Positions 1-64,000 of a DNA stretch of 64,000 bases are shown here, piece after piece. Numbering within the stretch: the stretch's first letter is position 1; every line of letters starts with the position of its first letter. The DNA is from Enterobacter sp. kpr-6 (lineage in GTDB: Bacteria; Pseudomonadota; Gammaproteobacteria; Enterobacterales; Enterobacteriaceae). The stretch covers positions 1-64,000 of the forward strand of contig NZ_FOYH01000004.1 in NCBI RefSeq assembly GCF_900116015.1. Direction: 5' to 3'. The notes below the pieces were generated by a model that worked only from the letters and a program-made list of their open reading frames with translations, did no database searches and had not been told where the DNA came from. The position numbers and the translations under genes were made by a program.

Positions 1-11
1 GCACCACCCAA

Positions 12-87
<76 letters not shown>

Positions 88-104
88 AATTTCTCCTGAA
101 TAAA

Positions 105-353
105 TTATCCACAGCGTAAAGCCTCGCTGCGGGCGTTTTATTTCACTCTTGTCATATTCTTGTAAACAGACTTATCCACAGCCGCCTTCTCTTTATCCAG
201 AGCTTTAAATGCTTCAGGATGTGAATAGTATTTGCTTAACATCTTAAAAAATAACGATAAAATATTATTGCAAAGTGTTAATGCGATCGCTTGACCTCTT
301 TTTGCACCTTGAAACGCAATGTGTTTTTATTTTTATGCACAAGCTGTGGAAAG
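105..353. other. datA: datA-like cluster of DnaA boxes (DnaA-titration / DDAH site)
   Basis: The roughly 265 bases between tRNA-Gly and queG contain no convincing gene but several DnaA boxes: perfect TTATCCACA at 105-113 and 172-180, TTATCCAGA at 193-201 (8/9), TTATGCACA at 333-341 (fits TTWTNCACA), and CTTTCCACA on the minus strand at 345-353 (8/9 to the degenerate consensus). An IHF-like site, TTGCAAAGTGTTA at 268-280, follows an A/T-rich tract. In E. coli the datA locus lies beside the glyVXY-queG genes, holds five DnaA boxes plus an IHF site, and promotes hydrolysis of DnaA-bound ATP. Location, box number and the IHF candidate agree, so this is very likely the orthologous site. The boxes are seen; function is inferred. 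Confidence 0.8.
119..145 (+). terminator. possible terminator of the tRNA-Gly operon
   Basis: GCCTCGCTGCGGGC can form a short GC hairpin and is followed by GTTTTATTT. The stem is weak (about 4 bp with a G-U pair), so this is a tentative assignment based on position after the tRNA and the T-rich tail. Confidence 0.35.
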
Positions 354-354
354 C

Positions 355-1492
355 TCAGGCGTCCCTTGGCAGGCCTTTTTCTATCACTCTCACCAGTCGC
401 TGTTTTTGCGGTAATTGCACCTCAACCACACAGGCATTTCGCTTCTCAATTTGCTGCGCAATCGCCCAGTCTATGTGTTCATCAAGAAGTGGGTGCTCAC
501 CTCTGCGTGCTTCGAGTGCCCGAATATTTTGCTCATCCCAGGCAGCATTTCCCAGCGCGACGGCGATATTACGCAGCCAGCGCAGATGACCAATACGGCG
601 GATCGCCGATCCCTCCGTCATTTTCAGGAAATGCGCTTCGCTCCAGGCAAATAGCGCGGTTAATTCCGGCGCGTGCAGCGCTTTACGCGGGCTGAAGTCG
701 TCTTCGTCGGTCAACTGAGAGAAGCGATTCCACGGACAAATCAACTGGCAGTCATCGCAGCCATAGATGCGGTTGCCCATCAGCGGGCGGAATTCTTCCG
801 GGATAGCGCCTTCAAGCTCAATGGTGAGATAGGAAATACAGCGCCGCGCATCGACGGTGTAAGGTTCGACAATTGCCCCGGTCGGGCAAATCGTCATGCA
901 GGCCACGCATTTTCCGCAGCCTTCTTCCACCGGCTGATCGACCGGCAGGGGCAGGTCGATCAACAGTTCCCCGAGAAAGAAAAAGGACCCGGCTTCGCGG
1001 TTAAGGATGAGTGAGTGCTTACCTGTCCAGCCCAGCCCCGCTTTTTCTGCCAGCGGGCGCTCAAGAATGGGCGCGGAATCAACAAAGGGTCTAAAATTCA
1101 GCGAGCCGCACTGCGCCTGAATCTGTTCGCCCAGTTTTTTTAAGCGATTTCGCAAAAGTTTATGGTAATCGCGCCCCAGCGCATAACGGCTGACGTAACC
1201 CAGCGCCGGGTTTTTTAGCGTGCTGGCAAAAGCAGCATTGGCGGGCAGATAATTCATGCGCACGCTGATCACGCGCAGCGTGCCGGGCAAAAGCTCATGG
1301 GGACGGGCGCGCATCATACCGTGACGCGCCATCCAGTCCATTTCGCCGTGATATTGCTTATCCAGCCATGCCTGAAGCTCAGGTTCGGCTCCGCTGAGAT
1401 CGGTATCGGTGATACCGACCTGCTGAAAACCCAGTTCAGCACCCCACTGTTTAATGTTTTGCGCTAACTGATTGAGATCGAGGGGCTGTGAC

Positions 1493-1494
<2 letters not shown>
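355..1494 (-). CDS. queG: epoxyqueuosine reductase QueG
   Basis: QueG performs the last step of queuosine synthesis, reducing epoxyqueuosine to queuosine in GUN-anticodon tRNAs with cobalamin and two 4Fe-4S clusters, in the cytosol. The 379-residue product matches the E. coli protein along its whole length. Two ferredoxin-type cysteine groups are visible, CGKCVACMTICPTGA near residue 200 and CDDCQLICPWN near residue 250, followed by a helical HEAT-like tail ending VIEKGLPRDA. The start chosen is MSQPLDLNQ at 1494; a longer frame to 1602 would run antisense into nnr and has no family support. The initiator overlaps the nnr start codon by two bases, so the two genes diverge from one CATG. It converges on the DnaA-box region. 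Confidence 0.96.
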
Positions 1495-3473
<1,979 letters not shown>

Positions 3474-3489
3474 CTGTAGGGATGGCGGG

Positions 3490-4827
3490 ATGATCAATCG
3501 CGTTAAAAAATGGCTGTTAACGGCGCTGGTGCTGATGAGCACGCAGGCCGGAGCAGCAAGTTTGTCAGATATTCAGGTCTCCAACGGCAACGACCAGGCA
3601 CGCATAACGCTGAGCTTTATGGGCGATCCCGACTATGCCTTCTCGCAGGACGGCAAGCGCAGCGTGGCGCTGGATATCAAACAGACCGGGGTGATTCAGG
3701 GGCTGCCGTTGCAGTTTAGCGGTAACAATCTGGTGAAATCGATCCGCTCAGGTACGCCGAAAGATAATCAGTCGCTGCGTCTGGTGGTCGATTTAACCCA
3801 AAACGGTAAAACCCGCGTGGCGAAGCAGCAAAACGGCGCGAATTATACGGTGGTATTTACCATCAATGCCGATGCGCCGCCGCCCCCTCCGCCACCGCCG
3901 GTGGTGGCGAAGCGCGTTGAGACGCCTGCCGTTGCGCCGATGGTGACGCCGCGTCCTGCACAGCCTGCGCGTAATCCCTTCAAAAATGAAAATGACCGCA
4001 TGACCAGCGTGACCAGTAGCAATACGGTGACTCGTCCGGCGATGCGGGCGAGCAGCGCACCGGGTGAGAAAGTGATCATCGCGATCGACGCCGGGCACGG
4101 CGGGCAGGATCCGGGCGCAATTGGCCCCGGCGGGACACGTGAGAAAAACGTGACGATTTCTATCGCCCGCAAACTGCGTACGTTGCTCAATGACGATCCG
4201 ATGTTTAAAGGCGTCCTGACCCGTGATGGCGATTACTTTATTTCGGTGATGGGCCGTTCTGACGTGGCGCGTAAGCAAAACGCCAACTTCCTGGTTTCCA
4301 TTCACGCCGATGCCGCACCAAACCGCGATGCGACCGGGGCGTCGGTATGGGTGCTTTCAAACCGTCGCGCCAACAGCGAGATGGCAAGCTGGCTTGAGCA
4401 GCATGAAAAGCAATCCGAACTGCTGGGCGGGGCCGGAGATGTGCTGGCTAACAGCCAGTCCGATCCTTATCTCAGTCAGGCGGTACTGGATTTGCAGTTC
4501 GGTCATTCGCAGCGCGTCGGGTATGATGTCGCGGTCAATATGTTAGGCCAGTTGCAGCGCGTCGGTTCCCTGCATAAACGTCGCCCGGAACATGCAAGTC
4601 TGGGCGTGTTGCGCTCGCCGGATATCCCGTCGGTACTGGTTGAAACCGGATTTATCAGCAACAGCGGCGAAGAGCGTCTGCTGGGCAGCGATGATTTCCA
4701 GCAGCAGATTGCGGAGGCGATTTATAACGGCCTGCGTCAGTACTTCCAGGCGCATCCGATGCAGTCCGCACCGCAAGGCGCGGGCCAGACGGCAAGCGCC
4801 GCCTCACCGGGTGCGTTCGTCAACTAA
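3490..4827 (+). CDS. amiB: N-acetylmuramoyl-L-alanine amidase AmiB
   Basis: AmiB is a periplasmic zinc amidase that splits septal peptidoglycan during cell division after activation by EnvC. The 445-residue product has a Sec signal peptide ([10 protein letters not shown] ... QAGA), an AMIN septal-targeting domain at about residues 25-130, a run of eight prolines followed by a Pro/Ala/Thr-rich linker, and an Amidase_3 domain from about residue 195 ([34 protein letters not shown]). The start at 3490 gives the E. coli length; the frame is open further upstream to 3424 but that part overlaps tsaE and lacks a signal peptide. mutL follows after 9 bases. Confidence 0.96.
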
Positions 4828-4836
4828 GGAGATTTC

Positions 4837-6693
4837 ATGCCGATTCAGGTTCTGCCGCCTCAGCTTGCGAACCAGATCGCCGCAGGCGAAGTGGTGGAGC
4901 GCCCTGCGTCGGTGGTGAAAGAGCTGGTGGAAAACAGCCTTGATGCGGGCGCGACCCGCATCGATATCGATATTGAACGCGGCGGCGCAAAGCTCATCCG
5001 CATTCGCGATAACGGCTGCGGCATTAAAAAAGAAGAACTGGCGCTGGCGCTGGCGCGTCATGCCACCAGTAAAATCGCCTCGCTTGACGATCTGGAAGCC
5101 ATCATCAGCCTTGGGTTTCGCGGTGAGGCGCTCGCCAGTATCAGTTCGGTATCACGCCTGACGCTGACTTCACGCACCGCCGATCAGCCGGAAGCCTGGC
5201 AAGCCTATGCCGAAGGGCGCGAGATGGACGTCACCGTCAAACCCGCTGCGCATCCGGTGGGCACCACCCTTGAAGTGCTGGATCTGTTTTACAACACCCC
5301 CGCGCGCCGCAAATTCATGCGCACCGAAAAAACCGAATTCGGACATATCGATGAAGTGATCCGCCGCATCGCGCTGGCGCGTTTTGACGTCACCATCAAC
5401 CTCAATCACAACGGGAAAATGGTGCGCCAGTACCGTGCGGTTCCGTCAGGCGGGCAGAAAGAGCGCCGCCTGGGGGCCATTTGCGGGCTGCCGTTCATCG
5501 AACAGGCGCTGGCGATTGAGTGGCAGCACGGCGATTTAGGTATGCGCGGCTGGGTGGCCGATCCGAAAACCACCACCACGGCGTTCGCGGAAATTCAGTA
5601 TTGCTACGTCAACGGGCGCATGATGCGCGACCGTCTGATTAATCATGCGATTCGTCAGGCGTGCGAAGACAAACTGGGTGCCGATCAGCAGCCCGCGTTT
5701 GTCCTTTATCTGGAGATCGACCCGCATCAGGTCGACGTCAACGTGCATCCGGCAAAACACGAAGTGCGTTTCCATCAGTCGCGGCTGGTGCATGATTTTA
5801 TCTATCAGGGCGTACTGAGCGTGCTGCAACAGCAGATGGAGACGCCGTTGCCGCTGGCGGATACGCCCGCACCCGTGGCGCGAAGCGTACCGGATAATCG
5901 CATTGCTGCAGGCCGTAATCAGTTTGCGGAACCTGCCGTGGCCCGTGAACCTGCGGCGGAGCGTAATTCCGCGCCGCGCAGTGGGCACAGCGGTGGCGGG
6001 AACGCAGGCTGGCCGAATGCCCAGCCTGGCTATCAGAAAAAGCAAGGGGCGCTCTACCGACAACTGCTGGATACGCCGGAGAAAGTTGAACCTGTCGCCC
6101 CTGCGCCCGCACCTTCAGTTCCTGCACTCGACGGACACAGCTACAGTTTTGGTCGCGTATTGACCATTATCGGCCAGGACTGCGCGTTGCTGGAGCGGGC
6201 AGGGCAGGTGGCGCTTTTGTCGCTGCCGGTCGCCGAGCGCTGGTTTAAGCAGGCGCAACTGACGCCGGGGAGTACGCCATCGTGTGCACAACCGCTGCTG
6301 ATCCCGGTACGGCTGAAAGTGACCGCAGAAGAGAACGCGGCCCTGAAGCGCGCTCAGGCTATGCTGACCGAAATGGGCATTGAATTTCAGTCAGACGCCC
6401 ATCATGTGACCATTCGCGCGGTACCTTTACCCTTGCGCCAACAAAATTTACAAATCTTGATTCCTGAACTGATAGGCTACCTGGCGCAGCAGACGACGTT
6501 CGACGCGGCAAATACCGCTCAATGGTTTGCCCGTCATCTGGCAAGCGATCATCCCCAGTGGAGTGTGGCCCAGGCCATTAGCTTGCTGGCAGATGTCGAG
6601 CGTTTATGTCCGCAACTGGTGAAATCACCGCCGGGTGGCCTGTTACAACCTGTTGATTTACATTCGGCGATGAACGCCCTGAAACATGACTGA
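4837..6693 (+). CDS. mutL: DNA mismatch repair protein MutL
   Basis: MutL couples mismatch recognition by MutS to the MutH endonuclease and UvrD helicase. The 618-residue product has an N-terminal GHKL ATPase domain ([42 protein letters not shown] near residue 90, [10 protein letters not shown]), the transducer domain with [10 protein letters not shown] and [13 protein letters not shown] near residue 300, a low-complexity Ala/Pro linker at about 335-430, and a C-terminal dimerisation domain. There is no DQHAxxERI endonuclease motif, as expected where MutH is present. An AAGGAG ribosome site precedes the ATG, and miaA overlaps its end by 8 bp. Confidence 0.98.
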
Positions 6694-7636
6694 CAAAAGC
6701 AATTACAGCCTGCCAAAGGCGATTTTTTTGATGGGGCCGACGGCCTCCGGCAAAACGGCGTTAGCCATTGAGCTGCGTAAAGTTTTACCCGTAGAGTTGA
6801 TAAGCGTGGATTCCGCCCTTATCTATCAGGGGATGGATATTGGCACTGCCAAGCCTTCTGCCGACGAATTACAGGCGGCACCGCACCGGTTACTGGACAT
6901 CCTTGACCCGGCGCAGGCGTATTCAGCGGCTGACTTTCGCCGCGATGCATTAGCGGCCATGACCGAAATTACCGCCGCAGGCCGGATACCCTTACTGGTT
7001 GGCGGCACGATGCTCTACTTTAAGGCGTTGCTGGAAGGGCTGTCTCCCTTGCCCTCAGCCGATGCCGAAGTGAGAGCGAAAATTGAACAACAGGCGGCCG
7101 AGCTGGGATGGGAAGCGCTGCACCGACAACTTCAGGATATCGATCCGGTTGCGGCTGCACGAATTCATCCGAATGATCCGCAAAGGCTTTCCCGGGCACT
7201 GGAAGTTTTTTTCATTTCGGGTAAAACTTTAACGGAACTGACGCAAACGTCAGGAGAGGCTCTGCCGTATCAGGTGCATCAGTTCGCCATCGCCCCGGCG
7301 AGCCGTGAACTGCTCCACCAGCGAATTGAGCAGCGTTTTCATCAGATGTTGGCTTCAGGTTTTGAAGCAGAAGTGCGGGCGCTATTTGCCCGTGGAGATT
7401 TGCATACGGATATGCCTTCCATTCGTTGTGTGGGATATCGCCAGATGTGGTCATATCTTGACGGTGAGATTTCATACGATGAAATGGTTTATCGAGGTGT
7501 TTGCGCGACGAGACAGTTGGCGAAGCGCCAGATGACCTGGTTGCGTGGTTGGGATGGCGTGCACTGGTTAGACAGTGAAAAGCCGGAACGGTCACGAAAT
7601 GAGGTATTACAGGTTGTTGGTGCTAACGTACACTGA
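6686..7636 (+). CDS. miaA: tRNA dimethylallyltransferase MiaA
   Basis: MiaA transfers a dimethylallyl group to A37 of tRNAs reading UNN codons, the first step toward ms2i6A. The 316-residue product has the P-loop GPTASGKT at residues 17-24, [18 protein letters not shown], the ADFRRDAL segment, [10 protein letters not shown], and the C-terminal [11 protein letters not shown]. It is of E. coli length, overlaps mutL by 8 bp and precedes hfq by 96 bp. In E. coli this gene contains promoters for hfq; nothing here contradicts that but the promoters were not assigned. Confidence 0.97.
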
Positions 7637-7720
7637 ATGTGTACAATTAAGTCGTATCGTGCGCAAAATTTTACGCAGTTTTCAGAACCTCCGGGTTCAA
7701 AGTACAAAACAAGCATATAA

Positions 7721-8041
<321 letters not shown>

Positions 8042-8063
8042 GGTTGATGGCTGTTTTTCCATG

Positions 8064-8102
8064 TCGGGGAGCCAGATTAGTTAGGTTCCCCGCTGGTCTT
8101 TA
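8064..8102 (+). terminator. hairpin between hfq and hflX
   Basis: TCGGGGAGCC and GGTTCCCCG form an imperfect stem around a roughly 13-nt loop, followed by CTGGTCTTTAAT. It probably attenuates transcription between hfq and hflX. The tail is only partly T-rich, so it may be a leaky terminator or only an mRNA stabiliser. Confidence 0.45.
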
Positions 8103-8116
8103 ATGAGGAGTTACGC

Positions 8117-9397
8117 TTGTTTGACCGTTATGATGCCGGTGAGCAGGCGGTACTGGTACACATCTATTTTTCGCAAGACAAAGATATGGAAGACCTCCAG
8201 GAGTTTGAATCTCTGGTCTCTTCCGCCGGTGTCGATGCAATGCAGGTGATTACCGGTAGCCGTAAAGCGCCGCACCCAAAGTATTTTGTTGGTGAAGGTA
8301 AGGCAGTTGAAATAGCGGAAGCCGTGAAGGCGACAGGTGCATCGGTCGTGCTCTTCGATCATGCGCTAAGCCCGGCCCAGGAACGCAACCTGGAGAGACT
8401 GTGCGAGTGCCGTGTTATCGATCGTACAGGACTGATTTTAGACATTTTTGCCCAACGTGCACGTACCCATGAAGGTAAGTTGCAGGTTGAACTGGCGCAG
8501 TTGCGTCATATGGCTACGCGCCTGGTGCGTGGCTGGACCCACCTTGAACGACAGAAAGGCGGGATTGGTTTGCGCGGTCCGGGGGAAACCCAGCTCGAAA
8601 CCGACCGTCGTTTGCTGCGTAATCGCATCATGCAAATCCTTTCGCGGCTTGAGAAAGTTGAAAAGCAGCGTGAGCAAGGGCGTCGCTCCCGTCAAAAAGC
8701 CGATATTCCGACCGTGTCGCTGGTGGGTTACACCAACGCCGGCAAATCGACGCTGTTTAATCAGATTACCGAGGCCCAGGTTTATGCCGCAGACCAGTTG
8801 TTTGCGACCCTGGACCCGACCCTGCGCCGCATTGATGTTGCGGACGTGGGAGAGACCGTGCTTGCGGACACGGTAGGTTTTATCCGCCATTTGCCACACG
8901 ATTTAGTTGCCGCGTTTAAGGCAACGTTGCAGGAAACCCGGCAGGCGACGCTACTGCTGCATGTGGTTGATGCGGCAGATGTGCGCTTGCAGGAAAACAT
9001 AGACGCAGTGAATACGGTACTCGAGGAGATTGACGCTCACGAGATCCCCACGCTGCTGGTTATGAACAAAATCGATATGCTGGATGATTTTGAGCCACGT
9101 ATCGACAGGGATGACGAAAATAAACCGATTCGGGTTTGGCTTTCTGCGCAAACCGGTGTGGGTGTACCGCTGTTATTCCAGGTGTTAACCGAACGTCTTT
9201 CCGGTGAAGTGGCGCAGCATACGTTGCGTTTACCGGCCAAAGAAGGGCGTTTGCGAAGCCGCTTTTATCAGCTTCAGGCGATTGAAAAAGAGTGGATGGA
9301 GGATGACGGTAGCGTCAGCATGCAGGTGCGCATGCCGATCGTCGACTGGCGTCGCCTCTGTAAACAAGAACCTGCATTGGTGGACTACGTTGTCTAA
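8117..9397 (+). CDS. hflX: ribosome-splitting GTPase HflX (TTG start)
   Basis: HflX is a GTPase that dissociates stalled or heat-damaged 70S ribosomes. The 426-residue product has the N-terminal HflX domain ([30 protein letters not shown]), the GTPase domain with G1 GYTNAGKST near residue 205, G3 DTVGFI and G4 NKID, and a C-terminal domain. The reading begins at a TTG codon (8117) preceded by GAGGAG at a good distance; the conserved [11 protein letters not shown] sequence starts immediately after, so the unusual initiator is well supported. It lies in the hfq-hflX-hflK-hflC arrangement. Confidence 0.96.
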
Positions 9398-9466
9398 CCG
9401 GCGTATCACCTGAAGATATTTCCCCCTGGTGGGGGCATCACCGCATAACAAATATGGAGCACAAAC

Positions 9467-10723
9467 ATGGCGTGGAATCAGCCCGGTAATAACGGACAAG
9501 ACCGCGACCCGTGGGGCAGCAGCAATAAACCCGACGGTAACTCTGGGGGAAATAAAGGTGGTCGCGAACAGGGGCCGCCCGATCTGGATGATATTTTCCG
9601 CAAGTTGAGCAAAAAGCTCGGCGGTCTGGGCGGTGGTAAAGGCACCGGTTCAGGCGGCGGCAGCTCATCGCCAGGGCCGCGCGCGCATCTGGGTGGACGC
9701 GTTGTCAGCATCGTTGCTGCGGCGATCGTCATTATCTGGGCCGCCAGCGGTTTCTACACCATTAAAGAAGCCGAGCGCGGTGTTGTTACCCGTTTCGGTA
9801 AATTCAGCCATCTGGTAGAGCCAGGCCTGAACTGGAAACCGACGTTTGTGGATAACGTGACGGCGGTTAACGTTGAAGCAGTTCGCGAACTGGCGGCATC
9901 CGGCGTGATGCTGACGTCTGACGAAAACGTGGTGCGCGTAGAAATGAACGTGCAGTACCGCGTCATTGATCCGCAACACTATCTCTTTAGCGTGACCAGC
10001 GCAGACGACAGCCTGCGTCAGGCGACCGACAGCGCCCTGCGCGGCGTAATCGGCAAATACACTATGGATCGCATCCTCACTGAAGGCCGTACCGTTATTC
10101 GTAGCGATACCCAGCGTGAACTGGAAGAGACCATCAAGCCGTACAACATGGGTATTACCCTGCTGGACGTCAACTTCCAGGCTGCGCGTCCGCCGGAAGC
10201 GGTACAGGCTGCGTTTGATGATGCGATTGCCGCACGTGAGAACGAACAGCAGTCCATCCGTGAAGCAGAAGCTTACGCTAACGAAGTGCAGCCGCGTGCT
10301 AACGGTCAGGCACAACGTATTCTGGAAGAAGCGCGCGCCTACCGCACACAGACTATTCTGGAAGCGCAGGGTGAAGTGGCGCGTTTCGCCAAAATCCTGC
10401 CGGAATATAAAGCCGCACCGGAAATTACCCGCGAGCGTCTGTATATCGAAACCATGGAAAAAGTGCTCAGTCATACCCGCAAAGTGCTGGTTAATGACAA
10501 AGGCGGCAATCTGATGGTGCTGCCACTGGATCAAATGCTGAAGGGCGGTAACGCGTCTACCTCAAAAGGTAATACCAGCAGCGCCAATGATCTGTTGCGC
10601 CTGCCGCCTGCGTCTACCTCTGGCAGCGGGGCAAATTCAGCGCCTGCCGCTAATCAGGGCGACATCATGGACCAACGCCGTGCTAACGCGCAGCGTAACG
10701 ACTACCAGCGTCAGGGGGAATAA
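9467..10723 (+). CDS. hflK: FtsH protease regulator HflK
   Basis: HflK is an inner-membrane SPFH-family protein that forms with HflC a large cage around the FtsH protease and modulates degradation of membrane proteins and lambda CII. The 418-residue product has a Gly/Asn-rich cytoplasmic N-terminus, one membrane segment near residues 80-98 (VVSIVAAAIVIIWAASGFYTI), the SPFH/band-7 domain beginning EAERGVVTRFGKF, a long coiled coil with alternating Glu/Ala/Arg, and a Ser/Asn/Ala-rich tail. It is 2 bases from hflC. A small CCCCCtggtGGGGG hairpin lies in the 69-bp gap after hflX. Confidence 0.96.
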   Translation: MAWNQPGNNGQDRDPWGSSNKPDGNSGGNKGGREQGPPDLDDIFRKLSKKLGGLGGGKGTGSGGGSSSPGPRAHLGGRVVSIVAAAIVIIWAASGFYTIKEAERGVVTRFGKFSHLVEPGLNWKPTFVDNVTAVNVEAVRELAASGVMLTSDENVVRVEMNVQYRVIDPQHYLFSVTSADDSLRQATDSALRGVIGKYTMDRILTEGRTVIRSDTQRELEETIKPYNMGITLLDVNFQAARPPEAVQAAFDDAIAARENEQQSIREAEAYANEVQPRANGQAQRILEEARAYRTQTILEAQGEVARFAKILPEYKAAPEITRERLYIETMEKVLSHTRKVLVNDKGGNLMVLPLDQMLKGGNASTSKGNTSSANDLLRLPPASTSGSGANSAPAANQGDIMDQRRANAQRNDYQRQGE

Positions 10724-10725
10724 CG

Positions 10726-11730
10726 ATGCGTAAGTCTTTAATTGCGATAATTATCATCGTGCTGGTGGTGCTTTATACGTCTATTTTCGTGGTAAAAGAA
10801 GGCGAGCGCGGCATTACCCTGCGCTTCGGTAAAGTTCTGCGTGACGATGAAAACAAGCCGCTGGTGTTTGAGCCGGGCCTGCATTTCAAACTGCCGTTTA
10901 TTGAAACCGTTAAAACGCTGGATGCGCGTATCCAGACTATGGATAACCAGGCCGATCGCTTTGTTACCAAAGAGAAAAAAGACCTGATCGTTGACTCCTA
11001 CATTAAGTGGCGTATCAGCGATTTCAGCCGCTACTACCTGGCAACCGGTGGTGGTGACGTTTCTCAGGCAGAAGTCCTGCTGAAACGTAAGTTCTCTGAC
11101 CGTCTGCGTTCTGAGATTGGTCGTCTGGACGTGAAAGACATCGTTACCGATTCCCGTGGTCGTCTGACCCTCGAAGTGCGTGACGCGCTGAACTCAGGTT
11201 CTGCCGGAACAGAAGATGAAGTGGCTACGCCTGCGGCTGACGATGAAATCGCTAAAGCGGCTAAGCGCGTGACTGCGGAAACTAACGGTAAAGTCCCGGT
11301 AGTAAACCCGAACAGTATGGCGGCCCTGGGTATCGAAGTGGTCGATGTGCGTATCAAGCAGATCAACCTGCCGAACGAAGTTTCGGAAGCGATTTACAAC
11401 CGTATGCGCGCCGAGCGTGAAGCGGTTGCCCGTCGTCACCGTTCACAAGGTCAGGAAGAAGCGGAGAAATTACGCGCGACTTCCGATTACGAAGTGACGA
11501 AAACGCTGGCGGAAGCCGAGCGTGAAGGTCGCATCCTGCGCGGTGAAGGTGATGCAGAAGCCGCTAAACTGTTTGCTGACGCTTTCAGCCAGGACCCTGA
11601 TTTCTACGCGTTCATTCGTAGCCTGCGCGCTTACGAGAACAGCTTCCAGAGCAATCAGGACGTCATGGTTCTCAGCCCGGAAAGTGATTTCTTCCGCTAC
11701 ATGAAGACGCCAGGCAACGCCGTAAGATAA
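10726..11730 (+). CDS. hflC: FtsH protease regulator HflC
   Basis: HflC is the partner SPFH protein of HflK. The 334-residue product starts with an uncleaved signal anchor (residues 3-22, LIAIIIIVLVVLYTSIFVVK), then the band-7 domain (EGERGITLRFGKV, EPGLHFKLPFIE) and a helical region rich in Glu/Ala (ATSDYEVTKTLAEAEREG). Length and sequence match E. coli. It is the last gene of the operon, followed by a strong terminator hairpin. Confidence 0.97.
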   Translation: MRKSLIAIIIIVLVVLYTSIFVVKEGERGITLRFGKVLRDDENKPLVFEPGLHFKLPFIETVKTLDARIQTMDNQADRFVTKEKKDLIVDSYIKWRISDFSRYYLATGGGDVSQAEVLLKRKFSDRLRSEIGRLDVKDIVTDSRGRLTLEVRDALNSGSAGTEDEVATPAADDEIAKAAKRVTAETNGKVPVVNPNSMAALGIEVVDVRIKQINLPNEVSEAIYNRMRAEREAVARRHRSQGQEEAEKLRATSDYEVTKTLAEAEREGRILRGEGDAEAAKLFADAFSQDPDFYAFIRSLRAYENSFQSNQDVMVLSPESDFFRYMKTPGNAVR

Positions 11731-11756
11731 AATCAGCAAGGCGGTTTTATCCCATC

Positions 11757-11798
11757 AAAACCACCGGGATCCCCACAGGATCCGGTGGTTTTCTCATT
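11757..11798 (+). terminator. rho-independent terminator after hflC
   Basis: AAAACCACCGGGATCC and GGATCCGGTGGTTTT form a long stem around a short CCACA loop and are followed by CTCATTTA. This is the likely end of the long nnr-hflC transcript. Confidence 0.8.
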
Positions 11799-11810
11799 TA
11801 AGGATCCTGC

Positions 11811-12008
11811 ATGAACTCAACAATCTGGCTGGCACTGGCGCTCGTTCTGGTGTTTGAAGGGCTTGGTCCGATGCTTTATCCGCGCGCCTGGCGGCGTATG
11901 ATCGCCTCGCTTGCGCTCTTACCGGATACGATTTTACGTCGTTTTGGCGGCGGTCTAGTGGTTGCTGGCGTGGTTGTCTACTATATGTTGAGGAAAACGA
12001 TTGGCTGA
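11811..12008 (+). CDS. yjeT: small inner-membrane protein, DUF2065 family (YjeT)
   Basis: A 65-residue protein with two predicted membrane helices: residues 5-22 (IWLALALVLVFEGLGPML) and about 43-60 (FGGGLVVAGVVVYYMLR), separated by a basic loop PRAWRRMI. It belongs to the DUF2065 family; its function is not known. It has an AAGGA ribosome site and sits between the hflC terminator and purA, as in E. coli. Confidence 0.9.
   Translation: MNSTIWLALALVLVFEGLGPMLYPRAWRRMIASLALLPDTILRRFGGGLVVAGVVVYYMLRKTIG
11988..12006. promoter_or_regulatory. candidate PurR operator upstream of purA
   Basis: GGAAAACGATTGGCTGA matches the PurR core GCAAACGTTTGC at about 10 of 14 central positions. It overlaps the end of yjeT, roughly 110 bp before purA. 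A weaker match, AAGCAAACGGTGATTTT, lies at 12090-12106. In E. coli purA is repressed by PurR through upstream sites, which is why these were considered; neither match is strong. Confidence 0.4.
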
Positions 12009-12051
12009 AGAAATAGCACGCATAATGGACGAAATTAGCGGACAAAAAGTG

Positions 12052-12080
12052 CTGATTATCAGAAAAAGCGATGGTAGAAT
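12052..12080 (+). promoter_or_regulatory. candidate sigma-70 promoter of purA
   Basis: CTGATT and TAGAAT are separated by 17 bp and place the transcript start about 25 bases before the purA ATG. The -10 is 5 of 6; the -35 is poor. Confidence 0.45.
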
Positions 12081-12107
12081 CCTTTTTTAAGCAAACGGTG
12101 ATTTTGA

Positions 12108-13409
<1,302 letters not shown>

Positions 13410-13416
13410 TCACTCC

Positions 13417-13446
13417 AGGGGCGCAAACACTGCGCCCCTTGTTTTT
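13417..13446 (+). terminator. rho-independent terminator after purA
   Basis: AGGGGCGCA and TGCGCCCCT form a perfect 9-bp stem around AACAC-type loop bases, followed by TGTTTTT. Confidence 0.9.
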
Positions 13447-13563
13447 CCGCGATTTTACCTCCATTTCTAAATAAATTAGCAGCCTGGCTGGTGGCTGGTT
13501 TATCATCAATAGAGTCAATACACCGCAGGTGTACCGCGTTTTCCCTTTTTCCCTGAGGTTGAT

Positions 13564-13989
13564 GTGCAGTTAACGAGTTTCACCGATTACGGATTGCGGG
13601 CTTTAATCTATATGGCATCGCTTCCGGAAGGTCGCATGACCAATATTTCTGAGGTGACAGAGGTCTACGGCGTATCCCGTAATCATATGGTCAAGATTAT
13701 CAACCAACTGAGTCGCTCAGGATACGTGGCGGCCGTCAGAGGAAAAAACGGCGGGATCCGCCTGGGTAGACCCGCACAAACTATTCGTATTGGTGATGTG
13801 GTGCGTGATCTGGAACCGCTGGCGCTGGTGAATTGCAGCAGCGCATTTTGTCATATCACCCCCGCTTGCCGCCTGAAGCAGGCGCTTTCTCAGGCCGTGC
13901 AAAGTTTCCTGAATGAACTGGATAACTACACGCTGGCCGATTTGGTTGAAGAGAATCAACCGCTTTACAAATTATTGCTGGTGGAGTGA
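13564..13989 (+). CDS. nsrR: nitric-oxide-sensing repressor NsrR (GTG start)
   Basis: NsrR is an Rrf2-family repressor whose Fe-S cluster reacts with nitric oxide, derepressing NO-detoxification genes. The 141-residue product has an N-terminal winged helix ([32 protein letters not shown]) and the cluster cysteines at residues 91, 96 and 102. Translation starts at a GTG preceded by CCCTGAGG. One likely target, ytfE, is in this window with a matching palindrome at 30172-30194. The stop overlaps the open frame upstream of rnr, so nsrR, rnr and rlmB probably form one operon. Confidence 0.96.
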
Positions 13990-14027
13990 ACGATATCCCA
14001 CCAGAGCTGACAACGGAGGAAACCGCA

Positions 14028-16508
14028 ATGTCACAAGATCCTTTCCTGGAGCGCGAAGCTGAAAAGTACGCCAATCCAATTCCAAGCCGTGAGTTCATTC
14101 TCGATCACTTATCAAAACGCGAAAAACCGGCCAGCCGTGAAGAGCTGGCGATTGAACTGAACCTCGAAGGCGAAGAGCAGCTTGAAGGGCTGCGTCGCCG
14201 TCTGCGCGCCATGGAGCGCGACGGACAACTGGTCTTCACCCGCCGCCAGTGCTATGCCCTGCCAGAACGCCTCGACCTGCTGAAAGGCATCGTCATCGGT
14301 CACCGCGACGGCTTTGGCTTTTTACGCGTTGAAGGCCGCAAAGACGATCTCTACCTGTCGTCTGAACAGATGAAAACCTGCATTCATGGCGATCAGGTGC
14401 TGGCACAGCCGCTGGGTGCCGATCGTAAAGGCCGCCGTGAAGCGCGCATCGTCCGCGTGCTGGTGCCGAAAACCAGCCAGATTGTGGGCCGCTACTTTAC
14501 CGAAGCGGGCGTGGGCTTCGTGGTACCTGACGATAGCCGTCTGAGCTTTGATATCCTGATCCCGCCAGAAGAGATCATGAACGCGCGGATGGGCTTTGTG
14601 GTGGTGGTCGAACTGACCCAGCGCCCGACCCGTCGCACGAAAGCGGTCGGTAAGATTGTTGAAGTGCTCGGCGACAACATGGGCACCGGCATGGCCGTGG
14701 ACATGGCGCTGCGCACCCACGAGATCCCGTACGTCTGGCCGCAAGCGGTCGAAGATGAAATCGCCAGCCTGAAAGAGCAGGTGCCGGAAGAGGCAAAAGC
14801 GGGCCGCATTGACCTGCGCAATCTGCCGCTGATGACCATCGACGGCGAAGACGCCCGCGACTTTGATGATGCGGTCTACTGCGAGAAAAAACGCGGTGGC
14901 GGCTGGCGCTTATGGGTCGCCATTGCGGATGTGAGCTACTACGTGCGTCCCGGCACCTCGCTGGATGACGAAGCGCGCAACCGCGGCACCTCGGTCTACT
15001 TCCCGTCGCAGGTGGTGCCGATGCTGCCGGAAGTGCTCTCCAACGGCCTGTGCTCGCTCAACCCGCAGGTTGACCGCCTCTGCATGGTCTGCGAGATGAC
15101 CATCTCCGCCAAAGGGCGCTTAACCGGCTACAAATTCTATGAAGCGGTGATGAGCTCGCACGCGCGTCTGACCTACACCAAAGTGTGGCATATGCTCGAA
15201 GGCGACAAAGAACTGCGCGAGCAGTACGCCCCGCTGGTGAAACACATTGAAGAGCTGCACACCCTCTACAAAACGCTGAACCAGGCACGCGAAGAGCGCG
15301 GCGGCATCTCGTTTGAGAGTGAAGAAGCGAAGTTTATCTTCAATGCTGAACGCCGTATCGATCGCATTGAACTGACCGAGCGTAACGACGCGCATAAACT
15401 GATCGAAGAGTGCATGATCCTGGCGAACATCTCCGCCGCGCGTTTTGTGGAGAAAGCCAAAGAGCCTGCGCTGTTCCGTATTCACGACCGTCCGACCAAC
15501 GAAGCGATCACCTCTTTCCGTTCGGTGCTTGCGGAGCTGGGCCTGGAATTGCCGGGCGGCAGCAAGCCGGAGCCGGGCGATTACGCCGAACTGCTGGAAT
15601 CCATCGCCGATCGTCCTGACCACGAGATGCTGCAAACTATGCTGCTGCGCTCGATGAAACAGGCGATTTACGACCCGGAAAACCGTGGACACTTCGGCCT
15701 TGCCCTGCAACAGTACGCGCACTTTACCTCGCCGATCCGCCGTTATCCTGACCTGTCGCTGCACCGCGCCATTAAATACCTGCTGGCGAAAGAGCAGGGA
15801 CACGAAGGCGACAGCACCGACACCGGCGGCTGGCACTACTCCGTTGAAGCGATGCTGCAATTAGGTCAGCACTGTTCAATGGCAGAACGCCGCGCTGACG
15901 AAGCCACGCGCGAAGTCTCCGACTGGCTGAAGTGCGACTTTATGCAGGATCAGGTGGGCAACACCTTCTCCGGCGTTATTGCCAGCGTCACCGGTTTTGG
16001 TTTCTTCGTACGTTTAAGCGATCTGTTTATCGATGGCCTGGTGCACGTCTCTTCGCTCGACAACGACTACTATCGTTTCGATCAGGTAGGTCAGCGTCTG
16101 ATTGGCGAATCCGGCGGCCAGACCTATCGCCTCGGCGACCGCGTGGTAGTGCGCGTGGAAGCGGTCAATATGGACGAGCGCAAAATCGACTTCACGCTGA
16201 TCTCAAGCGAGCGCGGCCCACGTAACGTCGGCAAGACCGAACGTGAACGCGCGAAAAAAGGCACGCCGGGCCGCAACAGCAGCCGCCGTCGCCAGGTCGG
16301 TAAGAAAGTAAATTTTGAGCCGGACAGCGCTTTCCGTGGTGACAAAGGCAAGCCGAAGGCCAAAGGCAAAACCAAAGCGAAAGCCGACGACAGCGCAAAG
16401 CCAAAGGTGAAGAAAGAGAAAAAACCGAAGGCACCGTCGGCGCAAACGCAAAAAATCGCCGCGGCAACCAAAGCCAAACGTGCAGCGAAAAAGAAAATCG
16501 CTGAGTAA
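14028..16508 (+). CDS. rnr: ribonuclease R
   Basis: RNase R is a processive 3'-5' exoribonuclease able to degrade structured RNA, used in mRNA and rRNA quality control and trans-translation. The 826-residue product shows an N-terminal helix-turn-helix (SREFILDHL), two cold-shock domains, the RNB catalytic domain from about residue 260 ([17 protein letters not shown] with the metal-binding aspartates, [12 protein letters not shown]), an S1 domain near residue 645 ([10 protein letters not shown]) and a Lys-rich tail of about 90 residues. The start MSQDPF at 14028 has GGAGGA 7 bases upstream; an in-frame ATG-like start at 13986 would overlap nsrR. Confidence 0.97.
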
Positions 16509-16573
16509 TTTTCCCCCTCATTCCAGCGGATGGCGTGAGGGTAACTGCTAACAGCTTAATAACGAGTACATTA

Positions 16574-17305
16574 ATGAGTGAAATGATTTACGGCATCCAC
16601 GCGGTGCAGGCACTGCTGGAACGCGCTCCTGAGCGCTTTCAGGAAGTTTTTATTCTGAAAGGTCGTGAAGACAAACGTTTGATGCCGCTTATCCATGCGC
16701 TGGAAGCCCAGGGCGTGCCGGTACAGGTGGCGTCCCGTCAATATCTGGACGAAAAGAGCGAAGGCGCGGTGCACCAGGGGATCATCGCCCGCGTGAAGCC
16801 GGGTCGTCAGTATCAGGAAAACGATCTGCCGGATCTGATCGCAAGCCTCGATAAACCGTTCTTTTTGATCCTCGATGGTGTGACCGATCCGCACAACCTC
16901 GGTGCCTGCCTGCGCAGCGCCGATGCCGCGGGTGTGCATGCGGTGATCGTGCCGAAAGACAAATCGGCCCAGCTTAACGCCACGGCGAAAAAAGTCGCCT
17001 GCGGCGCGGCAGAAAACGTGCCGCTGATCCGCGTCACCAACCTGGCGCGCACCATGCGTCTGTTGCAGGAAGAGAACATCTGGATCGTCGGCACCGCAGG
17101 CGAAGCGGATCACACGCTGTTCCAGAGCAAAATGACCGGTTCAATGGCGCTGGTGATGGGGGCCGAAGGCGAAGGGATGCGTCGTCTGACCCGCGAGCAC
17201 TGCGACGAACTGATCAGCATCCCGATGGCGGGCAGTGTGTCCTCGCTGAACGTGTCGGTGGCAACCGGGATTTGTTTGTTTGAGGCCGTGCGCCAGCGCG
17301 GTTAG
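16574..17305 (+). CDS. rlmB: 23S rRNA Gm2251 2'-O-methyltransferase RlmB
   Basis: RlmB methylates the ribose of G2251 in the peptidyl-transferase P loop of 23S rRNA with S-adenosylmethionine. The 243-residue product has an N-terminal substrate-binding domain ([12 protein letters not shown]) and a SPOUT domain with the three knot motifs: [33 protein letters not shown] and [22 protein letters not shown]. The start MSEMIYG at 16574 is the family one. It follows rnr by 65 bp and is followed by a repeat cluster; the K-12 yjfI-yjfC genes that come next in E. coli are missing. Confidence 0.97.
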
Positions 17306-17321
17306 TTTTTCTGGTTAAGTT

Positions 17322-17451
17322 CACCCTAACCCTCTCCCTGAGGGAGAGGGAATAGCCCGAGCATGAGTCTGACTCTCCCTCAGGGAGAGGGAATAGCCCG
17401 GGCGCGGACTTGCCCTCCCTCTCCCTCAGGGAGAGGGCCGGGGTGAGGGTG
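17322..17451. repeat. intergenic CCCTCTCCCT palindrome repeat, cluster A
   Basis: The block opens with CACCCTAACCCTCTCCCT and closes with GGCCGGGGTGAGGGTG. Inside are three palindromic units of the type CCCTCTCCCTsAGGGAGAGGG (about 17330-17350, 17373-17391 and 17416-17437), joined by AATAGCCCGAGC-type spacers that are themselves repeated. The same family occurs at three other sites in this window. It resembles a REP/BIME-type non-autonomous repeat. Confidence 0.85.
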
Positions 17452-17540
17452 TTCTCTTCCCATTTTGTGATCCCCCCAACGCGCCAGTCACCCTTCGCTG
17501 TCCATACTTACTGGCAATGCCATTGAAGGAGGGACGCAAC

Positions 17541-19160
17541 ATGCACTGGCACACCCACACCGTGTTTAACCAACCCATTCCGCTTCACAACAGCAATCTC
17601 TTTCTCTCAGACCAGGCGCTGCACGACGCGGTGATCCGCGAAGGCGCAGGCTGGGACGTGGAACTGCTCGCCAGCATCGGGCAACAGCTTGGCACGGCAG
17701 AATCCCTTGAACTCGGCAGGCTGGCGAACAGTAATCCGCCCGAACTGTTGCGCTATGACGCCACCGGTGAGCGGCTGGACGATGTGCGCTTTCATCCGGC
17801 CTGGCATCTGCTGATGCAGGGGCTGTGCGCCAACCGGGTGCATAATCTGGCCTGGGAAGATGACGCGCGGTTAGGATCGTTCGTTGCCCGTGCCGCGCGC
17901 TTTGTACTTCATGCACAGGTGGAAGCGGGCACGCTTTGCCCGGTCACCATGACCTTTGCCGCCACGCCCCTGCTGCAACAATCCTTGCCGACACCCTTTC
18001 ACGACTGGTTAAAACCGCTGATGAGTGACCGCTATGATCCGCATCTGGCACCCGGCGCACAAAAGCGCGGACTGCTGATCGGCATGGGGATGACCGAAAA
18101 GCAGGGCGGTTCCGACGTGCTCAGTAACACGACAAAGGCTGAAAAAAGCGGTGACGTTTACCGGCTGGTGGGGCACAAATGGTTTTTCTCGGTGCCGCAA
18201 AGCGATGCGCATCTGGTACTGGCTCAGGCCAAAGGCGGCCTGTCATGCTTTTTCGTGCCGCGATTTTTACCTGACGGGATGCGCAACGCGGTGCGTCTGG
18301 AGCGCCTGAAAGACAAACTGGGCAACCGTTCCAACGCCAGTAGCGAAGCGGAATTTTTCGATGCGACCGGCTGGCTGCTGGGGGAGGAGGGCGACGGCGT
18401 GCGGCAGATCCTCAAAATGGGTGGTCTGACGCGCGTGGACTGCGCCCTTGGCAGCCACGGCCTGATGCGCCGCGCCTTTTCCGTGGCGCTCTATCACGCC
18501 CATCAGCGGCAGGCGTTCGGCAAAAATCTGGTCGATCAGCCTCTGATGCGTGAAGTGCTCAGCCGGATGGCCCTTCAGCTTGAAGGACAAGCCGCCTTTC
18601 TGTTTCAACTGGCGGGCGCGTGGGATAAGCGCGCCAGCGAGCAGGCGGCGCTGTGGGCGCGGCTGTTCACACCTGTCGCAAAATTCAGCATCTGCAAGGC
18701 AGGCATCCCCTTTGTGGCGGAAGCGATGGAAGTGCTCGGCGGGATCGGCTATTGCGAAGAGAGCGAACTGCCGCGCCTGTACCGCGAAATGCCGGTCAAC
18801 AGTATCTGGGAAGGCTCAGGCAATATCATGTGCCTCGACGTGCTGCGGGTGCTGGCAAAACAGCACGGTGCAATGGATTTATTGCTGGCGGCGTTTGGGG
18901 AAGTGAAGGGGCAGGATCGGCATTTTGATCGCGCCTGGCGGCAGTTGCAGCCGCGTCTGTATAAGCCTCAGGAGGCGCAGGCCCGCGAGTTGGTGCAGCA
19001 ACTTTATCTGCTGGCCTCAGGCAGGCAGATGCTGCGCCACGCGTCTCCGCCGCTGGCCCAGGCCTGGTGTCAAATGATGCTGGATACCCGTGGCGGCTCG
19101 CTGATTGATAAGCAGGTGCAAAACGACCTGCTGCTGCGCGCCACGGGCGGGGTGGGTTAA
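17541..19160 (+). CDS. aidB: acyl-CoA-dehydrogenase-like DNA-binding protein AidB
   Basis: AidB is an FAD-containing acyl-CoA dehydrogenase homologue induced during alkylation damage (Ada regulon in E. coli) that binds DNA and is thought to protect promoters. The 539-residue product has the ACAD core ([46 protein letters not shown]), the C-terminal catalytic-region segment [21 protein letters not shown], and a terminal DNA-binding extension. The ATG at 17541 has AAGGAGGGA upstream. Its stop codon shares TTAA with the stop of the convergent chemoreceptor gene. Confidence 0.96.
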
Positions 19161-21082
19161 AGGCGGAACAGGCTGACCAGTTCGTTCAGGTGGTTGCCTT
19201 TCTCACGCAGCGTGCGCGCCGTGGCTTCGCTGCGTGAAACCCGTCCGGCGTTAACGTGGGTAGCTTCGCCAATGTGCGTCATGGCGATATTCACCTGGCC
19301 AATTCCGGCGGATTGCTCATGTGACGCATGGTTAATTTCGGTCACTAACTGATTGATATCGCGCATATGATCGATGATTGAGCCCATCGCCTGTTGCGTT
19401 TGCTCCGACAGCGCGTGGCCTTCGGTGACTTTGCTCAGGGTGTCGTTGATCAGCCCCTCGATCTCTTTCACCGCATTGCCACTGCGGGCCGCCAGCGCAC
19501 GCACTTCCTGGGCGACGACGGCAAAGCCTTTACCATGCTCGCCCGCGCGGGCCGCTTCCACGGCGGCGTTCAGCGCCAGGATATTGGTCTGAAAGGCAAT
19601 TGACTCGATAACGTGTGTAATGTCGGCGATACGTTGCGATGCGTCGCGAATATCGTTCATGGTGGCAACCGCATAGCCGACAGTTTGCCCGCCTTTCTGC
19701 ACCGCCTGGGAGGTTTCTTTCACCAGATGCTGCGTTTGCTCCATGTTGTCAGCGGTTTGCTGCACGGTGGCGGCGAGCTGCTCCATGCTGGCGGAGGTTT
19801 CCTCCACGCTGCTGGCCTGCTTATTGATTTGCTCGCTGATTTCGCCGCTGTCTGCCGCCAGTGCATTGGTGCCTTCATTGATTTCGCCCGCAGCTTCGCG
19901 CACCTGTCTGACCATGGTTTGCAAACCGTGGCCGATGCCGTTGATCGCAGTGATTAGCTGGCCCACTTCATCATGACGACGGGTATCCAGCGTGGCGCGT
20001 AAGTCCCCGGCAGCGTAGCGTTGCGCCAGCCCGGTTACATCGCGCAGCGGACGCGTCAGCCAGCGGCGAATAATCACCACGTACAGGGCGGCAAAGAGCA
20101 GGGAGATCACTGCGCCCGCCAGCAAAAACTGATTGCGCAGGGTGGTCACATCGCGCAGCAGTACCGCTTTATCCACCTCGCCAACGATTGTCCAGTTCCA
20201 GCCTGGCAGCGTGGTCCACGACATTTTCAGCGTGCGGCCTTCGGCATCGGTGCGCTCCAGCGTGCCGGATGGCGTCGTCTGCATCGCTTTCTGCGTGGCG
20301 TCATCCCACTGCGGGCGCTGGCCTTCTTCACGCGGGTGGAACAGATAATTGCCGTAATTCTTGCCAGGGTTGTTATCCAGCACATAGAAATGGCCGCTTT
20401 CACCCAGTTTGCGGGAGAGAATTTTCTCGCGCATCACGTTCCAGGAACGGGTGATATCCACGCCGACAAACAGAATGGCAATGGTGTTACCGCTGGCATC
20501 TTTTACCGGCTGATACTGGGTGATGTAGCGTTTACCGAACAGCAGGGCCAGGCCGCGATACGCCTCACCGCGCAGAACGGGGGCCATCGCCGGGCTGGCT
20601 TTATCCAGTTGGGTGCCGATGGCGCGCTCGCCGTTCTCTTTACGCAGCGAGGTTGCCACGCGAATGAAATCATCGCCGTTGCGCACAAACAGGGTCGCAA
20701 TCGCGCCAGTACGATTCAGAAAATCATCCGGGGCGCTGTTATTTTCATGCAGTTCGGTATCGCCGCCCTTAAGCAGCGGAACGTTAAGGCCGTTAATAGT
20801 GCGGATTTGCGTGGGATCGACGCTCATGGGTTGCGGAATAAAACTTCCGAACAGCGTCGTGTAGCTTTGCACTTCTTCGCTCAGGCTGGTGTTAAACATT
20901 TCTACCATATCCACCATGCCCGTGGACTGGCTATGCAGATCTTCGACCGCCAGCGCTTCCAGTTGCTGGCTGGCTTTATGACTCATCAGAAACGTAAATA
21001 ACAGGAACAGGACGGCAACGCTTACGCCTGTCAGTAGCGAAAGTTTAGTGCCAAGCCCAGTACGGCGAAAAAATGCGGTCAT
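19157..21082 (-). CDS. methyl-accepting chemotaxis protein with Cache-type sensor
   Basis: A 641-residue transmembrane chemoreceptor. It has membrane helix 1 at residues 14-34, a large periplasmic sensor of about 285 residues resembling single-Cache domains ([39 protein letters not shown]), helix 2 near 320-342, a HAMP domain, and the cytoplasmic signalling helices with the conserved hairpin tip [20 protein letters not shown]. No NWETF tail is present, so it would rely on other receptors for methylation enzymes. The ligand is unknown. It is absent at this locus in K-12. A sigma-28 type promoter lies upstream at 21115-21141, linking it to the flagellar regulon. Confidence 0.93.
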
Positions 21083-21114
21083 AAATTATCCGTGAATCGA
21101 GAGGTATGGCTCGT

Positions 21115-21141
21115 TCAACGGCAGTTACCCGCTAACATTTA
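21115..21141 (-). promoter_or_regulatory. sigma-28 (FliA) promoter of the Cache chemoreceptor
   Basis: Read on the minus strand, TAAATGTT, an 11-bp spacer and GCCGTTGA match the FliA consensus TAAAGTTT-N11-GCCGATAA (first box 6/8, second 6/8, exact spacing). It is 33 bases before the ATG. Confidence 0.7.
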
Positions 21142-21247
21142 GGCGATCTGTGTAACCAAATGTTACCAGAATATATTGTCTTAATAACAATGTGGTAATT
21201 AAAAATTAACATGAAAAAGCCACCAGATAGGGTGGCTTCAAAAAATC

Positions 21248-21523
21248 TTATGCGTAAATAATGGCTTGCACGCGCCAGTGATCGGCATGCTGGTTTTCCT
21301 GCATCTTAATAATGCGATACCAGGAGGCTCCCCGTTCATCTGCCTTCAGAGCGATAACGCGTTCAACATCCTGTGCACTGCCGCAAATATTACTGACTGA
21401 AATCAGGCCAATTTCATTGAGGCCTGTCACGCAGTCCGCGCTGGCGAACTCCGCAGATTGCGCTGTGGTACTCACTAAACCAACGGAAAGTAACAGTGAG
21501 GTTAAGGCAAGTGATCGTTTCAT
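21248..21523 (-). CDS. yjfN: DUF1471 periplasmic protein YjfN
   Basis: A 91-residue protein with a Sec signal peptide (MKRSLALTSLLLSVGLVSTTAQSA) and one DUF1471/YdgH-type domain (ASADCVTGLNEIGLISVSN, ADERGASWYRIIKM, WRVQAIIYA). It is close to E. coli YjfN. Members of this family (BhsA, McbA, YjfN, YjfO) are small secreted proteins tied to stress and biofilm phenotypes; the molecular role of this one is not shown by the sequence. Two more members, bsmA and yjfY, lie within 1.8 kb. Confidence 0.9.
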   Translation of the reverse strand: MKRSLALTSLLLSVGLVSTTAQSAEFASADCVTGLNEIGLISVSNICGSAQDVERVIALKADERGASWYRIIKMQENQHADHWRVQAIIYA

Positions 21524-21676
21524 TTGTCAGCTCCATTTAACGTTACCCTGGATAAGGTCAGGGCAGTCCATCGCGCTTAAACTCATTCCCTTGCCGCTGG
21601 CATTGAGTTCATTCTGCACAGGAATACGTCTACGGACGCAAAGCAGTGTAAATTTACTTTAAAAATCAACGCTTAT

Positions 21677-22006
21677 TTATTGACGATATAAGATGGCCTG
21701 CGAATACCACTGGCCGGTAAAGACGGTATCGTCATTAAGGATGATGACGTAATAATCTGCTTTTGCTGCGGTGGCTTTGGCTTTAATTTCCGCCTCCGCA
21801 TCCATGGGTGAACCATGGACCATCGCGCTAATTGTTCCCATTTTTTGCAATCCTTGCGTCTGATCACGACTGATTTCTTGTGGCTCGCTGGTGACCGGCG
21901 GCGGTGGCTTAGGCGTACCCTGAAGTGCGCTACAACCGCTAAGCACAAGTGCCAGCATGACCGGAACAAATAAACGCATGGTATTTTCTCGTTTCCTGAT
22001 AGCCAT
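21677..22006 (-). CDS. bsmA: DUF1471 lipoprotein BsmA
   Basis: A 109-residue lipoprotein with the lipobox LVLSGC near residue 25, then a short Pro-rich linker (TPKPPPPVTSEP) and a DUF1471 domain ending GQWYSQAILYRQ. It corresponds to E. coli BsmA (YjfO), an outer-membrane-associated protein implicated in biofilm stress resistance. The frame is open to 22165 but the start at 22006 has GGAGGG upstream and gives the E. coli length. Confidence 0.88.
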   Translation of the reverse strand: MAIRKRENTMRLFVPVMLALVLSGCSALQGTPKPPPPVTSEPQEISRDQTQGLQKMGTISAMVHGSPMDAEAEIKAKATAAKADYYVIILNDDTVFTGQWYSQAILYRQ

Positions 22007-22191
22007 AGTGTAGCCCTCCAGAAATTTCCCTTTGGGGGAATGTTCCCGATTTGTTAGCTGTGACGTGATTTTCGAATGAAAATCACCTGAAAGCGTAATG
22101 GACATCTCAACATTATGGATTAAAACCGTAGATTCACGCTTGCGCCAGGTTTCACTGCATGGCATATCTTAAAAAAAGTCTGGAGATGACC

Positions 22192-22911
22192 ATGATTGAA
22201 CTTGGCATTCGCCACGTCGCCGGCATTGAAACTCTGCATGCAACACCCGCGGGCAGCCAGGATCGCGCGCTGCCCACGGTGCTGTTTTACCACGGGTTCA
22301 CATCATCAAAGCTGGTTTACAGCTATTTCGCTGTGGCGCTGGCACAGGCGGGATTCCGCGTGGTGATGCCGGATGCCCGCGATCACGGTGCGCGTTTTGA
22401 TGGCGATGAAGCTCACCGGCTCACGCAGTTCTGGCAAATTTTGCATACCAATTTTGTTGAATTCGACGCGATTAAGGCCGCGCTCTACGCAGACGGTTTG
22501 ATTGCCGATGACCGGCTGGCGGTGGGTGGCGCGTCAATGGGGGGCATGACCGCGCTGGGACTGATGACGCAGCACACGGAAATCACCTGCGTGGCAAGCC
22601 TGATGGGATCGGGCTATTTCACGACCCTCGCCGATACGCTTTTCCCTCCCGCTGATCCGCAGGCGATAGCGCCGCTCAAAGACTGGGATGTCACGCATCA
22701 GTTAGACCGTCTGACCGACAGACCATTGCTACTATGGCATGGCATTGCCGACGACGTGGTGCCCGCCGCGCAAACACAACGTCTGGCGCAGGCGCTGCGT
22801 CAGGCGGGGCTGGACGCGCAATTAACCTGCCTTCTCGATGAAGGCGTGAAGCACCGCATCACGCCGACCGCGCTTGAGGCCACGGTACGCTTTTTTTGCG
22901 CGCATCTGTAA
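22192..22911 (+). CDS. yjfP: alpha/beta-hydrolase esterase YjfP
   Basis: A 239-residue cytosolic alpha/beta hydrolase. The nucleophile elbow GGASMGG is near residue 117, the oxyanion segment FYHGFTSSKL near residue 35, an acid residue fits WHGIADDVVPA, and the catalytic His fits DEGVKHRITP. E. coli YjfP is a carboxylesterase. The start at 22192 has CTGGAG 7 bases upstream; an in-frame ATG at 22159 overlaps the leader of the divergent bsmA. Its physiological substrate is unknown. Confidence 0.9.
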   Translation: MIELGIRHVAGIETLHATPAGSQDRALPTVLFYHGFTSSKLVYSYFAVALAQAGFRVVMPDARDHGARFDGDEAHRLTQFWQILHTNFVEFDAIKAALYADGLIADDRLAVGGASMGGMTALGLMTQHTEITCVASLMGSGYFTTLADTLFPPADPQAIAPLKDWDVTHQLDRLTDRPLLLWHGIADDVVPAAQTQRLAQALRQAGLDAQLTCLLDEGVKHRITPTALEATVRFFCAHL

Positions 22912-22925
22912 GCGCAATCTAAAGG

Positions 22926-22951
22926 CAAAAAAAGCCCCCGGAGGTGGGGGC
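22926..22951 (-). terminator. rho-independent terminator of yjfY
   Basis: On the minus strand GCCCCCACCTCCGGGGGC forms a tight hairpin followed by seven T residues. It also lies just after yjfP on the plus strand. Confidence 0.85.
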
Positions 22952-22991
22952 GAATGACTATGGCAATATTTTCGTTGTGGTAAATCTGCTG

Positions 22992-23267
22992 CTAGCGGTA
23001 GATCGCCGCGCTGGCGTGAATATTACCGTTGCTTCCCGGCTCATGAATGAGTATTTCATGCCAGGACGTTGCGCCGTGTGCGTCTGCTTCGTCTTGAAGG
23101 GCCTGATGTGCTTCGCTTTCAGTGGCGAGATTATGATTGATATAAATTACGCCCAGACTGTGCACATCATCCATATTTCGGGTTACCTGGTCGTCGATAT
23201 TAACTGCTGCCGTCACGTTCGCGCTCAGCAATAACGCGGCAAGGAATGAGAATGCGATGGTTTTCAT
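22992..23267 (-). CDS. yjfY: DUF1471 periplasmic protein YjfY
   Basis: A 91-residue protein with a signal peptide (MKTIAFSFLAALLLSANVTA) and a DUF1471 domain (NMDDVHSLGVIYINHN, HEILIHEPGSNGNIHASAAIYR), matching E. coli YjfY. The frame is open to 23396, but the MKTIAFSF start is the only one that yields a signal peptide. In K-12 the ula ascorbate-utilisation genes separate yjfP and yjfY; here the genes are adjacent. Confidence 0.9.
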   Translation of the reverse strand: MKTIAFSFLAALLLSANVTAAVNIDDQVTRNMDDVHSLGVIYINHNLATESEAHQALQDEADAHGATSWHEILIHEPGSNGNIHASAAIYR

Positions 23268-23448
23268 GGTGTTACGCTCCGAAACTGCTAATGACGTTAC
23301 CTTTTGAAAGCAATTCCTCCCGGTTAAAAGAGTGTTATCTAAGTGTAATCGCAGGCCCCAGGAGTTACCGCGACCATTTCTGATGCAGTTGTTCAAAAAA
23401 ATGCTGTAATGCGTTTTGCTTAATTTTAAGCCACTGACTGAGCCTGGC

Positions 23449-23476
23449 TTTACGCTTCGTGCGAATTATTTATACA
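23449..23476 (+). promoter_or_regulatory. candidate promoter of the rpsF operon
   Basis: TTTACG and TATACA with a 16-bp spacer are followed by a GC-rich segment and a leader of about 130 bases ahead of rpsF. Confidence 0.45.
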
Positions 23477-23547
23477 ACGCGCTTGAGTTCGGCAGGCGTC
23501 GCAAGTATGATTACGCGTCAATTTTTCAGCCGCCTTTCAAACACGTT

Positions 23548-24007
<460 letters not shown>

Positions 24008-24013
24008 TTTCTG

Positions 24014-24560
<547 letters not shown>

Positions 24561-24589
24561 TCGGTCACGGTCCATTAATACGACTTTGA

Positions 24590-25051
<462 letters not shown>

Positions 25052-25078
25052 TCTGCAACTGTCGTACTGATAACACAC

Positions 25079-25110
25079 AAAACGCCGACCTCGTGTCGGC
25101 GTTTTGCTTT
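25079..25110 (+). terminator. rho-independent terminator of the rpsF operon
   Basis: AAAACGCCGAC and GTCGGCGTTTT form an 11-bp stem with a CTCGT loop, followed by GCTTTTTAT. Confidence 0.95.
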
Positions 25111-25211
25111 TTATGCCGCCCCCACGTCTCACTTCAGTCCTCACAGGATAGATATTCATTTCTGATTCACTGATAATAAAATAAAACGTTATTTCAACAT
25201 CGGTGGAAGGA

Positions 25212-26141
25212 ATGGAAACTGCTAATCCGGCAACGATTTTTGCCCGTAAAAAAGTTGCTTACGCCTGCGCGACCCTGTGCTGCCTGCTGTGGGGAAGCTC
25301 TTACCCCGCGATCAAAAATGGTTATGAAATTTTTGAAATCGCCACCGATGACATCCCTTCAAAAATTGTCTTTGCCGGGTACCGCTTCCTGTTTGCCGGT
25401 CTTTTGCTGCTGCTGTTTGCCATGGCGCAGCGTAAACCCATCGCGCGATTCAGCCCCCGGCAGTATGGACAACTGGCCTTTTTAGGACTGACGCAAACCT
25501 CTGTTCAGTATGCTTTTTTCTATATTGGCCTCGCGTTTACCACCGGTGTGAAAGGCTCGATCATGAACGCCACCGGAACCTTTTTCAGCGTCCTGCTGGC
25601 CCACTTCATCTATCAGAACGACAAGCTGAGCTACAACAAAACTATCGGCTGCGTACTGGGATTTGCCGGGGTGATGCTGGTCAACATTAACCACTCGCTG
25701 ATGGACGTCAGTTTCGTCTGGATGGGCGACGGCTTTGTGGTGCTGGCGGCGTTTATCCTGTCGGCGGCCACGCTTTACGGCAAACGCATTTCGCAGACGG
25801 TGGACCCGACGGTCATGACCGGCTGGCAACTGGCCTTTGGCGGCGGCGTGCTGGTGGTAGGGGGCTATCTGACGGGCGGAACGCTGGTGGTACACAGCGC
25901 CACGGCAGTGGCGATTCTGGGATATCTGACGCTGCTCTCATCCATCGCTTTCGCCCTGTGGAGCGTGCTGCTGAAATACAACCGCGTGAGTATGATTGCG
26001 CCGTTTAACTTCGTGATCCCGGTCGCCGGGACGGTGCTTTCGGCGATTTTCCTTGGGGAAAATATTCTCGACATCAAATACGCCATTGCGCTGGTGCTGG
26101 TGTGTTCGGGGATCTGGTGGGTCAACAAGCGTACTGCCTGA
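25212..26141 (+). CDS. DMT-superfamily (EamA) transporter
   Basis: A 309-residue inner-membrane protein with ten predicted helices in two EamA repeats; the first contains LLWGSSYPAIKNGYE and the second MIAPFNFVIPVAGTVLSAIFLGENI near the end. Such proteins export small metabolites, but the substrate cannot be named. Start is uncertain: the ATG at 25212 is used, but GGAAGGA lies only a base or two away; the frame continues upstream to a GTG at 25203. It replaces the K-12 yjfZ-ytfA segment between rplI and ytfB and is convergent with ytfB, sharing a terminator-like hairpin. Confidence 0.85.
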   Translation: METANPATIFARKKVAYACATLCCLLWGSSYPAIKNGYEIFEIATDDIPSKIVFAGYRFLFAGLLLLLFAMAQRKPIARFSPRQYGQLAFLGLTQTSVQYAFFYIGLAFTTGVKGSIMNATGTFFSVLLAHFIYQNDKLSYNKTIGCVLGFAGVMLVNINHSLMDVSFVWMGDGFVVLAAFILSAATLYGKRISQTVDPTVMTGWQLAFGGGVLVVGGYLTGGTLVVHSATAVAILGYLTLLSSIAFALWSVLLKYNRVSMIAPFNFVIPVAGTVLSAIFLGENILDIKYAIALVLVCSGIWWVNKRTA

Positions 26142-26143
26142 TA

Positions 26144-26177
26144 AAACGCCGGGCCAGCGATTAGCGACCCGGCGTAA
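26144..26177. terminator. bidirectional terminator between the DMT transporter and ytfB
   Basis: ACGCCGGG and CCCGGCGT form a perfect stem around a 14-nt loop, with A residues on the left and an AT-rich right flank, serving both convergent genes. Confidence 0.6.
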
Positions 26178-26180
26178 CAT

Positions 26181-26798
26181 TTATTGCGCGCGAATAAAAC
26201 TGCCGTCCGGCTGGCGGGTAAAGAGCACCTGCTGATTACCTTCACCTTCAATAGTCAGGCCCGTCACCACGCCGCTGGCGTTCTGGCGGATCTTCACGAT
26301 TTGCCCGGTTTGCAGACTGCTCAACGGCTTACCGCTGCCCTCGACCTGCGCCATCGCATAGACGTCGGTAGGCGGCAGATTATGGTCGCGGAATAACTGC
26401 GCCAGCGTTTTGCCGGACTCAATGCGGTACGTGCGCCACTGCTGTTCAATACCCACCGGCTCCTGTAGCGGTGCGGCCTCCTGCGTTACCGGCTCCTCTT
26501 CCATCTGCGGTTCAGGATTTTGCGGCAAAGATTGCGCCGGTTCACTGACCAGCGGCGGCTGTTCCACCGGTTGAGGCTGAGGGGATGACTGGGTTGGCAG
26601 GTCGATTTGCGCATCGCGCTGAGCAGGCAGCGCGTCGTTCCCGTCGGGCGTGGGAAGCAGGATGCCAACGACGACCAGCGCGGCCGCAAGAATAATACCG
26701 CGACGATGCATCGGCGGAAGCGGGTCCATAAGGCGAAAATTGTCCGGTGCGTGCCAGATTTTCGCCAGGGTAGGTTTCAGTGCAAATCGCCCGGGCAT
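26181..26798 (-). CDS. ytfB: cell-division-associated LysM-like/OapA protein YtfB
   Basis: A 205-residue single-pass inner-membrane protein. The short cytoplasmic N-terminus (MPGRFALKPTLAKIWHAPDN) precedes one helix near residues 33-50 (GIILAAALVVVGILLP), a Gln/Pro/Glu-rich periplasmic linker at about 60-120, and a C-terminal OapA/LysM-like domain (TYRIESGKTLAQLFRDHNLPPTDVYAMAQVEG). E. coli YtfB binds glycans and localises at the septum. It diverges from fklB. Confidence 0.92.
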   Translation of the reverse strand: MPGRFALKPTLAKIWHAPDNFRLMDPLPPMHRRGIILAAALVVVGILLPTPDGNDALPAQRDAQIDLPTQSSPQPQPVEQPPLVSEPAQSLPQNPEPQMEEEPVTQEAAPLQEPVGIEQQWRTYRIESGKTLAQLFRDHNLPPTDVYAMAQVEGSGKPLSSLQTGQIVKIRQNASGVVTGLTIEGEGNQQVLFTRQPDGSFIRAQ

Positions 26799-27030
26799 GG
26801 CTTTCCTCCTGCTCCGCGTCGTTATTTTCCTGTGCCATTGAGTATAGATGGCTAACTGCCTGATGAGCGTAGCAAAGCCGACTTTCGTGACATCAGATCG
26901 GGAATAATCTTAACCTCTCTATTGTTTCGTTTTCCCTGCGATTTGTCATCAATCGCGGCGACAAAGTTTTACCCGTCGCAGCGTGACTGTTATGCTGCCC
27001 GCTACATTAAACAGGATGAAAGGAAAACCC

Positions 27031-27651
27031 ATGACAACCCCGACTTTTGACACTATCGAAGCGCAGGCAAGTTACGGTATTGGCTTGCAGGTAGGCCAGC
27101 AGCTGAGCGAGTCTGGCCTCCAGGGACTGTTACCGGACGCGCTGGTAGCAGGCATTGCCGATGCGCTGGCGGGCAAACAGCCTGCGGTACCGGTTGATGT
27201 GGTTCACCGCGCGCTGCGTGAAATCCACGAACGCGCTGATGCAGTACGTCGCGAGCGCTTTGAATCAATGGCTGCGGAAGGCACCCAGTATCTCGAAGAA
27301 AACCGCGAGAAAGAGGGTGTGAACAGCACCGAAACGGGCTTACAGTTCCGCGTCCTGAAGCAGGGCGAGGGCGCAATCCCGGCGCGTACTGACCGTGTGC
27401 GCGTGCACTATACCGGTAAACTGATCGACGGCACCGTGTTTGACAGCTCCGTCGCGCGCGGCGAACCGGCTGAATTCCCGGTCAACGGCGTTATCGCAGG
27501 CTGGATCGAAGCGCTGACCCTGATGCCGGTGGGTTCCAAATGGGAACTGACCATTCCGCAAAATCTCGCTTACGGCGAGCGCGGTGCAGGTGCATCCATT
27601 CCGCCGTTCAGCACCCTGGTGTTTGAAGTGGAATTGCTGGAAATCCTGTAA
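27031..27651 (+). CDS. fklB: FKBP-type peptidyl-prolyl isomerase FklB (FKBP22)
   Basis: FklB is a homodimeric FK506-binding-type prolyl isomerase of 206 residues. The N-terminal helical dimerisation domain ([21 protein letters not shown]) leads to the FKBP domain from about residue 110 ([62 protein letters not shown]). The ATG at 27031 is preceded by AAAGGAAA and matches E. coli; an ATG at 26983 would add 16 unsupported residues. No signal peptide, so it is likely cytosolic. Confidence 0.96.
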
Positions 27652-27966
27652 TTCCGTTGAACGATTCCTCTCCCTGCCTGGGGAGAGGAAGTCACAAAAC
27701 AGCACATCCTCCATTCTTTTGCGCAATCCTGGTGTTTAATCTTGCAAATGCATTGATTGAGTGTATTTTTGTGAGCCTGTTCGCAGAAGCTGAGTGATAT
27801 AACACTCACTTTAAACATAAATTTAACATTACCCCGAATTCGACGTATTCATCCCACCGATTCTTACCTACTATCGATGAGTCAAAAATCAAGGCATTGT
27901 CACGTAGTGACGTAATGAAAGGCCAGAAGAGCCTCAACAACACAGACAGGTACAGGAATAAATCAC
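27652..27966 (+). other. fklB-cycA intergenic region with cycA leader
   Basis: 315 bases without a gene. The first part (27668-27690) holds CCTCTCCCTGCCTGGGGAGAGG, a solitary degenerate half of the intergenic repeat that may act as a terminator hairpin. The remainder is A/T-rich and holds the cycA promoter and leader; no unique promoter was assigned. Confidence 0.6.
27935..27950 (+). promoter_or_regulatory. candidate GcvB small-RNA target in the cycA leader
   Basis: The leader contains a C/A-rich stretch CAACAACACAGACAGG just upstream of the ribosome site. In E. coli and Salmonella, cycA is repressed by GcvB, whose G/U-rich R1 region binds CACAACA-type sequences; this stretch fits that pattern. 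Confidence 0.45.
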
Positions 27967-29379
27967 ATGGTAGATCAGGTAAAAGTCGTTGCCGACGAAC
28001 AGGCACCGGCTGAGCAATCTCTACGGCGTAATCTCACTAACCGTCATATTCAGCTTATCGCCATCGGCGGTGCTATCGGCACCGGGCTGTTTATGGGATC
28101 GGGTAAAACCATCAGCCTCGCCGGACCGTCGATCATTTTCGTTTATATGATCATCGGTTTTATGCTGTTTTTCGTTATGCGCGCCATGGGCGAGCTGCTG
28201 CTCTCAAATCTGGAATATAAATCGTTCAGCGACTTTGCCGCCGACCTGCTCGGGCCGTGGGCGGGCTATTTTACCGGCTGGACGTACTGGTTTTGCTGGG
28301 TGGTCACCGGCATGGCAGATGTGGTGGCGATCACCGCGTACGCACAATTCTGGTTCCCCGGTCTCTCAGACTGGGTCGCTTCGCTGGCGGTCATTTTGTT
28401 GCTGCTGAGCCTGAATCTGGCGACGGTAAAAATGTTCGGCGAGATGGAATTCTGGTTTGCGATGATCAAGATTGTCGCGATTGTGGCGCTGGTTATCGTC
28501 GGCCTGGTGATGGTCCTGACGCATTTTACCTCCCCGTCGGGCGTGGAAGCCTCTTTCGCTCATCTGTGGAATGACGGCGGCTGGTTCCCGAAAGGCATCA
28601 GCGGCTTCTTCGCAGGCTTCCAGATTGCGGTGTTTGCTTTTGTGGGCATCGAACTGGTGGGGACCACGGCGGCAGAAACCAAAGATCCGGAGAAATCCCT
28701 GCCGCGTGCGATCAATTCGATTCCCATCCGCATCATCATGTTCTACGTGTTCGCACTGATTGTGATTATGTCGGTGACGCCGTGGAGTTCCGTGGTTCCG
28801 GATAAGAGCCCGTTCGTTGAGCTGTTTGTGCTGGTCGGTTTACCGGCGGCGGCGAGCATTATCAACTTTGTGGTGCTGACCTCTGCCGCATCGTCGGCGA
28901 ACAGCGGCGTGTTCTCAACCAGCCGTATGCTGTTTGGTCTGGCACAGGATGGCGTTGCGCCGAAAAGTTTCGGTAAGCTGTCAAAACGCGCGGTGCCGGC
29001 AACGGGCCTGACGTTCTCCTGCATTTGTCTGCTCGGCGGTGTGGTGATCCTGTTCGTGAACCCGAGCGTGATTGCCGCGTTCACCATGATCACCACCGTC
29101 TCGGCGATCCTGTTTATGTTCGTCTGGACGATTATTCTGTGCTCGTACCTGGTGTACCGCAAACAGCGCCCGGAACTGCATGAGAAGTCGATTTATAAAA
29201 TGCCGCTCGGCAAGGTGATGTGCTGGGTATGTATGGCGTTCTTTGCGTTTGTGCTGGTGCTGCTGACGCTGGAGAGCGATACCCGTCAGGCGCTGATCGT
29301 CACGCCGCTGTGGTTTGTGGTGCTCGGTGTGTTCTGGCTGCTGGTAGGCAGGAAGCGCATCGCGGCAATGCGTAAATAA
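27967..29379 (+). CDS. cycA: D-serine/D-alanine/glycine permease CycA
   Basis: CycA is an APC-family proton symporter in the inner membrane for glycine, D-alanine, D-serine and D-cycloserine. The 470-residue product has about twelve membrane helices; the first contains the consensus GGAIGTGLFMGSGK, helix 6 the AFVGIELVGTTAAET segment. It matches E. coli nearly end to end. A repeat cluster follows the stop, shared with the convergent ytfE gene. Confidence 0.97.
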   Translation: MVDQVKVVADEQAPAEQSLRRNLTNRHIQLIAIGGAIGTGLFMGSGKTISLAGPSIIFVYMIIGFMLFFVMRAMGELLLSNLEYKSFSDFAADLLGPWAGYFTGWTYWFCWVVTGMADVVAITAYAQFWFPGLSDWVASLAVILLLLSLNLATVKMFGEMEFWFAMIKIVAIVALVIVGLVMVLTHFTSPSGVEASFAHLWNDGGWFPKGISGFFAGFQIAVFAFVGIELVGTTAAETKDPEKSLPRAINSIPIRIIMFYVFALIVIMSVTPWSSVVPDKSPFVELFVLVGLPAAASIINFVVLTSAASSANSGVFSTSRMLFGLAQDGVAPKSFGKLSKRAVPATGLTFSCICLLGGVVILFVNPSVIAAFTMITTVSAILFMFVWTIILCSYLVYRKQRPELHEKSIYKMPLGKVMCWVCMAFFAFVLVLLTLESDTRQALIVTPLWFVVLGVFWLLVGRKRIAAMRK

Positions 29380-29382
29380 CTA

Positions 29383-29478
29383 CCCCTCACCCTAACCCTC
29401 TCCCCTGGGGAGAGGGGACAGAGCGGGCACGGAATCGAAACCTCCCTCTCCCTCAGGGAGAGGGCCGGGGTGAGGGTG
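29383..29478. repeat. intergenic CCCTCTCCCT palindrome repeat, cluster B
   Basis: Between the convergent cycA and ytfE stops. It opens CCCCTCACCCTAACCCTC, has one TCCCCTGGGGAGAGGGG unit and one CCCTCTCCCTCAGGGAGAGGG unit, and closes GGCCGGGGTGAGGGTG, the same ends as the clusters at 17.3, 48.6 and 60.7 kb. It may terminate both genes. Confidence 0.85.
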
Positions 29479-29482
29479 AAAA

Positions 29483-30145
29483 CTACTCCCCCGCCAGCGC
29501 CCGTGGGAACAGCACATTGTTCTCAAGGCTGATATGCTCCATCAGATCATCAATCAGCTCATTAATCCCGTTGTACATCGCTTTCCACGTCGTGCAGGCT
29601 TCCGGCGGCGGCGTCACATTATTGGTGGTGTGCTTAATCACCTCCAGCAGTTCGCCCGCATCGTCGTGCTCGCTTTCCATCACATTAATTGGCCCCGCCG
29701 CATGGCTGCCCATGCCCTGTTTGATCATCGGGAACAGGATCTGCTCCTCTTTCATCATATGACTGGAAAGTTCTTCATGCAGCATGGTCAGGTATTTGGC
29801 CAGGCCGCGCGGGACGTTGGGTTTATCCGCGTGAACGCGTTCCACTTTCGTGGCCTGCAGGATCAGTTCCGGTAACTGCTCGCGGTGACGGTCATGGTAG
29901 CGCACGATAATGTGATCGATGATGTCGCCCAGCGGTGCGGCGCGCCAGTCTTTTTCCACCGGCTGCGTAGCCAGTTCTGCCAGTTGAGCTTCAATCACCG
30001 CCACGTCAATTTCCTTGCGTGCCGCCGCTCGTTCCAGCGTTTGTTTACCACCGCAGCAGTAATCCATGTCGTACTGGCGGAACAGCGCGGACGCGCGTGG
30101 AATGGAAAGGGCAAGTTCACCTAAAGGTTGATCGCGAAAGGCCAT
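29483..30145 (-). CDS. ytfE: iron-sulfur-cluster repair di-iron protein YtfE (RIC)
   Basis: YtfE is a cytosolic hemerythrin-like di-iron protein needed to repair Fe-S clusters damaged by nitrosative or oxidative stress. The 220-residue product has the N-terminal ScdA domain with Cys30-Cys31 ([11 protein letters not shown]) and a four-helix hemerythrin domain with the metal-ligand motifs [26 protein letters not shown] and HISLENN. It lies under a palindromic NsrR-like operator (30172-30194), so it should respond to nitric oxide through the nsrR gene of this window. Confidence 0.96.
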
Positions 30146-30171
30146 GGCCGTTACCTCGTTAGTCAGAATAT

Positions 30172-30194
30172 AAATTGCATTTTAAATGCATCTT
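30172..30194 (-). promoter_or_regulatory. NsrR operator of ytfE
   Basis: AAATTGCATTT-T-AAATGCATCTT is an 11-1-11 inverted repeat with 9 of 11 positions symmetrical, like the E. coli NsrR site in front of ytfE (AAGATGCATTT half-sites). It begins 27 bases before the ytfE start codon. Confidence 0.8.
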
Positions 30195-30334
30195 TAAGGC
30201 GAAGATATAACCCTTTTGAGGCAAAGCCTGATTCCGTTGAATTTTGTGGTCTGCGTCACAAAAAAATCCTGTCCCTAACGCCTTGATCCTCTTGCAAAAG
30301 TCACAAAATCGTTTCTTTCTTGCGATTACTTCGT

Positions 30335-30361
30335 TAAACAAGCGTTAAAACCTGCCGATAA
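30335..30361 (+). promoter_or_regulatory. sigma-28 (FliA) promoter of the NWETF chemoreceptor
   Basis: TAAACAAG, an 11-bp spacer and a perfect GCCGATAA match the FliA consensus. The transcript would start about 35 bases before the ATG at 30405. Confidence 0.85.
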
Positions 30362-30404
30362 AGCTTCATTCAGACAATATCCTGCGGCTTACAAAAGGTT
30401 TTCA

Positions 30405-32054
30405 ATGTTTAAACGTATAAAAGTTATAACCTTATTAATCATAGTGTTGTTAGTGTTCGGCGTAATGCAGCTGATCTCAGCGGGTATCTTTATCAGCGCC
30501 CTGAACAATGACAAATCCAACTTTACGGTTTCACAGTTATCCAGCCAGAACGTGGCGGAATTTACTGACGCCTGGATTAGCCTCAATCAGGCGCGCGTGA
30601 CCCTTAACCGGGGCATGTTGCGTCTGCAAAGCAGCGCGGCGAGCCAGATTAACGGCGGGCAGCTCAGCGATCTGGTGAAGAACGCTAACAATCTGCTCAG
30701 TGACGCACAGAGCCATTTCGATAAGTACAACGCCCTGCCCGAAACGCCGGGACTGGATCCCCGTCTGGCTTCCGAGCTGGAAAAGCAGTACGGCATCTAC
30801 TCCGCCACCCTGGCTGAAATGAACCGACTGTTAGCGGCGGGCGAGCTTGAAGCCATGTTTAAGCAAAACGCCGAACAAAAGCAGGTTGCGATGCAGGCCA
30901 TCTATCATGACTGGCGTGAAGCGCAGGCGCTGCTTGCCAGCCGTGGTATTGCCGATAACGAAAGCGACTACCTGCGCATTCTGTGGATCCTGGGTGCGAT
31001 GATGGTCATCGTGGTGGTCGTGATCGTGGCAAGCTGGAGCGCCATGCAGCGCGTGCTGCTCAAACCGCTGCACGAGGTGATGAACCACATCCGTCACATT
31101 GCCGCAGGCGATCTGACCCATGAGATCGACGCGGAAGGTAAAAACGAAATGGCCCTGCTGGCGCATAACGTGCGCGAAATGCAGCAGGCGCTGGTCAACA
31201 CCGTTAGCGTCGTGCGCGATGGCGCGGACACCATCTTTACCGGCGCGGGTGAAATCTCCGTGGGCAGCAACGATCTCTCCTCGCGTACCGAGCAGCAGGC
31301 CGCCTCACTGGAAGAAACCGCCGCCAGCATGGAGCAATTAACCGCGACGGTGAAACAAAACGCCGACAACGCGCGTCAGGCGACGCAACTGGCGAAAAAT
31401 GCCTCCGAAACCGCGCAGAAAGGCGGAGCGGTAGTGGATGGCGTGGTGCGCACCATGGACGAAATCGCCACCAGCTCCAGCAAAATCGCCCAGATCACCA
31501 ACGTGATCGACGGTATTGCCTTCCAGACCAATATCCTGGCGCTGAACGCGGCGGTTGAAGCGGCGCGTGCGGGCGAGCAGGGGCGCGGATTTGCGGTGGT
31601 AGCGGGCGAAGTCCGCACCCTGGCGAGTCGCAGCGCGCAGGCAGCCAAAGAGATCAAAGCGCTGATTGATGATTCCGGGAGCCGCGTCGAAGCCGGTTCT
31701 GCACTGGTGAACGAAGCCGGGGAAACCATGGCAGAAATCGTCAATGCGGTGACCCGCGTGACTGACATCATGGGTGAGATTGCCTCGGCCTCCGATGAGC
31801 AAAGCCGCGGTATCGATCAGGTCGGCCAGGCGGTCGCGGAGATGGATCGCGTGACCCAGCAAAACGCCTCGCTGGTGGAAGAATCTGCGGCAGCGGCAGC
31901 CGCCCTGGAAGAACAGGCTGGCCGTCTGAATGACGCCGTGTCGGTATTCAAAATGAACCGCACGCCTGCGGGAAAAACGGCGAGCGTTAAGACTCCTCGC
32001 GCCACCGCAAAACCTGCCCAGACGCTGAACGACGCGAACTGGGAAACCTTCTAA
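30405..32054 (+). CDS. methyl-accepting chemotaxis protein, Tsr/Tar type with NWETF tail
   Basis: A 549-residue chemoreceptor. Helix 1 (residues 8-30) and helix 2 (about 188-210) flank a periplasmic four-helix bundle of about 155 residues. In the bundle the sequence [12 protein letters not shown] resembles the amino-acid-binding motif of Tsr and Tar, in which Arg, Asn and Arg contact the ligand; the ligand itself is not determined. A HAMP domain and the conserved tip [31 protein letters not shown] follow, and the protein ends NWETF, the tether for CheR and CheB. It has its own FliA promoter and is absent from this position in K-12. It adds a high-abundance-type receptor to the repertoire. Confidence 0.95.
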
Positions 32055-32061
32055 ACCCCGC

Positions 32062-32083
32062 GCCCGGCACAACCGTGCCGGGC
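32062..32083. terminator. perfect hairpin between the chemoreceptor and ytfF
   Basis: GCCCGGCAC-aacc-GTGCCGGGC is a 9-bp perfect stem between convergent genes. No strong T-run follows in either direction, so it could be a terminator or a REP-like element. Confidence 0.55.
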
Positions 32084-32085
32084 TG

Positions 32086-33027
32086 TTACACCCGGCGCGG
32101 TTTCACCCGCACGGCAATCACCACGCCCGTCACCAGCAGCGCAATCCCGGTCGCCGTCAGCAGCGGAGGCAGACTCTGGCGCAGTAAAAAGGTATACAGC
32201 ATCCCGGCCAGGGTTTCGAAAACGATCAGCGGCCCTAAAATCACCGTCGGTAGTTTCTGACTGGCGAGATTCCAGCACAGCGCGCCCACCCAGGAACAGA
32301 GCACGGCGATTGCCACCATCAGGGTGATAAACACCTCAGGCCGTGGGCCAAACGGCAGCGAAAACGCCGGGGCTTTTCCGTGCAGCCACAGACACGCGCC
32401 GATATACCCCGCCAGCGCGACCGGCAGCGTCACCAGACCCTGCGCCGTCGCCCACATCATCGGATGCTGCGTTGGATTTTCCCGCAGCCAGCGGGCATTA
32501 CGCAGCGCGTACCACGCCCAGCAGCCGACCGACACGAACGCCAGCGCGATGCCCGAACCGTAACGCCAGCCGCTAAAATTGGGCAGACCGTGGCGGAGTT
32601 CAGCAACATTCACGCACACCAGCCCGATCAGAATACACACCAGCGCGGGAGCCAGTCGGTGCCACGGCAGCTTGCCGTCGCGCTGGCTGTAGAGCAGATT
32701 TGCCAGCACCGGCAACACCACCGGCAGCGTGCCGATGATCATGGTGGAAACCGGCGCGCCCGTGCGCTGAATAGCGCTGGCGAGACAGACGTAATAAATA
32801 AGGTTGCCCATCATGGTCAGCGCCAGCGCGGTCAGCCAGTCTTTAGGGCTGAGTTTGCGTAATCCCGCGCGCCCCAGCCACGCCAGCGGCACGGCGATAA
32901 GCCCCAGCGCCAGATAACGCCCGGTCGATTGCAGGATCGCCGGGTAATCGGGCACCATCAGCGGCCCGACAAAAATAAGTCCCCAGAACAGCCCTGCCAG
33001 CAGAGCGTACAGCACACCACTAATCAT
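32086..33027 (-). CDS. ytfF: EamA/DMT transporter YtfF
   Basis: A 313-residue inner-membrane protein with ten predicted helices in two EamA repeats, beginning MISGVLYALLAGLFWGLIFVG and ending TGIALLVTGVVIAVRVKPRRV. It is close to E. coli YtfF over its length, slightly shorter at the C-terminus. The substrate is not known. Here it follows an AraC regulator on the same strand by 73 bases, which suggests local control of export. Confidence 0.9.
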   Translation of the reverse strand: MISGVLYALLAGLFWGLIFVGPLMVPDYPAILQSTGRYLALGLIAVPLAWLGRAGLRKLSPKDWLTALALTMMGNLIYYVCLASAIQRTGAPVSTMIIGTLPVVLPVLANLLYSQRDGKLPWHRLAPALVCILIGLVCVNVAELRHGLPNFSGWRYGSGIALAFVSVGCWAWYALRNARWLRENPTQHPMMWATAQGLVTLPVALAGYIGACLWLHGKAPAFSLPFGPRPEVFITLMVAIAVLCSWVGALCWNLASQKLPTVILGPLIVFETLAGMLYTFLLRQSLPPLLTATGIALLVTGVVIAVRVKPRRV

Positions 33028-33100
33028 CTTCTTATCCGTATTGCGTCGTTGCGGGCAGTGTAGGGCAGGGCGGGCGGAGAATATTGTATGAGGTTGCGCA

Positions 33101-33925
33101 TTAGCGGCGCGCGACCTGCTTCTGATAGCGCACCGGGGTAATGCCGTAGCGGCGGGTAAAGGCGCGCGTCAGATGCGACTGATCGGTTAGTCCGGTCAGC
33201 GCCGCGACGTCGGCGGCGGGCAGGCCTTGGGTCAGAAACTCTTTGGCACGCCACAAACGGATCGCCATCAGCATCTGATGCGGAGTGACGTGGAAGTGCG
33301 CTTTAAACTGGCGCTGAAAATGGTACGGACTGAGGGCGACCACGCCCGCCAGATCGTCAAGGGTAATGGTCTGCATATAGTTGTCGTGCAGGTAATCGCG
33401 CACGCGCTCAAAGCGATGCTTACCTTCGGCGGCGACAGGCGCATGACGCGCCAGCGGCTGAAAAGCCTCGATCAGATCGAGCAAATGACCGTTCTGCGCC
33501 AGCGGATCGTCGGTATGCCAGAGCGCATGGATCAGGCGGCAGATTTGCGTTGCCCGCAGGGGATCCTGGCGTGAGACATCGGCAAACCACCAGTCGCGAA
33601 TGCCCGTCACCTGCTCCAGCCGCTCCGGTTGCAGATAAATCATCCGGTAGCGCCAGCCGTCGGCGGTGGCGGCCTCGCCGGTATGCAGTTCGTCGGGATT
33701 CATGGTGACAACGGCGTTGGCGGGGGCGACGTGGTGCGCGCCGCGATAGCGAAAACGTTCGGCCCCGGCTTCAATCGCGCCGATGCCGAAGGCTTCATGT
33801 GTGTGCGGTTCAAAGGCGTAACGCGAAATATGCGCATGATAAAGCTCCACGCCCGGCACCTGGGCCAGGTGGCGAAAGCATGCGCTGTCGGTCTTATCGC
33901 TGAACTGTTCGGGTACGCCTTGCAC
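33101..33925 (-). CDS. AraC-family transcriptional regulator (GTG start)
   Basis: A 274-residue regulator with an N-terminal AraC-type cupin (YHAHISRYAFEPHTHEAFGIGAIEAG, VVTMNPDELHTGEA) and two C-terminal helix-turn-helix motifs: ITLDDLAGVVALSPYHFQRQFKAHF and AADVAALTGLTDQSHLTRAFTRRYG, ending TPVRYQKQVARR. Such regulators commonly control a neighbouring exporter. The start at GTG 33925 has GGAG seven bases upstream; a GTG two codons earlier is also open. It is an insert relative to K-12, between ytfF and qorB. The effector is unknown. Confidence 0.87.
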   Translation of the reverse strand: MQGVPEQFSDKTDSACFRHLAQVPGVELYHAHISRYAFEPHTHEAFGIGAIEAGAERFRYRGAHHVAPANAVVTMNPDELHTGEAATADGWRYRMIYLQPERLEQVTGIRDWWFADVSRQDPLRATQICRLIHALWHTDDPLAQNGHLLDLIEAFQPLARHAPVAAEGKHRFERVRDYLHDNYMQTITLDDLAGVVALSPYHFQRQFKAHFHVTPHQMLMAIRLWRAKEFLTQGLPAADVAALTGLTDQSHLTRAFTRRYGITPVRYQKQVARR

Positions 33926-34006
33926 AATCACTCTCCGCGCGGGTCATCAGGTCATTATTAAGGATGACCCGCCGGGGTGCCACAAAAATTAACCAGTATG
34001 TAACAC

Positions 34007-34855
34007 TTAAAGGATCGCTTTAACGCTCTCAGCAATCGGCGTGGTCGGGCGGCCAATGAGCGTGCTGAGGGTGCGGCTGTCGTCAAATAAACCGCCTTTC
34101 GATGCGCCAGTGTCGGAATCCGCCAGCATGTCAGCCAGTCCGTCCGGCAGACCAAAGCCTTTAAGCGCGGCGGCAAAATCGGCTTCGCTCAGGTTCTGAT
34201 ACACCACATTTTTACCGCTCTGTTTCGCCAGCTCAGCCGCCAGTTCACTCAGCGTATACGCGGAATCACCCGCGAGTTCATACACGTTGCCCGCGTGCCC
34301 CTCTTCGCTGATAACGCGCGCAGCGGCGGCGGCGTAATCAGCGCGGGGGGCGGAGGCGATTTTTCCCTCGCCCGCCGCGCCGATAAACACGCCGTGCGCC
34401 AGTGCCGCCGGTGCGCTGGCAAGATAGTTTTCGCTGTACCAGCCGTTACGCAGCAGCGCGTAAGGGATGCCGGAATCCGCGAGCATTTTTTCGGTTTCGA
34501 CGTGCTCCGCGTGCAGGCCGAGCGGGGAGGTATCCGCATGCAGCAGACTGGTGTAGGCGATAAATTTGACGCCTGCGGCACGGGCGGCATTGATGACATT
34601 GCGGTGCTGGGCGGCACGCTGACCGACTTCGCTGGATGAAATCAGCAGCAGTTTTTCAACGCCTGCAAGCGCGGCGGTAAACGCGGCTTCATCGGTGTAA
34701 TCCGCCTGGCGTACCACCACGCCCAGGCTTGCGAGCGCATCGGCTTTCGCCGGGTTACGCACGATAGCCACAATCTGGCTGACAGGAACGGTTTTGAGCA
34801 GGGATTCAATAACAAAATGGCCAAGCTGGCCGGTGGCTCCGGTAATCGCGATCAT
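34007..34855 (-). CDS. qorB: NAD(P)H:quinone oxidoreductase QorB
   Basis: QorB (YtfG) is an NmrA-like atypical short-chain reductase that reduces quinones with NADPH. The 282-residue product starts MIAITGATGQLGHFVIESLL, the nucleotide-binding GxxGxxG, and contains FIAYTSLLHAD, the YSENYLAS segment and LTGxELA-type C-terminal regions like E. coli. It diverges from the HxlR regulator ytfH across an 83-bp gap, which suggests that YtfH regulates it. Confidence 0.93.
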   Translation of the reverse strand: MIAITGATGQLGHFVIESLLKTVPVSQIVAIVRNPAKADALASLGVVVRQADYTDEAAFTAALAGVEKLLLISSSEVGQRAAQHRNVINAARAAGVKFIAYTSLLHADTSPLGLHAEHVETEKMLADSGIPYALLRNGWYSENYLASAPAALAHGVFIGAAGEGKIASAPRADYAAAAARVISEEGHAGNVYELAGDSAYTLSELAAELAKQSGKNVVYQNLSEADFAAALKGFGLPDGLADMLADSDTGASKGGLFDDSRTLSTLIGRPTTPIAESVKAIL

Positions 34856-34938
34856 GGGAAACTCCTTCGGGTTTGCGTTGTGTTATGGCACACTAGCACC
34901 CTAACTAACTTTTAGTAAGTACGCACCCAAAGGTAAGT

Positions 34939-35331
34939 ATGAAAACAGCCGATGAGAAATTAACCCTGACTGAGCAGATGCGTAACGGCAATTTATTTGC
35001 CGAACAGTGTCCGTCCCGCGACGTGCTTAAGCATGTCACCAGTCGCTGGGGCGTGCTGATTCTGGTGGCGCTGCGCGACGGCACGCACCGGTTCAGCGAT
35101 CTGCGCCGCAAAATGGGCGGAGTGAGTGAGAAAATGCTCGCGCAAACTTTGCAGTGGCTGGAGCAGGACGGGTTTGTGAATCGGGTCTCTTACCCGGTTG
35201 TGCCGCCGCATGTGGAGTACAGCCTGACGCCGTTGGGTGAGCAGGTGAGTGAAAAAGTGGCGGCGCTGGCAGACTGGATCGAGCTGAATCTGCCGGACGT
35301 GCTGGCGATGCGTGACGGACGCGCGGCATAA
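34939..35331 (+). CDS. ytfH: HxlR-family regulator YtfH
   Basis: A 130-residue winged-helix regulator (RNGNLFAEQCPSRDVLKHVTSRWGVLILVALRDGTHRFSDLRRKMGGVSEKMLAQTLQ). A conserved cysteine at residue 24, in EQCPSR, resembles the redox-sensing Cys of the QorR/HypR type. The divergent neighbour qorB is a quinone reductase, so a quinone- or electrophile-responsive role is likely but inferred. Confidence 0.92.
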   Translation: MKTADEKLTLTEQMRNGNLFAEQCPSRDVLKHVTSRWGVLILVALRDGTHRFSDLRRKMGGVSEKMLAQTLQWLEQDGFVNRVSYPVVPPHVEYSLTPLGEQVSEKVAALADWIELNLPDVLAMRDGRAA

Positions 35332-35360
35332 GCCCGGCAGACAAACGCCGCCGGGCAGGA
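35332..35360. terminator. REP-like hairpin between ytfH and cpdB
   Basis: GCCCGGCagacaaacgccGCCGGGC forms a 7-bp stem with an 11-nt loop between the convergent genes. It is similar in style to enterobacterial REP sequences. Confidence 0.55.
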
Positions 35361-35363
35361 TGC

Positions 35364-37304
35364 TTACTTCTTGCTTAAATCGATCTGGTAAATCGCAAAA
35401 CCGATGTCGTCGCTGCCGACGTTTTTCATCGGGTACTGCGCTTTCTCTTTGATAAACGCCGCTGCTTTTTCTGACGGTGAGGTTTCAAAACGCACATCGA
35501 CCGGTTTACCGATTGGGGCCAGACGCCAGTTGTTGTCGGCCGCCGGGTGGATCTCTCCACTGCGTGCCGACTCGTCGCTGATCCATTTCGCCAGCACCGA
35601 ACGGTTTTCATCCGGTGACGCAAAGGCAATGTGGCTGTCGCCCGTTCCGGCAAACTTGCCGCCGTAAGCGCGATAGTTATTGGTCGCCACCAGGAAGGTT
35701 GCCTTCGGATCGATCGGCTTGCCGTTGAATGTCAGATTTTTAACGCGTTCGGCCTGCGGATTGACGCTCTGGCATTCGCCGTCGTAGCGCGCCGGTTGCG
35801 TCACGTCGATCTGGTATTCCACGCCGTCGATCACGTCAAAATTGTAAGTACGGAAACCGTCCCAGTTAATCAGCGACTGCGGTTTGCTGCTGTTCGGATC
35901 GATCTGGTTAAACTGCCCGGCGGAGCACTCCAGCCACTCCTTCACCTCTTTCCCGCTCACTTTCACCACCACCAGCGTGTTGGGGTAGAGATAGAGATCG
36001 GCGGCGTTGCGGAAGGTGAGCTGGCCTTTTTCTACTTCCACAAAACTGGCCGGATCGTTTTTACGTCCGCCCGCTTTAAACGGCGCGGCGGCAGAGAGCA
36101 CCGGCAATTTCGCCAGATCCGGATCGCCCTGAATAAAGTGTTCAACGTAGGCTTTCTGGGCGTTGTTCACCACCTGCACGGTCGGATCGTCCTGCACCAG
36201 CGACAGATAGCTGTACATGTTGTCGGCAGATTTACCGATCGGCTTGCTGACAAACTCGCGCGTGGCGTCGTGATCGTGTTTGAGAATATCAACCAGCTTG
36301 CTGTCTTCTGCCACGAGCGATTTCTTCGCCGCGGCGTCGTAAATCGGGCGCGCTTCGGCTTTAGACTGCGCGACCTGCCATTTGCCGCCGTCGTTATTGA
36401 GCGTCAAATCCACCACGCCCAGATGATCGCCCCACATGCCAGGCATGACTGATGGCACGCCGTTCAGCTTGCCGTTGGCGATATCCGCGCCCTTGATGCT
36501 GGCGAAATCTTTGCCGGGGAACACGGCGTGCGCGTGGCCGAACAGGATGGCGTCCACGCCCGGCACTTCGCTTAAGTAGTACACCGAATTTTCTGCCATC
36601 GCCTGATACGGATCGGCAGAGAGCCCGGAGTGCGCGACCACCACCACCAGATCCGCACCTTCTTTGCGCATTTCCGGCACATATTTGCGCGCGGTTTCGG
36701 TGATGTCGTTCACGGTCACTTTGCCGCTCAGATTGGCTTTATCCCACGTCATGATCTGCGGCGGCACGAAGCCGATGTAGCCGATGCGCAGGGTATGCGT
36801 GTTGCCGTCTTTATCTTTCACCAGGGTGTCTTTGATGAGATACGGGGTAAACAGCGGCTTTTTGGTTTTCTCATCAATAATGTTGGCGTTAACGTAGGGG
36901 AATTTGGCCCCCGCCAGCGCACGGTGCAGGTAGTCCAGACCGTAGTTAAATTCGTGGTTGCCGAGGTTGCCGACCGCGTAGTCCAGGGTGTTCATCGCTT
37001 TGTAGACCGGATGCACATCGCCTTCTTTCAGCCCTCTGGCAGCCATATAATCCCCGAGCGGACTGCCCTGGATCAGATCGCCGTTATCCACCAGCACGCT
37101 GTTGGTGGCTTCCTGACGCGCGGCATTAATCAGGCTGGCCGTACGCACCAGACCGAATTTTTCCGTCGACGTATCTTTGTAGTAATCGAAGTCCATCATA
37201 TTGCTATGCAAATCAGTGGTTTCCAGAATACGGAGATCCACCGTTGCGGCCTGCACGCTGGCGGCAATCAGCGTAGCAAGGAGCGTTGCGCTAAACTTAA
37301 TCAT
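35364..37304 (-). CDS. cpdB: 2',3'-cyclic-nucleotide 2'-phosphodiesterase / 3'-nucleotidase
   Basis: CpdB is a periplasmic metallophosphoesterase that hydrolyses 2',3'-cyclic nucleotides and then 3'-nucleotides for scavenging. The 646-residue product has a signal peptide ([19 protein letters not shown]), a metallophosphatase domain with the metal motifs [42 protein letters not shown] and [10 protein letters not shown], and a 5'-nucleotidase C-terminal domain. It diverges from cysQ. Confidence 0.97.
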
Positions 37305-37495
37305 CAGAGATGTCCTTTTTAGATCTGAGCCACAAAAGAGAATGTATGTACATTTTGTTGCTTACAGAATTGTGAATGTTGCCATAAAAAGAGGCGCGAG
37401 ATCCGCAACCCTCATCACAGATGGCAGATTCACCCGCAATACGATATAAATAAAACAACGAGTTAGATCCCACTGTAATCAAAAAGAGGTGGATA

Positions 37496-38242
37496 ATGTT
37501 AGAAGCTATTTGTCAGCTCGCGCGGGAAGCGGGCGATGCCATCATGCAGGTGTACGACGGACATCAGCCGATGGACGTCACAAGTAAAGTCGATGAATCC
37601 CCGGTCACCGCCGCCGATATCGCGGCACACACGCTGATTGTGCAGGGCCTGCAGGCGCTGACCCCGGATATCCCGGTGCTGTCTGAAGAAGATCCGCCGT
37701 CATGGGAAATTCGCCAGCACTGGCAGCGTTACTGGCTGGTCGATCCGCTCGATGGCACCAAAGAATTCATCAAACGTAACGGCGAATTCACCGTTAATAT
37801 CGCCCTGATTGAGCAAGGAAAACCGGTGCTCGGCGTGGTGTACGCGCCGGTCTTAAAAGTGATGTATTGCGCGGCAGAAGGGAAAGCCTGGAAGGAAGAG
37901 AACGACACCCGCAAGCAGATCCAGGTGCGCGACGCCCGCCCGCCACGGGTGGTGATCAGCCGCTCACACGCGGCCAGCGACGCGGAACTGAAAGAGTATT
38001 TGCTGCAAATGGGCGAGCACCAGACCACGGCGATCGGGTCGTCGCTGAAATTCTGTCTGGTGGCGGAAGGTGAAGCGCAGCTTTACCCGCGCTTCGGGCC
38101 AACGAACATCTGGGATACCGCCGCAGGCCATGCGGTTGCTGCGGCTGCCGGGGCGCACGTCCATGACTGGAAAGGCAAAACGCTGGACTACACGCCGCGT
38201 GAATCCTTCCTCAACCCCGGCTTCAGGGTTTCTATTTACTGA
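37496..38242 (+). CDS. cysQ: 3'(2'),5'-bisphosphate nucleotidase CysQ
   Basis: CysQ removes the 3'-phosphate of PAP and PAPS formed in sulfate assimilation. The 248-residue product has the inositol-phosphatase-fold motifs: SEEDPP near residue 63, [20 protein letters not shown] near residue 80 and [19 protein letters not shown] near residue 203, with the metal-binding acidic residues. Its stop overlaps the stop of the convergent ytfJ by 11 bp. Confidence 0.96.
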
Positions 38243-38789
38243 GCAATTCGCGCAGCAGGGCGACCACCTGCTGCGCTTCTTCTTTCGTTAACGCCCCGTC
38301 TTTTGCCCACTGCACCCGCCCGTCTTTATCCAGCACGGCCACCGCAGAGCTTTCTTCATCGAGCTGCCACGCCTTACGCGTGACGCCGTCGCTGTCGATA
38401 ATAAACTGTGACCAGGGGTAGAGTTTTTTATTGCTCTCAATGCTGCTGCGCACAAACATTGCCGAGCCTGGGATCGCGTCATCGGTGTTGATGATCGTGG
38501 TGGTCTGGTAACGATCGTGCGGCAGGTTGGCCGTCTTAATGGCTTCGATCAGCGCCGCGTTTTTCTCTTTTGCCGAGGTGCGTCCGGCAATATGCTGCAC
38601 CAGTCGCACTTTTCCTGTTAATTGCGCGCTGTTCCATTTTTTATAGCTAAACTCATTGTTACTCAGGATCAGTTCTCCCCTGTCAGCAATGCCGACAGGC
38701 GGCACGCGCTGATTGTTCTCGAAGCGATGCGCCGAGGCGATCAGCGGCAGTAACAGGCAGGTTGCTACCAGTGTGTTGCGTAGGATCAT
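38232..38789 (-). CDS. ytfJ: periplasmic thioredoxin-like protein YtfJ
   Basis: A 185-residue protein with a Sec signal peptide ([20 protein letters not shown]), matching E. coli YtfJ, a protein with a thioredoxin-like fold ([43 protein letters not shown]). No CxxC is present, so it is not a redox enzyme of that type. The start at 38789 gives the signal peptide and family length; the frame is open to 38825 but that part adds charged residues before it. Function is not known. Confidence 0.92.
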
Positions 38790-39115
38790 GGTTATTCCTT
38801 TGTTGTGAGCAGGTGATCCGACCACTTGGTCATGACGATTTAATCATAAGTGCTATCAATGCTCTTTTCCCGCAAAGCAGATGCCAGTTTGCGGGCGAAC
38901 GCACATATCTGTAAAAAAATGCGGACTTATACTGCCGTATTTTCAGCATGGAAAAGAATATTCTGAATAATTGTCATCAAACGGTAAATAAACTTATTCA
39001 TACTGGGTATCAATGGCTTTCTGATCTATAGTCTTTGGGCAACAAAATTTGCGCTCAGTACCGTCGGACCGATTGTGGCACCGCGAGGGCGTAAGACTCA
39101 GCAGGAGATACAAGA
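38790..39115. other. ytfJ-ytfK intergenic region
   Basis: 326 bases with no gene. It contains the divergent promoters of ytfJ and ytfK. A candidate PhoB box is listed separately. TATACT at 38928-38933 is a possible -10 on the plus strand but lies far from ytfK. Confidence 0.6.
38971..38988 (+). promoter_or_regulatory. candidate PhoB box upstream of ytfK
   Basis: TTGTCATCAAACGGTAAA resembles the Pho-box pair CTGTCAT-N4-CTGTCAT: the first repeat is 6/7, the second 4/7. ytfK is reported as phosphate-starvation regulated in E. coli, which supports the weak match. Confidence 0.4.
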
Positions 39116-39322
39116 ATGAAAATTTTCCAACGATACAATCCGCTGCAAATAGCGAAGTACGTAAAAATCCTGTTCCGTGGACGGTTGTATATCAAGGACG
39201 TCGGCGCTTTCGAGTTTGATAAGGGTAAAATCCTGCTCCCGAAAGTAAAAGACAAGCAGCATTACTCTGTAATGTCTGAAGTTAACCGCCAGGTTCTGCG
39301 TTTGCAGTCCGACATGGCGTAA
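39116..39322 (+). CDS. ytfK: SpoT-activating small protein YtfK
   Basis: A 68-residue basic DUF1107 protein beginning [20 protein letters not shown]. In E. coli YtfK binds SpoT and favours (p)ppGpp synthesis under phosphate or fatty-acid starvation. The sequence is close to E. coli over its length. A good GCAGGAGA ribosome site precedes it, and a terminator hairpin follows. Confidence 0.94.
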
Positions 39323-39355
39323 TCGTTGTGCTATGCAGTAGTTCATTACGATAAT

Positions 39356-39386
39356 AAAACGGCCCCTCAGGGGCCGTTGATGTTTT
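39356..39386 (+). terminator. rho-independent terminator after ytfK
   Basis: AACGGCCCCT and AGGGGCCGTT form a perfect stem followed by GATGTTTT. It could also serve the convergent acyltransferase gene. Confidence 0.8.
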
Positions 39387-39409
39387 GGGCGTCATGCCGT
39401 GCAAGCGCG

Positions 39410-41404
39410 TTATTTTTTCTCGTCAGCAAAAATCTGGGCAAACATCGGCACCAGCCGTTTATTCCCGCTCTCGCTCAGATGATTATCATCCTGATAAAGC
39501 GGCTTGAGATCTTTACTCCCGGTACAGATATCGCCTGTACACAGCCAGGGCACCGGATCGAGCAGCTTCACATTACACTGGCGTGCCGCCTGCTCCTGTG
39601 CGTTGAGCACAAAATCGTTATGCTTTTTATAGGCCGCTACCGACGCGCTGATATCTATCGGCTTCTTGCCGGTCATAATGGCTCTGGCCAGCGTATTCGG
39701 CACGTTGACCGGCATTTCCGGCATCGGTTTCACCAGATACACAGGATGGCTGGCGCTTAATGAACACAGCTTTTCAACGAAAGCCTGGGTGAATTTGCGC
39801 TTTTCCGTTTCGCTGTCTTCCACCACGCTATTATCAAAACTGACCAGACGCTCATCAATATAATGGGCAGAGCGGTTAACAATAACCACGGGAACAGAAG
39901 GGGGATATTGAGTCAGCATCTTTTCCAGCGAATTATTAAAGTCATAACAATTCTTATGGCTTGGTTGCAGCGAACGGGCGCGGGATAAGGTCGGGCAGCC
40001 AGGATTAATTAATCCCACCACCGAGCTATTTTCACCGGCCGCCTCCGCTAAAGCCGTTGCGGTACTTTGCGCATGGCTGTCGCCAATAATAATGGCGCGT
40101 AATTTTCCTTCGCCATAATGACTGATAAACGATTTTTCATTGACCTGATGATTGGTGTTGCTGATTTCAGCCGTAATACTTTCAATCAGCGGTTTGTCTT
40201 TTGCATTAAGCCTGTCGCTGCGGGTCAGCATACTTAAGGTATAGATCAACGCCACGCTGCATAATAAAACCAGGCCAAACTGCGGGCGTGAGCAGGCGGT
40301 GAGAAATTTCTGCGACGGCTTTTCAAGGTATTTCCAGGATAACCATCCCAGTATCAGTGAGACGATAACGCCGCCCGTCAGCCATGCCGGACTATGGAGT
40401 TTTTCGGCATAATTAAGAAATACCACCACCGGCCAGTGCCATAAATAGATTGAGTAAGAGCTGAGGCCAATCCAGCGAATTTCCGGGCGATAGAAAAGCG
40501 GCAACGACTCAATGCGGGCGAGCAGCACCAGCATGGTGCCTACCACCGGGATCAGGGTCATCACGCCCGGCCAGCGCATCGTCGGGGACATAAAAGCAAT
40601 GGCTGCGACAATTAACGCATAACCCAACAAGGCGCTCGCCCGGCGCACGCTATCCGGCAGCCGGGCATTTTGTGCCGCGTAGCAGACAATACCGCCGCAC
40701 AGCATTTCCCACGCCCGAAATGGCATCAGGTAGAAGGGCGACGAGCTGTTTGCCAGTGGGTAAAGATAGCCTAAAGCAAAAGAGGCCACCGCCAGCACGG
40801 ACAGCATGAAGACCGGCCGCATCACGCGACCAAAGCGGAACCAGGCCATTAACAGCAGCGGTAACAGCAAATAAAACTGCCACTCAACCGATAAAGACCA
40901 GGTGTGTAATATCCACGAGTCGTGGGAATCGGCGGCAAAGTAATTATTCGACTCTTTATTTAAGCGAATATTAGAAATAAACAAAATGACGTAGCCGAGA
41001 TAATATCCCAGGCGTTTAAATTCGATATTCGGCAGCCAGTACCAGCCCAGCGCAAAAAGGAAAATGCACAGAAAAAACAGGGCGGGAATAATGCGCTTAC
41101 ATCGATTAATGTAAAAATCAATCAGGCGAAAGGACCCATTCTCAAGGCCGGTTGCCACTATTTTGGTCATCAAAAAACCGGAGATGACGAAAAAGACATC
41201 GACGCCCGCAAAGCCACCCGGCGCAAGCGAGGTCGGGAAATGGTAAAAAATCACCGCCAGGATCGCGATGCCACGCAGAAAATTTATGTCGTCTCTGAAA
41301 CTCACTCGGGTGCGTTCAATGGGTTGAATCTTAAGTGACGAGTGATGTGCGTTAGTGGAGGTCAACATAAGTCCCATAAAAAATTTAACAACATTCATGG
41401 GCAT
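39410..41404 (-). CDS. OafA/YrhL-type acyltransferase with SGNH domain
   Basis: A 664-residue inner-membrane protein. The N-terminal acyltransferase-3 domain (about residues 36-395) has around ten helices, the catalytic His in FYHF (residue 55), the GVDVFFVISGFLMT segment and SLSVEWQFYLLLP. The C-terminal periplasmic SGNH domain has the nucleophile motif GDSHA (441-445) and the Asp-His pair in DDNHLSESG near the end. Proteins of this layout O-acetylate lipopolysaccharide O-antigen or other surface glycans; the target is unknown here. It is inserted between ytfK and ytfL relative to K-12. Start is unclear: ATGs at 41404, 41398, 41377 and 41368 are in frame, with the best ribosome site for the last (652 residues). 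Confidence 0.9.
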   Translation of the reverse strand: MPMNVVKFFMGLMLTSTNAHHSSLKIQPIERTRVSFRDDINFLRGIAILAVIFYHFPTSLAPGGFAGVDVFFVISGFLMTKIVATGLENGSFRLIDFYINRCKRIIPALFFLCIFLFALGWYWLPNIEFKRLGYYLGYVILFISNIRLNKESNNYFAADSHDSWILHTWSLSVEWQFYLLLPLLLMAWFRFGRVMRPVFMLSVLAVASFALGYLYPLANSSSPFYLMPFRAWEMLCGGIVCYAAQNARLPDSVRRASALLGYALIVAAIAFMSPTMRWPGVMTLIPVVGTMLVLLARIESLPLFYRPEIRWIGLSSYSIYLWHWPVVVFLNYAEKLHSPAWLTGGVIVSLILGWLSWKYLEKPSQKFLTACSRPQFGLVLLCSVALIYTLSMLTRSDRLNAKDKPLIESITAEISNTNHQVNEKSFISHYGEGKLRAIIIGDSHAQSTATALAEAAGENSSVVGLINPGCPTLSRARSLQPSHKNCYDFNNSLEKMLTQYPPSVPVVIVNRSAHYIDERLVSFDNSVVEDSETEKRKFTQAFVEKLCSLSASHPVYLVKPMPEMPVNVPNTLARAIMTGKKPIDISASVAAYKKHNDFVLNAQEQAARQCNVKLLDPVPWLCTGDICTGSKDLKPLYQDDNHLSESGNKRLVPMFAQIFADEKK

Positions 41405-41478
41405 TATATTTTAGTGGGGGACGGATAGATAGATTAAATGCTTGTGCGACAGGAGAGGGAAAACAGGGGAAGAGAAAC

Positions 41479-41509
41479 GTTGCCGGGCAGAGGTGCGCCG
41501 CCCGGCAAC
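41479..41509. terminator. hairpin between ytfL and the acyltransferase gene
   Basis: GTTGCCGGGC and GCCCGGCAAC form a perfect 10-bp stem around an 11-nt loop. It lies 9 bases past the ytfL stop, without a T-run. Likely a 3'-end-stabilising or REP-like hairpin. Confidence 0.55.
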
Positions 41510-41517
41510 GGAGAGGG

Positions 41518-42852
41518 TTAAGCCACGTCTTTCTCAGCGTCCGGCATGGTCGGGACCAGTACCGTTGGCTTGTTATCGATTCGCGTAACTAATAGCTGAT
41601 CGATACGGAAGTTATCAATATCCACCACTTCGAACTTAAAGCCGTGGAATTTCACCGAGTCGGTACGTTTCGGGATCTTACGCAGCATGAACATCATGAA
41701 ACCGCCGATGGTTTCATAATTGCCCGATTGCGGGAACTCGTCGATATCCAGCACGCGCATCACGTCATCAATCGGCGTGCCGCCGTCAATCAGCCAGGAG
41801 TTTTCATCACGCGCCACGATTTGTTCTTCCTGGCCCTGACCCACAAGGTCGCCCATCAGCGTGGTCATCACATCGTTGAGCGTGATAATCCCCACCACCA
41901 GCGCGTACTCGTTCATGATCACCGCGAAGTCTTCCCCGGCGGCTTTGAAACTTTCCAGCGCTTCAGAAAGCGTCAGGGTATCCGGCACGATCAGGGTGTT
42001 GCGGATCTGCACGCCGTTCACCAGCGTCAGGCTCTGATTACCGATCACTCGGTTAAGCAGATCCTTGGAATCGACATAACCGATGATGTGGTCGATATCT
42101 TCATTACAGACCAGAAACTTCGAATGCGGATGCTCGGCCACTTTATTCTTCAGACTCTGCTCATCTTCATGTAAATCGAACCAGATGATGTTTTCACGCG
42201 AAGTCATTGAAGAGGGTACGGTACGGGATTCAAGTTCAAACACGTTCTCAATCAGTTCGTGTTCCTGCTTACGCAGCACGCCTGCCAGCGCACCGGCCTC
42301 GACCACCGCATAAATATCATCAGAGGTGATGTCGTCTTTGCGCACCATCGGCAGTTTGAAAATGCGGAAAATCACATTCGCCAGACCGTTAAAGAACCAG
42401 ACCAGCGGCGTGAAAATGAACAGGCAGAAGCGCATCGGGTTGATGATGCGCAAAGCCACAGCTTCGGGCGCAATCATACCGATGCGTTTCGGAGTGAGAT
42501 CCGCAAACAGGATGAACAAACTGGTCACAAGGGTGAAGGAGATCATGAAGCTGAGCTGATCGGCCAGCTCCGGCGACACCACATTAACGAGCACACTATA
42601 AAAAGCAGGGGAGAAGGCCGCATCGCCTACGATACCGCCAAGAATAGCGACCGCGTTCAGGCCAATTTGTACCACGGTAAAGAACATGCCAGGCGTTTCC
42701 TGCATTTTCAGGATGCGCATCGCGTTGATATTGCCCTCATCAGCCAGCAGCTTCAGTTTGATTTTACGGGAGGCGGCAAGTGAAATCTCCGACAGGGAGA
42801 AAAATGCACTCACGGCAATCAGGCAAAGTATTAGCAAAATACTGTTTAACAT
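41518..42852 (-). CDS. ytfL: polyamine exporter of the CNNM/CorC family, YtfL (PaeA)
   Basis: A 444-residue inner-membrane protein with an N-terminal DUF21 domain of four membrane segments (MLNSILLILCLIAVSAFFSLSE, FADLTPKRIG), two CBS domains (about residues 195-330, with TSRENIIWFDL and EDFAVIMNEYALVVGIITLNDVM) and a C-terminal CorC/HlyC domain (WLIDGGTPIDDVMRVLD). The E. coli and Salmonella homologue has been reported to export cadaverine and putrescine. Long leader of about 400 bases upstream. Confidence 0.93.
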   Translation of the reverse strand: MLNSILLILCLIAVSAFFSLSEISLAASRKIKLKLLADEGNINAMRILKMQETPGMFFTVVQIGLNAVAILGGIVGDAAFSPAFYSVLVNVVSPELADQLSFMISFTLVTSLFILFADLTPKRIGMIAPEAVALRIINPMRFCLFIFTPLVWFFNGLANVIFRIFKLPMVRKDDITSDDIYAVVEAGALAGVLRKQEHELIENVFELESRTVPSSMTSRENIIWFDLHEDEQSLKNKVAEHPHSKFLVCNEDIDHIIGYVDSKDLLNRVIGNQSLTLVNGVQIRNTLIVPDTLTLSEALESFKAAGEDFAVIMNEYALVVGIITLNDVMTTLMGDLVGQGQEEQIVARDENSWLIDGGTPIDDVMRVLDIDEFPQSGNYETIGGFMMFMLRKIPKRTDSVKFHGFKFEVVDIDNFRIDQLLVTRIDNKPTVLVPTMPDAEKDVA

Positions 42853-43253
42853 ATCTTATCCGGCGTGTAGCCAGATCCTCGGAAGGGAAGGGTTGAAAAA
42901 CTAAGGGTTAAAACGGTGTGAAATCAAGCCCAAAAGGTGTGGGCCAGCAATTTCAGGGCTTAGTATAGCCTAAGCCCCACTGAGGCTGCCAGCAGTGTAA
43001 GCGGAACGTTACATGGCGGCATAGTGGCTTACTTCGATCCATTACATTTACTGATAGATGATGGCTTTCATTTTACAGATGGTTTAAATTCATTCTGATT
43101 GTAAGGTTTTCCTTAAGCGGCACCATTACCAGGTTAATTGCATTAAGAAGTCGGGGAGAAGCGCCGGGACACAACGTGTTTTTCTTGATGAATGTAAGTT
43201 TATTGTTATCAGTTTGATACGAGCGATTTTAACCTATTTGAACAGGATAGATA
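42853..43253. other. intergenic region between ytfL and the metallopeptidase-like gene
   Basis: Four hundred bases without a gene, between two divergently read genes. On the minus strand GGGCTTAG-GCTATA-CTAAGCCC (42957-42978) is an inverted repeat that contains a possible -10 (TATACT) for ytfL. The part 43000-43253, A/T-rich, should hold the promoter of the downstream plus-strand gene; a CTATTTGAACAGGATAGATA ribosome-site region precedes its ATG. Confidence 0.5.
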
Positions 43254-44030
43254 ATGGCCCGAATTATACTTGCCGATGCGGAGCAGTGGCAGAACAGCGA
43301 TACAGAAGTATTGCAGGTTATTCTTAAGGGTACCTGCACCTCTTTTGCCGAAATAATGGGTTACGAGCTTGAGAAAAACATTATTGTCAGTAATCGATTA
43401 GGGGACGATCCCCCGATGATTTTCTATCCGCAGGACTCTGTGGAAGACCGCGAAAATTACAAAATTGCCCTCAATATTCCTGATGTCAGCGACTGGGGCG
43501 AGATCATCTATCAGTTTTCTCATGAAGTGGGCCATGCGTACTGCCAGTATTTTAAAGCCCCGGTGCATAAACAGAAATGGTTCGAAGAAGCGCTCTGTGA
43601 AGCGATTGCCATGAGTAATTTGCATTACATGTTTCATCACTGGGACACGCTGGGTTTAGCGGACGATCCGCGCGTTAATGCCCTGCGCGAGGAGCCCCTG
43701 CGCTGGCTTAATGAAAACCTGCGCGATGTGCCGAAAGACATTTCCACCGCCAGAATTTTAGAATTTATTAATACCTGCCTGCCGGTATTTGAAATTAAAA
43801 GCATCACCAAAATCTGGGACCAGGATAATACAAATAAACTCAGAGCCATCTCTTATTATTTGTGTGCGAACCTGTTTTATAACGATGTGCATCGCTGGAA
43901 AGCGGTGAAATATTTCAATGAATGGGACACCAGCGCGGATAAAAACTTTGCCGATTTCATGAGGAACTGGGTAAAGCATGGCGACGATAACGTCAAACTG
44001 GTGGTCACAACGCTAGGTTTTGTTTTTTAA
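43254..44030 (+). CDS. uncharacterised HExxH metallopeptidase-like protein
   Basis: A 258-residue protein with no signal peptide or membrane helix. The centre holds the zinc-binding motif HEVGH at residues 90-94 in FSHEVGHAYCQYF, followed after 17 residues by WFEEALCEAIAMSN, a glutamate-rich helix that could supply the third zinc ligand as in gluzincins. This suggests an M1/M61-like fold, but no closely related family was recognised. Its GC content is lower than that of its neighbours, with ATT, ATA and TTT codons, a sign of transfer. The flanking genes are ytfL and a three-oxidoreductase operon. Function is unknown. Confidence 0.8.
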   Translation: MARIILADAEQWQNSDTEVLQVILKGTCTSFAEIMGYELEKNIIVSNRLGDDPPMIFYPQDSVEDRENYKIALNIPDVSDWGEIIYQFSHEVGHAYCQYFKAPVHKQKWFEEALCEAIAMSNLHYMFHHWDTLGLADDPRVNALREEPLRWLNENLRDVPKDISTARILEFINTCLPVFEIKSITKIWDQDNTNKLRAISYYLCANLFYNDVHRWKAVKYFNEWDTSADKNFADFMRNWVKHGDDNVKLVVTTLGFVF

Positions 44031-44065
44031 AAACGCGCGCAGACCCGGCGCATCGGGTCTGCGCG
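44031..44065 (-). terminator. terminator of the three-oxidoreductase operon
   Basis: CGCGCAGACCC and GGGTCTGCGCG form an 11-bp stem around an 8-nt loop; on the minus strand a CGCGTTTTTAAA tail follows. It overlaps the end region of the convergent metallopeptidase-like gene, which reads plus. Confidence 0.8.
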
Positions 44066-44073
44066 GCGGAACG

Positions 44074-45096
44074 TCACGGTAAAATATCCACCCACTGCCG
44101 CATCTGTGATGAGCGGTAAAGGGCGTCGACGACTGCCTGCGCGCGGGCGGCATCGTCAAGCGTGGCGTAATCGTCTTTTCCTTCCTCACGCACGGCGGCA
44201 TAAAACTGGCTGATAGCCTGCTGGTGTCCATCCCCCCAGTAACACTTCGCATCGCCTTCCGGCGGCGCATCGCAGGCCAGCAGGGTGCGTTCATTTTCCG
44301 TGATGCGCCAGAGCCGGCTTTCCTCCAGACGTAACAGCCCCCGCTCGCCGTGGATCTCCAGTTGCAGCGGCGAATCCGTGCTGTAGCAGGTGGTGGCGTG
44401 AAACACGCCGTGCGCGCCGTTGGTAAACCTCAGCATCGCCATCGCGCTGTCTTCTGTTTCGATGATGTCACTGAGCAAGGTACTGTCCACGACGCCTTTC
44501 ACCCGGCTGACGCCGCCCGCAAACCACTGCATCAAATCCAGAGTGTGAATGGCCTGGTTAATCAGCAGGCTGCCGCCTTCGGTGGCAAAGCGTCCGCGCC
44601 AGCCGCTGTCGGTGTAATATGCGCCACCGCGCGACCAGGTGAGGCTTGCTTTCATGCCGCGCATGTCGCCAATGCTGCCCTCACGTAATTGCTGCCGGAT
44701 GGCCTGGCTGGTGGGGTTATGGCGGTTCTGAAAACAGACGCCGAGCCGCCCCTTTGCTTCAGCGGCGGCCTGGCGGATCAGCGACACCTCCAGCAGATTC
44801 AGACCGACCGGCTTTTCGCTGAACACATGTTTACCGGCGGTCAGCGAGGCGATGATCATCTCCCGGTGCAGATAATGCGGCGTGCAGATATGCACCGCAT
44901 CAATATCTTTATCCCGCAGCATCTCGCGGTAATCCACGTAATAGCGGCAATCATAGCGGCGGGCGAGTGCCGCGCCTTTCTCCCGATCGCTCTCCACCAG
45001 CGCGGTGAGATGCACCCCCGGCGTATGCCGCAGTCCCTCCACATGGCAGGTATGGATCGCCCCCGCGCCGATAAGCGCGACGTTAAGCCTGTCCAT
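44074..45096 (-). CDS. Gfo/Idh/MocA-family oxidoreductase 1
   Basis: A 340-residue NAD(P)-dependent sugar-oxidoreductase homologue. The N-terminal Rossmann fold starts LNVALIGAGAIHTCHVEGLRH, the hinge has SEKPVGLN with the catalytic Lys, and the C-terminal alpha/beta domain has GGSLLINQAIHTLDLMQWFAGG with the conserved His. The substrate cannot be named. The start ATG at 45096 overlaps the upstream stop by one base (TGATG), so translation is coupled. Last gene of the operon, before the hairpin at 44036-44065. Confidence 0.9.
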   Translation of the reverse strand: MDRLNVALIGAGAIHTCHVEGLRHTPGVHLTALVESDREKGAALARRYDCRYYVDYREMLRDKDIDAVHICTPHYLHREMIIASLTAGKHVFSEKPVGLNLLEVSLIRQAAAEAKGRLGVCFQNRHNPTSQAIRQQLREGSIGDMRGMKASLTWSRGGAYYTDSGWRGRFATEGGSLLINQAIHTLDLMQWFAGGVSRVKGVVDSTLLSDIIETEDSAMAMLRFTNGAHGVFHATTCYSTDSPLQLEIHGERGLLRLEESRLWRITENERTLLACDAPPEGDAKCYWGDGHQQAISQFYAAVREEGKDDYATLDDAARAQAVVDALYRSSQMRQWVDILP

Positions 45097-46172
45097 CACA
45101 GCCTCCGCAGCCGGGCATTGGCCAGCATTTGCGCCTTCACACACAATTCGGCGGCTTTAAACGCATGGGCCTGGGTCATGGCGTTTTCAGTGCGGTGAAT
45201 GCAATCCAGAATCAGCTCGCCAAAATAGGGGAAGCCCACTTTACCGGCGACCGGATAGCGGAATTCACCCTCGTGATTGACCAGATACACCACGTCCTGC
45301 TCGCCGCGCGTCAGATCGATGTATTTGCGGATCTCGATATAGCCTTCGGTGCCCAGGATCGTCAGCCGCCCGTCGCCCCAGGTCGGCAACCCTTCTGGCG
45401 TAAACCAGTCGCAGCGAAAATAGCCGCTCGCGCCGTTTTCGCCTTCCAGCAGCGCATCGCCAAAATCTTCAAAATTGGGATACTGGGGATGGTTCACATT
45501 GCGCGCCTGGCTGGCGACGATCCGCGCGTCGGTGTTGCCGGTGTAATAGAGGAACTGCTCGATCTGGTGGCTGCCGATGTCGCAGAGGATGCCGCCAAAA
45601 TAGCGCCGCTCGTAGAACCAGTCGGGCCGCCCGGTGCCTTCCCGGTGCGGGCCGGTGCCGAGCGTCTGGATCACGCGCCCAATCGCGCCCTGCGCCACCA
45701 GTTGCCCGGCAAAAACGGCGCTCTCTACATGCAGGCGCTCGCTGTAATAGACCGCATACTTGCGCCCGGTGCTGGCGACCATCGCTTTGGCATCATCCAG
45801 TTGATCGAGCGTGGTGAGCGGCGCTTTGTCGGTAAAATAGTCTTTCCCGGCAGCCATCACCAGCAGCCCCAGCGGGCAGCGTTTGGATGGCACGGCAGCG
45901 GCGGCAACCAGCTTGACCGTTTCATCATTCAGGATCGTTTGCAGCGAGGTCGCGGCTTTGGCCTGCGGGTACTGTTGCAGGAATTTATCGACTTTTACCG
46001 GATCGGGATCGTAGACCCATTTCAGCGTCGCGCCCGCTTCAATCAGCCCGTTGCACATGCCATAAATATGCCCGTGATCGAGCGCGGTGGCGGCAATCAC
46101 AAATTCTCCAGGCTGCACCACCGCGTTGGGTTTCCCCGCCGGGGCGTAATTCATTCCGTCCTGCTTATTCAT
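45096..46172 (-). CDS. Gfo/Idh/MocA-family oxidoreductase 2
   Basis: A 358-residue oxidoreductase of the same superfamily but a different branch. In place of a GxGxxG near the start it has VIAATALDHGHIYGMCNGLIEAG, and in the middle TDKAPLTTLDQLD with the conserved Lys and GGILCDIGSHQIEQFLYYTG with the conserved His. It is the central gene, 20 bases after gene 3 and coupled to gene 1 by a one-base overlap. Function is inferred only as oxidation or epimerisation of a sugar or polyol. Confidence 0.88.
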   Translation of the reverse strand: MNKQDGMNYAPAGKPNAVVQPGEFVIAATALDHGHIYGMCNGLIEAGATLKWVYDPDPVKVDKFLQQYPQAKAATSLQTILNDETVKLVAAAAVPSKRCPLGLLVMAAGKDYFTDKAPLTTLDQLDDAKAMVASTGRKYAVYYSERLHVESAVFAGQLVAQGAIGRVIQTLGTGPHREGTGRPDWFYERRYFGGILCDIGSHQIEQFLYYTGNTDARIVASQARNVNHPQYPNFEDFGDALLEGENGASGYFRCDWFTPEGLPTWGDGRLTILGTEGYIEIRKYIDLTRGEQDVVYLVNHEGEFRYPVAGKVGFPYFGELILDCIHRTENAMTQAHAFKAAELCVKAQMLANARLRRL

Positions 46173-46192
46173 CTTCAGTTCCTCAGGTGTGC

Positions 46193-47347
46193 TTACCAGG
46201 TGCCGGAGGCATCCAGCGTGCGGCTGGTGACGTTTTTATCCACCGACTGCGCGATGCGCGCTTGCAGGCATTCAAGATAGTGTTTTTCATCAATGGGCAG
46301 CGTGACCCAGGCATCGGTCCAGGTGGAGAGATGCATGGCGTTGGAGAGCGTTAACCCCCGGATGCCCTCGACGCCCGGCGCAATCAGCGGCTCACCGCGC
46401 AGCACGGCGGCACAGAAATTGGTGGTGATCACATGATGATCGCTGCACTCCGGTGGAGTCGGAATATGAACTTCCCAGCACTCCGGTTCACCAAAACCGT
46501 TCTGCCAGCGGGCATTAAATTCCGTTTCAGATTCGCGTAAGCGCCAGTAACGCAGTTTGCCATCTTCCACCACCACTTTGCCGCGATCGCCTGCAATCTC
46601 CAGGCGGTTAGTTCCGGGCGTTTCGGCCACCGTGGTGATAAACACGCCGGTTGCGCCGTTAGCGTATTCCGCATACGCGGTGACGGTGTCTTCCACTTCA
46701 ATCTGGCGGCGCTGCCCGAACTGGCAGAACGCGCGCACCCTGACGGGCATCCCCACCAGCCACTGCCAGAGATCGAGCTGGTGCGGGTCCTGATTCAGCA
46801 GCACGCCGCCGCCTTCGCCTTTCCACGTCGCGCGCCAGCCGCCGGAGTTGTAATAACTTTGCGAGCGATACCAGTTAGTAATGATCCACGTCGAGCGGCG
46901 GATCTCCCCCAGCTCGCCGCTGTCGATCAGATCTTTTACTTTCTGATACAGCGGGTTAGGGCGCTGGTTGTACATAATGCCAAACACCACGTCGCACTCG
47001 GCGGCGCACTGGTTCATCTCGCGCACCTGAGCGGTGTAGACGCCCGCGGGTTTTTCGCACAGGGTATGAATGCCGTGGCGCATCGCCAGCATTGAGAGTT
47101 CGGGATGCGCGTAATGCGGCGTGGCGACAATCACCGCGTCGATAAGCCCGCTTTCCAGCATGTCGCGGGCATCGCTGAACAGCCCGACTTGCTCGCCCAC
47201 CAGCGCGCGGATGGCGTCATGTCTGGTTAAATCGTTGTCGCACACGGCGCACAGACGCGCCTCTTTGACCTGGCCTGCAAGCAGATAGCGGGCGTGCACG
47301 CTGCCGATGTTACCCACGCCGATGATCCCAAAACGTACCCTGTCCAT
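46193..47347 (-). CDS. Gfo/Idh/MocA-family oxidoreductase 3
   Basis: A 384-residue oxidoreductase that begins MDRVRFGIIGVGNIGSVHARYLL, with a standard Rossmann GxGxxG, LCEKPAGVYT carrying the catalytic Lys, and GGGVLLNQDPHQLDLWQWLVG. The first gene of the minus-strand operon. The start at 47347 gives the classical N-terminus; a longer frame to 47416 lies in the divergent control region. Resemblance is to inositol, glucoside and hydroxysteroid dehydrogenase-type members, without a specific match. A CRP-like site and palindromes upstream suggest it is catabolite-controlled. Confidence 0.9.
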   Translation of the reverse strand: MDRVRFGIIGVGNIGSVHARYLLAGQVKEARLCAVCDNDLTRHDAIRALVGEQVGLFSDARDMLESGLIDAVIVATPHYAHPELSMLAMRHGIHTLCEKPAGVYTAQVREMNQCAAECDVVFGIMYNQRPNPLYQKVKDLIDSGELGEIRRSTWIITNWYRSQSYYNSGGWRATWKGEGGGVLLNQDPHQLDLWQWLVGMPVRVRAFCQFGQRRQIEVEDTVTAYAEYANGATGVFITTVAETPGTNRLEIAGDRGKVVVEDGKLRYWRLRESETEFNARWQNGFGEPECWEVHIPTPPECSDHHVITTNFCAAVLRGEPLIAPGVEGIRGLTLSNAMHLSTWTDAWVTLPIDEKHYLECLQARIAQSVDKNVTSRTLDASGTW

Positions 47348-47407
47348 GTCATACCTTTTCAGTTCGAGGAGAGATAGCCCGAAGGTAAAAAAGGGCATCC
47401 CCGGCGG

Positions 47408-47434
47408 CAAATACAATTTGTGAGAATGCTCGCA
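47408..47434. promoter_or_regulatory. CRP-like site and half-palindrome in the oxidoreductase/LacI control region
   Basis: TGTGAGAATGCTCGCA at 47419-47434 matches the CRP consensus TGTGA-N6-TCACA at 9 of 10 positions. It overlaps CAAATACAATTTG (47408-47420), a 5-3-5 inverted repeat that could be a second repressor site. Confidence 0.6.
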
Positions 47435-47494
47435 GGCCGGGGAGGTAAAGCGGCAGGACTAATAAAAAAAGTTTTAGAATCATTGGCCTGGCGT

Positions 47495-47508
47495 TGCAAA
47501 AATTTGCA
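47495..47508. promoter_or_regulatory. palindromic operator candidate upstream of the LacI-type gene
   Basis: TGCAAA-AA-TTTGCA is a perfect 6-2-6 palindrome 27 bases before the LacI-family ATG. Operators of this family are typically 14-18 bp palindromes; the usual central CG is absent, so the assignment is tentative. Confidence 0.45.
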
Positions 47509-47535
47509 GTTTTTGATTGCGAGCGGGATCACACT

Positions 47536-48588
47536 ATGGCGGGCAGGCTAAAAATGGACGAAATCGCGGTGCAAACGGGCTATTCCGTCAGCACCGTGTC
47601 GCGGGTGTTGAGCGGCAAGTCTTACACCAGCGATCGCGCGCGGGAGGCGATTGTGCAGTGCGCGCGCAGGCTTGGCGTACTGGAGGACCTGGCCTGCGGG
47701 CGCTTATTGATCAACGGGATCGCCGTCTTTGCGCCCGCCCGCACCTTCAGCGCGCGCGGCGATCTGTTTTACCACGAAGTGACGCGCGGCATTGCGCAGG
47801 CCACGGCCCCGCACGACGTCCACATCAGCTATTGCAGTCTGGAGGAACAACACGCCGACATCGCGCTGTTTCTGCAAAAAGCGGGCGATAAGAACAGCAA
47901 CGCTATCATTATTATCGGCGTGGACGATCCCACCGTGCTCAAGCTGGCGGAAACCCTGGGCAAGCCGTGCGTACTGATTAATGCAGATAACCGCGAGCGG
48001 CGGCTGGACGCGGTCTCCCCGGATCATCGCGCCATCGGGTTTAACGCCGCCCGCCACCTGCTTGAGCGCGGCTACCGGCGAATTCTGACCATCACCACCC
48101 TGCGGCGCGAGACGCTGTATGTGCGTCTTGAAGGGGTGAAAGAGGCGTACCGGCACTTTCATGTGGCGTTCGATCCAAAGCAGGATTTGATGGTGACGGA
48201 GGGATTTAGCGCCAGCGAAGCTGCCAGCATGCTCACCGCCTGGCTGGAGAGCCGCCCGAAAGCCCAGTGGCCGCAGGCGCTGTTATGCGCAAGCGCGGAG
48301 ATGGCCACCGGCATGAAACAGGCCCTGAAACCGCACGGGCTGCGGATCCCGGAAGATATCGCGCTGATAAGCACGGATTTTGACTGGCATCTTGAACACG
48401 GCGCAACGGGACCGGTCAGCGGCATCGCCGTACCCTGCCGCGAGCTGGGCGTGGAGGCGGTGCATCTGCTGCAAACGCGACTTAACCGCCCGCAGGCCCC
48501 TGTGTTTAATCTGCTGCTCCAGGGGCGGCTGGTGGAGGGCGGGACGGTGCTGGATGCGACGCGCTTTGCGGCGCTGCCACGGTTTTAG
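47536..48588 (+). CDS. LacI-family transcriptional regulator
   Basis: A 350-residue repressor. The N-terminal helix-turn-helix (LKMDEIAVQTGYSVSTVSRVLSGKSYTSDRAREAIVQCARRLG) is followed by a periplasmic-binding-protein-like effector domain. Two features, FNAARHLLERGYRRI and ISTDFDWHLEHG, fit the family. It diverges from the three oxidoreductase genes across 188 bases containing CRP-like and palindromic sites, so it most likely controls them in response to a sugar. The start at 47536 is preceded by GAGCGGGAT; a TTG frame upstream was not used. It does not match a named regulator. Confidence 0.9.
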   Translation: MAGRLKMDEIAVQTGYSVSTVSRVLSGKSYTSDRAREAIVQCARRLGVLEDLACGRLLINGIAVFAPARTFSARGDLFYHEVTRGIAQATAPHDVHISYCSLEEQHADIALFLQKAGDKNSNAIIIIGVDDPTVLKLAETLGKPCVLINADNRERRLDAVSPDHRAIGFNAARHLLERGYRRILTITTLRRETLYVRLEGVKEAYRHFHVAFDPKQDLMVTEGFSASEAASMLTAWLESRPKAQWPQALLCASAEMATGMKQALKPHGLRIPEDIALISTDFDWHLEHGATGPVSGIAVPCRELGVEAVHLLQTRLNRPQAPVFNLLLQGRLVEGGTVLDATRFAALPRF

Positions 48589-48592
48589 TTTT

Positions 48593-48740
48593 CCCCTCAC
48601 CCTAACCCTCTCCCCATGGGAGAGGGGACATTCCGCGCTCTGTCACGGTTTTCCCCCTCTCCCTCAGGGAGAGGGTCGGGGAGAGGGTGAGGGCTCGCCT
48701 TTCTCCCTCTCCCTCAGGGAGAGGGCCGGGGTGAGGGTGA
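48593..48740. repeat. intergenic CCCTCTCCCT palindrome repeat, cluster C
   Basis: Between the convergent LacI-type gene and tnaB. It opens CCCCTCACCCTAACCCTC and contains TCCCCATGGGAGAGGGG plus two CCCTCTCCCTCAGGGAGAGGG units, ending GGCCGGGGTGAGGGTG. It has one extra internal unit compared with cluster B. Confidence 0.85.
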
Positions 48741-48743
48741 AAG

Positions 48744-49994
48744 TCACATAAGCCTTGGCAACAGACTAAACACATTACCAAACCAGCACACTATCACCAC
48801 AACCCCGAAGGTAATCACAATGACTGGAATGACGCGCCCGCCCCACACGGTAAACATTTGATCCGGGAATTTTTGCCGGGACTTCAGCGCCAGTATCGCA
48901 GGAATAATCACCGCCCAGATGGTTGCGCATAACCCCGCGCCACCAATACCGTAAATAAACCCATTCGGGAAAAACAAATACAGGATCGTCGGTGGCAGAA
49001 AGGTCAGCAGGATAGTTTTAAAACGGCCGCTGTGGGAATTAGTAAATTTAAATAAATCTGCCAGGAAATCGAACAGGCCCAGCGTGACACCAAAAAAAGA
49101 ACTCGCTACGGCCAGATTCGAGAACACCAGTAAACAAAACTCGATCATCTTACTCTGGTTGGTGCCAAGGAATGAGTTAACCAGCGCGTCAACATTCCCG
49201 CCTGAGGCGATAATACCTTTAAACGCTTCGCGCGAGATATTACCCATCGTGCAGTAGAGCCAGAATAAATAAATGAGCAGGGCAAGAGAGGAGCCAAATA
49301 CAATGCTTTTTATTAACTTATCTTTTCTCTTGCCATAACAGATGATAAGGCTGGGAATATTTCCATGGAAACCGAACGAGGCCAGGCATACAGGGATCGC
49401 CATAAAAATATAAGGAAAGAAGGAGCGGCTTGCTTCGCTTGCGCCATCAGTCCCGCGTAAAATCGTGTAATCGACCTGAAAGAAAAACGAACCAAAGACG
49501 ATCACAAACGCGAGGATCTTAATGCCGAGAAAAAGGGAGGTGATCCTGCTGGCCGCCAGTGAGCTAAACCATAAAACGGCGGCAACAAAAAGTGCCGTGC
49601 AAACGCCGATGATCTTTGGATTAACATGCTCTCCTGAGTGCATGGAGATCGTTTCACTGATAATTGCGCCGTTAGCGGAGATATAGGCATACGTCAGAAT
49701 ATACAACACGAAAGCGACGGTAAGGCCGCTGAAAATATTCCATTTATTGCCGAGTAAATCTTTGGTGATAGTATTAAAACTCGAACCAACAGGGTAATTT
49801 AAATTGGCTTCCAGTAACAATAAACCCGAGTGCAGCATTGAAAACCAGGCGATAATCAATATGAACGCACCCCAAAAAAACCAGGCACCTGCAAGATCAA
49901 CGGGTAAAGCAAACATCCCCCCACCAATTACGGTTCCGGCAATAACCATAATTCCCCAAAACGATGAATGCCTGGTATTGGAACTTTCTTCCAT
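48744..49994 (-). CDS. tnaB: low-affinity tryptophan permease TnaB
   Basis: A 416-residue HAAAP-family proton symporter with about eleven membrane helices, beginning MEESSNTRHSSFWGIMVIAGTVIGGGMFALP, which carries the conserved GxVIGGGMFALP motif. It matches E. coli TnaB in length and sequence and imports tryptophan for the tryptophanase encoded upstream, from which it is separated by 109 bases. A GAGG ribosome site precedes the ATG. Confidence 0.93.
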   Translation of the reverse strand: MEESSNTRHSSFWGIMVIAGTVIGGGMFALPVDLAGAWFFWGAFILIIAWFSMLHSGLLLLEANLNYPVGSSFNTITKDLLGNKWNIFSGLTVAFVLYILTYAYISANGAIISETISMHSGEHVNPKIIGVCTALFVAAVLWFSSLAASRITSLFLGIKILAFVIVFGSFFFQVDYTILRGTDGASEASRSFFPYIFMAIPVCLASFGFHGNIPSLIICYGKRKDKLIKSIVFGSSLALLIYLFWLYCTMGNISREAFKGIIASGGNVDALVNSFLGTNQSKMIEFCLLVFSNLAVASSFFGVTLGLFDFLADLFKFTNSHSGRFKTILLTFLPPTILYLFFPNGFIYGIGGAGLCATIWAVIIPAILALKSRQKFPDQMFTVWGGRVIPVIVITFGVVVIVCWFGNVFSLLPRLM

Positions 49995-50103
49995 GTGAGC
50001 CTCTTATCTGGTGTTATATATCATTATTAGTGCTTTATATTTTTATGGTGTATGAAGGATAAATGGCTATAGGTTATAGCCATTTATCGCGGGGGAGGGA
50101 TGA

Positions 50104-51519
50104 TCAGATCTCTTTCAGTTTGGCGGTAAAGTGACGTAACACTTTAGGCTCATAAGTGAAGGTCAATCCCTTTATATTTTTGGCATTTTCTTTCACATGG
50201 CTGAAGGCTTCGATAATAAAATCCATATGCGACTGGGTGTAGGTTGCGCGTGGGATCGTTAAGCGCAGCAGTTCAGCCGGGCAGGGTAATTGCTCCCCGG
50301 TTTTCGGATCTCTGCCCAGCAGGAATGAACCAATTTCCACCGCTCTGATGCCCGCCACTTTGTATAACTCACAGGCAAGCGCCTGCGCCGGGAACTGCGC
50401 GGCAGGGATATGAGGCAATAATTTACCGGCATCAACAAACGCAGCATGTCCCCCGGCCTGCTGGCAGGTCACACCAATGGCTTCAAGACCGTCAACCAGA
50501 TACTGGATCTGGGTAATGCGATAGGCCAGCCAGTCCTGATTCATCCCGTCACGCAGCCCCACGGCCAGGCGTTCCATGGCCCCGCCTTCCAGACCGCCAT
50601 AGGTGGGGAAGCCTTCCTGAACGACGCAAAGGGTCCGGCACTCGGTATACACATCAAAATAACGATCGTCTTTGATGCACAATAATCCGCCCATTGGCAC
50701 CATCGCATCTTTCTTCGCCGACATCGCCAGCATATCGGCATATTTATAAGTCTCACGCGTAATCTCTTCGATGCTCCAGTCCTGATAACCGGGTTCGCGT
50801 TGCTGAATAAAATAAGCGTTTTCTGCAAAGCGTGCGGAATCCATGACCACCGGAATATCGTATTTTTGCGCAATCTCATACATCGCTTTCAGGTTGGCCA
50901 GAGAGACGGGCTGGCCACCCGCGGAATTACAGGTGATAGTAGAAACAATATAAGGGACATTATTTGCGCCAACTTCCTGGATACCTTCTTCCAGCTTATC
51001 CAGTTCAAAATCGCCTTTAAAGTCATAACGCGCGGCGGTATCAAAGGCTTCTTTGATATAAACATTTCGCACCGTACAGCCGTTTATCTGGCTGTGGCCC
51101 TGGGTGGTATCAAAGAAATAGTTTGAGAACGCCACCATTTTTGACCGGTCGAGGCCTTTTTCCTGTTCGCGCTTGCGAATTAATACCGGAATATAAATCT
51201 GTTCAGCGCCGCGTCCCTGGTGGGTGGGAATGGTGTACTGGTAACCGAAAATATTTTTTACCGCTTCGGCAAGGGCGTAATAACTCCGGCTGCCGCTGTA
51301 GGCTTCATCGCCGCGCATCATGGCGGCCTGCATATTCTGGGTCACGGCCCCGGTACCGCTGTCGGTCAGCAAATCAATAAACACATCTTCGCTGTCAAGC
51401 AGGAAGGGGTTCATACCGGAGTTAATAATCGCCTTTTCACGATATTCACGGGTGGTACGTTTTACCGGTTCAATAACACGAATACGAAAGGGCTCTGGCA
51501 AATGTTTAAAATTATTCAT
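50104..51519 (-). CDS. tnaA: tryptophanase TnaA
   Basis: TnaA is a cytosolic PLP enzyme that splits tryptophan to indole, pyruvate and ammonia. The 471-residue product begins [18 protein letters not shown] and contains [40 protein letters not shown], the PLP-lysine region [17 protein letters not shown] and the C-terminal [18 protein letters not shown]. It is close to E. coli TnaA. The start at 51519 is the family one; the frame upstream to 51564 lies in the transcribed leader. Expected to be induced by tryptophan through tnaC and by CRP. Confidence 0.98.
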
Positions 51520-51772
51520 TGTATAATCCTTTACTAAATTAATATGTTGCTTGTAGCGATCCACCGATGATGAATCACCAGGGTTATCTGAAGAGGTCTG
51601 TTTTAATTAAGGCGTGCGCGTGCGCTCTGTATTTCCTGAGACTATCTTTTCGCATACCAAAAAAGAGGCGTGCGAACAGATTAACTGCGGATATACAGCC
51701 AGTGGCCTGAATTATACAGAATCAGCGAAACAAACAGCGTTATCTGTTTATTTGCCTGGAAGAAGGGGGGAG
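51520..51772 (-). promoter_or_regulatory. tnaC-tnaA spacer (rho-dependent termination region)
   Basis: The 253 bases after the tnaC stop start CGCCCTTAACTCCCCCCTTCTTCC on the minus strand (CGCCCTTAACTCC shown in part), a boxA-like and C-rich, G-poor entry suitable for Rho loading, as in E. coli where Rho terminates in the spacer unless the tryptophan-stalled ribosome blocks its access. No rho-independent hairpin was seen. A plus-strand frame at 51614-51841 is only a shadow. Confidence 0.6.
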
Positions 51773-51850
51773 TTAAGGGCGATGATTGACGATGATGGAG
51801 TCAATGTTGAACCACTTTGCGGTCATATATGTGTTAAATAAGTTAATCAT
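51773..51850 (-). CDS. tnaC: tryptophanase operon leader peptide TnaC (25 aa, TAA stop)
   Basis: A 25-codon frame 253 bases before tnaA encodes a peptide starting MINLFNTYM and ending KWFNIDSIIVNHRP. It keeps the residues known to be needed for ribosome stalling in E. coli TnaC: Trp at 13 (W12 in E. coli), Asp17 (D16), Ile20 (I19) and the last Pro (P24). The 12-residue Trp-to-Pro distance is identical. A ribosome site AAAGG lies upstream. The stop is TAA, whereas E. coli uses TGA, which influences RF2-dependent regulation. The gene was too short for ordinary calling but is well supported by sequence and position. Confidence 0.93.
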   Translation of the reverse strand: MINLFNTYMTAKWFNIDSIIVNHRP

Positions 51851-51881
51851 AATATATCAACCTTTATTAAACATGATGACA

Positions 51882-51909
51882 TGATTAGCGCCTGCGCCTT
51901 TTTTGTCCA
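51882..51909 (-). promoter_or_regulatory. tna operon promoter
   Basis: On the minus strand TGGACA (-35, 5 of 6) and TAATCA (-10) are 16 bp apart. The transcript would start near 51875, about 25 bases before tnaC. The CRP site lies about 60 bp upstream of that start, the class I arrangement of E. coli tna. Confidence 0.65.
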
Positions 51910-51926
51910 TGGATGTTTAAATGTAT

Positions 51927-51942
51927 TGTGATTAACCTCACG
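51927..51942. promoter_or_regulatory. CRP site of the tna operon
   Basis: TGTGATTAACCTCACG matches TGTGA-N6-TCACA at 9 of 10 positions. Its centre lies about 60 bases before the predicted start, as in the E. coli tna promoter. Confidence 0.75.
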
Positions 51943-51980
51943 ATATATTAAATAAATGACGCCATTCAGCCAGAGAAATA

Positions 51981-52016
51981 ATAAAAATAAAAGACTTCTC
52001 CGCCGTAGCGGAGAAG
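51981..52016 (-). terminator. rho-independent terminator after msrA
   Basis: CTTCTCCGC-cgta-GCGGAGAAG is a perfect 9-bp stem; on the minus strand a TCTTTTATTTTTATT tail follows. It ends the msrA transcript. Confidence 0.85.
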
Positions 52017-52038
52017 ATTAAATCACAGGATACGAGGA

Positions 52039-52674
52039 TTACTGCGGTGGTAAACAGACGCCAATGCCGCCAATGCCACAATATCCATACGGATTTTTAT
52101 GCAGATACTGCTGGTGATCGTCTTCGGCGTAATAGAAGGGGCCAGCGGTTTTGATCTCGGTGGTGATCTCGCGCGTGTCGCCTTCAGCACGCATTGCGGC
52201 CTGGAAACGTTCTAAACTGGCTTTTGCGGCGGCGTCCTGCTCCGGGGTCAGCGGGTAAATTGCGGAGCGGTACTGGGTGCCCTGGTCGTTGCCCTGGCGC
52301 ATTCCCTGGGCCGGATCGTGGTTCTCCCAGAAGATCTGCAACAGGCGTTCGTAGCTGATGACCGCCGGATCGTACACCACGCGCACCGCTTCGGCGTGCC
52401 CGGTCTGACCGCTGCATACTTCGCGGTAGGTCGGGTTCGGCGTATAGCCACCTGCGTAGCCTGCGGCGGTGCTGTAAACGCCCGGCAGAGGCCAGAACAG
52501 GCGTTCAACGCCCCAGAAGCAGCCCATGGCGAAATAGGCGATTTCCATGCCGTCCGGCACGTTGGTCATCGAATGCTCATTGACGGCATGCAGACTGGCA
52601 ACGGGCATTGGAGTGTTGCGACCCGGTAATGCATCCGACTGAGTTACAAGGTGTTTTTTATCAAAAAGACTCAC
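52039..52674 (-). CDS. msrA: methionine-S-sulfoxide reductase A (GTG start)
   Basis: MsrA reduces S-methionine sulfoxide in proteins. The 211-residue product has the catalytic GCFWG with Cys52, the YAGG and [13 protein letters not shown] segments, and the C-terminal resolving cysteines in [15 protein letters not shown]. It starts at a GTG with GGAGG upstream, in the position of the E. coli start. It diverges from tamA over about 210 bases. Confidence 0.97.
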
Positions 52675-52887
52675 GGTATAGCCTCCGGGGAACAGTAATT
52701 GTGGTTAAGGTTGTCATCCGGCCTGTCTTTTAACACAATAAGTGTTGTAAATAGGGCTAAATTTAAACATAAGAAATATTGGGGTAGTCGTCCGTTTTTC
52801 AATCCATATTGTTGGATTTTTGTTAAGCCGGTAGCGGCATTTCAGTTTTTTTCCAGGGCCAGGAACCAGGGATATTCAGGAGAGAAC

Positions 52888-54621
52888 GTGCCAAAAATCC
52901 GTCTTTTATGTTTTGCCAGTGTGCTGCTGGCAAGCGGCTCTGTCCAGGCGGCAAACGTCCGTTTGCAGGTTGAAGGGCTATCCGGCGCGTTACAAAAAAA
53001 CGTCCGCGCGCAGTTATCCACCATTGAAAGCGATGAGGTCACGCCCGATCGCCGTTTTCGTGCTCGTGTGGATGACGCCATTCGCGGCGGGCTGAAAGCG
53101 TTAGGCTATTACGAACCCACGATTGATTTCGATCTGCGACCCCCGCCGGCAAAAGGCCGTCAGGTACTGATCGCCCGCGTGACGCCGGGGCCGCCGGTGC
53201 GCATTGGCGGCACGGGCGTGATCCTGCGCGGCGGCGCACGTGACGACCGGGATTATCTCGACCTGCTCAAAAACCGTCCGAAGACCGGTACGGTACTCAA
53301 CCATAAAGATTACGACAGCTTCAAAAAATCGCTCACCAACGTGGCGCTGCGCAAAGGCTACTTCGACAGCGCCTTCAATAAACACCAGTTGGGCATTGCT
53401 CTCGATCGCCATCAGGCGTTCTGGGATATCGATTACGACAGCGGCCAGCGCTACCGCTTTGGCGATGTCACCTTCGAAGGCTCGCAGATCCGCGAGGAGT
53501 ACCTGCAAAACCTGGTGCCGTTTGAAAAAGGCGATTATTACCAGACCAGCGACCTGGCCGAGCTGAACCGCCGCCTCTCCGCGACCGGCTGGTTTAATTC
53601 GGTGGTGGTGGCCCCGGAATTTGAAAAATCACGCAAAACCAAAGTGCTGCCGCTGCACGGCGTCGTCTCCCCGCGCACGGAAAACACCATTGAAACCGGC
53701 GTCGGCTACTCCACCGACGTAGGGCCGCGCGTCAAAGCGACGTGGAGAAAACCATGGGTCAACTCTTACGGCCACAGCTTTAGCACCAGTACCAGCCTCT
53801 CCGCGCCGGAGCAGCAGCTTGATTTCAGCTACAAAATGCCGCTGTTAAAAAATCCTCTGGAGCAGTATTACCTGGTGCAGGGCGGGCTAAAGCGAACCGA
53901 TCTCAACGATACCGAGTCAGACTCCACCACGCTTGCGCTGTCGCGCTACTGGGATCTCTCCAGCGGCTGGCAGCGGGCCATTAACCTGCGCTGGAGCCTC
54001 GATCACTTTACCCAGGGCAAAATCACCAACACCACCATGCTGCTCTATCCGGGCGTGATGATTAGCCGTACCCGCTCGCGCGGCGGGCTGATGCCGACCT
54101 GGGGCGACTCGCAGCGCTACTCGATTGATTACTCCAATACCGCGTGGGGTTCAGACGTCGATTTCTCGGTGATTCAGGCGCAAAACGTCTGGATCCGCAC
54201 CCTCTACGATCGCCACCGCTTTGTCGCGCGCGGCAACCTCGGCTGGATCGAGACCGGCGACTTCGACAAAGTACCGCCGGATCTGCGCTTCTTCGCCGGG
54301 GGCGACCGCAGTATTCGCGGCTACAAGTACAAATCGATCTCGCCAAAAGATGACGAGGGCAAGCTGAAAGGGGCGTCAAAACTGGCGACCGGATCGCTGG
54401 AGTACCAGTACAACGTGACCGGGAAATGGTGGGGCGCGACCTTTATCGACAGCGGCGAAGCGGTGAGTGATATCCGCCGCAGCGATTTCAAAACTGGCGC
54501 GGGCGTGGGCGTGCGCTGGCAGTCTCCGGTCGGGCCGATCAAGCTCGACTTCGCCGTTCCCATCGGCGACAAAGACGAACACGGATTACAGTTTTACATC
54601 GGTCTGGGGCCTGAATTATGA
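52888..54621 (+). CDS. tamA: outer-membrane translocation and assembly protein TamA (GTG start)
   Basis: TamA is an Omp85-family outer-membrane barrel that works with TamB in assembly of autotransporters and transport of phospholipids between membranes. The 577-residue product has a signal peptide (residues 1-21, ending SGSVQA), three POTRA domains (about 22-265) and a 16-strand barrel with the RGY loop motif in [14 protein letters not shown] and the last strand [13 protein letters not shown]. The open frame reaches 52699, but the GTG at 52888 with TCAGGAGA upstream gives the signal peptide and the E. coli length. The stop overlaps the start of tamB by 4 bases. Confidence 0.95.
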
Positions 54622-57600
54622 GTTTATGGAAGAAGATAAGCCTCGGTATTCTGGTGTTTATCCTGCTGTTGCTGGGCACGGTGGCGTTTTTAATCGGCAC
54701 CACCACCGGGTTACACACCCTGTTTAAGGCCGCGAACCGCTGGGTGCCGGGCCTTGAAATCGGCCAGGTCACCGGCGGCTGGCGCGATCTGACCCTGAAA
54801 AACGTTCGCTACGATAAGCCCGGTGTGGCGGTGAATGCCGGGCAGATCCATCTGGCGGTCAAACTGGGCTGCCTGCGGGACAGCAGCCTGTGCGTGAACG
54901 ATCTGTCGCTAAAAGATATCAATGTGGTGATAGATAACGACAAACTGCCGAAGTCTGAGCAGGTGGAGGAAGAGGACAGCGGGCCGCTGGATCTCTCCAC
55001 GCCGTATCCCATCACCCTGAGCCGGGTGGCGCTCAATAATGTGAACATCAAAATCGACGACACCACCGTGTCGGTGATGGATTTCACCACCGGGTTGAAC
55101 TGGCAGGATAAAAACCTGACCCTGAAACCGACCTCACTTCAGGGGCTGTTAATCGCGCTGCCGAAAGTGGCGGATGTGGCGCAGGAAGAAGTGGTCGAGC
55201 CGAAGATCCAGAATCCGCAGCCGGATGAAAAACCGCTCGGCGAGACGCTCAAAGATCTGTTCTCAAAACCGGTGCTGCCGGAAATGACCGATGTGCATTT
55301 GCCGCTCAATCTCAATATTGAGGAGTTTCGCGGTGAAACCCTGCGGCTGACCGGCGATACCGACATTCTGGTGCGCAGCCTGCTGCTGAAGGTCAGCACC
55401 CTCGACGGCAACATGAAGCTCGACGCGCTGGATATCGACTCTAACCAGGGCACGGTGAACGCCACGGGCACCGCGCAGTTAAGCAACAACTGGCCGGTGG
55501 ATATCACGCTGAACAGCACGCTCAACGTCGATCCGATCAAAGGCGAGAAAGTGAAGCTGAAAGTCGGCGGCGCGTTGCGCGAGACGCTGGACATCGGGGT
55601 GAATCTTTCCGGACCGGTCGATATGGTGCTGCGCGCCAAAACGCAACTGGCCGAAGCGGGGCTGCCGCTTAATCTGGAACTGATCAGCGAACAGCTTTAC
55701 TGGCCGTTTACCGGCGAGCGCCAGTATCAGGCCGACGACCTGAAGCTGAAACTCAGCGGCAAAATGACCGATTACACCCTCTCATTCAGCACCGCCGTGA
55801 AGGGAGAGCAGATCCCGCCTGCGACCATTTTGCTGGACGCTAAAGGCAACGAGCAGCAGATCACTCTCGATAAGCTCACCGTGAATGCGCTGGAAGGTAA
55901 AACCGAACTGAAAGGGCTGGTGGACTGGCAGCAGGCGATTAGCTGGCGCGGCGAACTGGCGCTGACCGGCATTAACACCGCGAAAGAAGTACCGGACTGG
56001 CCATCGAAACTTAACGGCCTGATTAAGACGCGCGGCAGTCTGTACGGCGGAAGCTGGCAGATGGATATCCCTGAGCTGAAAATCAGCGGCAACGTGAAAG
56101 AAAACAAGGTCAACGTTGAGGGATCGCTGAAGGGCAACAGCTACCTGCAATGGGTGATCCCAGGCCTGCATGTGGCGCTGGGCCGTAACAGCGCCGATGT
56201 GAAGGGCGAGCTGGGCGTAAAAGATCTCAATCTCGACGCCACCATTGATGCGCCGGGGCTGGATAACGCCCTGCCGGGCCTGGGCGGCACGGCGAAGGGG
56301 CTGGTGAAAGTGCGCGGTACGGTCGATGCGCCGCAGGTGCTGGCAGACATTACCGCCCGTGCGCTGCGCTGGCAGGAACTTTCTATTGGCCTGGTACGCG
56401 TGGAAGGGGATATCAAATCCACCGATCAGATCGCCGGTACCCTGAATGCCCGCATTGAGCGCATCAGCCAGCCGGGGGTGAACTTAAGCCTGGCGACGCT
56501 GACGGCGAAGGGCAGCGAGAAGCAGCACGAGCTACAGCTACGCGTACAGGGCGAGCCGGTATCCGGGCAACTACAACTGGCCGGGAGCTTCGACCGCACC
56601 ACGCAGCGCTGGAAAGGCAACCTGAGCAATACGCGCTTTGACACGCCGGTCGGCCCATGGGCGCTGAACCGGGAGATTGCGCTGGATTACCGCAATCAGG
56701 AGCAGAAAATCAGCATCGGGCCGCACTGCTGGAATAACCCGAATGCCGAACTGTGCATTCCGCAAACGGTGGACGCCGGAGCGGAAGGGCACGCGGTGGT
56801 TAACCTCAACCGCTTCGATCTGGCGATGGTGAAATCCTTTATGCCGGAAACCACGCAGGCCAGCGGGACGTTCAGCGGTAAAGCCGACGTCACATGGGAC
56901 ACCACCAAAGAAGGGCTGCCGCAGGGCCAGGTGACGCTCTCCGGGCGTAACGTCCGGGTGACGCAAACCGTCAACGACGCGCCGCTGCTGGTGGCGTTTG
57001 ATACCCTCGATCTGAACGCGCAACTGCGTAATAACCGCGCCGATCTGGGCTGGATGATGCGCCTGAACAACAACGGCCAGTTTGACGGCCAGGTGCAGAT
57101 CACCGATCCGCAGGGGCGGCGTAATCTCGGCGGTAACATCAACATCCGTAACTTCTCGATTGCGATGGTTAACGCTATTTTCTCGCGCGGCGAGAAAGCG
57201 GCAGGGCTGTTAAACGCCAATCTGCGGCTGGCAGGCAACGTACAAAGCCCGCAACTGTTCGGGCAGATGCAACTGAACGGCGTGGATGTCGACGGCAACT
57301 TTATGCCGTTTGATATGCTGCCAAGCCAGGTGGCGATGAACTTCAACGGGCAGCAATCGACGCTACAGGGCGTGGTGCGCACGAAGCAGGGGCAAATCAC
57401 CCTCGCGGGCGATGCCGACTGGAGCCAGATCGATAACTGGCGCGCGCGGGTGGCGGCGAAGGGCAGCAAAGTGCGGATCACCATTCCGCCGATGGTGCGC
57501 CTCGACGCCTCACCGGACGTGGTGTTTGAAGCGACGCCGGAACTCTTTACCCTCGATGGCAACATTGATATCCCGTGGGCGCGCATTGTGGTGCACGAAC

Positions 57601-58394
57601 TGCCGGAGAGCGCGGTGGGCGTGTCAGGCGATGAAGTCATGCTCAATCCTCAACTGGAACCGGAGAAACCGGCCAGCGCGGGCATCCCGATTAACAGCAA
57701 TCTCACTGTCCATGTCGGTAATAACGTGCGTATGGATGCATTCGGACTAAAAGCCAGACTGACAGGCGATCTGAAAGTTGCACAAGATAATCAAGGGCTT
57801 GGCCTGAACGGACAAATAAATATCCCGGAAGGACGCTTCCATGCCTACGGACAGGATTTGATTGTGCGCAAAGGTGAGTTATTGTTCTCGGGCCCACCGG
57901 ATCAACCTTTGCTTAACATTGAGGCGATCCGTAACCCGGAAGCCACCGAAAACGATGTGATTGCCGGGGTACGCGTGACGGGCACTGCCGATGAACCGAA
58001 GGCGGAGATCTTCTCCGACCCGGCGATGTCGCAGCAGGAAGCGTTATCGTATCTGTTACGCGGTCAGGGACTCGACAGTAACCAAAGCGACAGTGCGGCG
58101 ATGACTTCAGCGCTTGTCGGGCTGGGGGTTGCACAAAGTGGTCAGGTTGTGGGTAGAATCGGCGAGACGTTTGGCGTCAGTAATCTGGCACTGGATACCG
58201 CCGGGGTAGGTGATTCCTCTCAGGTGGTGGTCAGCGGCTATGTACTGCCCGGTCTGCAGGTGAAATATGGCGTGGGGATCTTTGACTCTCTGGCGACGCT
58301 CACGCTACGTTATCGCCTGATGCCTAAGCTATATCTGGAAGCGGTGTCCGGCGTAGACCAGGCACTTGATTTGCTCTATCAGTTTGAGTTTTAG
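54618..58394 (+). CDS. tamB: translocation and assembly module inner-membrane protein TamB
   Basis: TamB is an AsmA-like protein of 1258 residues anchored by one N-terminal helix (residues 8-28, [21 protein letters not shown]) with a periplasmic beta-taco groove that bridges to TamA and moves lipids. The body is repetitive beta-strand sequence with many Gly/Asn/Thr pairs; the C-terminal DUF490 domain starts near residue 920 and ends LDLLYQFEF. It overlaps tamA (ATGA) and ytfP follows after 2 bases. Confidence 0.96.
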
Positions 58395-58396
58395 CA

Positions 58397-58741
58397 ATGC
58401 GAATATTTGTCTACGGCAGTTTACGACGCAAACAAGGCAACAGCCACTGGATGACCAATGCTCAGTGGCTGGGCGATCACAGCGTTGAGGATTATCAACT
58501 TTACAGCCTGGGCCACTATCCAGGCGCGGTACCCGGCGCGGGCCATGTAGAGGGTGAAGTCTATCGTATCGACTCGGCAACACTATCCGAGCTGGATGCA
58601 TTACGCACCGCAGGCGGGGAATATAAACGCCAGCTGATCCAGACGCCTTACGGAAGTGCATGGATGTACGTGTATCAACGTCCGGTTGAGGGACGTACAT
58701 GGATCGAGTCCGGGAACTGGCTCGACCGGGATCGGTATTAA
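58397..58741 (+). CDS. ytfP: gamma-glutamylcyclotransferase-like protein YtfP
   Basis: A 114-residue GGCT/AIG2-like protein beginning MRIFVYGSLRRKQGNSHWM, with YGSLR at the substrate loop, an LGHYPGAVPG segment and LDALRTAGGEYKRQLIQTPYG including the acidic residue used in catalysis. It matches E. coli YtfP. The in vivo substrate is not established. It is coupled to tamB. Confidence 0.92.
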   Translation: MRIFVYGSLRRKQGNSHWMTNAQWLGDHSVEDYQLYSLGHYPGAVPGAGHVEGEVYRIDSATLSELDALRTAGGEYKRQLIQTPYGSAWMYVYQRPVEGRTWIESGNWLDRDRY

Positions 58742-58744
58742 CAT

Positions 58745-58772
58745 AACGCCACCTTCGGGTGGCGTTGTTTTT
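58745..58772 (+). terminator. rho-independent terminator of tamA-tamB-ytfP
   Basis: AACGCCACC-ttcg-GGTGGCGTT is a perfect stem with a stable UUCG loop, followed by GTTTTT. Confidence 0.95.
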
Positions 58773-58779
58773 CAGACAT

Positions 58780-58812
58780 AAAAAAACCTGGCACCAGCGG
58801 TAACCAGGTTTT
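58780..58812 (-). terminator. rho-independent terminator of ppa
   Basis: On the minus strand AAAACCTGG and CCAGGTTTTTTT flank a short loop; the T-run is 7 bases. Confidence 0.85.
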
Positions 58813-58828
58813 AAAACAGCAGGCTAAC

Positions 58829-59359
58829 TTATTTCTTCGCCGCGCGCTCGAAAGAAGCAACGATTTCAGCTTTCGCCGCTTCTGCGTTGTCCCAGCCGTC
58901 CACTTTCACCCATTTGCCTTTTTCGAGGTCTTTGTAGTGCTCGAAGAAGTGGGAGATTTGCGCTTTCAGCAGTTCCGGCAGATCGTTCACATCTTTGATG
59001 TGATCGTATTCTTTGCTCAGTTTGGTGTGCGGAACCGCAACCAGCTTGGCATCTTCGCCCGCTTCGTCGGTCATCTTCAGCACGCCAACCGGACGGCAGC
59101 GGATCACAGAACCCGGTTGCAGCGGGTACGGCGTCGGCACCAGTACGTCAACCGGGTCACCGTCCAGAGACAGGGTGTGGTTGATGTAGCCGTAGTTGCA
59201 CGGATAGAACATCGCGGTGGACATGAAACGGTCAACGAACAGCGCGCCGGTGTCTTTGTCGATTTCATATTTGATCGGATCGGCGTTCGCCGGGATCTCA
59301 ATCACAACGTAGATATCTTCTGGCAGTTCTTTGCCCGCCGGAACGTTCAGTAAGCTCAT
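58829..59359 (-). CDS. ppa: inorganic pyrophosphatase
   Basis: Ppa hydrolyses pyrophosphate and drives biosynthetic reactions. The 176-residue product begins [34 protein letters not shown] and has the metal site [16 protein letters not shown] and the [13 protein letters not shown] segment. Length matches E. coli. An in-frame ATG at 59389 would add ten residues with no family support. The chpSB toxin-antitoxin pair found next to ytfP in K-12 is absent. Confidence 0.97.
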
Positions 59360-59521
59360 GTTTGTTTCCTTTAAAATGTGTGCAAACAAGTGCCGGGTAT
59401 TATAGCCAACTCACCGGGAATGTCTCTGGCTGTTTTACGCCGCTGCGTTCAACTGGCCGCTTTTTAAGAGCTGTCTGGCAGTCGGATAATCCATAAACAT
59501 AGCTACATCCTGAATAAATTT

Positions 59522-59537
59522 GTGGAAGCGGTTACAA
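59522..59537 (+). promoter_or_regulatory. GalR/LacI-type operator upstream of ytfQ
   Basis: GTGGAAGCGGTTACAA contains TGGAAGCGGTTACA, an exact match to the LacI-family pattern TGnAAnCGnTTnCA and 15 of 16 to GTGnAAnCGnTTnCAC used by GalR/GalS. It is about 220 bases before ytfQ. Regulation by GalR/GalS of galactofuranose uptake would fit. Confidence 0.65.
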
Positions 59538-59670
59538 AGCAGAATTGGGCGATCGCCCGTGATGTGAAATTGAGCAATTTCAAGTGCCCTCAACATGTTC
59601 ATAACACTTTGCTTTTCGCGGGCTGGATCTCATCTAGTCATTAACCTTTCATTCACTTTTCCGAAGTGTG

Positions 59671-59691
59671 ATGTAACGCATTCTGTTACAT
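59671..59691 (+). promoter_or_regulatory. 21-bp palindrome upstream of ytfQ
   Basis: ATGTAAC-gcattct-GTTACAT is a 7-7-7 perfect inverted repeat just before the presumed -10 (TATAGT, 59703). A TGTGA at 59667-59671 abuts it. The regulator is not known. Confidence 0.45.
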
Positions 59692-59758
59692 CCTCCATTG
59701 TCTATAGTTTCCCGGCAGGTGAAGTTATAGCCAACAATTACCCTACGAGGATGTCCTT

Positions 59759-60715
59759 ATGTGGAAGCGCTTACTTCTTGTCACAGCAGTTTCGGCAGCC
59801 ATGTCGTCTATGGCGATGGCCGCTCCGTTAACCGTCGGTTTTTCGCAGGTCGGATCTGAATCCGGCTGGCGAGCCGCTGAAACCAACGTCGCGAAAAGCG
59901 AAGCTGAGAAACGCGGCATTACCTTAAAAATCGCTGATGGTCAGCAAAAGCAGGAAAACCAGATTAAAGCCGTGCGCTCGTTCATCGCGCAGGGGGTGGA
60001 CGCCATCTTTATCGCCCCGGTCGTGGCGACAGGGTGGGAGCCGGTGCTGAAAGAAGCGAAAGATGCTGAAATCCCGGTGTTTTTGCTCGACCGCTCCATC
60101 GACGTGAAAGATAAATCGCTTTATATGACCACCGTAACCGCCGACAACGTGCTGGAAGGCAAGCTGATTGGCGAGTGGCTGATTAAAACCGTCGGCGATA
60201 AGCCATGTAACGTGGTTGAGTTGCAGGGCACGGTCGGCGCGAGCGTGGCGATTGACCGTAAGAAAGGGTTTGCGGAAGCGATCAGCAAAGCGTCCAACAT
60301 CAAAATTATCCGTTCCCAGTCCGGCGACTTTACCCGCAGTAAAGGCAAAGAAGTCATGGAGAGCTTCATCAAGGCGGAAAACAACGGCAAGAATATCTGC
60401 ATGGTTTACGCCCACAACGATGACATGGCGATCGGCGCTATCCAGGCAATTAAAGAAGCAGGCCTGAAGCCGGGCAAAGATATTCTGACCGGTTCTATTG
60501 ACGGCGTGCCGGACATCTTCAAAGCAATGATGGACGGCGAAGCCAATGCCAGCGTTGAGCTGACGCCAAACATGGCGGGTCCGGCGTTCGATGCGCTGGA
60601 GAAATATAAGAAAGATGGCACCAGGCCTGAGCAGTTGACCATTACTAAATCGACGCTTTACCTGCCGGATACGGCGAAAGAAGAGCTCGAGAAGAAACAA
60701 AACATGGGTTATTGA
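59759..60715 (+). CDS. ytfQ: galactofuranose-binding protein YtfQ
   Basis: YtfQ is the periplasmic binding protein of the galactofuranose ABC importer. The 318-residue product has a signal peptide (MWKRLLLVTAVSAAMSSMAMA), then a Peripla_BP_4 domain (APLTVGFSQVGSESGWRAAETN, ADGQQKQENQIKAVRSFIAQG, LDRSIDVKD, AHNDDMAIGAIQAIKEAG, GSIDGVPD). It matches E. coli from end to end. First gene of the ytfQ-ytfR-ytfT-yjfF operon. Confidence 0.97.
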   Translation: MWKRLLLVTAVSAAMSSMAMAAPLTVGFSQVGSESGWRAAETNVAKSEAEKRGITLKIADGQQKQENQIKAVRSFIAQGVDAIFIAPVVATGWEPVLKEAKDAEIPVFLLDRSIDVKDKSLYMTTVTADNVLEGKLIGEWLIKTVGDKPCNVVELQGTVGASVAIDRKKGFAEAISKASNIKIIRSQSGDFTRSKGKEVMESFIKAENNGKNICMVYAHNDDMAIGAIQAIKEAGLKPGKDILTGSIDGVPDIFKAMMDGEANASVELTPNMAGPAFDALEKYKKDGTRPEQLTITKSTLYLPDTAKEELEKKQNMGY

Positions 60716-60722
60716 GTTAAAC

Positions 60723-60874
60723 CACCCTCACCCCGGCCCTCTCCCTGAGGGAGAGGGGGAAGGGCGGTAACGTGGCAACGCGGGCACAATCGATCCCCTC
60801 TCCCTCAGGGGGAAGGGCATCAACGCGGGCACAATCGATCCCCTCTCCCTCAGGGAGAGGGTTAGGGTGAGGGT
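60723..60874. repeat. intergenic CCCTCTCCCT palindrome repeat, cluster D
   Basis: Inserted between ytfQ and ytfR. It opens CACCCTCACCCCGGCCCTCTC and contains three palindromic units with GCGGGCACAATCGATC spacers repeated twice (near 60780 and 60827), and ends GGGTTAGGGTGAGGGTG. Its 3' end lies only 5 bases before the ytfR ATG. Confidence 0.85.
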
Positions 60875-60879
60875 GATCA

Positions 60880-62373
60880 ATGAATCAACAAGAAATTCTG
60901 AGCACGGACGGCTTAAGCAAATTTTTCCCCGGCGTCAAAGCGCTTGATAACGTCAATTTCAGCCTGCGGCGCGGGGAAATCATGGCCCTGCTCGGTGAAA
61001 ACGGAGCCGGAAAATCCACGCTGATCAAAGCGCTGACCGGGGTTTATCACGCCGATCGCGGGACGATCCGCCTTGAAGGTGAGCTGATCTCGCCAAAAAA
61101 TACCGCCCATGCCCAGCAACTGGGGATCGGCACCGTGTACCAGGAAGTCAACCTGCTGCCCAATATGTCGGTGGCGGACAACCTGTTTATTGGGCGCGAG
61201 CCCCGGCGTTTTGGTTTTCTGCGTCGCAAAGAGATGGAGAAGCGCGCCACCGCGCTGATGGAGTCCTACGGCTTTTCCCTCGACGTGCGTGAGCCGCTGA
61301 ACCGTTTTTCGGTGGCGATGCAGCAGATCGTCGCCATCTGCCGCGCCATCGATCTCTCCGCCAAAGTGCTGATCCTCGACGAACCCACCGCCAGCCTCGA
61401 CACCCAGGAAGTGGAGATGCTCTTCACCCTGATGCGCCACCTGCGCGATCGGGGCGTCAGCCTGATCTTCGTCACCCATTTTCTCGATCAGGTCTACGAG
61501 GTGAGCGATCGCATTACCGTGCTGCGCAACGGCGGGTTTGTCGGCTGCAAAGAGACGCGCGAACTGCCGCAGATTGAACTGGTGAAAATGATGCTGGGCC
61601 GCGAGCTGGACAATAATGCCCTGCAACGCGCGGGCCGCACGCTGCTCAGCGAGCGCCCGGTGGCGGCGTTTAAAGACTTTGGCAAAAAAGGCACCATCTC
61701 GCCGTTCGATCTTGAGGTGCGCCCCGGTGAAATCGTCGGCCTCGCCGGGCTGTTAGGATCGGGCCGCACCGAAACCGCCGAAGTGATTTTTGGCATTAAA
61801 CCCGCCGACAGCGGGACAGCGCTGATCAAAGGCAAACCGCAGACGCTGCGCTCGCCGCATCAGGCGTCAAATCTTGGCATCGGTTTTTGCCCGGAAGACC
61901 GCAAAACCGATGGCATTATTGCCGCCGCGTCGGTGCGCGAAAACATCATTCTGGCGTTGCAGGCCCAGCGCGGCTGGCTGCGCCCGATCCCGCGTAAAGA
62001 ACAAAACGAGATCGCCGCGCGCTTTATTCGCCAGTTGGGGATCCGCACGCCAAGCGCCGAACAGCCGATTGAATTTCTTTCCGGCGGCAATCAGCAAAAA
62101 GTGCTGCTCTCGCGCTGGCTGCTGACCAAACCGCAGTTTCTGATCCTCGACGAACCGACGCGCGGCATCGATGTGGGCGCGCACGCCGAGATCATCCGTC
62201 TGATTGAAACGCTGTGTGCCGATGGCCTGGCGCTACTGGTCATTTCTTCTGAACTGGAAGAGCTGGTGGGCTATGCGGATCGGGTGATCATCATGCGCGA
62301 TCGCAAGCAGGTGGCGGAGATCCCGCTCGCGGAACTCTCCGTTCCGGCGATCATGAATGCCATTGCGGCATAA
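60880..62373 (+). CDS. ytfR: galactofuranose ABC transporter ATP-binding protein YtfR
   Basis: A 497-residue protein with two ABC domains, as in ribose- and xylose-type importers. The first has Walker A GENGAGKST at residues 39-47 and LILDEPTASLD; the second has the degenerate Walker A GLLGSGRTE and signature LSGGNQQKVLLSRWLL with LILDEPTRGIDVGAH. The ribosome site appears to be GTGAGGG at 60867-60873, inside the repeat. The downstream ytfT starts 13 bases after the stop. Confidence 0.95.
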   Translation: MNQQEILSTDGLSKFFPGVKALDNVNFSLRRGEIMALLGENGAGKSTLIKALTGVYHADRGTIRLEGELISPKNTAHAQQLGIGTVYQEVNLLPNMSVADNLFIGREPRRFGFLRRKEMEKRATALMESYGFSLDVREPLNRFSVAMQQIVAICRAIDLSAKVLILDEPTASLDTQEVEMLFTLMRHLRDRGVSLIFVTHFLDQVYEVSDRITVLRNGGFVGCKETRELPQIELVKMMLGRELDNNALQRAGRTLLSERPVAAFKDFGKKGTISPFDLEVRPGEIVGLAGLLGSGRTETAEVIFGIKPADSGTALIKGKPQTLRSPHQASNLGIGFCPEDRKTDGIIAAASVRENIILALQAQRGWLRPIPRKEQNEIAARFIRQLGIRTPSAEQPIEFLSGGNQQKVLLSRWLLTKPQFLILDEPTRGIDVGAHAEIIRLIETLCADGLALLVISSELEELVGYADRVIIMRDRKQVAEIPLAELSVPAIMNAIAA

Positions 62374-62386
62374 GGAGAAAATTGTG

Positions 62387-63409
62387 ATGTCCCGTTCTCT
62401 TCCTCATACTGGCGAGCCGAAGCGTCGCTTCAACTGGCCGACGGGTATGCCGCAGATTATCGCCCTGCTGCTGGTGCTGGTGGTCGACAGCCTGGTTGCG
62501 CCGCATTTTTATCAGGTGATTTTGCAGGATGGCCGTCTGTTCGGCAGCCCGATCGATATTCTTAACCGCGCCGCGCCCGTCGCGCTGCTGGCGATCGGCA
62601 TGACGCTGGTGATCGCCACCGGCGGCATCGATCTTTCCGTAGGGGCGGTGATGGCGATCGCGGGCGCGACGGCGGCGTCGATGACCGTCGCCGGGCACAG
62701 CCTGCCGGTGGTGCTGCTGGCCGCACTCGGTTCCGGCGTACTGGCCGGGCTGTGGAACGGTGTGCTGGTGGCCATTCTTAAAATTCAGCCTTTTGTCGCC
62801 ACCCTGATCTTAATGGTCGCCGGGCGCGGCGTGGCGCAGCTTATTACCTCCGGGCAGATCGTCACCTTCACGGCACCCAATCTCTCCTGGCTTGGCAGCG
62901 GTTCGCTGCTGCTGTTCCCGACGCCGGTGATTATCGCGCTGGTCACGCTGGTGGTTTTCTGGCTCTTTACCCGCAAAACGGCGCTCGGCATGTTTATCGA
63001 AGCGGTGGGGATTAACATCCGCGCGGCGAAAAATGCCGGGGTGAATACCCGCCTGATGGTCATGCTGACCTATGTACTGAGCGGCGTATGCGCGGCGATC
63101 GCGGGCATCATCGTCACCGCTGACATTCGCGGCGCGGACGCCAACAACGCCGGGTTATGGCTGGAACTGGACGCCATTTTAGCGGTGGTGATCGGCGGCG
63201 GATCGCTGATGGGCGGGCGCTTTAACCTGCTGCTGTCGGTGGTCGGGGCGCTGATTATTCAGGGTATGAATACCGGGATTTTACTTTCCGGCTTCCCGCC
63301 GGAACTCAACCAGGTGGTGAAAGCCGTCGTGGTGCTGTGCGTACTGATTGTGCAGTCGCCGCGCTTTATTGCTTTACTGAAACGGAGCCGTGGTCATGAT
63401 CAAACGTAA
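62387..63409 (+). CDS. ytfT: galactofuranose ABC transporter permease YtfT
   Basis: A 340-residue inner-membrane permease of the branched/ribose type with about ten helices (PQIIALLLVLVVDSLVAP, LLAIGMTLVIATGGIDLSVGAVMAIAG with the conserved GGIDLSVG, and AAIAGIIVTADIRGADANNAG with the EAA-like loop). The ATG at 62387 follows AAGGAG by nine bases; a GTG one codon earlier (62384) is an alternative that would place the ribosome site slightly closer. It overlaps yjfF by 14 bp. Confidence 0.93.
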   Translation: MSRSLPHTGEPKRRFNWPTGMPQIIALLLVLVVDSLVAPHFYQVILQDGRLFGSPIDILNRAAPVALLAIGMTLVIATGGIDLSVGAVMAIAGATAASMTVAGHSLPVVLLAALGSGVLAGLWNGVLVAILKIQPFVATLILMVAGRGVAQLITSGQIVTFTAPNLSWLGSGSLLLFPTPVIIALVTLVVFWLFTRKTALGMFIEAVGINIRAAKNAGVNTRLMVMLTYVLSGVCAAIAGIIVTADIRGADANNAGLWLELDAILAVVIGGGSLMGGRFNLLLSVVGALIIQGMNTGILLSGFPPELNQVVKAVVVLCVLIVQSPRFIALLKRSRGHDQT

Positions 63410-64000
63410 CCTGCCGCTGATGATCACGCTCGGCGTGTTCGTGCTCGGCTACCTCTATTGCCTGACGCAGTTTCCCGGTTTTGCTTCCACGCGGGTGATC
63501 TGCAACATCCTGACCGATAACGCCTTTTTAGGGATTATCGCCGTCGGCATGACCTTTGTGATCCTCTCCGGCGGGATTGACCTGTCGGTGGGCTCGGTGA
63601 TCGCCTTTACCGGGGTGTTCCTCGCCAAAGCGATTGGTTTCTGGGGCATTTCGCCGCTGCTGGCGTTCCCGCTGGTGCTGGCGATGGGCTGCGCATTTGG
63701 CGCGTTTATGGGGCTTTTAATCGACGCGCTGAAAATTCCGGCGTTCATTATTACCCTTGCCGGGATGTTCTTTTTACGCGGCGTCAGTTATCTGGTGTCG
63801 GAAGAGTCGATCCCCATCAACCACCCGGTCTACGACACGCTCTCAAGCCTGGCATGGAAGATCCCCGGCGGCGGGCGCTTGAGCGCCATGGGCCTGCTGA
63901 TGCTGGGCGTGGTGATCATCGGGATTTTCCTCGCTCACCGCACGCGCTTTGGCAATGAGGTCTACGCCATCGGTGGAAATGCAACTTCAGCCAATCTGAT
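63396..64000 (+). CDS. yjfF: galactofuranose ABC transporter permease YjfF (partial)
   Basis: The second permease subunit, cut by the window end after about 201 codons. It begins MIKRNLPLMITLGVFVLGYLYCLTQF and has the conserved ILSGGIDLSVGSVIAFTGVF near residue 55 and FLRGVSYLVSEESIPINHP. The start is inside the end of ytfT, so translation is coupled. The remaining part, about a third of the gene, should lie downstream. Confidence 0.95.
   Translation, partial: MIKRNLPLMITLGVFVLGYLYCLTQFPGFASTRVICNILTDNAFLGIIAVGMTFVILSGGIDLSVGSVIAFTGVFLAKAIGFWGISPLLAFPLVLAMGCAFGAFMGLLIDALKIPAFIITLAGMFFLRGVSYLVSEESIPINHPVYDTLSSLAWKIPGGGRLSAMGLLMLGVVIIGIFLAHRTRFGNEVYAIGGNATSANL

Follow-up and report, generated by a model that had tools for sequence, protein, structure and literature searches.

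The predicted structure of the protein described here is that of an M1-type gluzincin catalytic domain, an assignment that we regard as well supported. We see an even chance that the protein is an intracellular zinc endopeptidase used in phage–host conflict, Lit-like in action and carried as a single mobile gene. The reading of a cytosolic zinc endopeptidase that would stop infection joins the fold of the protein, its missing leader, the mobility of its gene, and the genomic context of its relatives. The gene and the islet that holds it lie in a window of 64,000 nucleotides, the whole stretch of Enterobacter DNA that was analyzed (Table 1).

Table 1. Positions in the window of the islet, the gene, and their features
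Feature	Position	Strand	Basis or remark
Islet, replaced by ~65 bp in two same-genus genomes	42975..44091		flank alignment; edges approximate
12-nt direct repeat, left copy near islet edge	43001..43012	+	may be chance
Gene for 258-aa protein with predicted M1-like gluzincin fold	43254..44030	+	ATG start
HEVGH, residues 90–94 (H90, E91, H94)	43521..43535	+	conservation; predicted zinc role
WFEEALCEAIA, residues 109–119 (W109, E112)	43578..43610	+	conservation; predicted ligand role
Terminator-like hairpin directly 3′ of gene, oriented for convergent operon	44036..44065	−	consensus match only
12-nt direct repeat, right copy, 11/12 identical	44066..44077	+	may be chance

The AlphaFold model of the window protein has a pLDDT of 92.2 and a pTM of 0.91. 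A structure search of such a model had been proposed in the preliminary description, and when run it returned M1-type matches with VIA-align and no PDB match below 0.001 with Foldseek. The top PDB match by Foldseek, to an M61 peptidase (7xyo, E = 0.02), is not significant, and M61 is absent from the Pfam matches of 60 members of the family. Over the Foldseek candidates, VIA-align ranked M1 aminopeptidase catalytic domains on top, the best being the M1 tricorn factor F3 with a Z score of 12.8 (209 residues, rmsd 4.0, model residues 1–257), a value that mostly helical models can reach through a common arrangement. We trust the M1 match for three reasons. Of the 50 rows listed, one is a TFIID chain, and the titles of all others name M1-type aminopeptidases or LTA4 hydrolase. 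An independent model, made for a phage member (pLDDT 92.1), likewise has its best match in a protein of the aminopeptidase N family (Z score 11.8). Finally, the HExxH...W-x-x-E arrangement coincides with the M1 signature. An uncharacterized phage protein is a further structural match at E = 4.6e-7. Two features of gluzincins (clan MA) are present: in the sequence, an HExxH motif with a Glu further downstream, on the helix that follows, and in both models, the catalytic-domain fold.

The likeness to M1 aminopeptidases (PF01433) extends over the whole window protein and includes HExxH followed by W-x-x-E, yet the family differs from them in several respects. The GxMEN motif (G.ME[NT]) is found in 0 of 60 rows of our alignment, the N-terminal β domain of M1 enzymes is missing, PF01433 matches none of the 60 members at E = 0.1, and an hhalign comparison joins only 42 active-site columns (E = 0.037). 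Because GxMEN is absent and there is no room for the N-terminal β domain, an endopeptidase seems likelier than an aminopeptidase, and we predict endo- rather than exopeptidase action for the window protein.

HEVGH followed by WFEEALCEAIA had initially been read as a metallopeptidase pattern, and the alignment bears this reading out. Across the 60 diverse rows aligned, Q87, H90, E91, H94, W109, and E112 never vary (60/60), E111 (58/60), E116 (59/60), and P54 are near-invariant, and the column spacing from H94 to E112 ranges from 15 to 24 residues (17 in the window protein). This alignment (A3) consists of the window protein, 57 of 60 representatives obtained by 65% clustering of 110 sequences, and L012 and L022; L006, L007, and L010 were left out. 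Conservation of the putative active site across the family is well supported, with H90 and H94 as predicted zinc ligands, E91 as the predicted catalytic residue, and E112 as the predicted third zinc ligand. The window protein does have two peculiarities, a Trp at position 151 where 56 of 60 aligned rows have Tyr and the absence of an R..N pair (R in 53/60 rows and N in 47/60), which may mean that its activity is altered or gone. These changes, together with a related copy that is broken elsewhere, would fit a binding protein or a decaying copy that has kept its fold and no longer cuts. We find that explanation very unlikely for a gene whose zinc-site residues and reading frame are intact and whose close relatives L002 and L003, at 51–52% identity, are intact as well.

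The preliminary description had recognized no family for this protein, which holds at the level of named sequence families but not for the fold, which is a known one. The best Pfam match of the window protein has an E value of 0.11; searches of NCBIfam, PHROGs, and PADLOC gave no match, the PDB sequence search gave chance-level matches only, the plasmid search gave nothing at 1e-5, and E. coli genomes gave no match at the DNA level. The relative L004 has weak matches to four Mesorhizobium plasmid records. Profiles were needed to find relatives, as single-sequence scans of genome contigs and viral contigs found none. A profile search of the viral contigs then located relatives at 27 loci, and profile A7, built from leaderless forms, retrieved no relative in a viral scan. 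Bacterial relatives number 211 by tblastn, of which the best 80 were analyzed. Across the 60 members, 18 Pfam families were matched at E = 0.1; a search for PF10463 gave 0 of 149, with its controls equally without a match, and PF13485 gave one match below the cut-off across 75 genomes. Members were seen in Planctomycetota, Verrucomicrobiota, Pseudomonadota, Acidobacteriota, and phages, and no paper in the open-licence PMC literature was recognized as describing them. The family is real, broad, unnamed, and protease-like, with a known fold.

Relatives of the window protein fall into forms with and without a leader. By reading, the window protein has no hydrophobic N-terminal stretch and was labeled leaderless by hand, and a hydrophobicity scan of close relatives L002–L004 found no leader, consistent with the cytosolic location without export signal suggested earlier. 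Leader counts lean on judgment because borderline rows were moved by eye: a script cut-off labeled 49 of 100 rows as leadered, the shifts raised this number to 69, and L025 was called leaderless. In a 100-row tree (quick, with long branches and a midpoint root; L131 and L132 were left out as the motif was not found), the 69 leadered rows are mostly together, with three label changes. The leaderless rows form a phage group of 14 rows, a bacterial clade of 10 rows (support 99), and an enterobacterial group of four rows that includes the window protein (SH-aLRT 98), with L051 from Pseudomonas separate. The ORF of L010 (positions 4653–6254 of that locus), which groups with leadered forms, runs into transposase-like sequence on a contig that is labeled viral and may not be phage. 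Most of the relatives found look exported, and the leaderless ones look mobile. With an exported-looking majority, this is not a defense family overall.

Several observations address how the gene came to be in this genome. It was not found in any of three other same-genus genomes; two of these align on either side of the islet of about 1.1 kb and have a short sequence in its place, and in the third the alignment covers the left flank only. The GC content of the gene, 0.455, is the lowest among the 46 non-overlapping window ORFs that reach 150 aa, for which the mean is 0.565 and the second-lowest value 0.459, confirming the A/T-richer composition noted in the preliminary description and, with the empty site, supporting its suggestion of an acquired gene. 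The near-identical repeats by the islet edges are perhaps the trace of an insertion or exchange. From translations and the usual gene order, we take the flanking genes to encode a YtfL-like protein on one side and Gfo/Idh-like dehydrogenases with a LacI-type regulator on the other. No defense gene was recognized among the neighbor translations. A second AT-rich patch, at 48744–51564 (GC 0.46–0.50), presumably encodes a TyrP-like transporter and a tyrosine-phenol-lyase-like enzyme, judging from translations. The gene at 39410–41404 (GC 0.498) adjoins the YtfL-like gene and is possibly acquired too; its product is presumably a membrane protein that resembles acyltransferases and whose C-terminal part is SGNH-like.

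The gene is present in a single copy in its own genome. Intact enterobacterial copies occur in three other genomes as single genes at three other sites, one of them beside a serine recombinase. A fourth copy is broken, being split over two contigs, carrying in-frame stops, and lying beside transposases (L127, L158, L159), close to what is presumably, judging from translations, an rpoS–mutS pair. Matches were found in 5 of 392 Enterobacteriaceae genomes (a total that includes the own genome and the broken copy), in 2 of 295 at the order level with profile A1 (one partial, own genome counted), and in 3 of 369 at the class level (own genome counted). The sparse presence in Enterobacteriaceae, the differing gene neighborhoods, and the empty site make it well supported that the gene is mobile and was horizontally acquired in this genome. 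An enzyme for housekeeping or peptide clearance that has moved among genomes without any conflict role would agree with the fact that most relatives found look exported and sit among ordinary genes, and M1 enzymes do trim peptides. Such a role is unlikely, however, in light of the sporadic presence at the family and class levels, the carriage by phages, and the operon described below.

In all four annotated streptococcal records (Javan115, Javan169, the satellite Javan289, and MissG1), the gene is on the integrase strand, opposite to the adjacent early genes. Many neighbors are co-directional in L008 and in R10.1, whose copy comes from a Lacticaseibacillus lysogen, and the antisense placement is not universal. 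A small convergent ORF that overlaps or abuts the 3′ end of the gene in the four streptococcal phages and in R10.1 was considered as a partner and rejected, as its sequences in Javan115 and R10.1 are unrelated; it appears to be an early gene of the usual kind that lies at a cargo site. The phage copies in or near the lysogeny region bring to mind a regulatory protease of a mobile element that, like ImmA, would cut a repressor or other regulator and so control lysogeny or a stress response, for which the available part of the ImmA account offers a precedent (PMC2701414). The M78/IrrE-ImmA proteins (PF06114) are likewise phage-associated HExxH proteins, and 18 of 60 members show similarity to them. 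That similarity is weak (best E = 8.2e-5) and does not extend to the window protein, an HTH partner was not seen, including in the operon-linked clade, and the enterobacterial copies are solitary genes with no prophage around them, all of which makes ImmA-like regulation unlikely.

Further context that favors phage conflict comes from the leaderless bacterial clade, in which 7 of 10 rows have a PDC-S27 ATPase gene directly upstream (L040, L042, L047, L062, L063, L072, and L111; L046, L059, and L066 lack it). The seven loci come from MAGs named Dadabacteria (three), Bryobacterales (two), Acidobacteria, and Aminicenantes. At six of the seven, the ATPase stop and the protease start could overlap by one base, and L042 has a gap of about 9 nt. 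A PDC-S27 profile search matched six loci with E values of 1e-113 to 1e-153 at positions that fit the upstream gene; L111 was counted among the seven since its contig carries the ATPase tail at its end, with the PDC-S27 piece scoring 5.6e-39. The PADLOC tally gives seven PDC-S27 proteins, with that of L040 in two pieces. The upstream ATPase of L063 matches Pfam ATPase_2 and DUF234. PDC-S27 is a partner gene in one leaderless clade, not a homologue. In the portion of its description available to us, it is an unvalidated PADLOC phage defense candidate presented as a single-gene system (PMC12988326). Of 14 control genomes, 5 also give a PDC-S27 match, and the window genome gives none (0/1). The stop–start overlap suggests that the protease acts together with PDC-S27 in this clade; stand-alone copies without PDC-S27 must be triggered otherwise.

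Other defense-type genes lie near some of the leaderless loci, namely AbiE (L047 and L063), HipA and GmrSD (L063), and TOTE (L059), and L051 has SIR2_2 and DUF2971 as neighbors. The neighbor scans covered 11 leaderless loci, chosen without the enterobacterial and phage loci, and 10 randomly drawn leadered loci. In these small samples, the PADLOC component matches are loose and the results cover 25 of 76 families for the leaderless loci; the leadered controls, among 25 of 43 families listed, gave methyltransferase for two proteins and PD-T4-6 and mad6 for one each. A general abundance of AbiE or HipA genes in these MAGs may account for their presence here. The two methyltransferases apparently come from the near-identical planctomycete-type loci L061 and L071, where a DNA-methyltransferase-like gene adjoins a leadered relative (near 8310–9781). 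Of the roles first guessed at for the window protein (a toxin-like or regulatory protease, or a defense-associated enzyme), phage conflict or defense appears best supported by the context of the leaderless relatives, making it a plausible phage-conflict enzyme.

The closest functional parallel that we see is Lit of the E. coli prophage e14, also a single-gene, intracellular HExxH protease, which is prophage-borne and adjoins an integrase gene. In the part of the account at hand, Lit excludes T4 and cuts EF-Tu upon T4 infection (PMC3014915). Homology was rejected: the profile comparison joins only 22 columns (E = 0.061), Peptidase_U49 is not among the members' Pfam matches, and Lit has no WFEE motif, unlike the window protein. 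We take Lit as a model for the most likely mode of action, not as a relative. LfgB was likewise rejected as a relative; in the available part of its source it is a JAB-type prophage protease, unrelated to this family. In the proposed mechanism, the M1-type gluzincin catalytic domain alone would make up the whole protease, with H90, H94, and E112 holding zinc and E91 activating water. The protease would be latent or very specific until phage infection, upon which a host or phage protein would be cut and the infection would fail.

A broader proposal, which we put forward tentatively and hold to be doubtful, is that leaderless members make up a new class of effector directed against phages, an endopeptidase with an M1 fold that a phage would trigger. 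Its one-gene form would be the one carried by phages, satellites, and enterobacterial islets; its two-gene form would add the ATPase–nuclease PDC-S27, either as the sensor of infection or as a restraint on the protease. To our knowledge, bacterial immunity has few effectors that are proteases. Even without a defense role, the family represents a broad unnamed group of M1-like domains. If the proposal is true, PDC-S27, a single-gene candidate, would gain a translationally coupled partner in one clade, and phages, a satellite, and bacterial islets would have in common a compact, single-gene, zinc-dependent effector that is simple to test.
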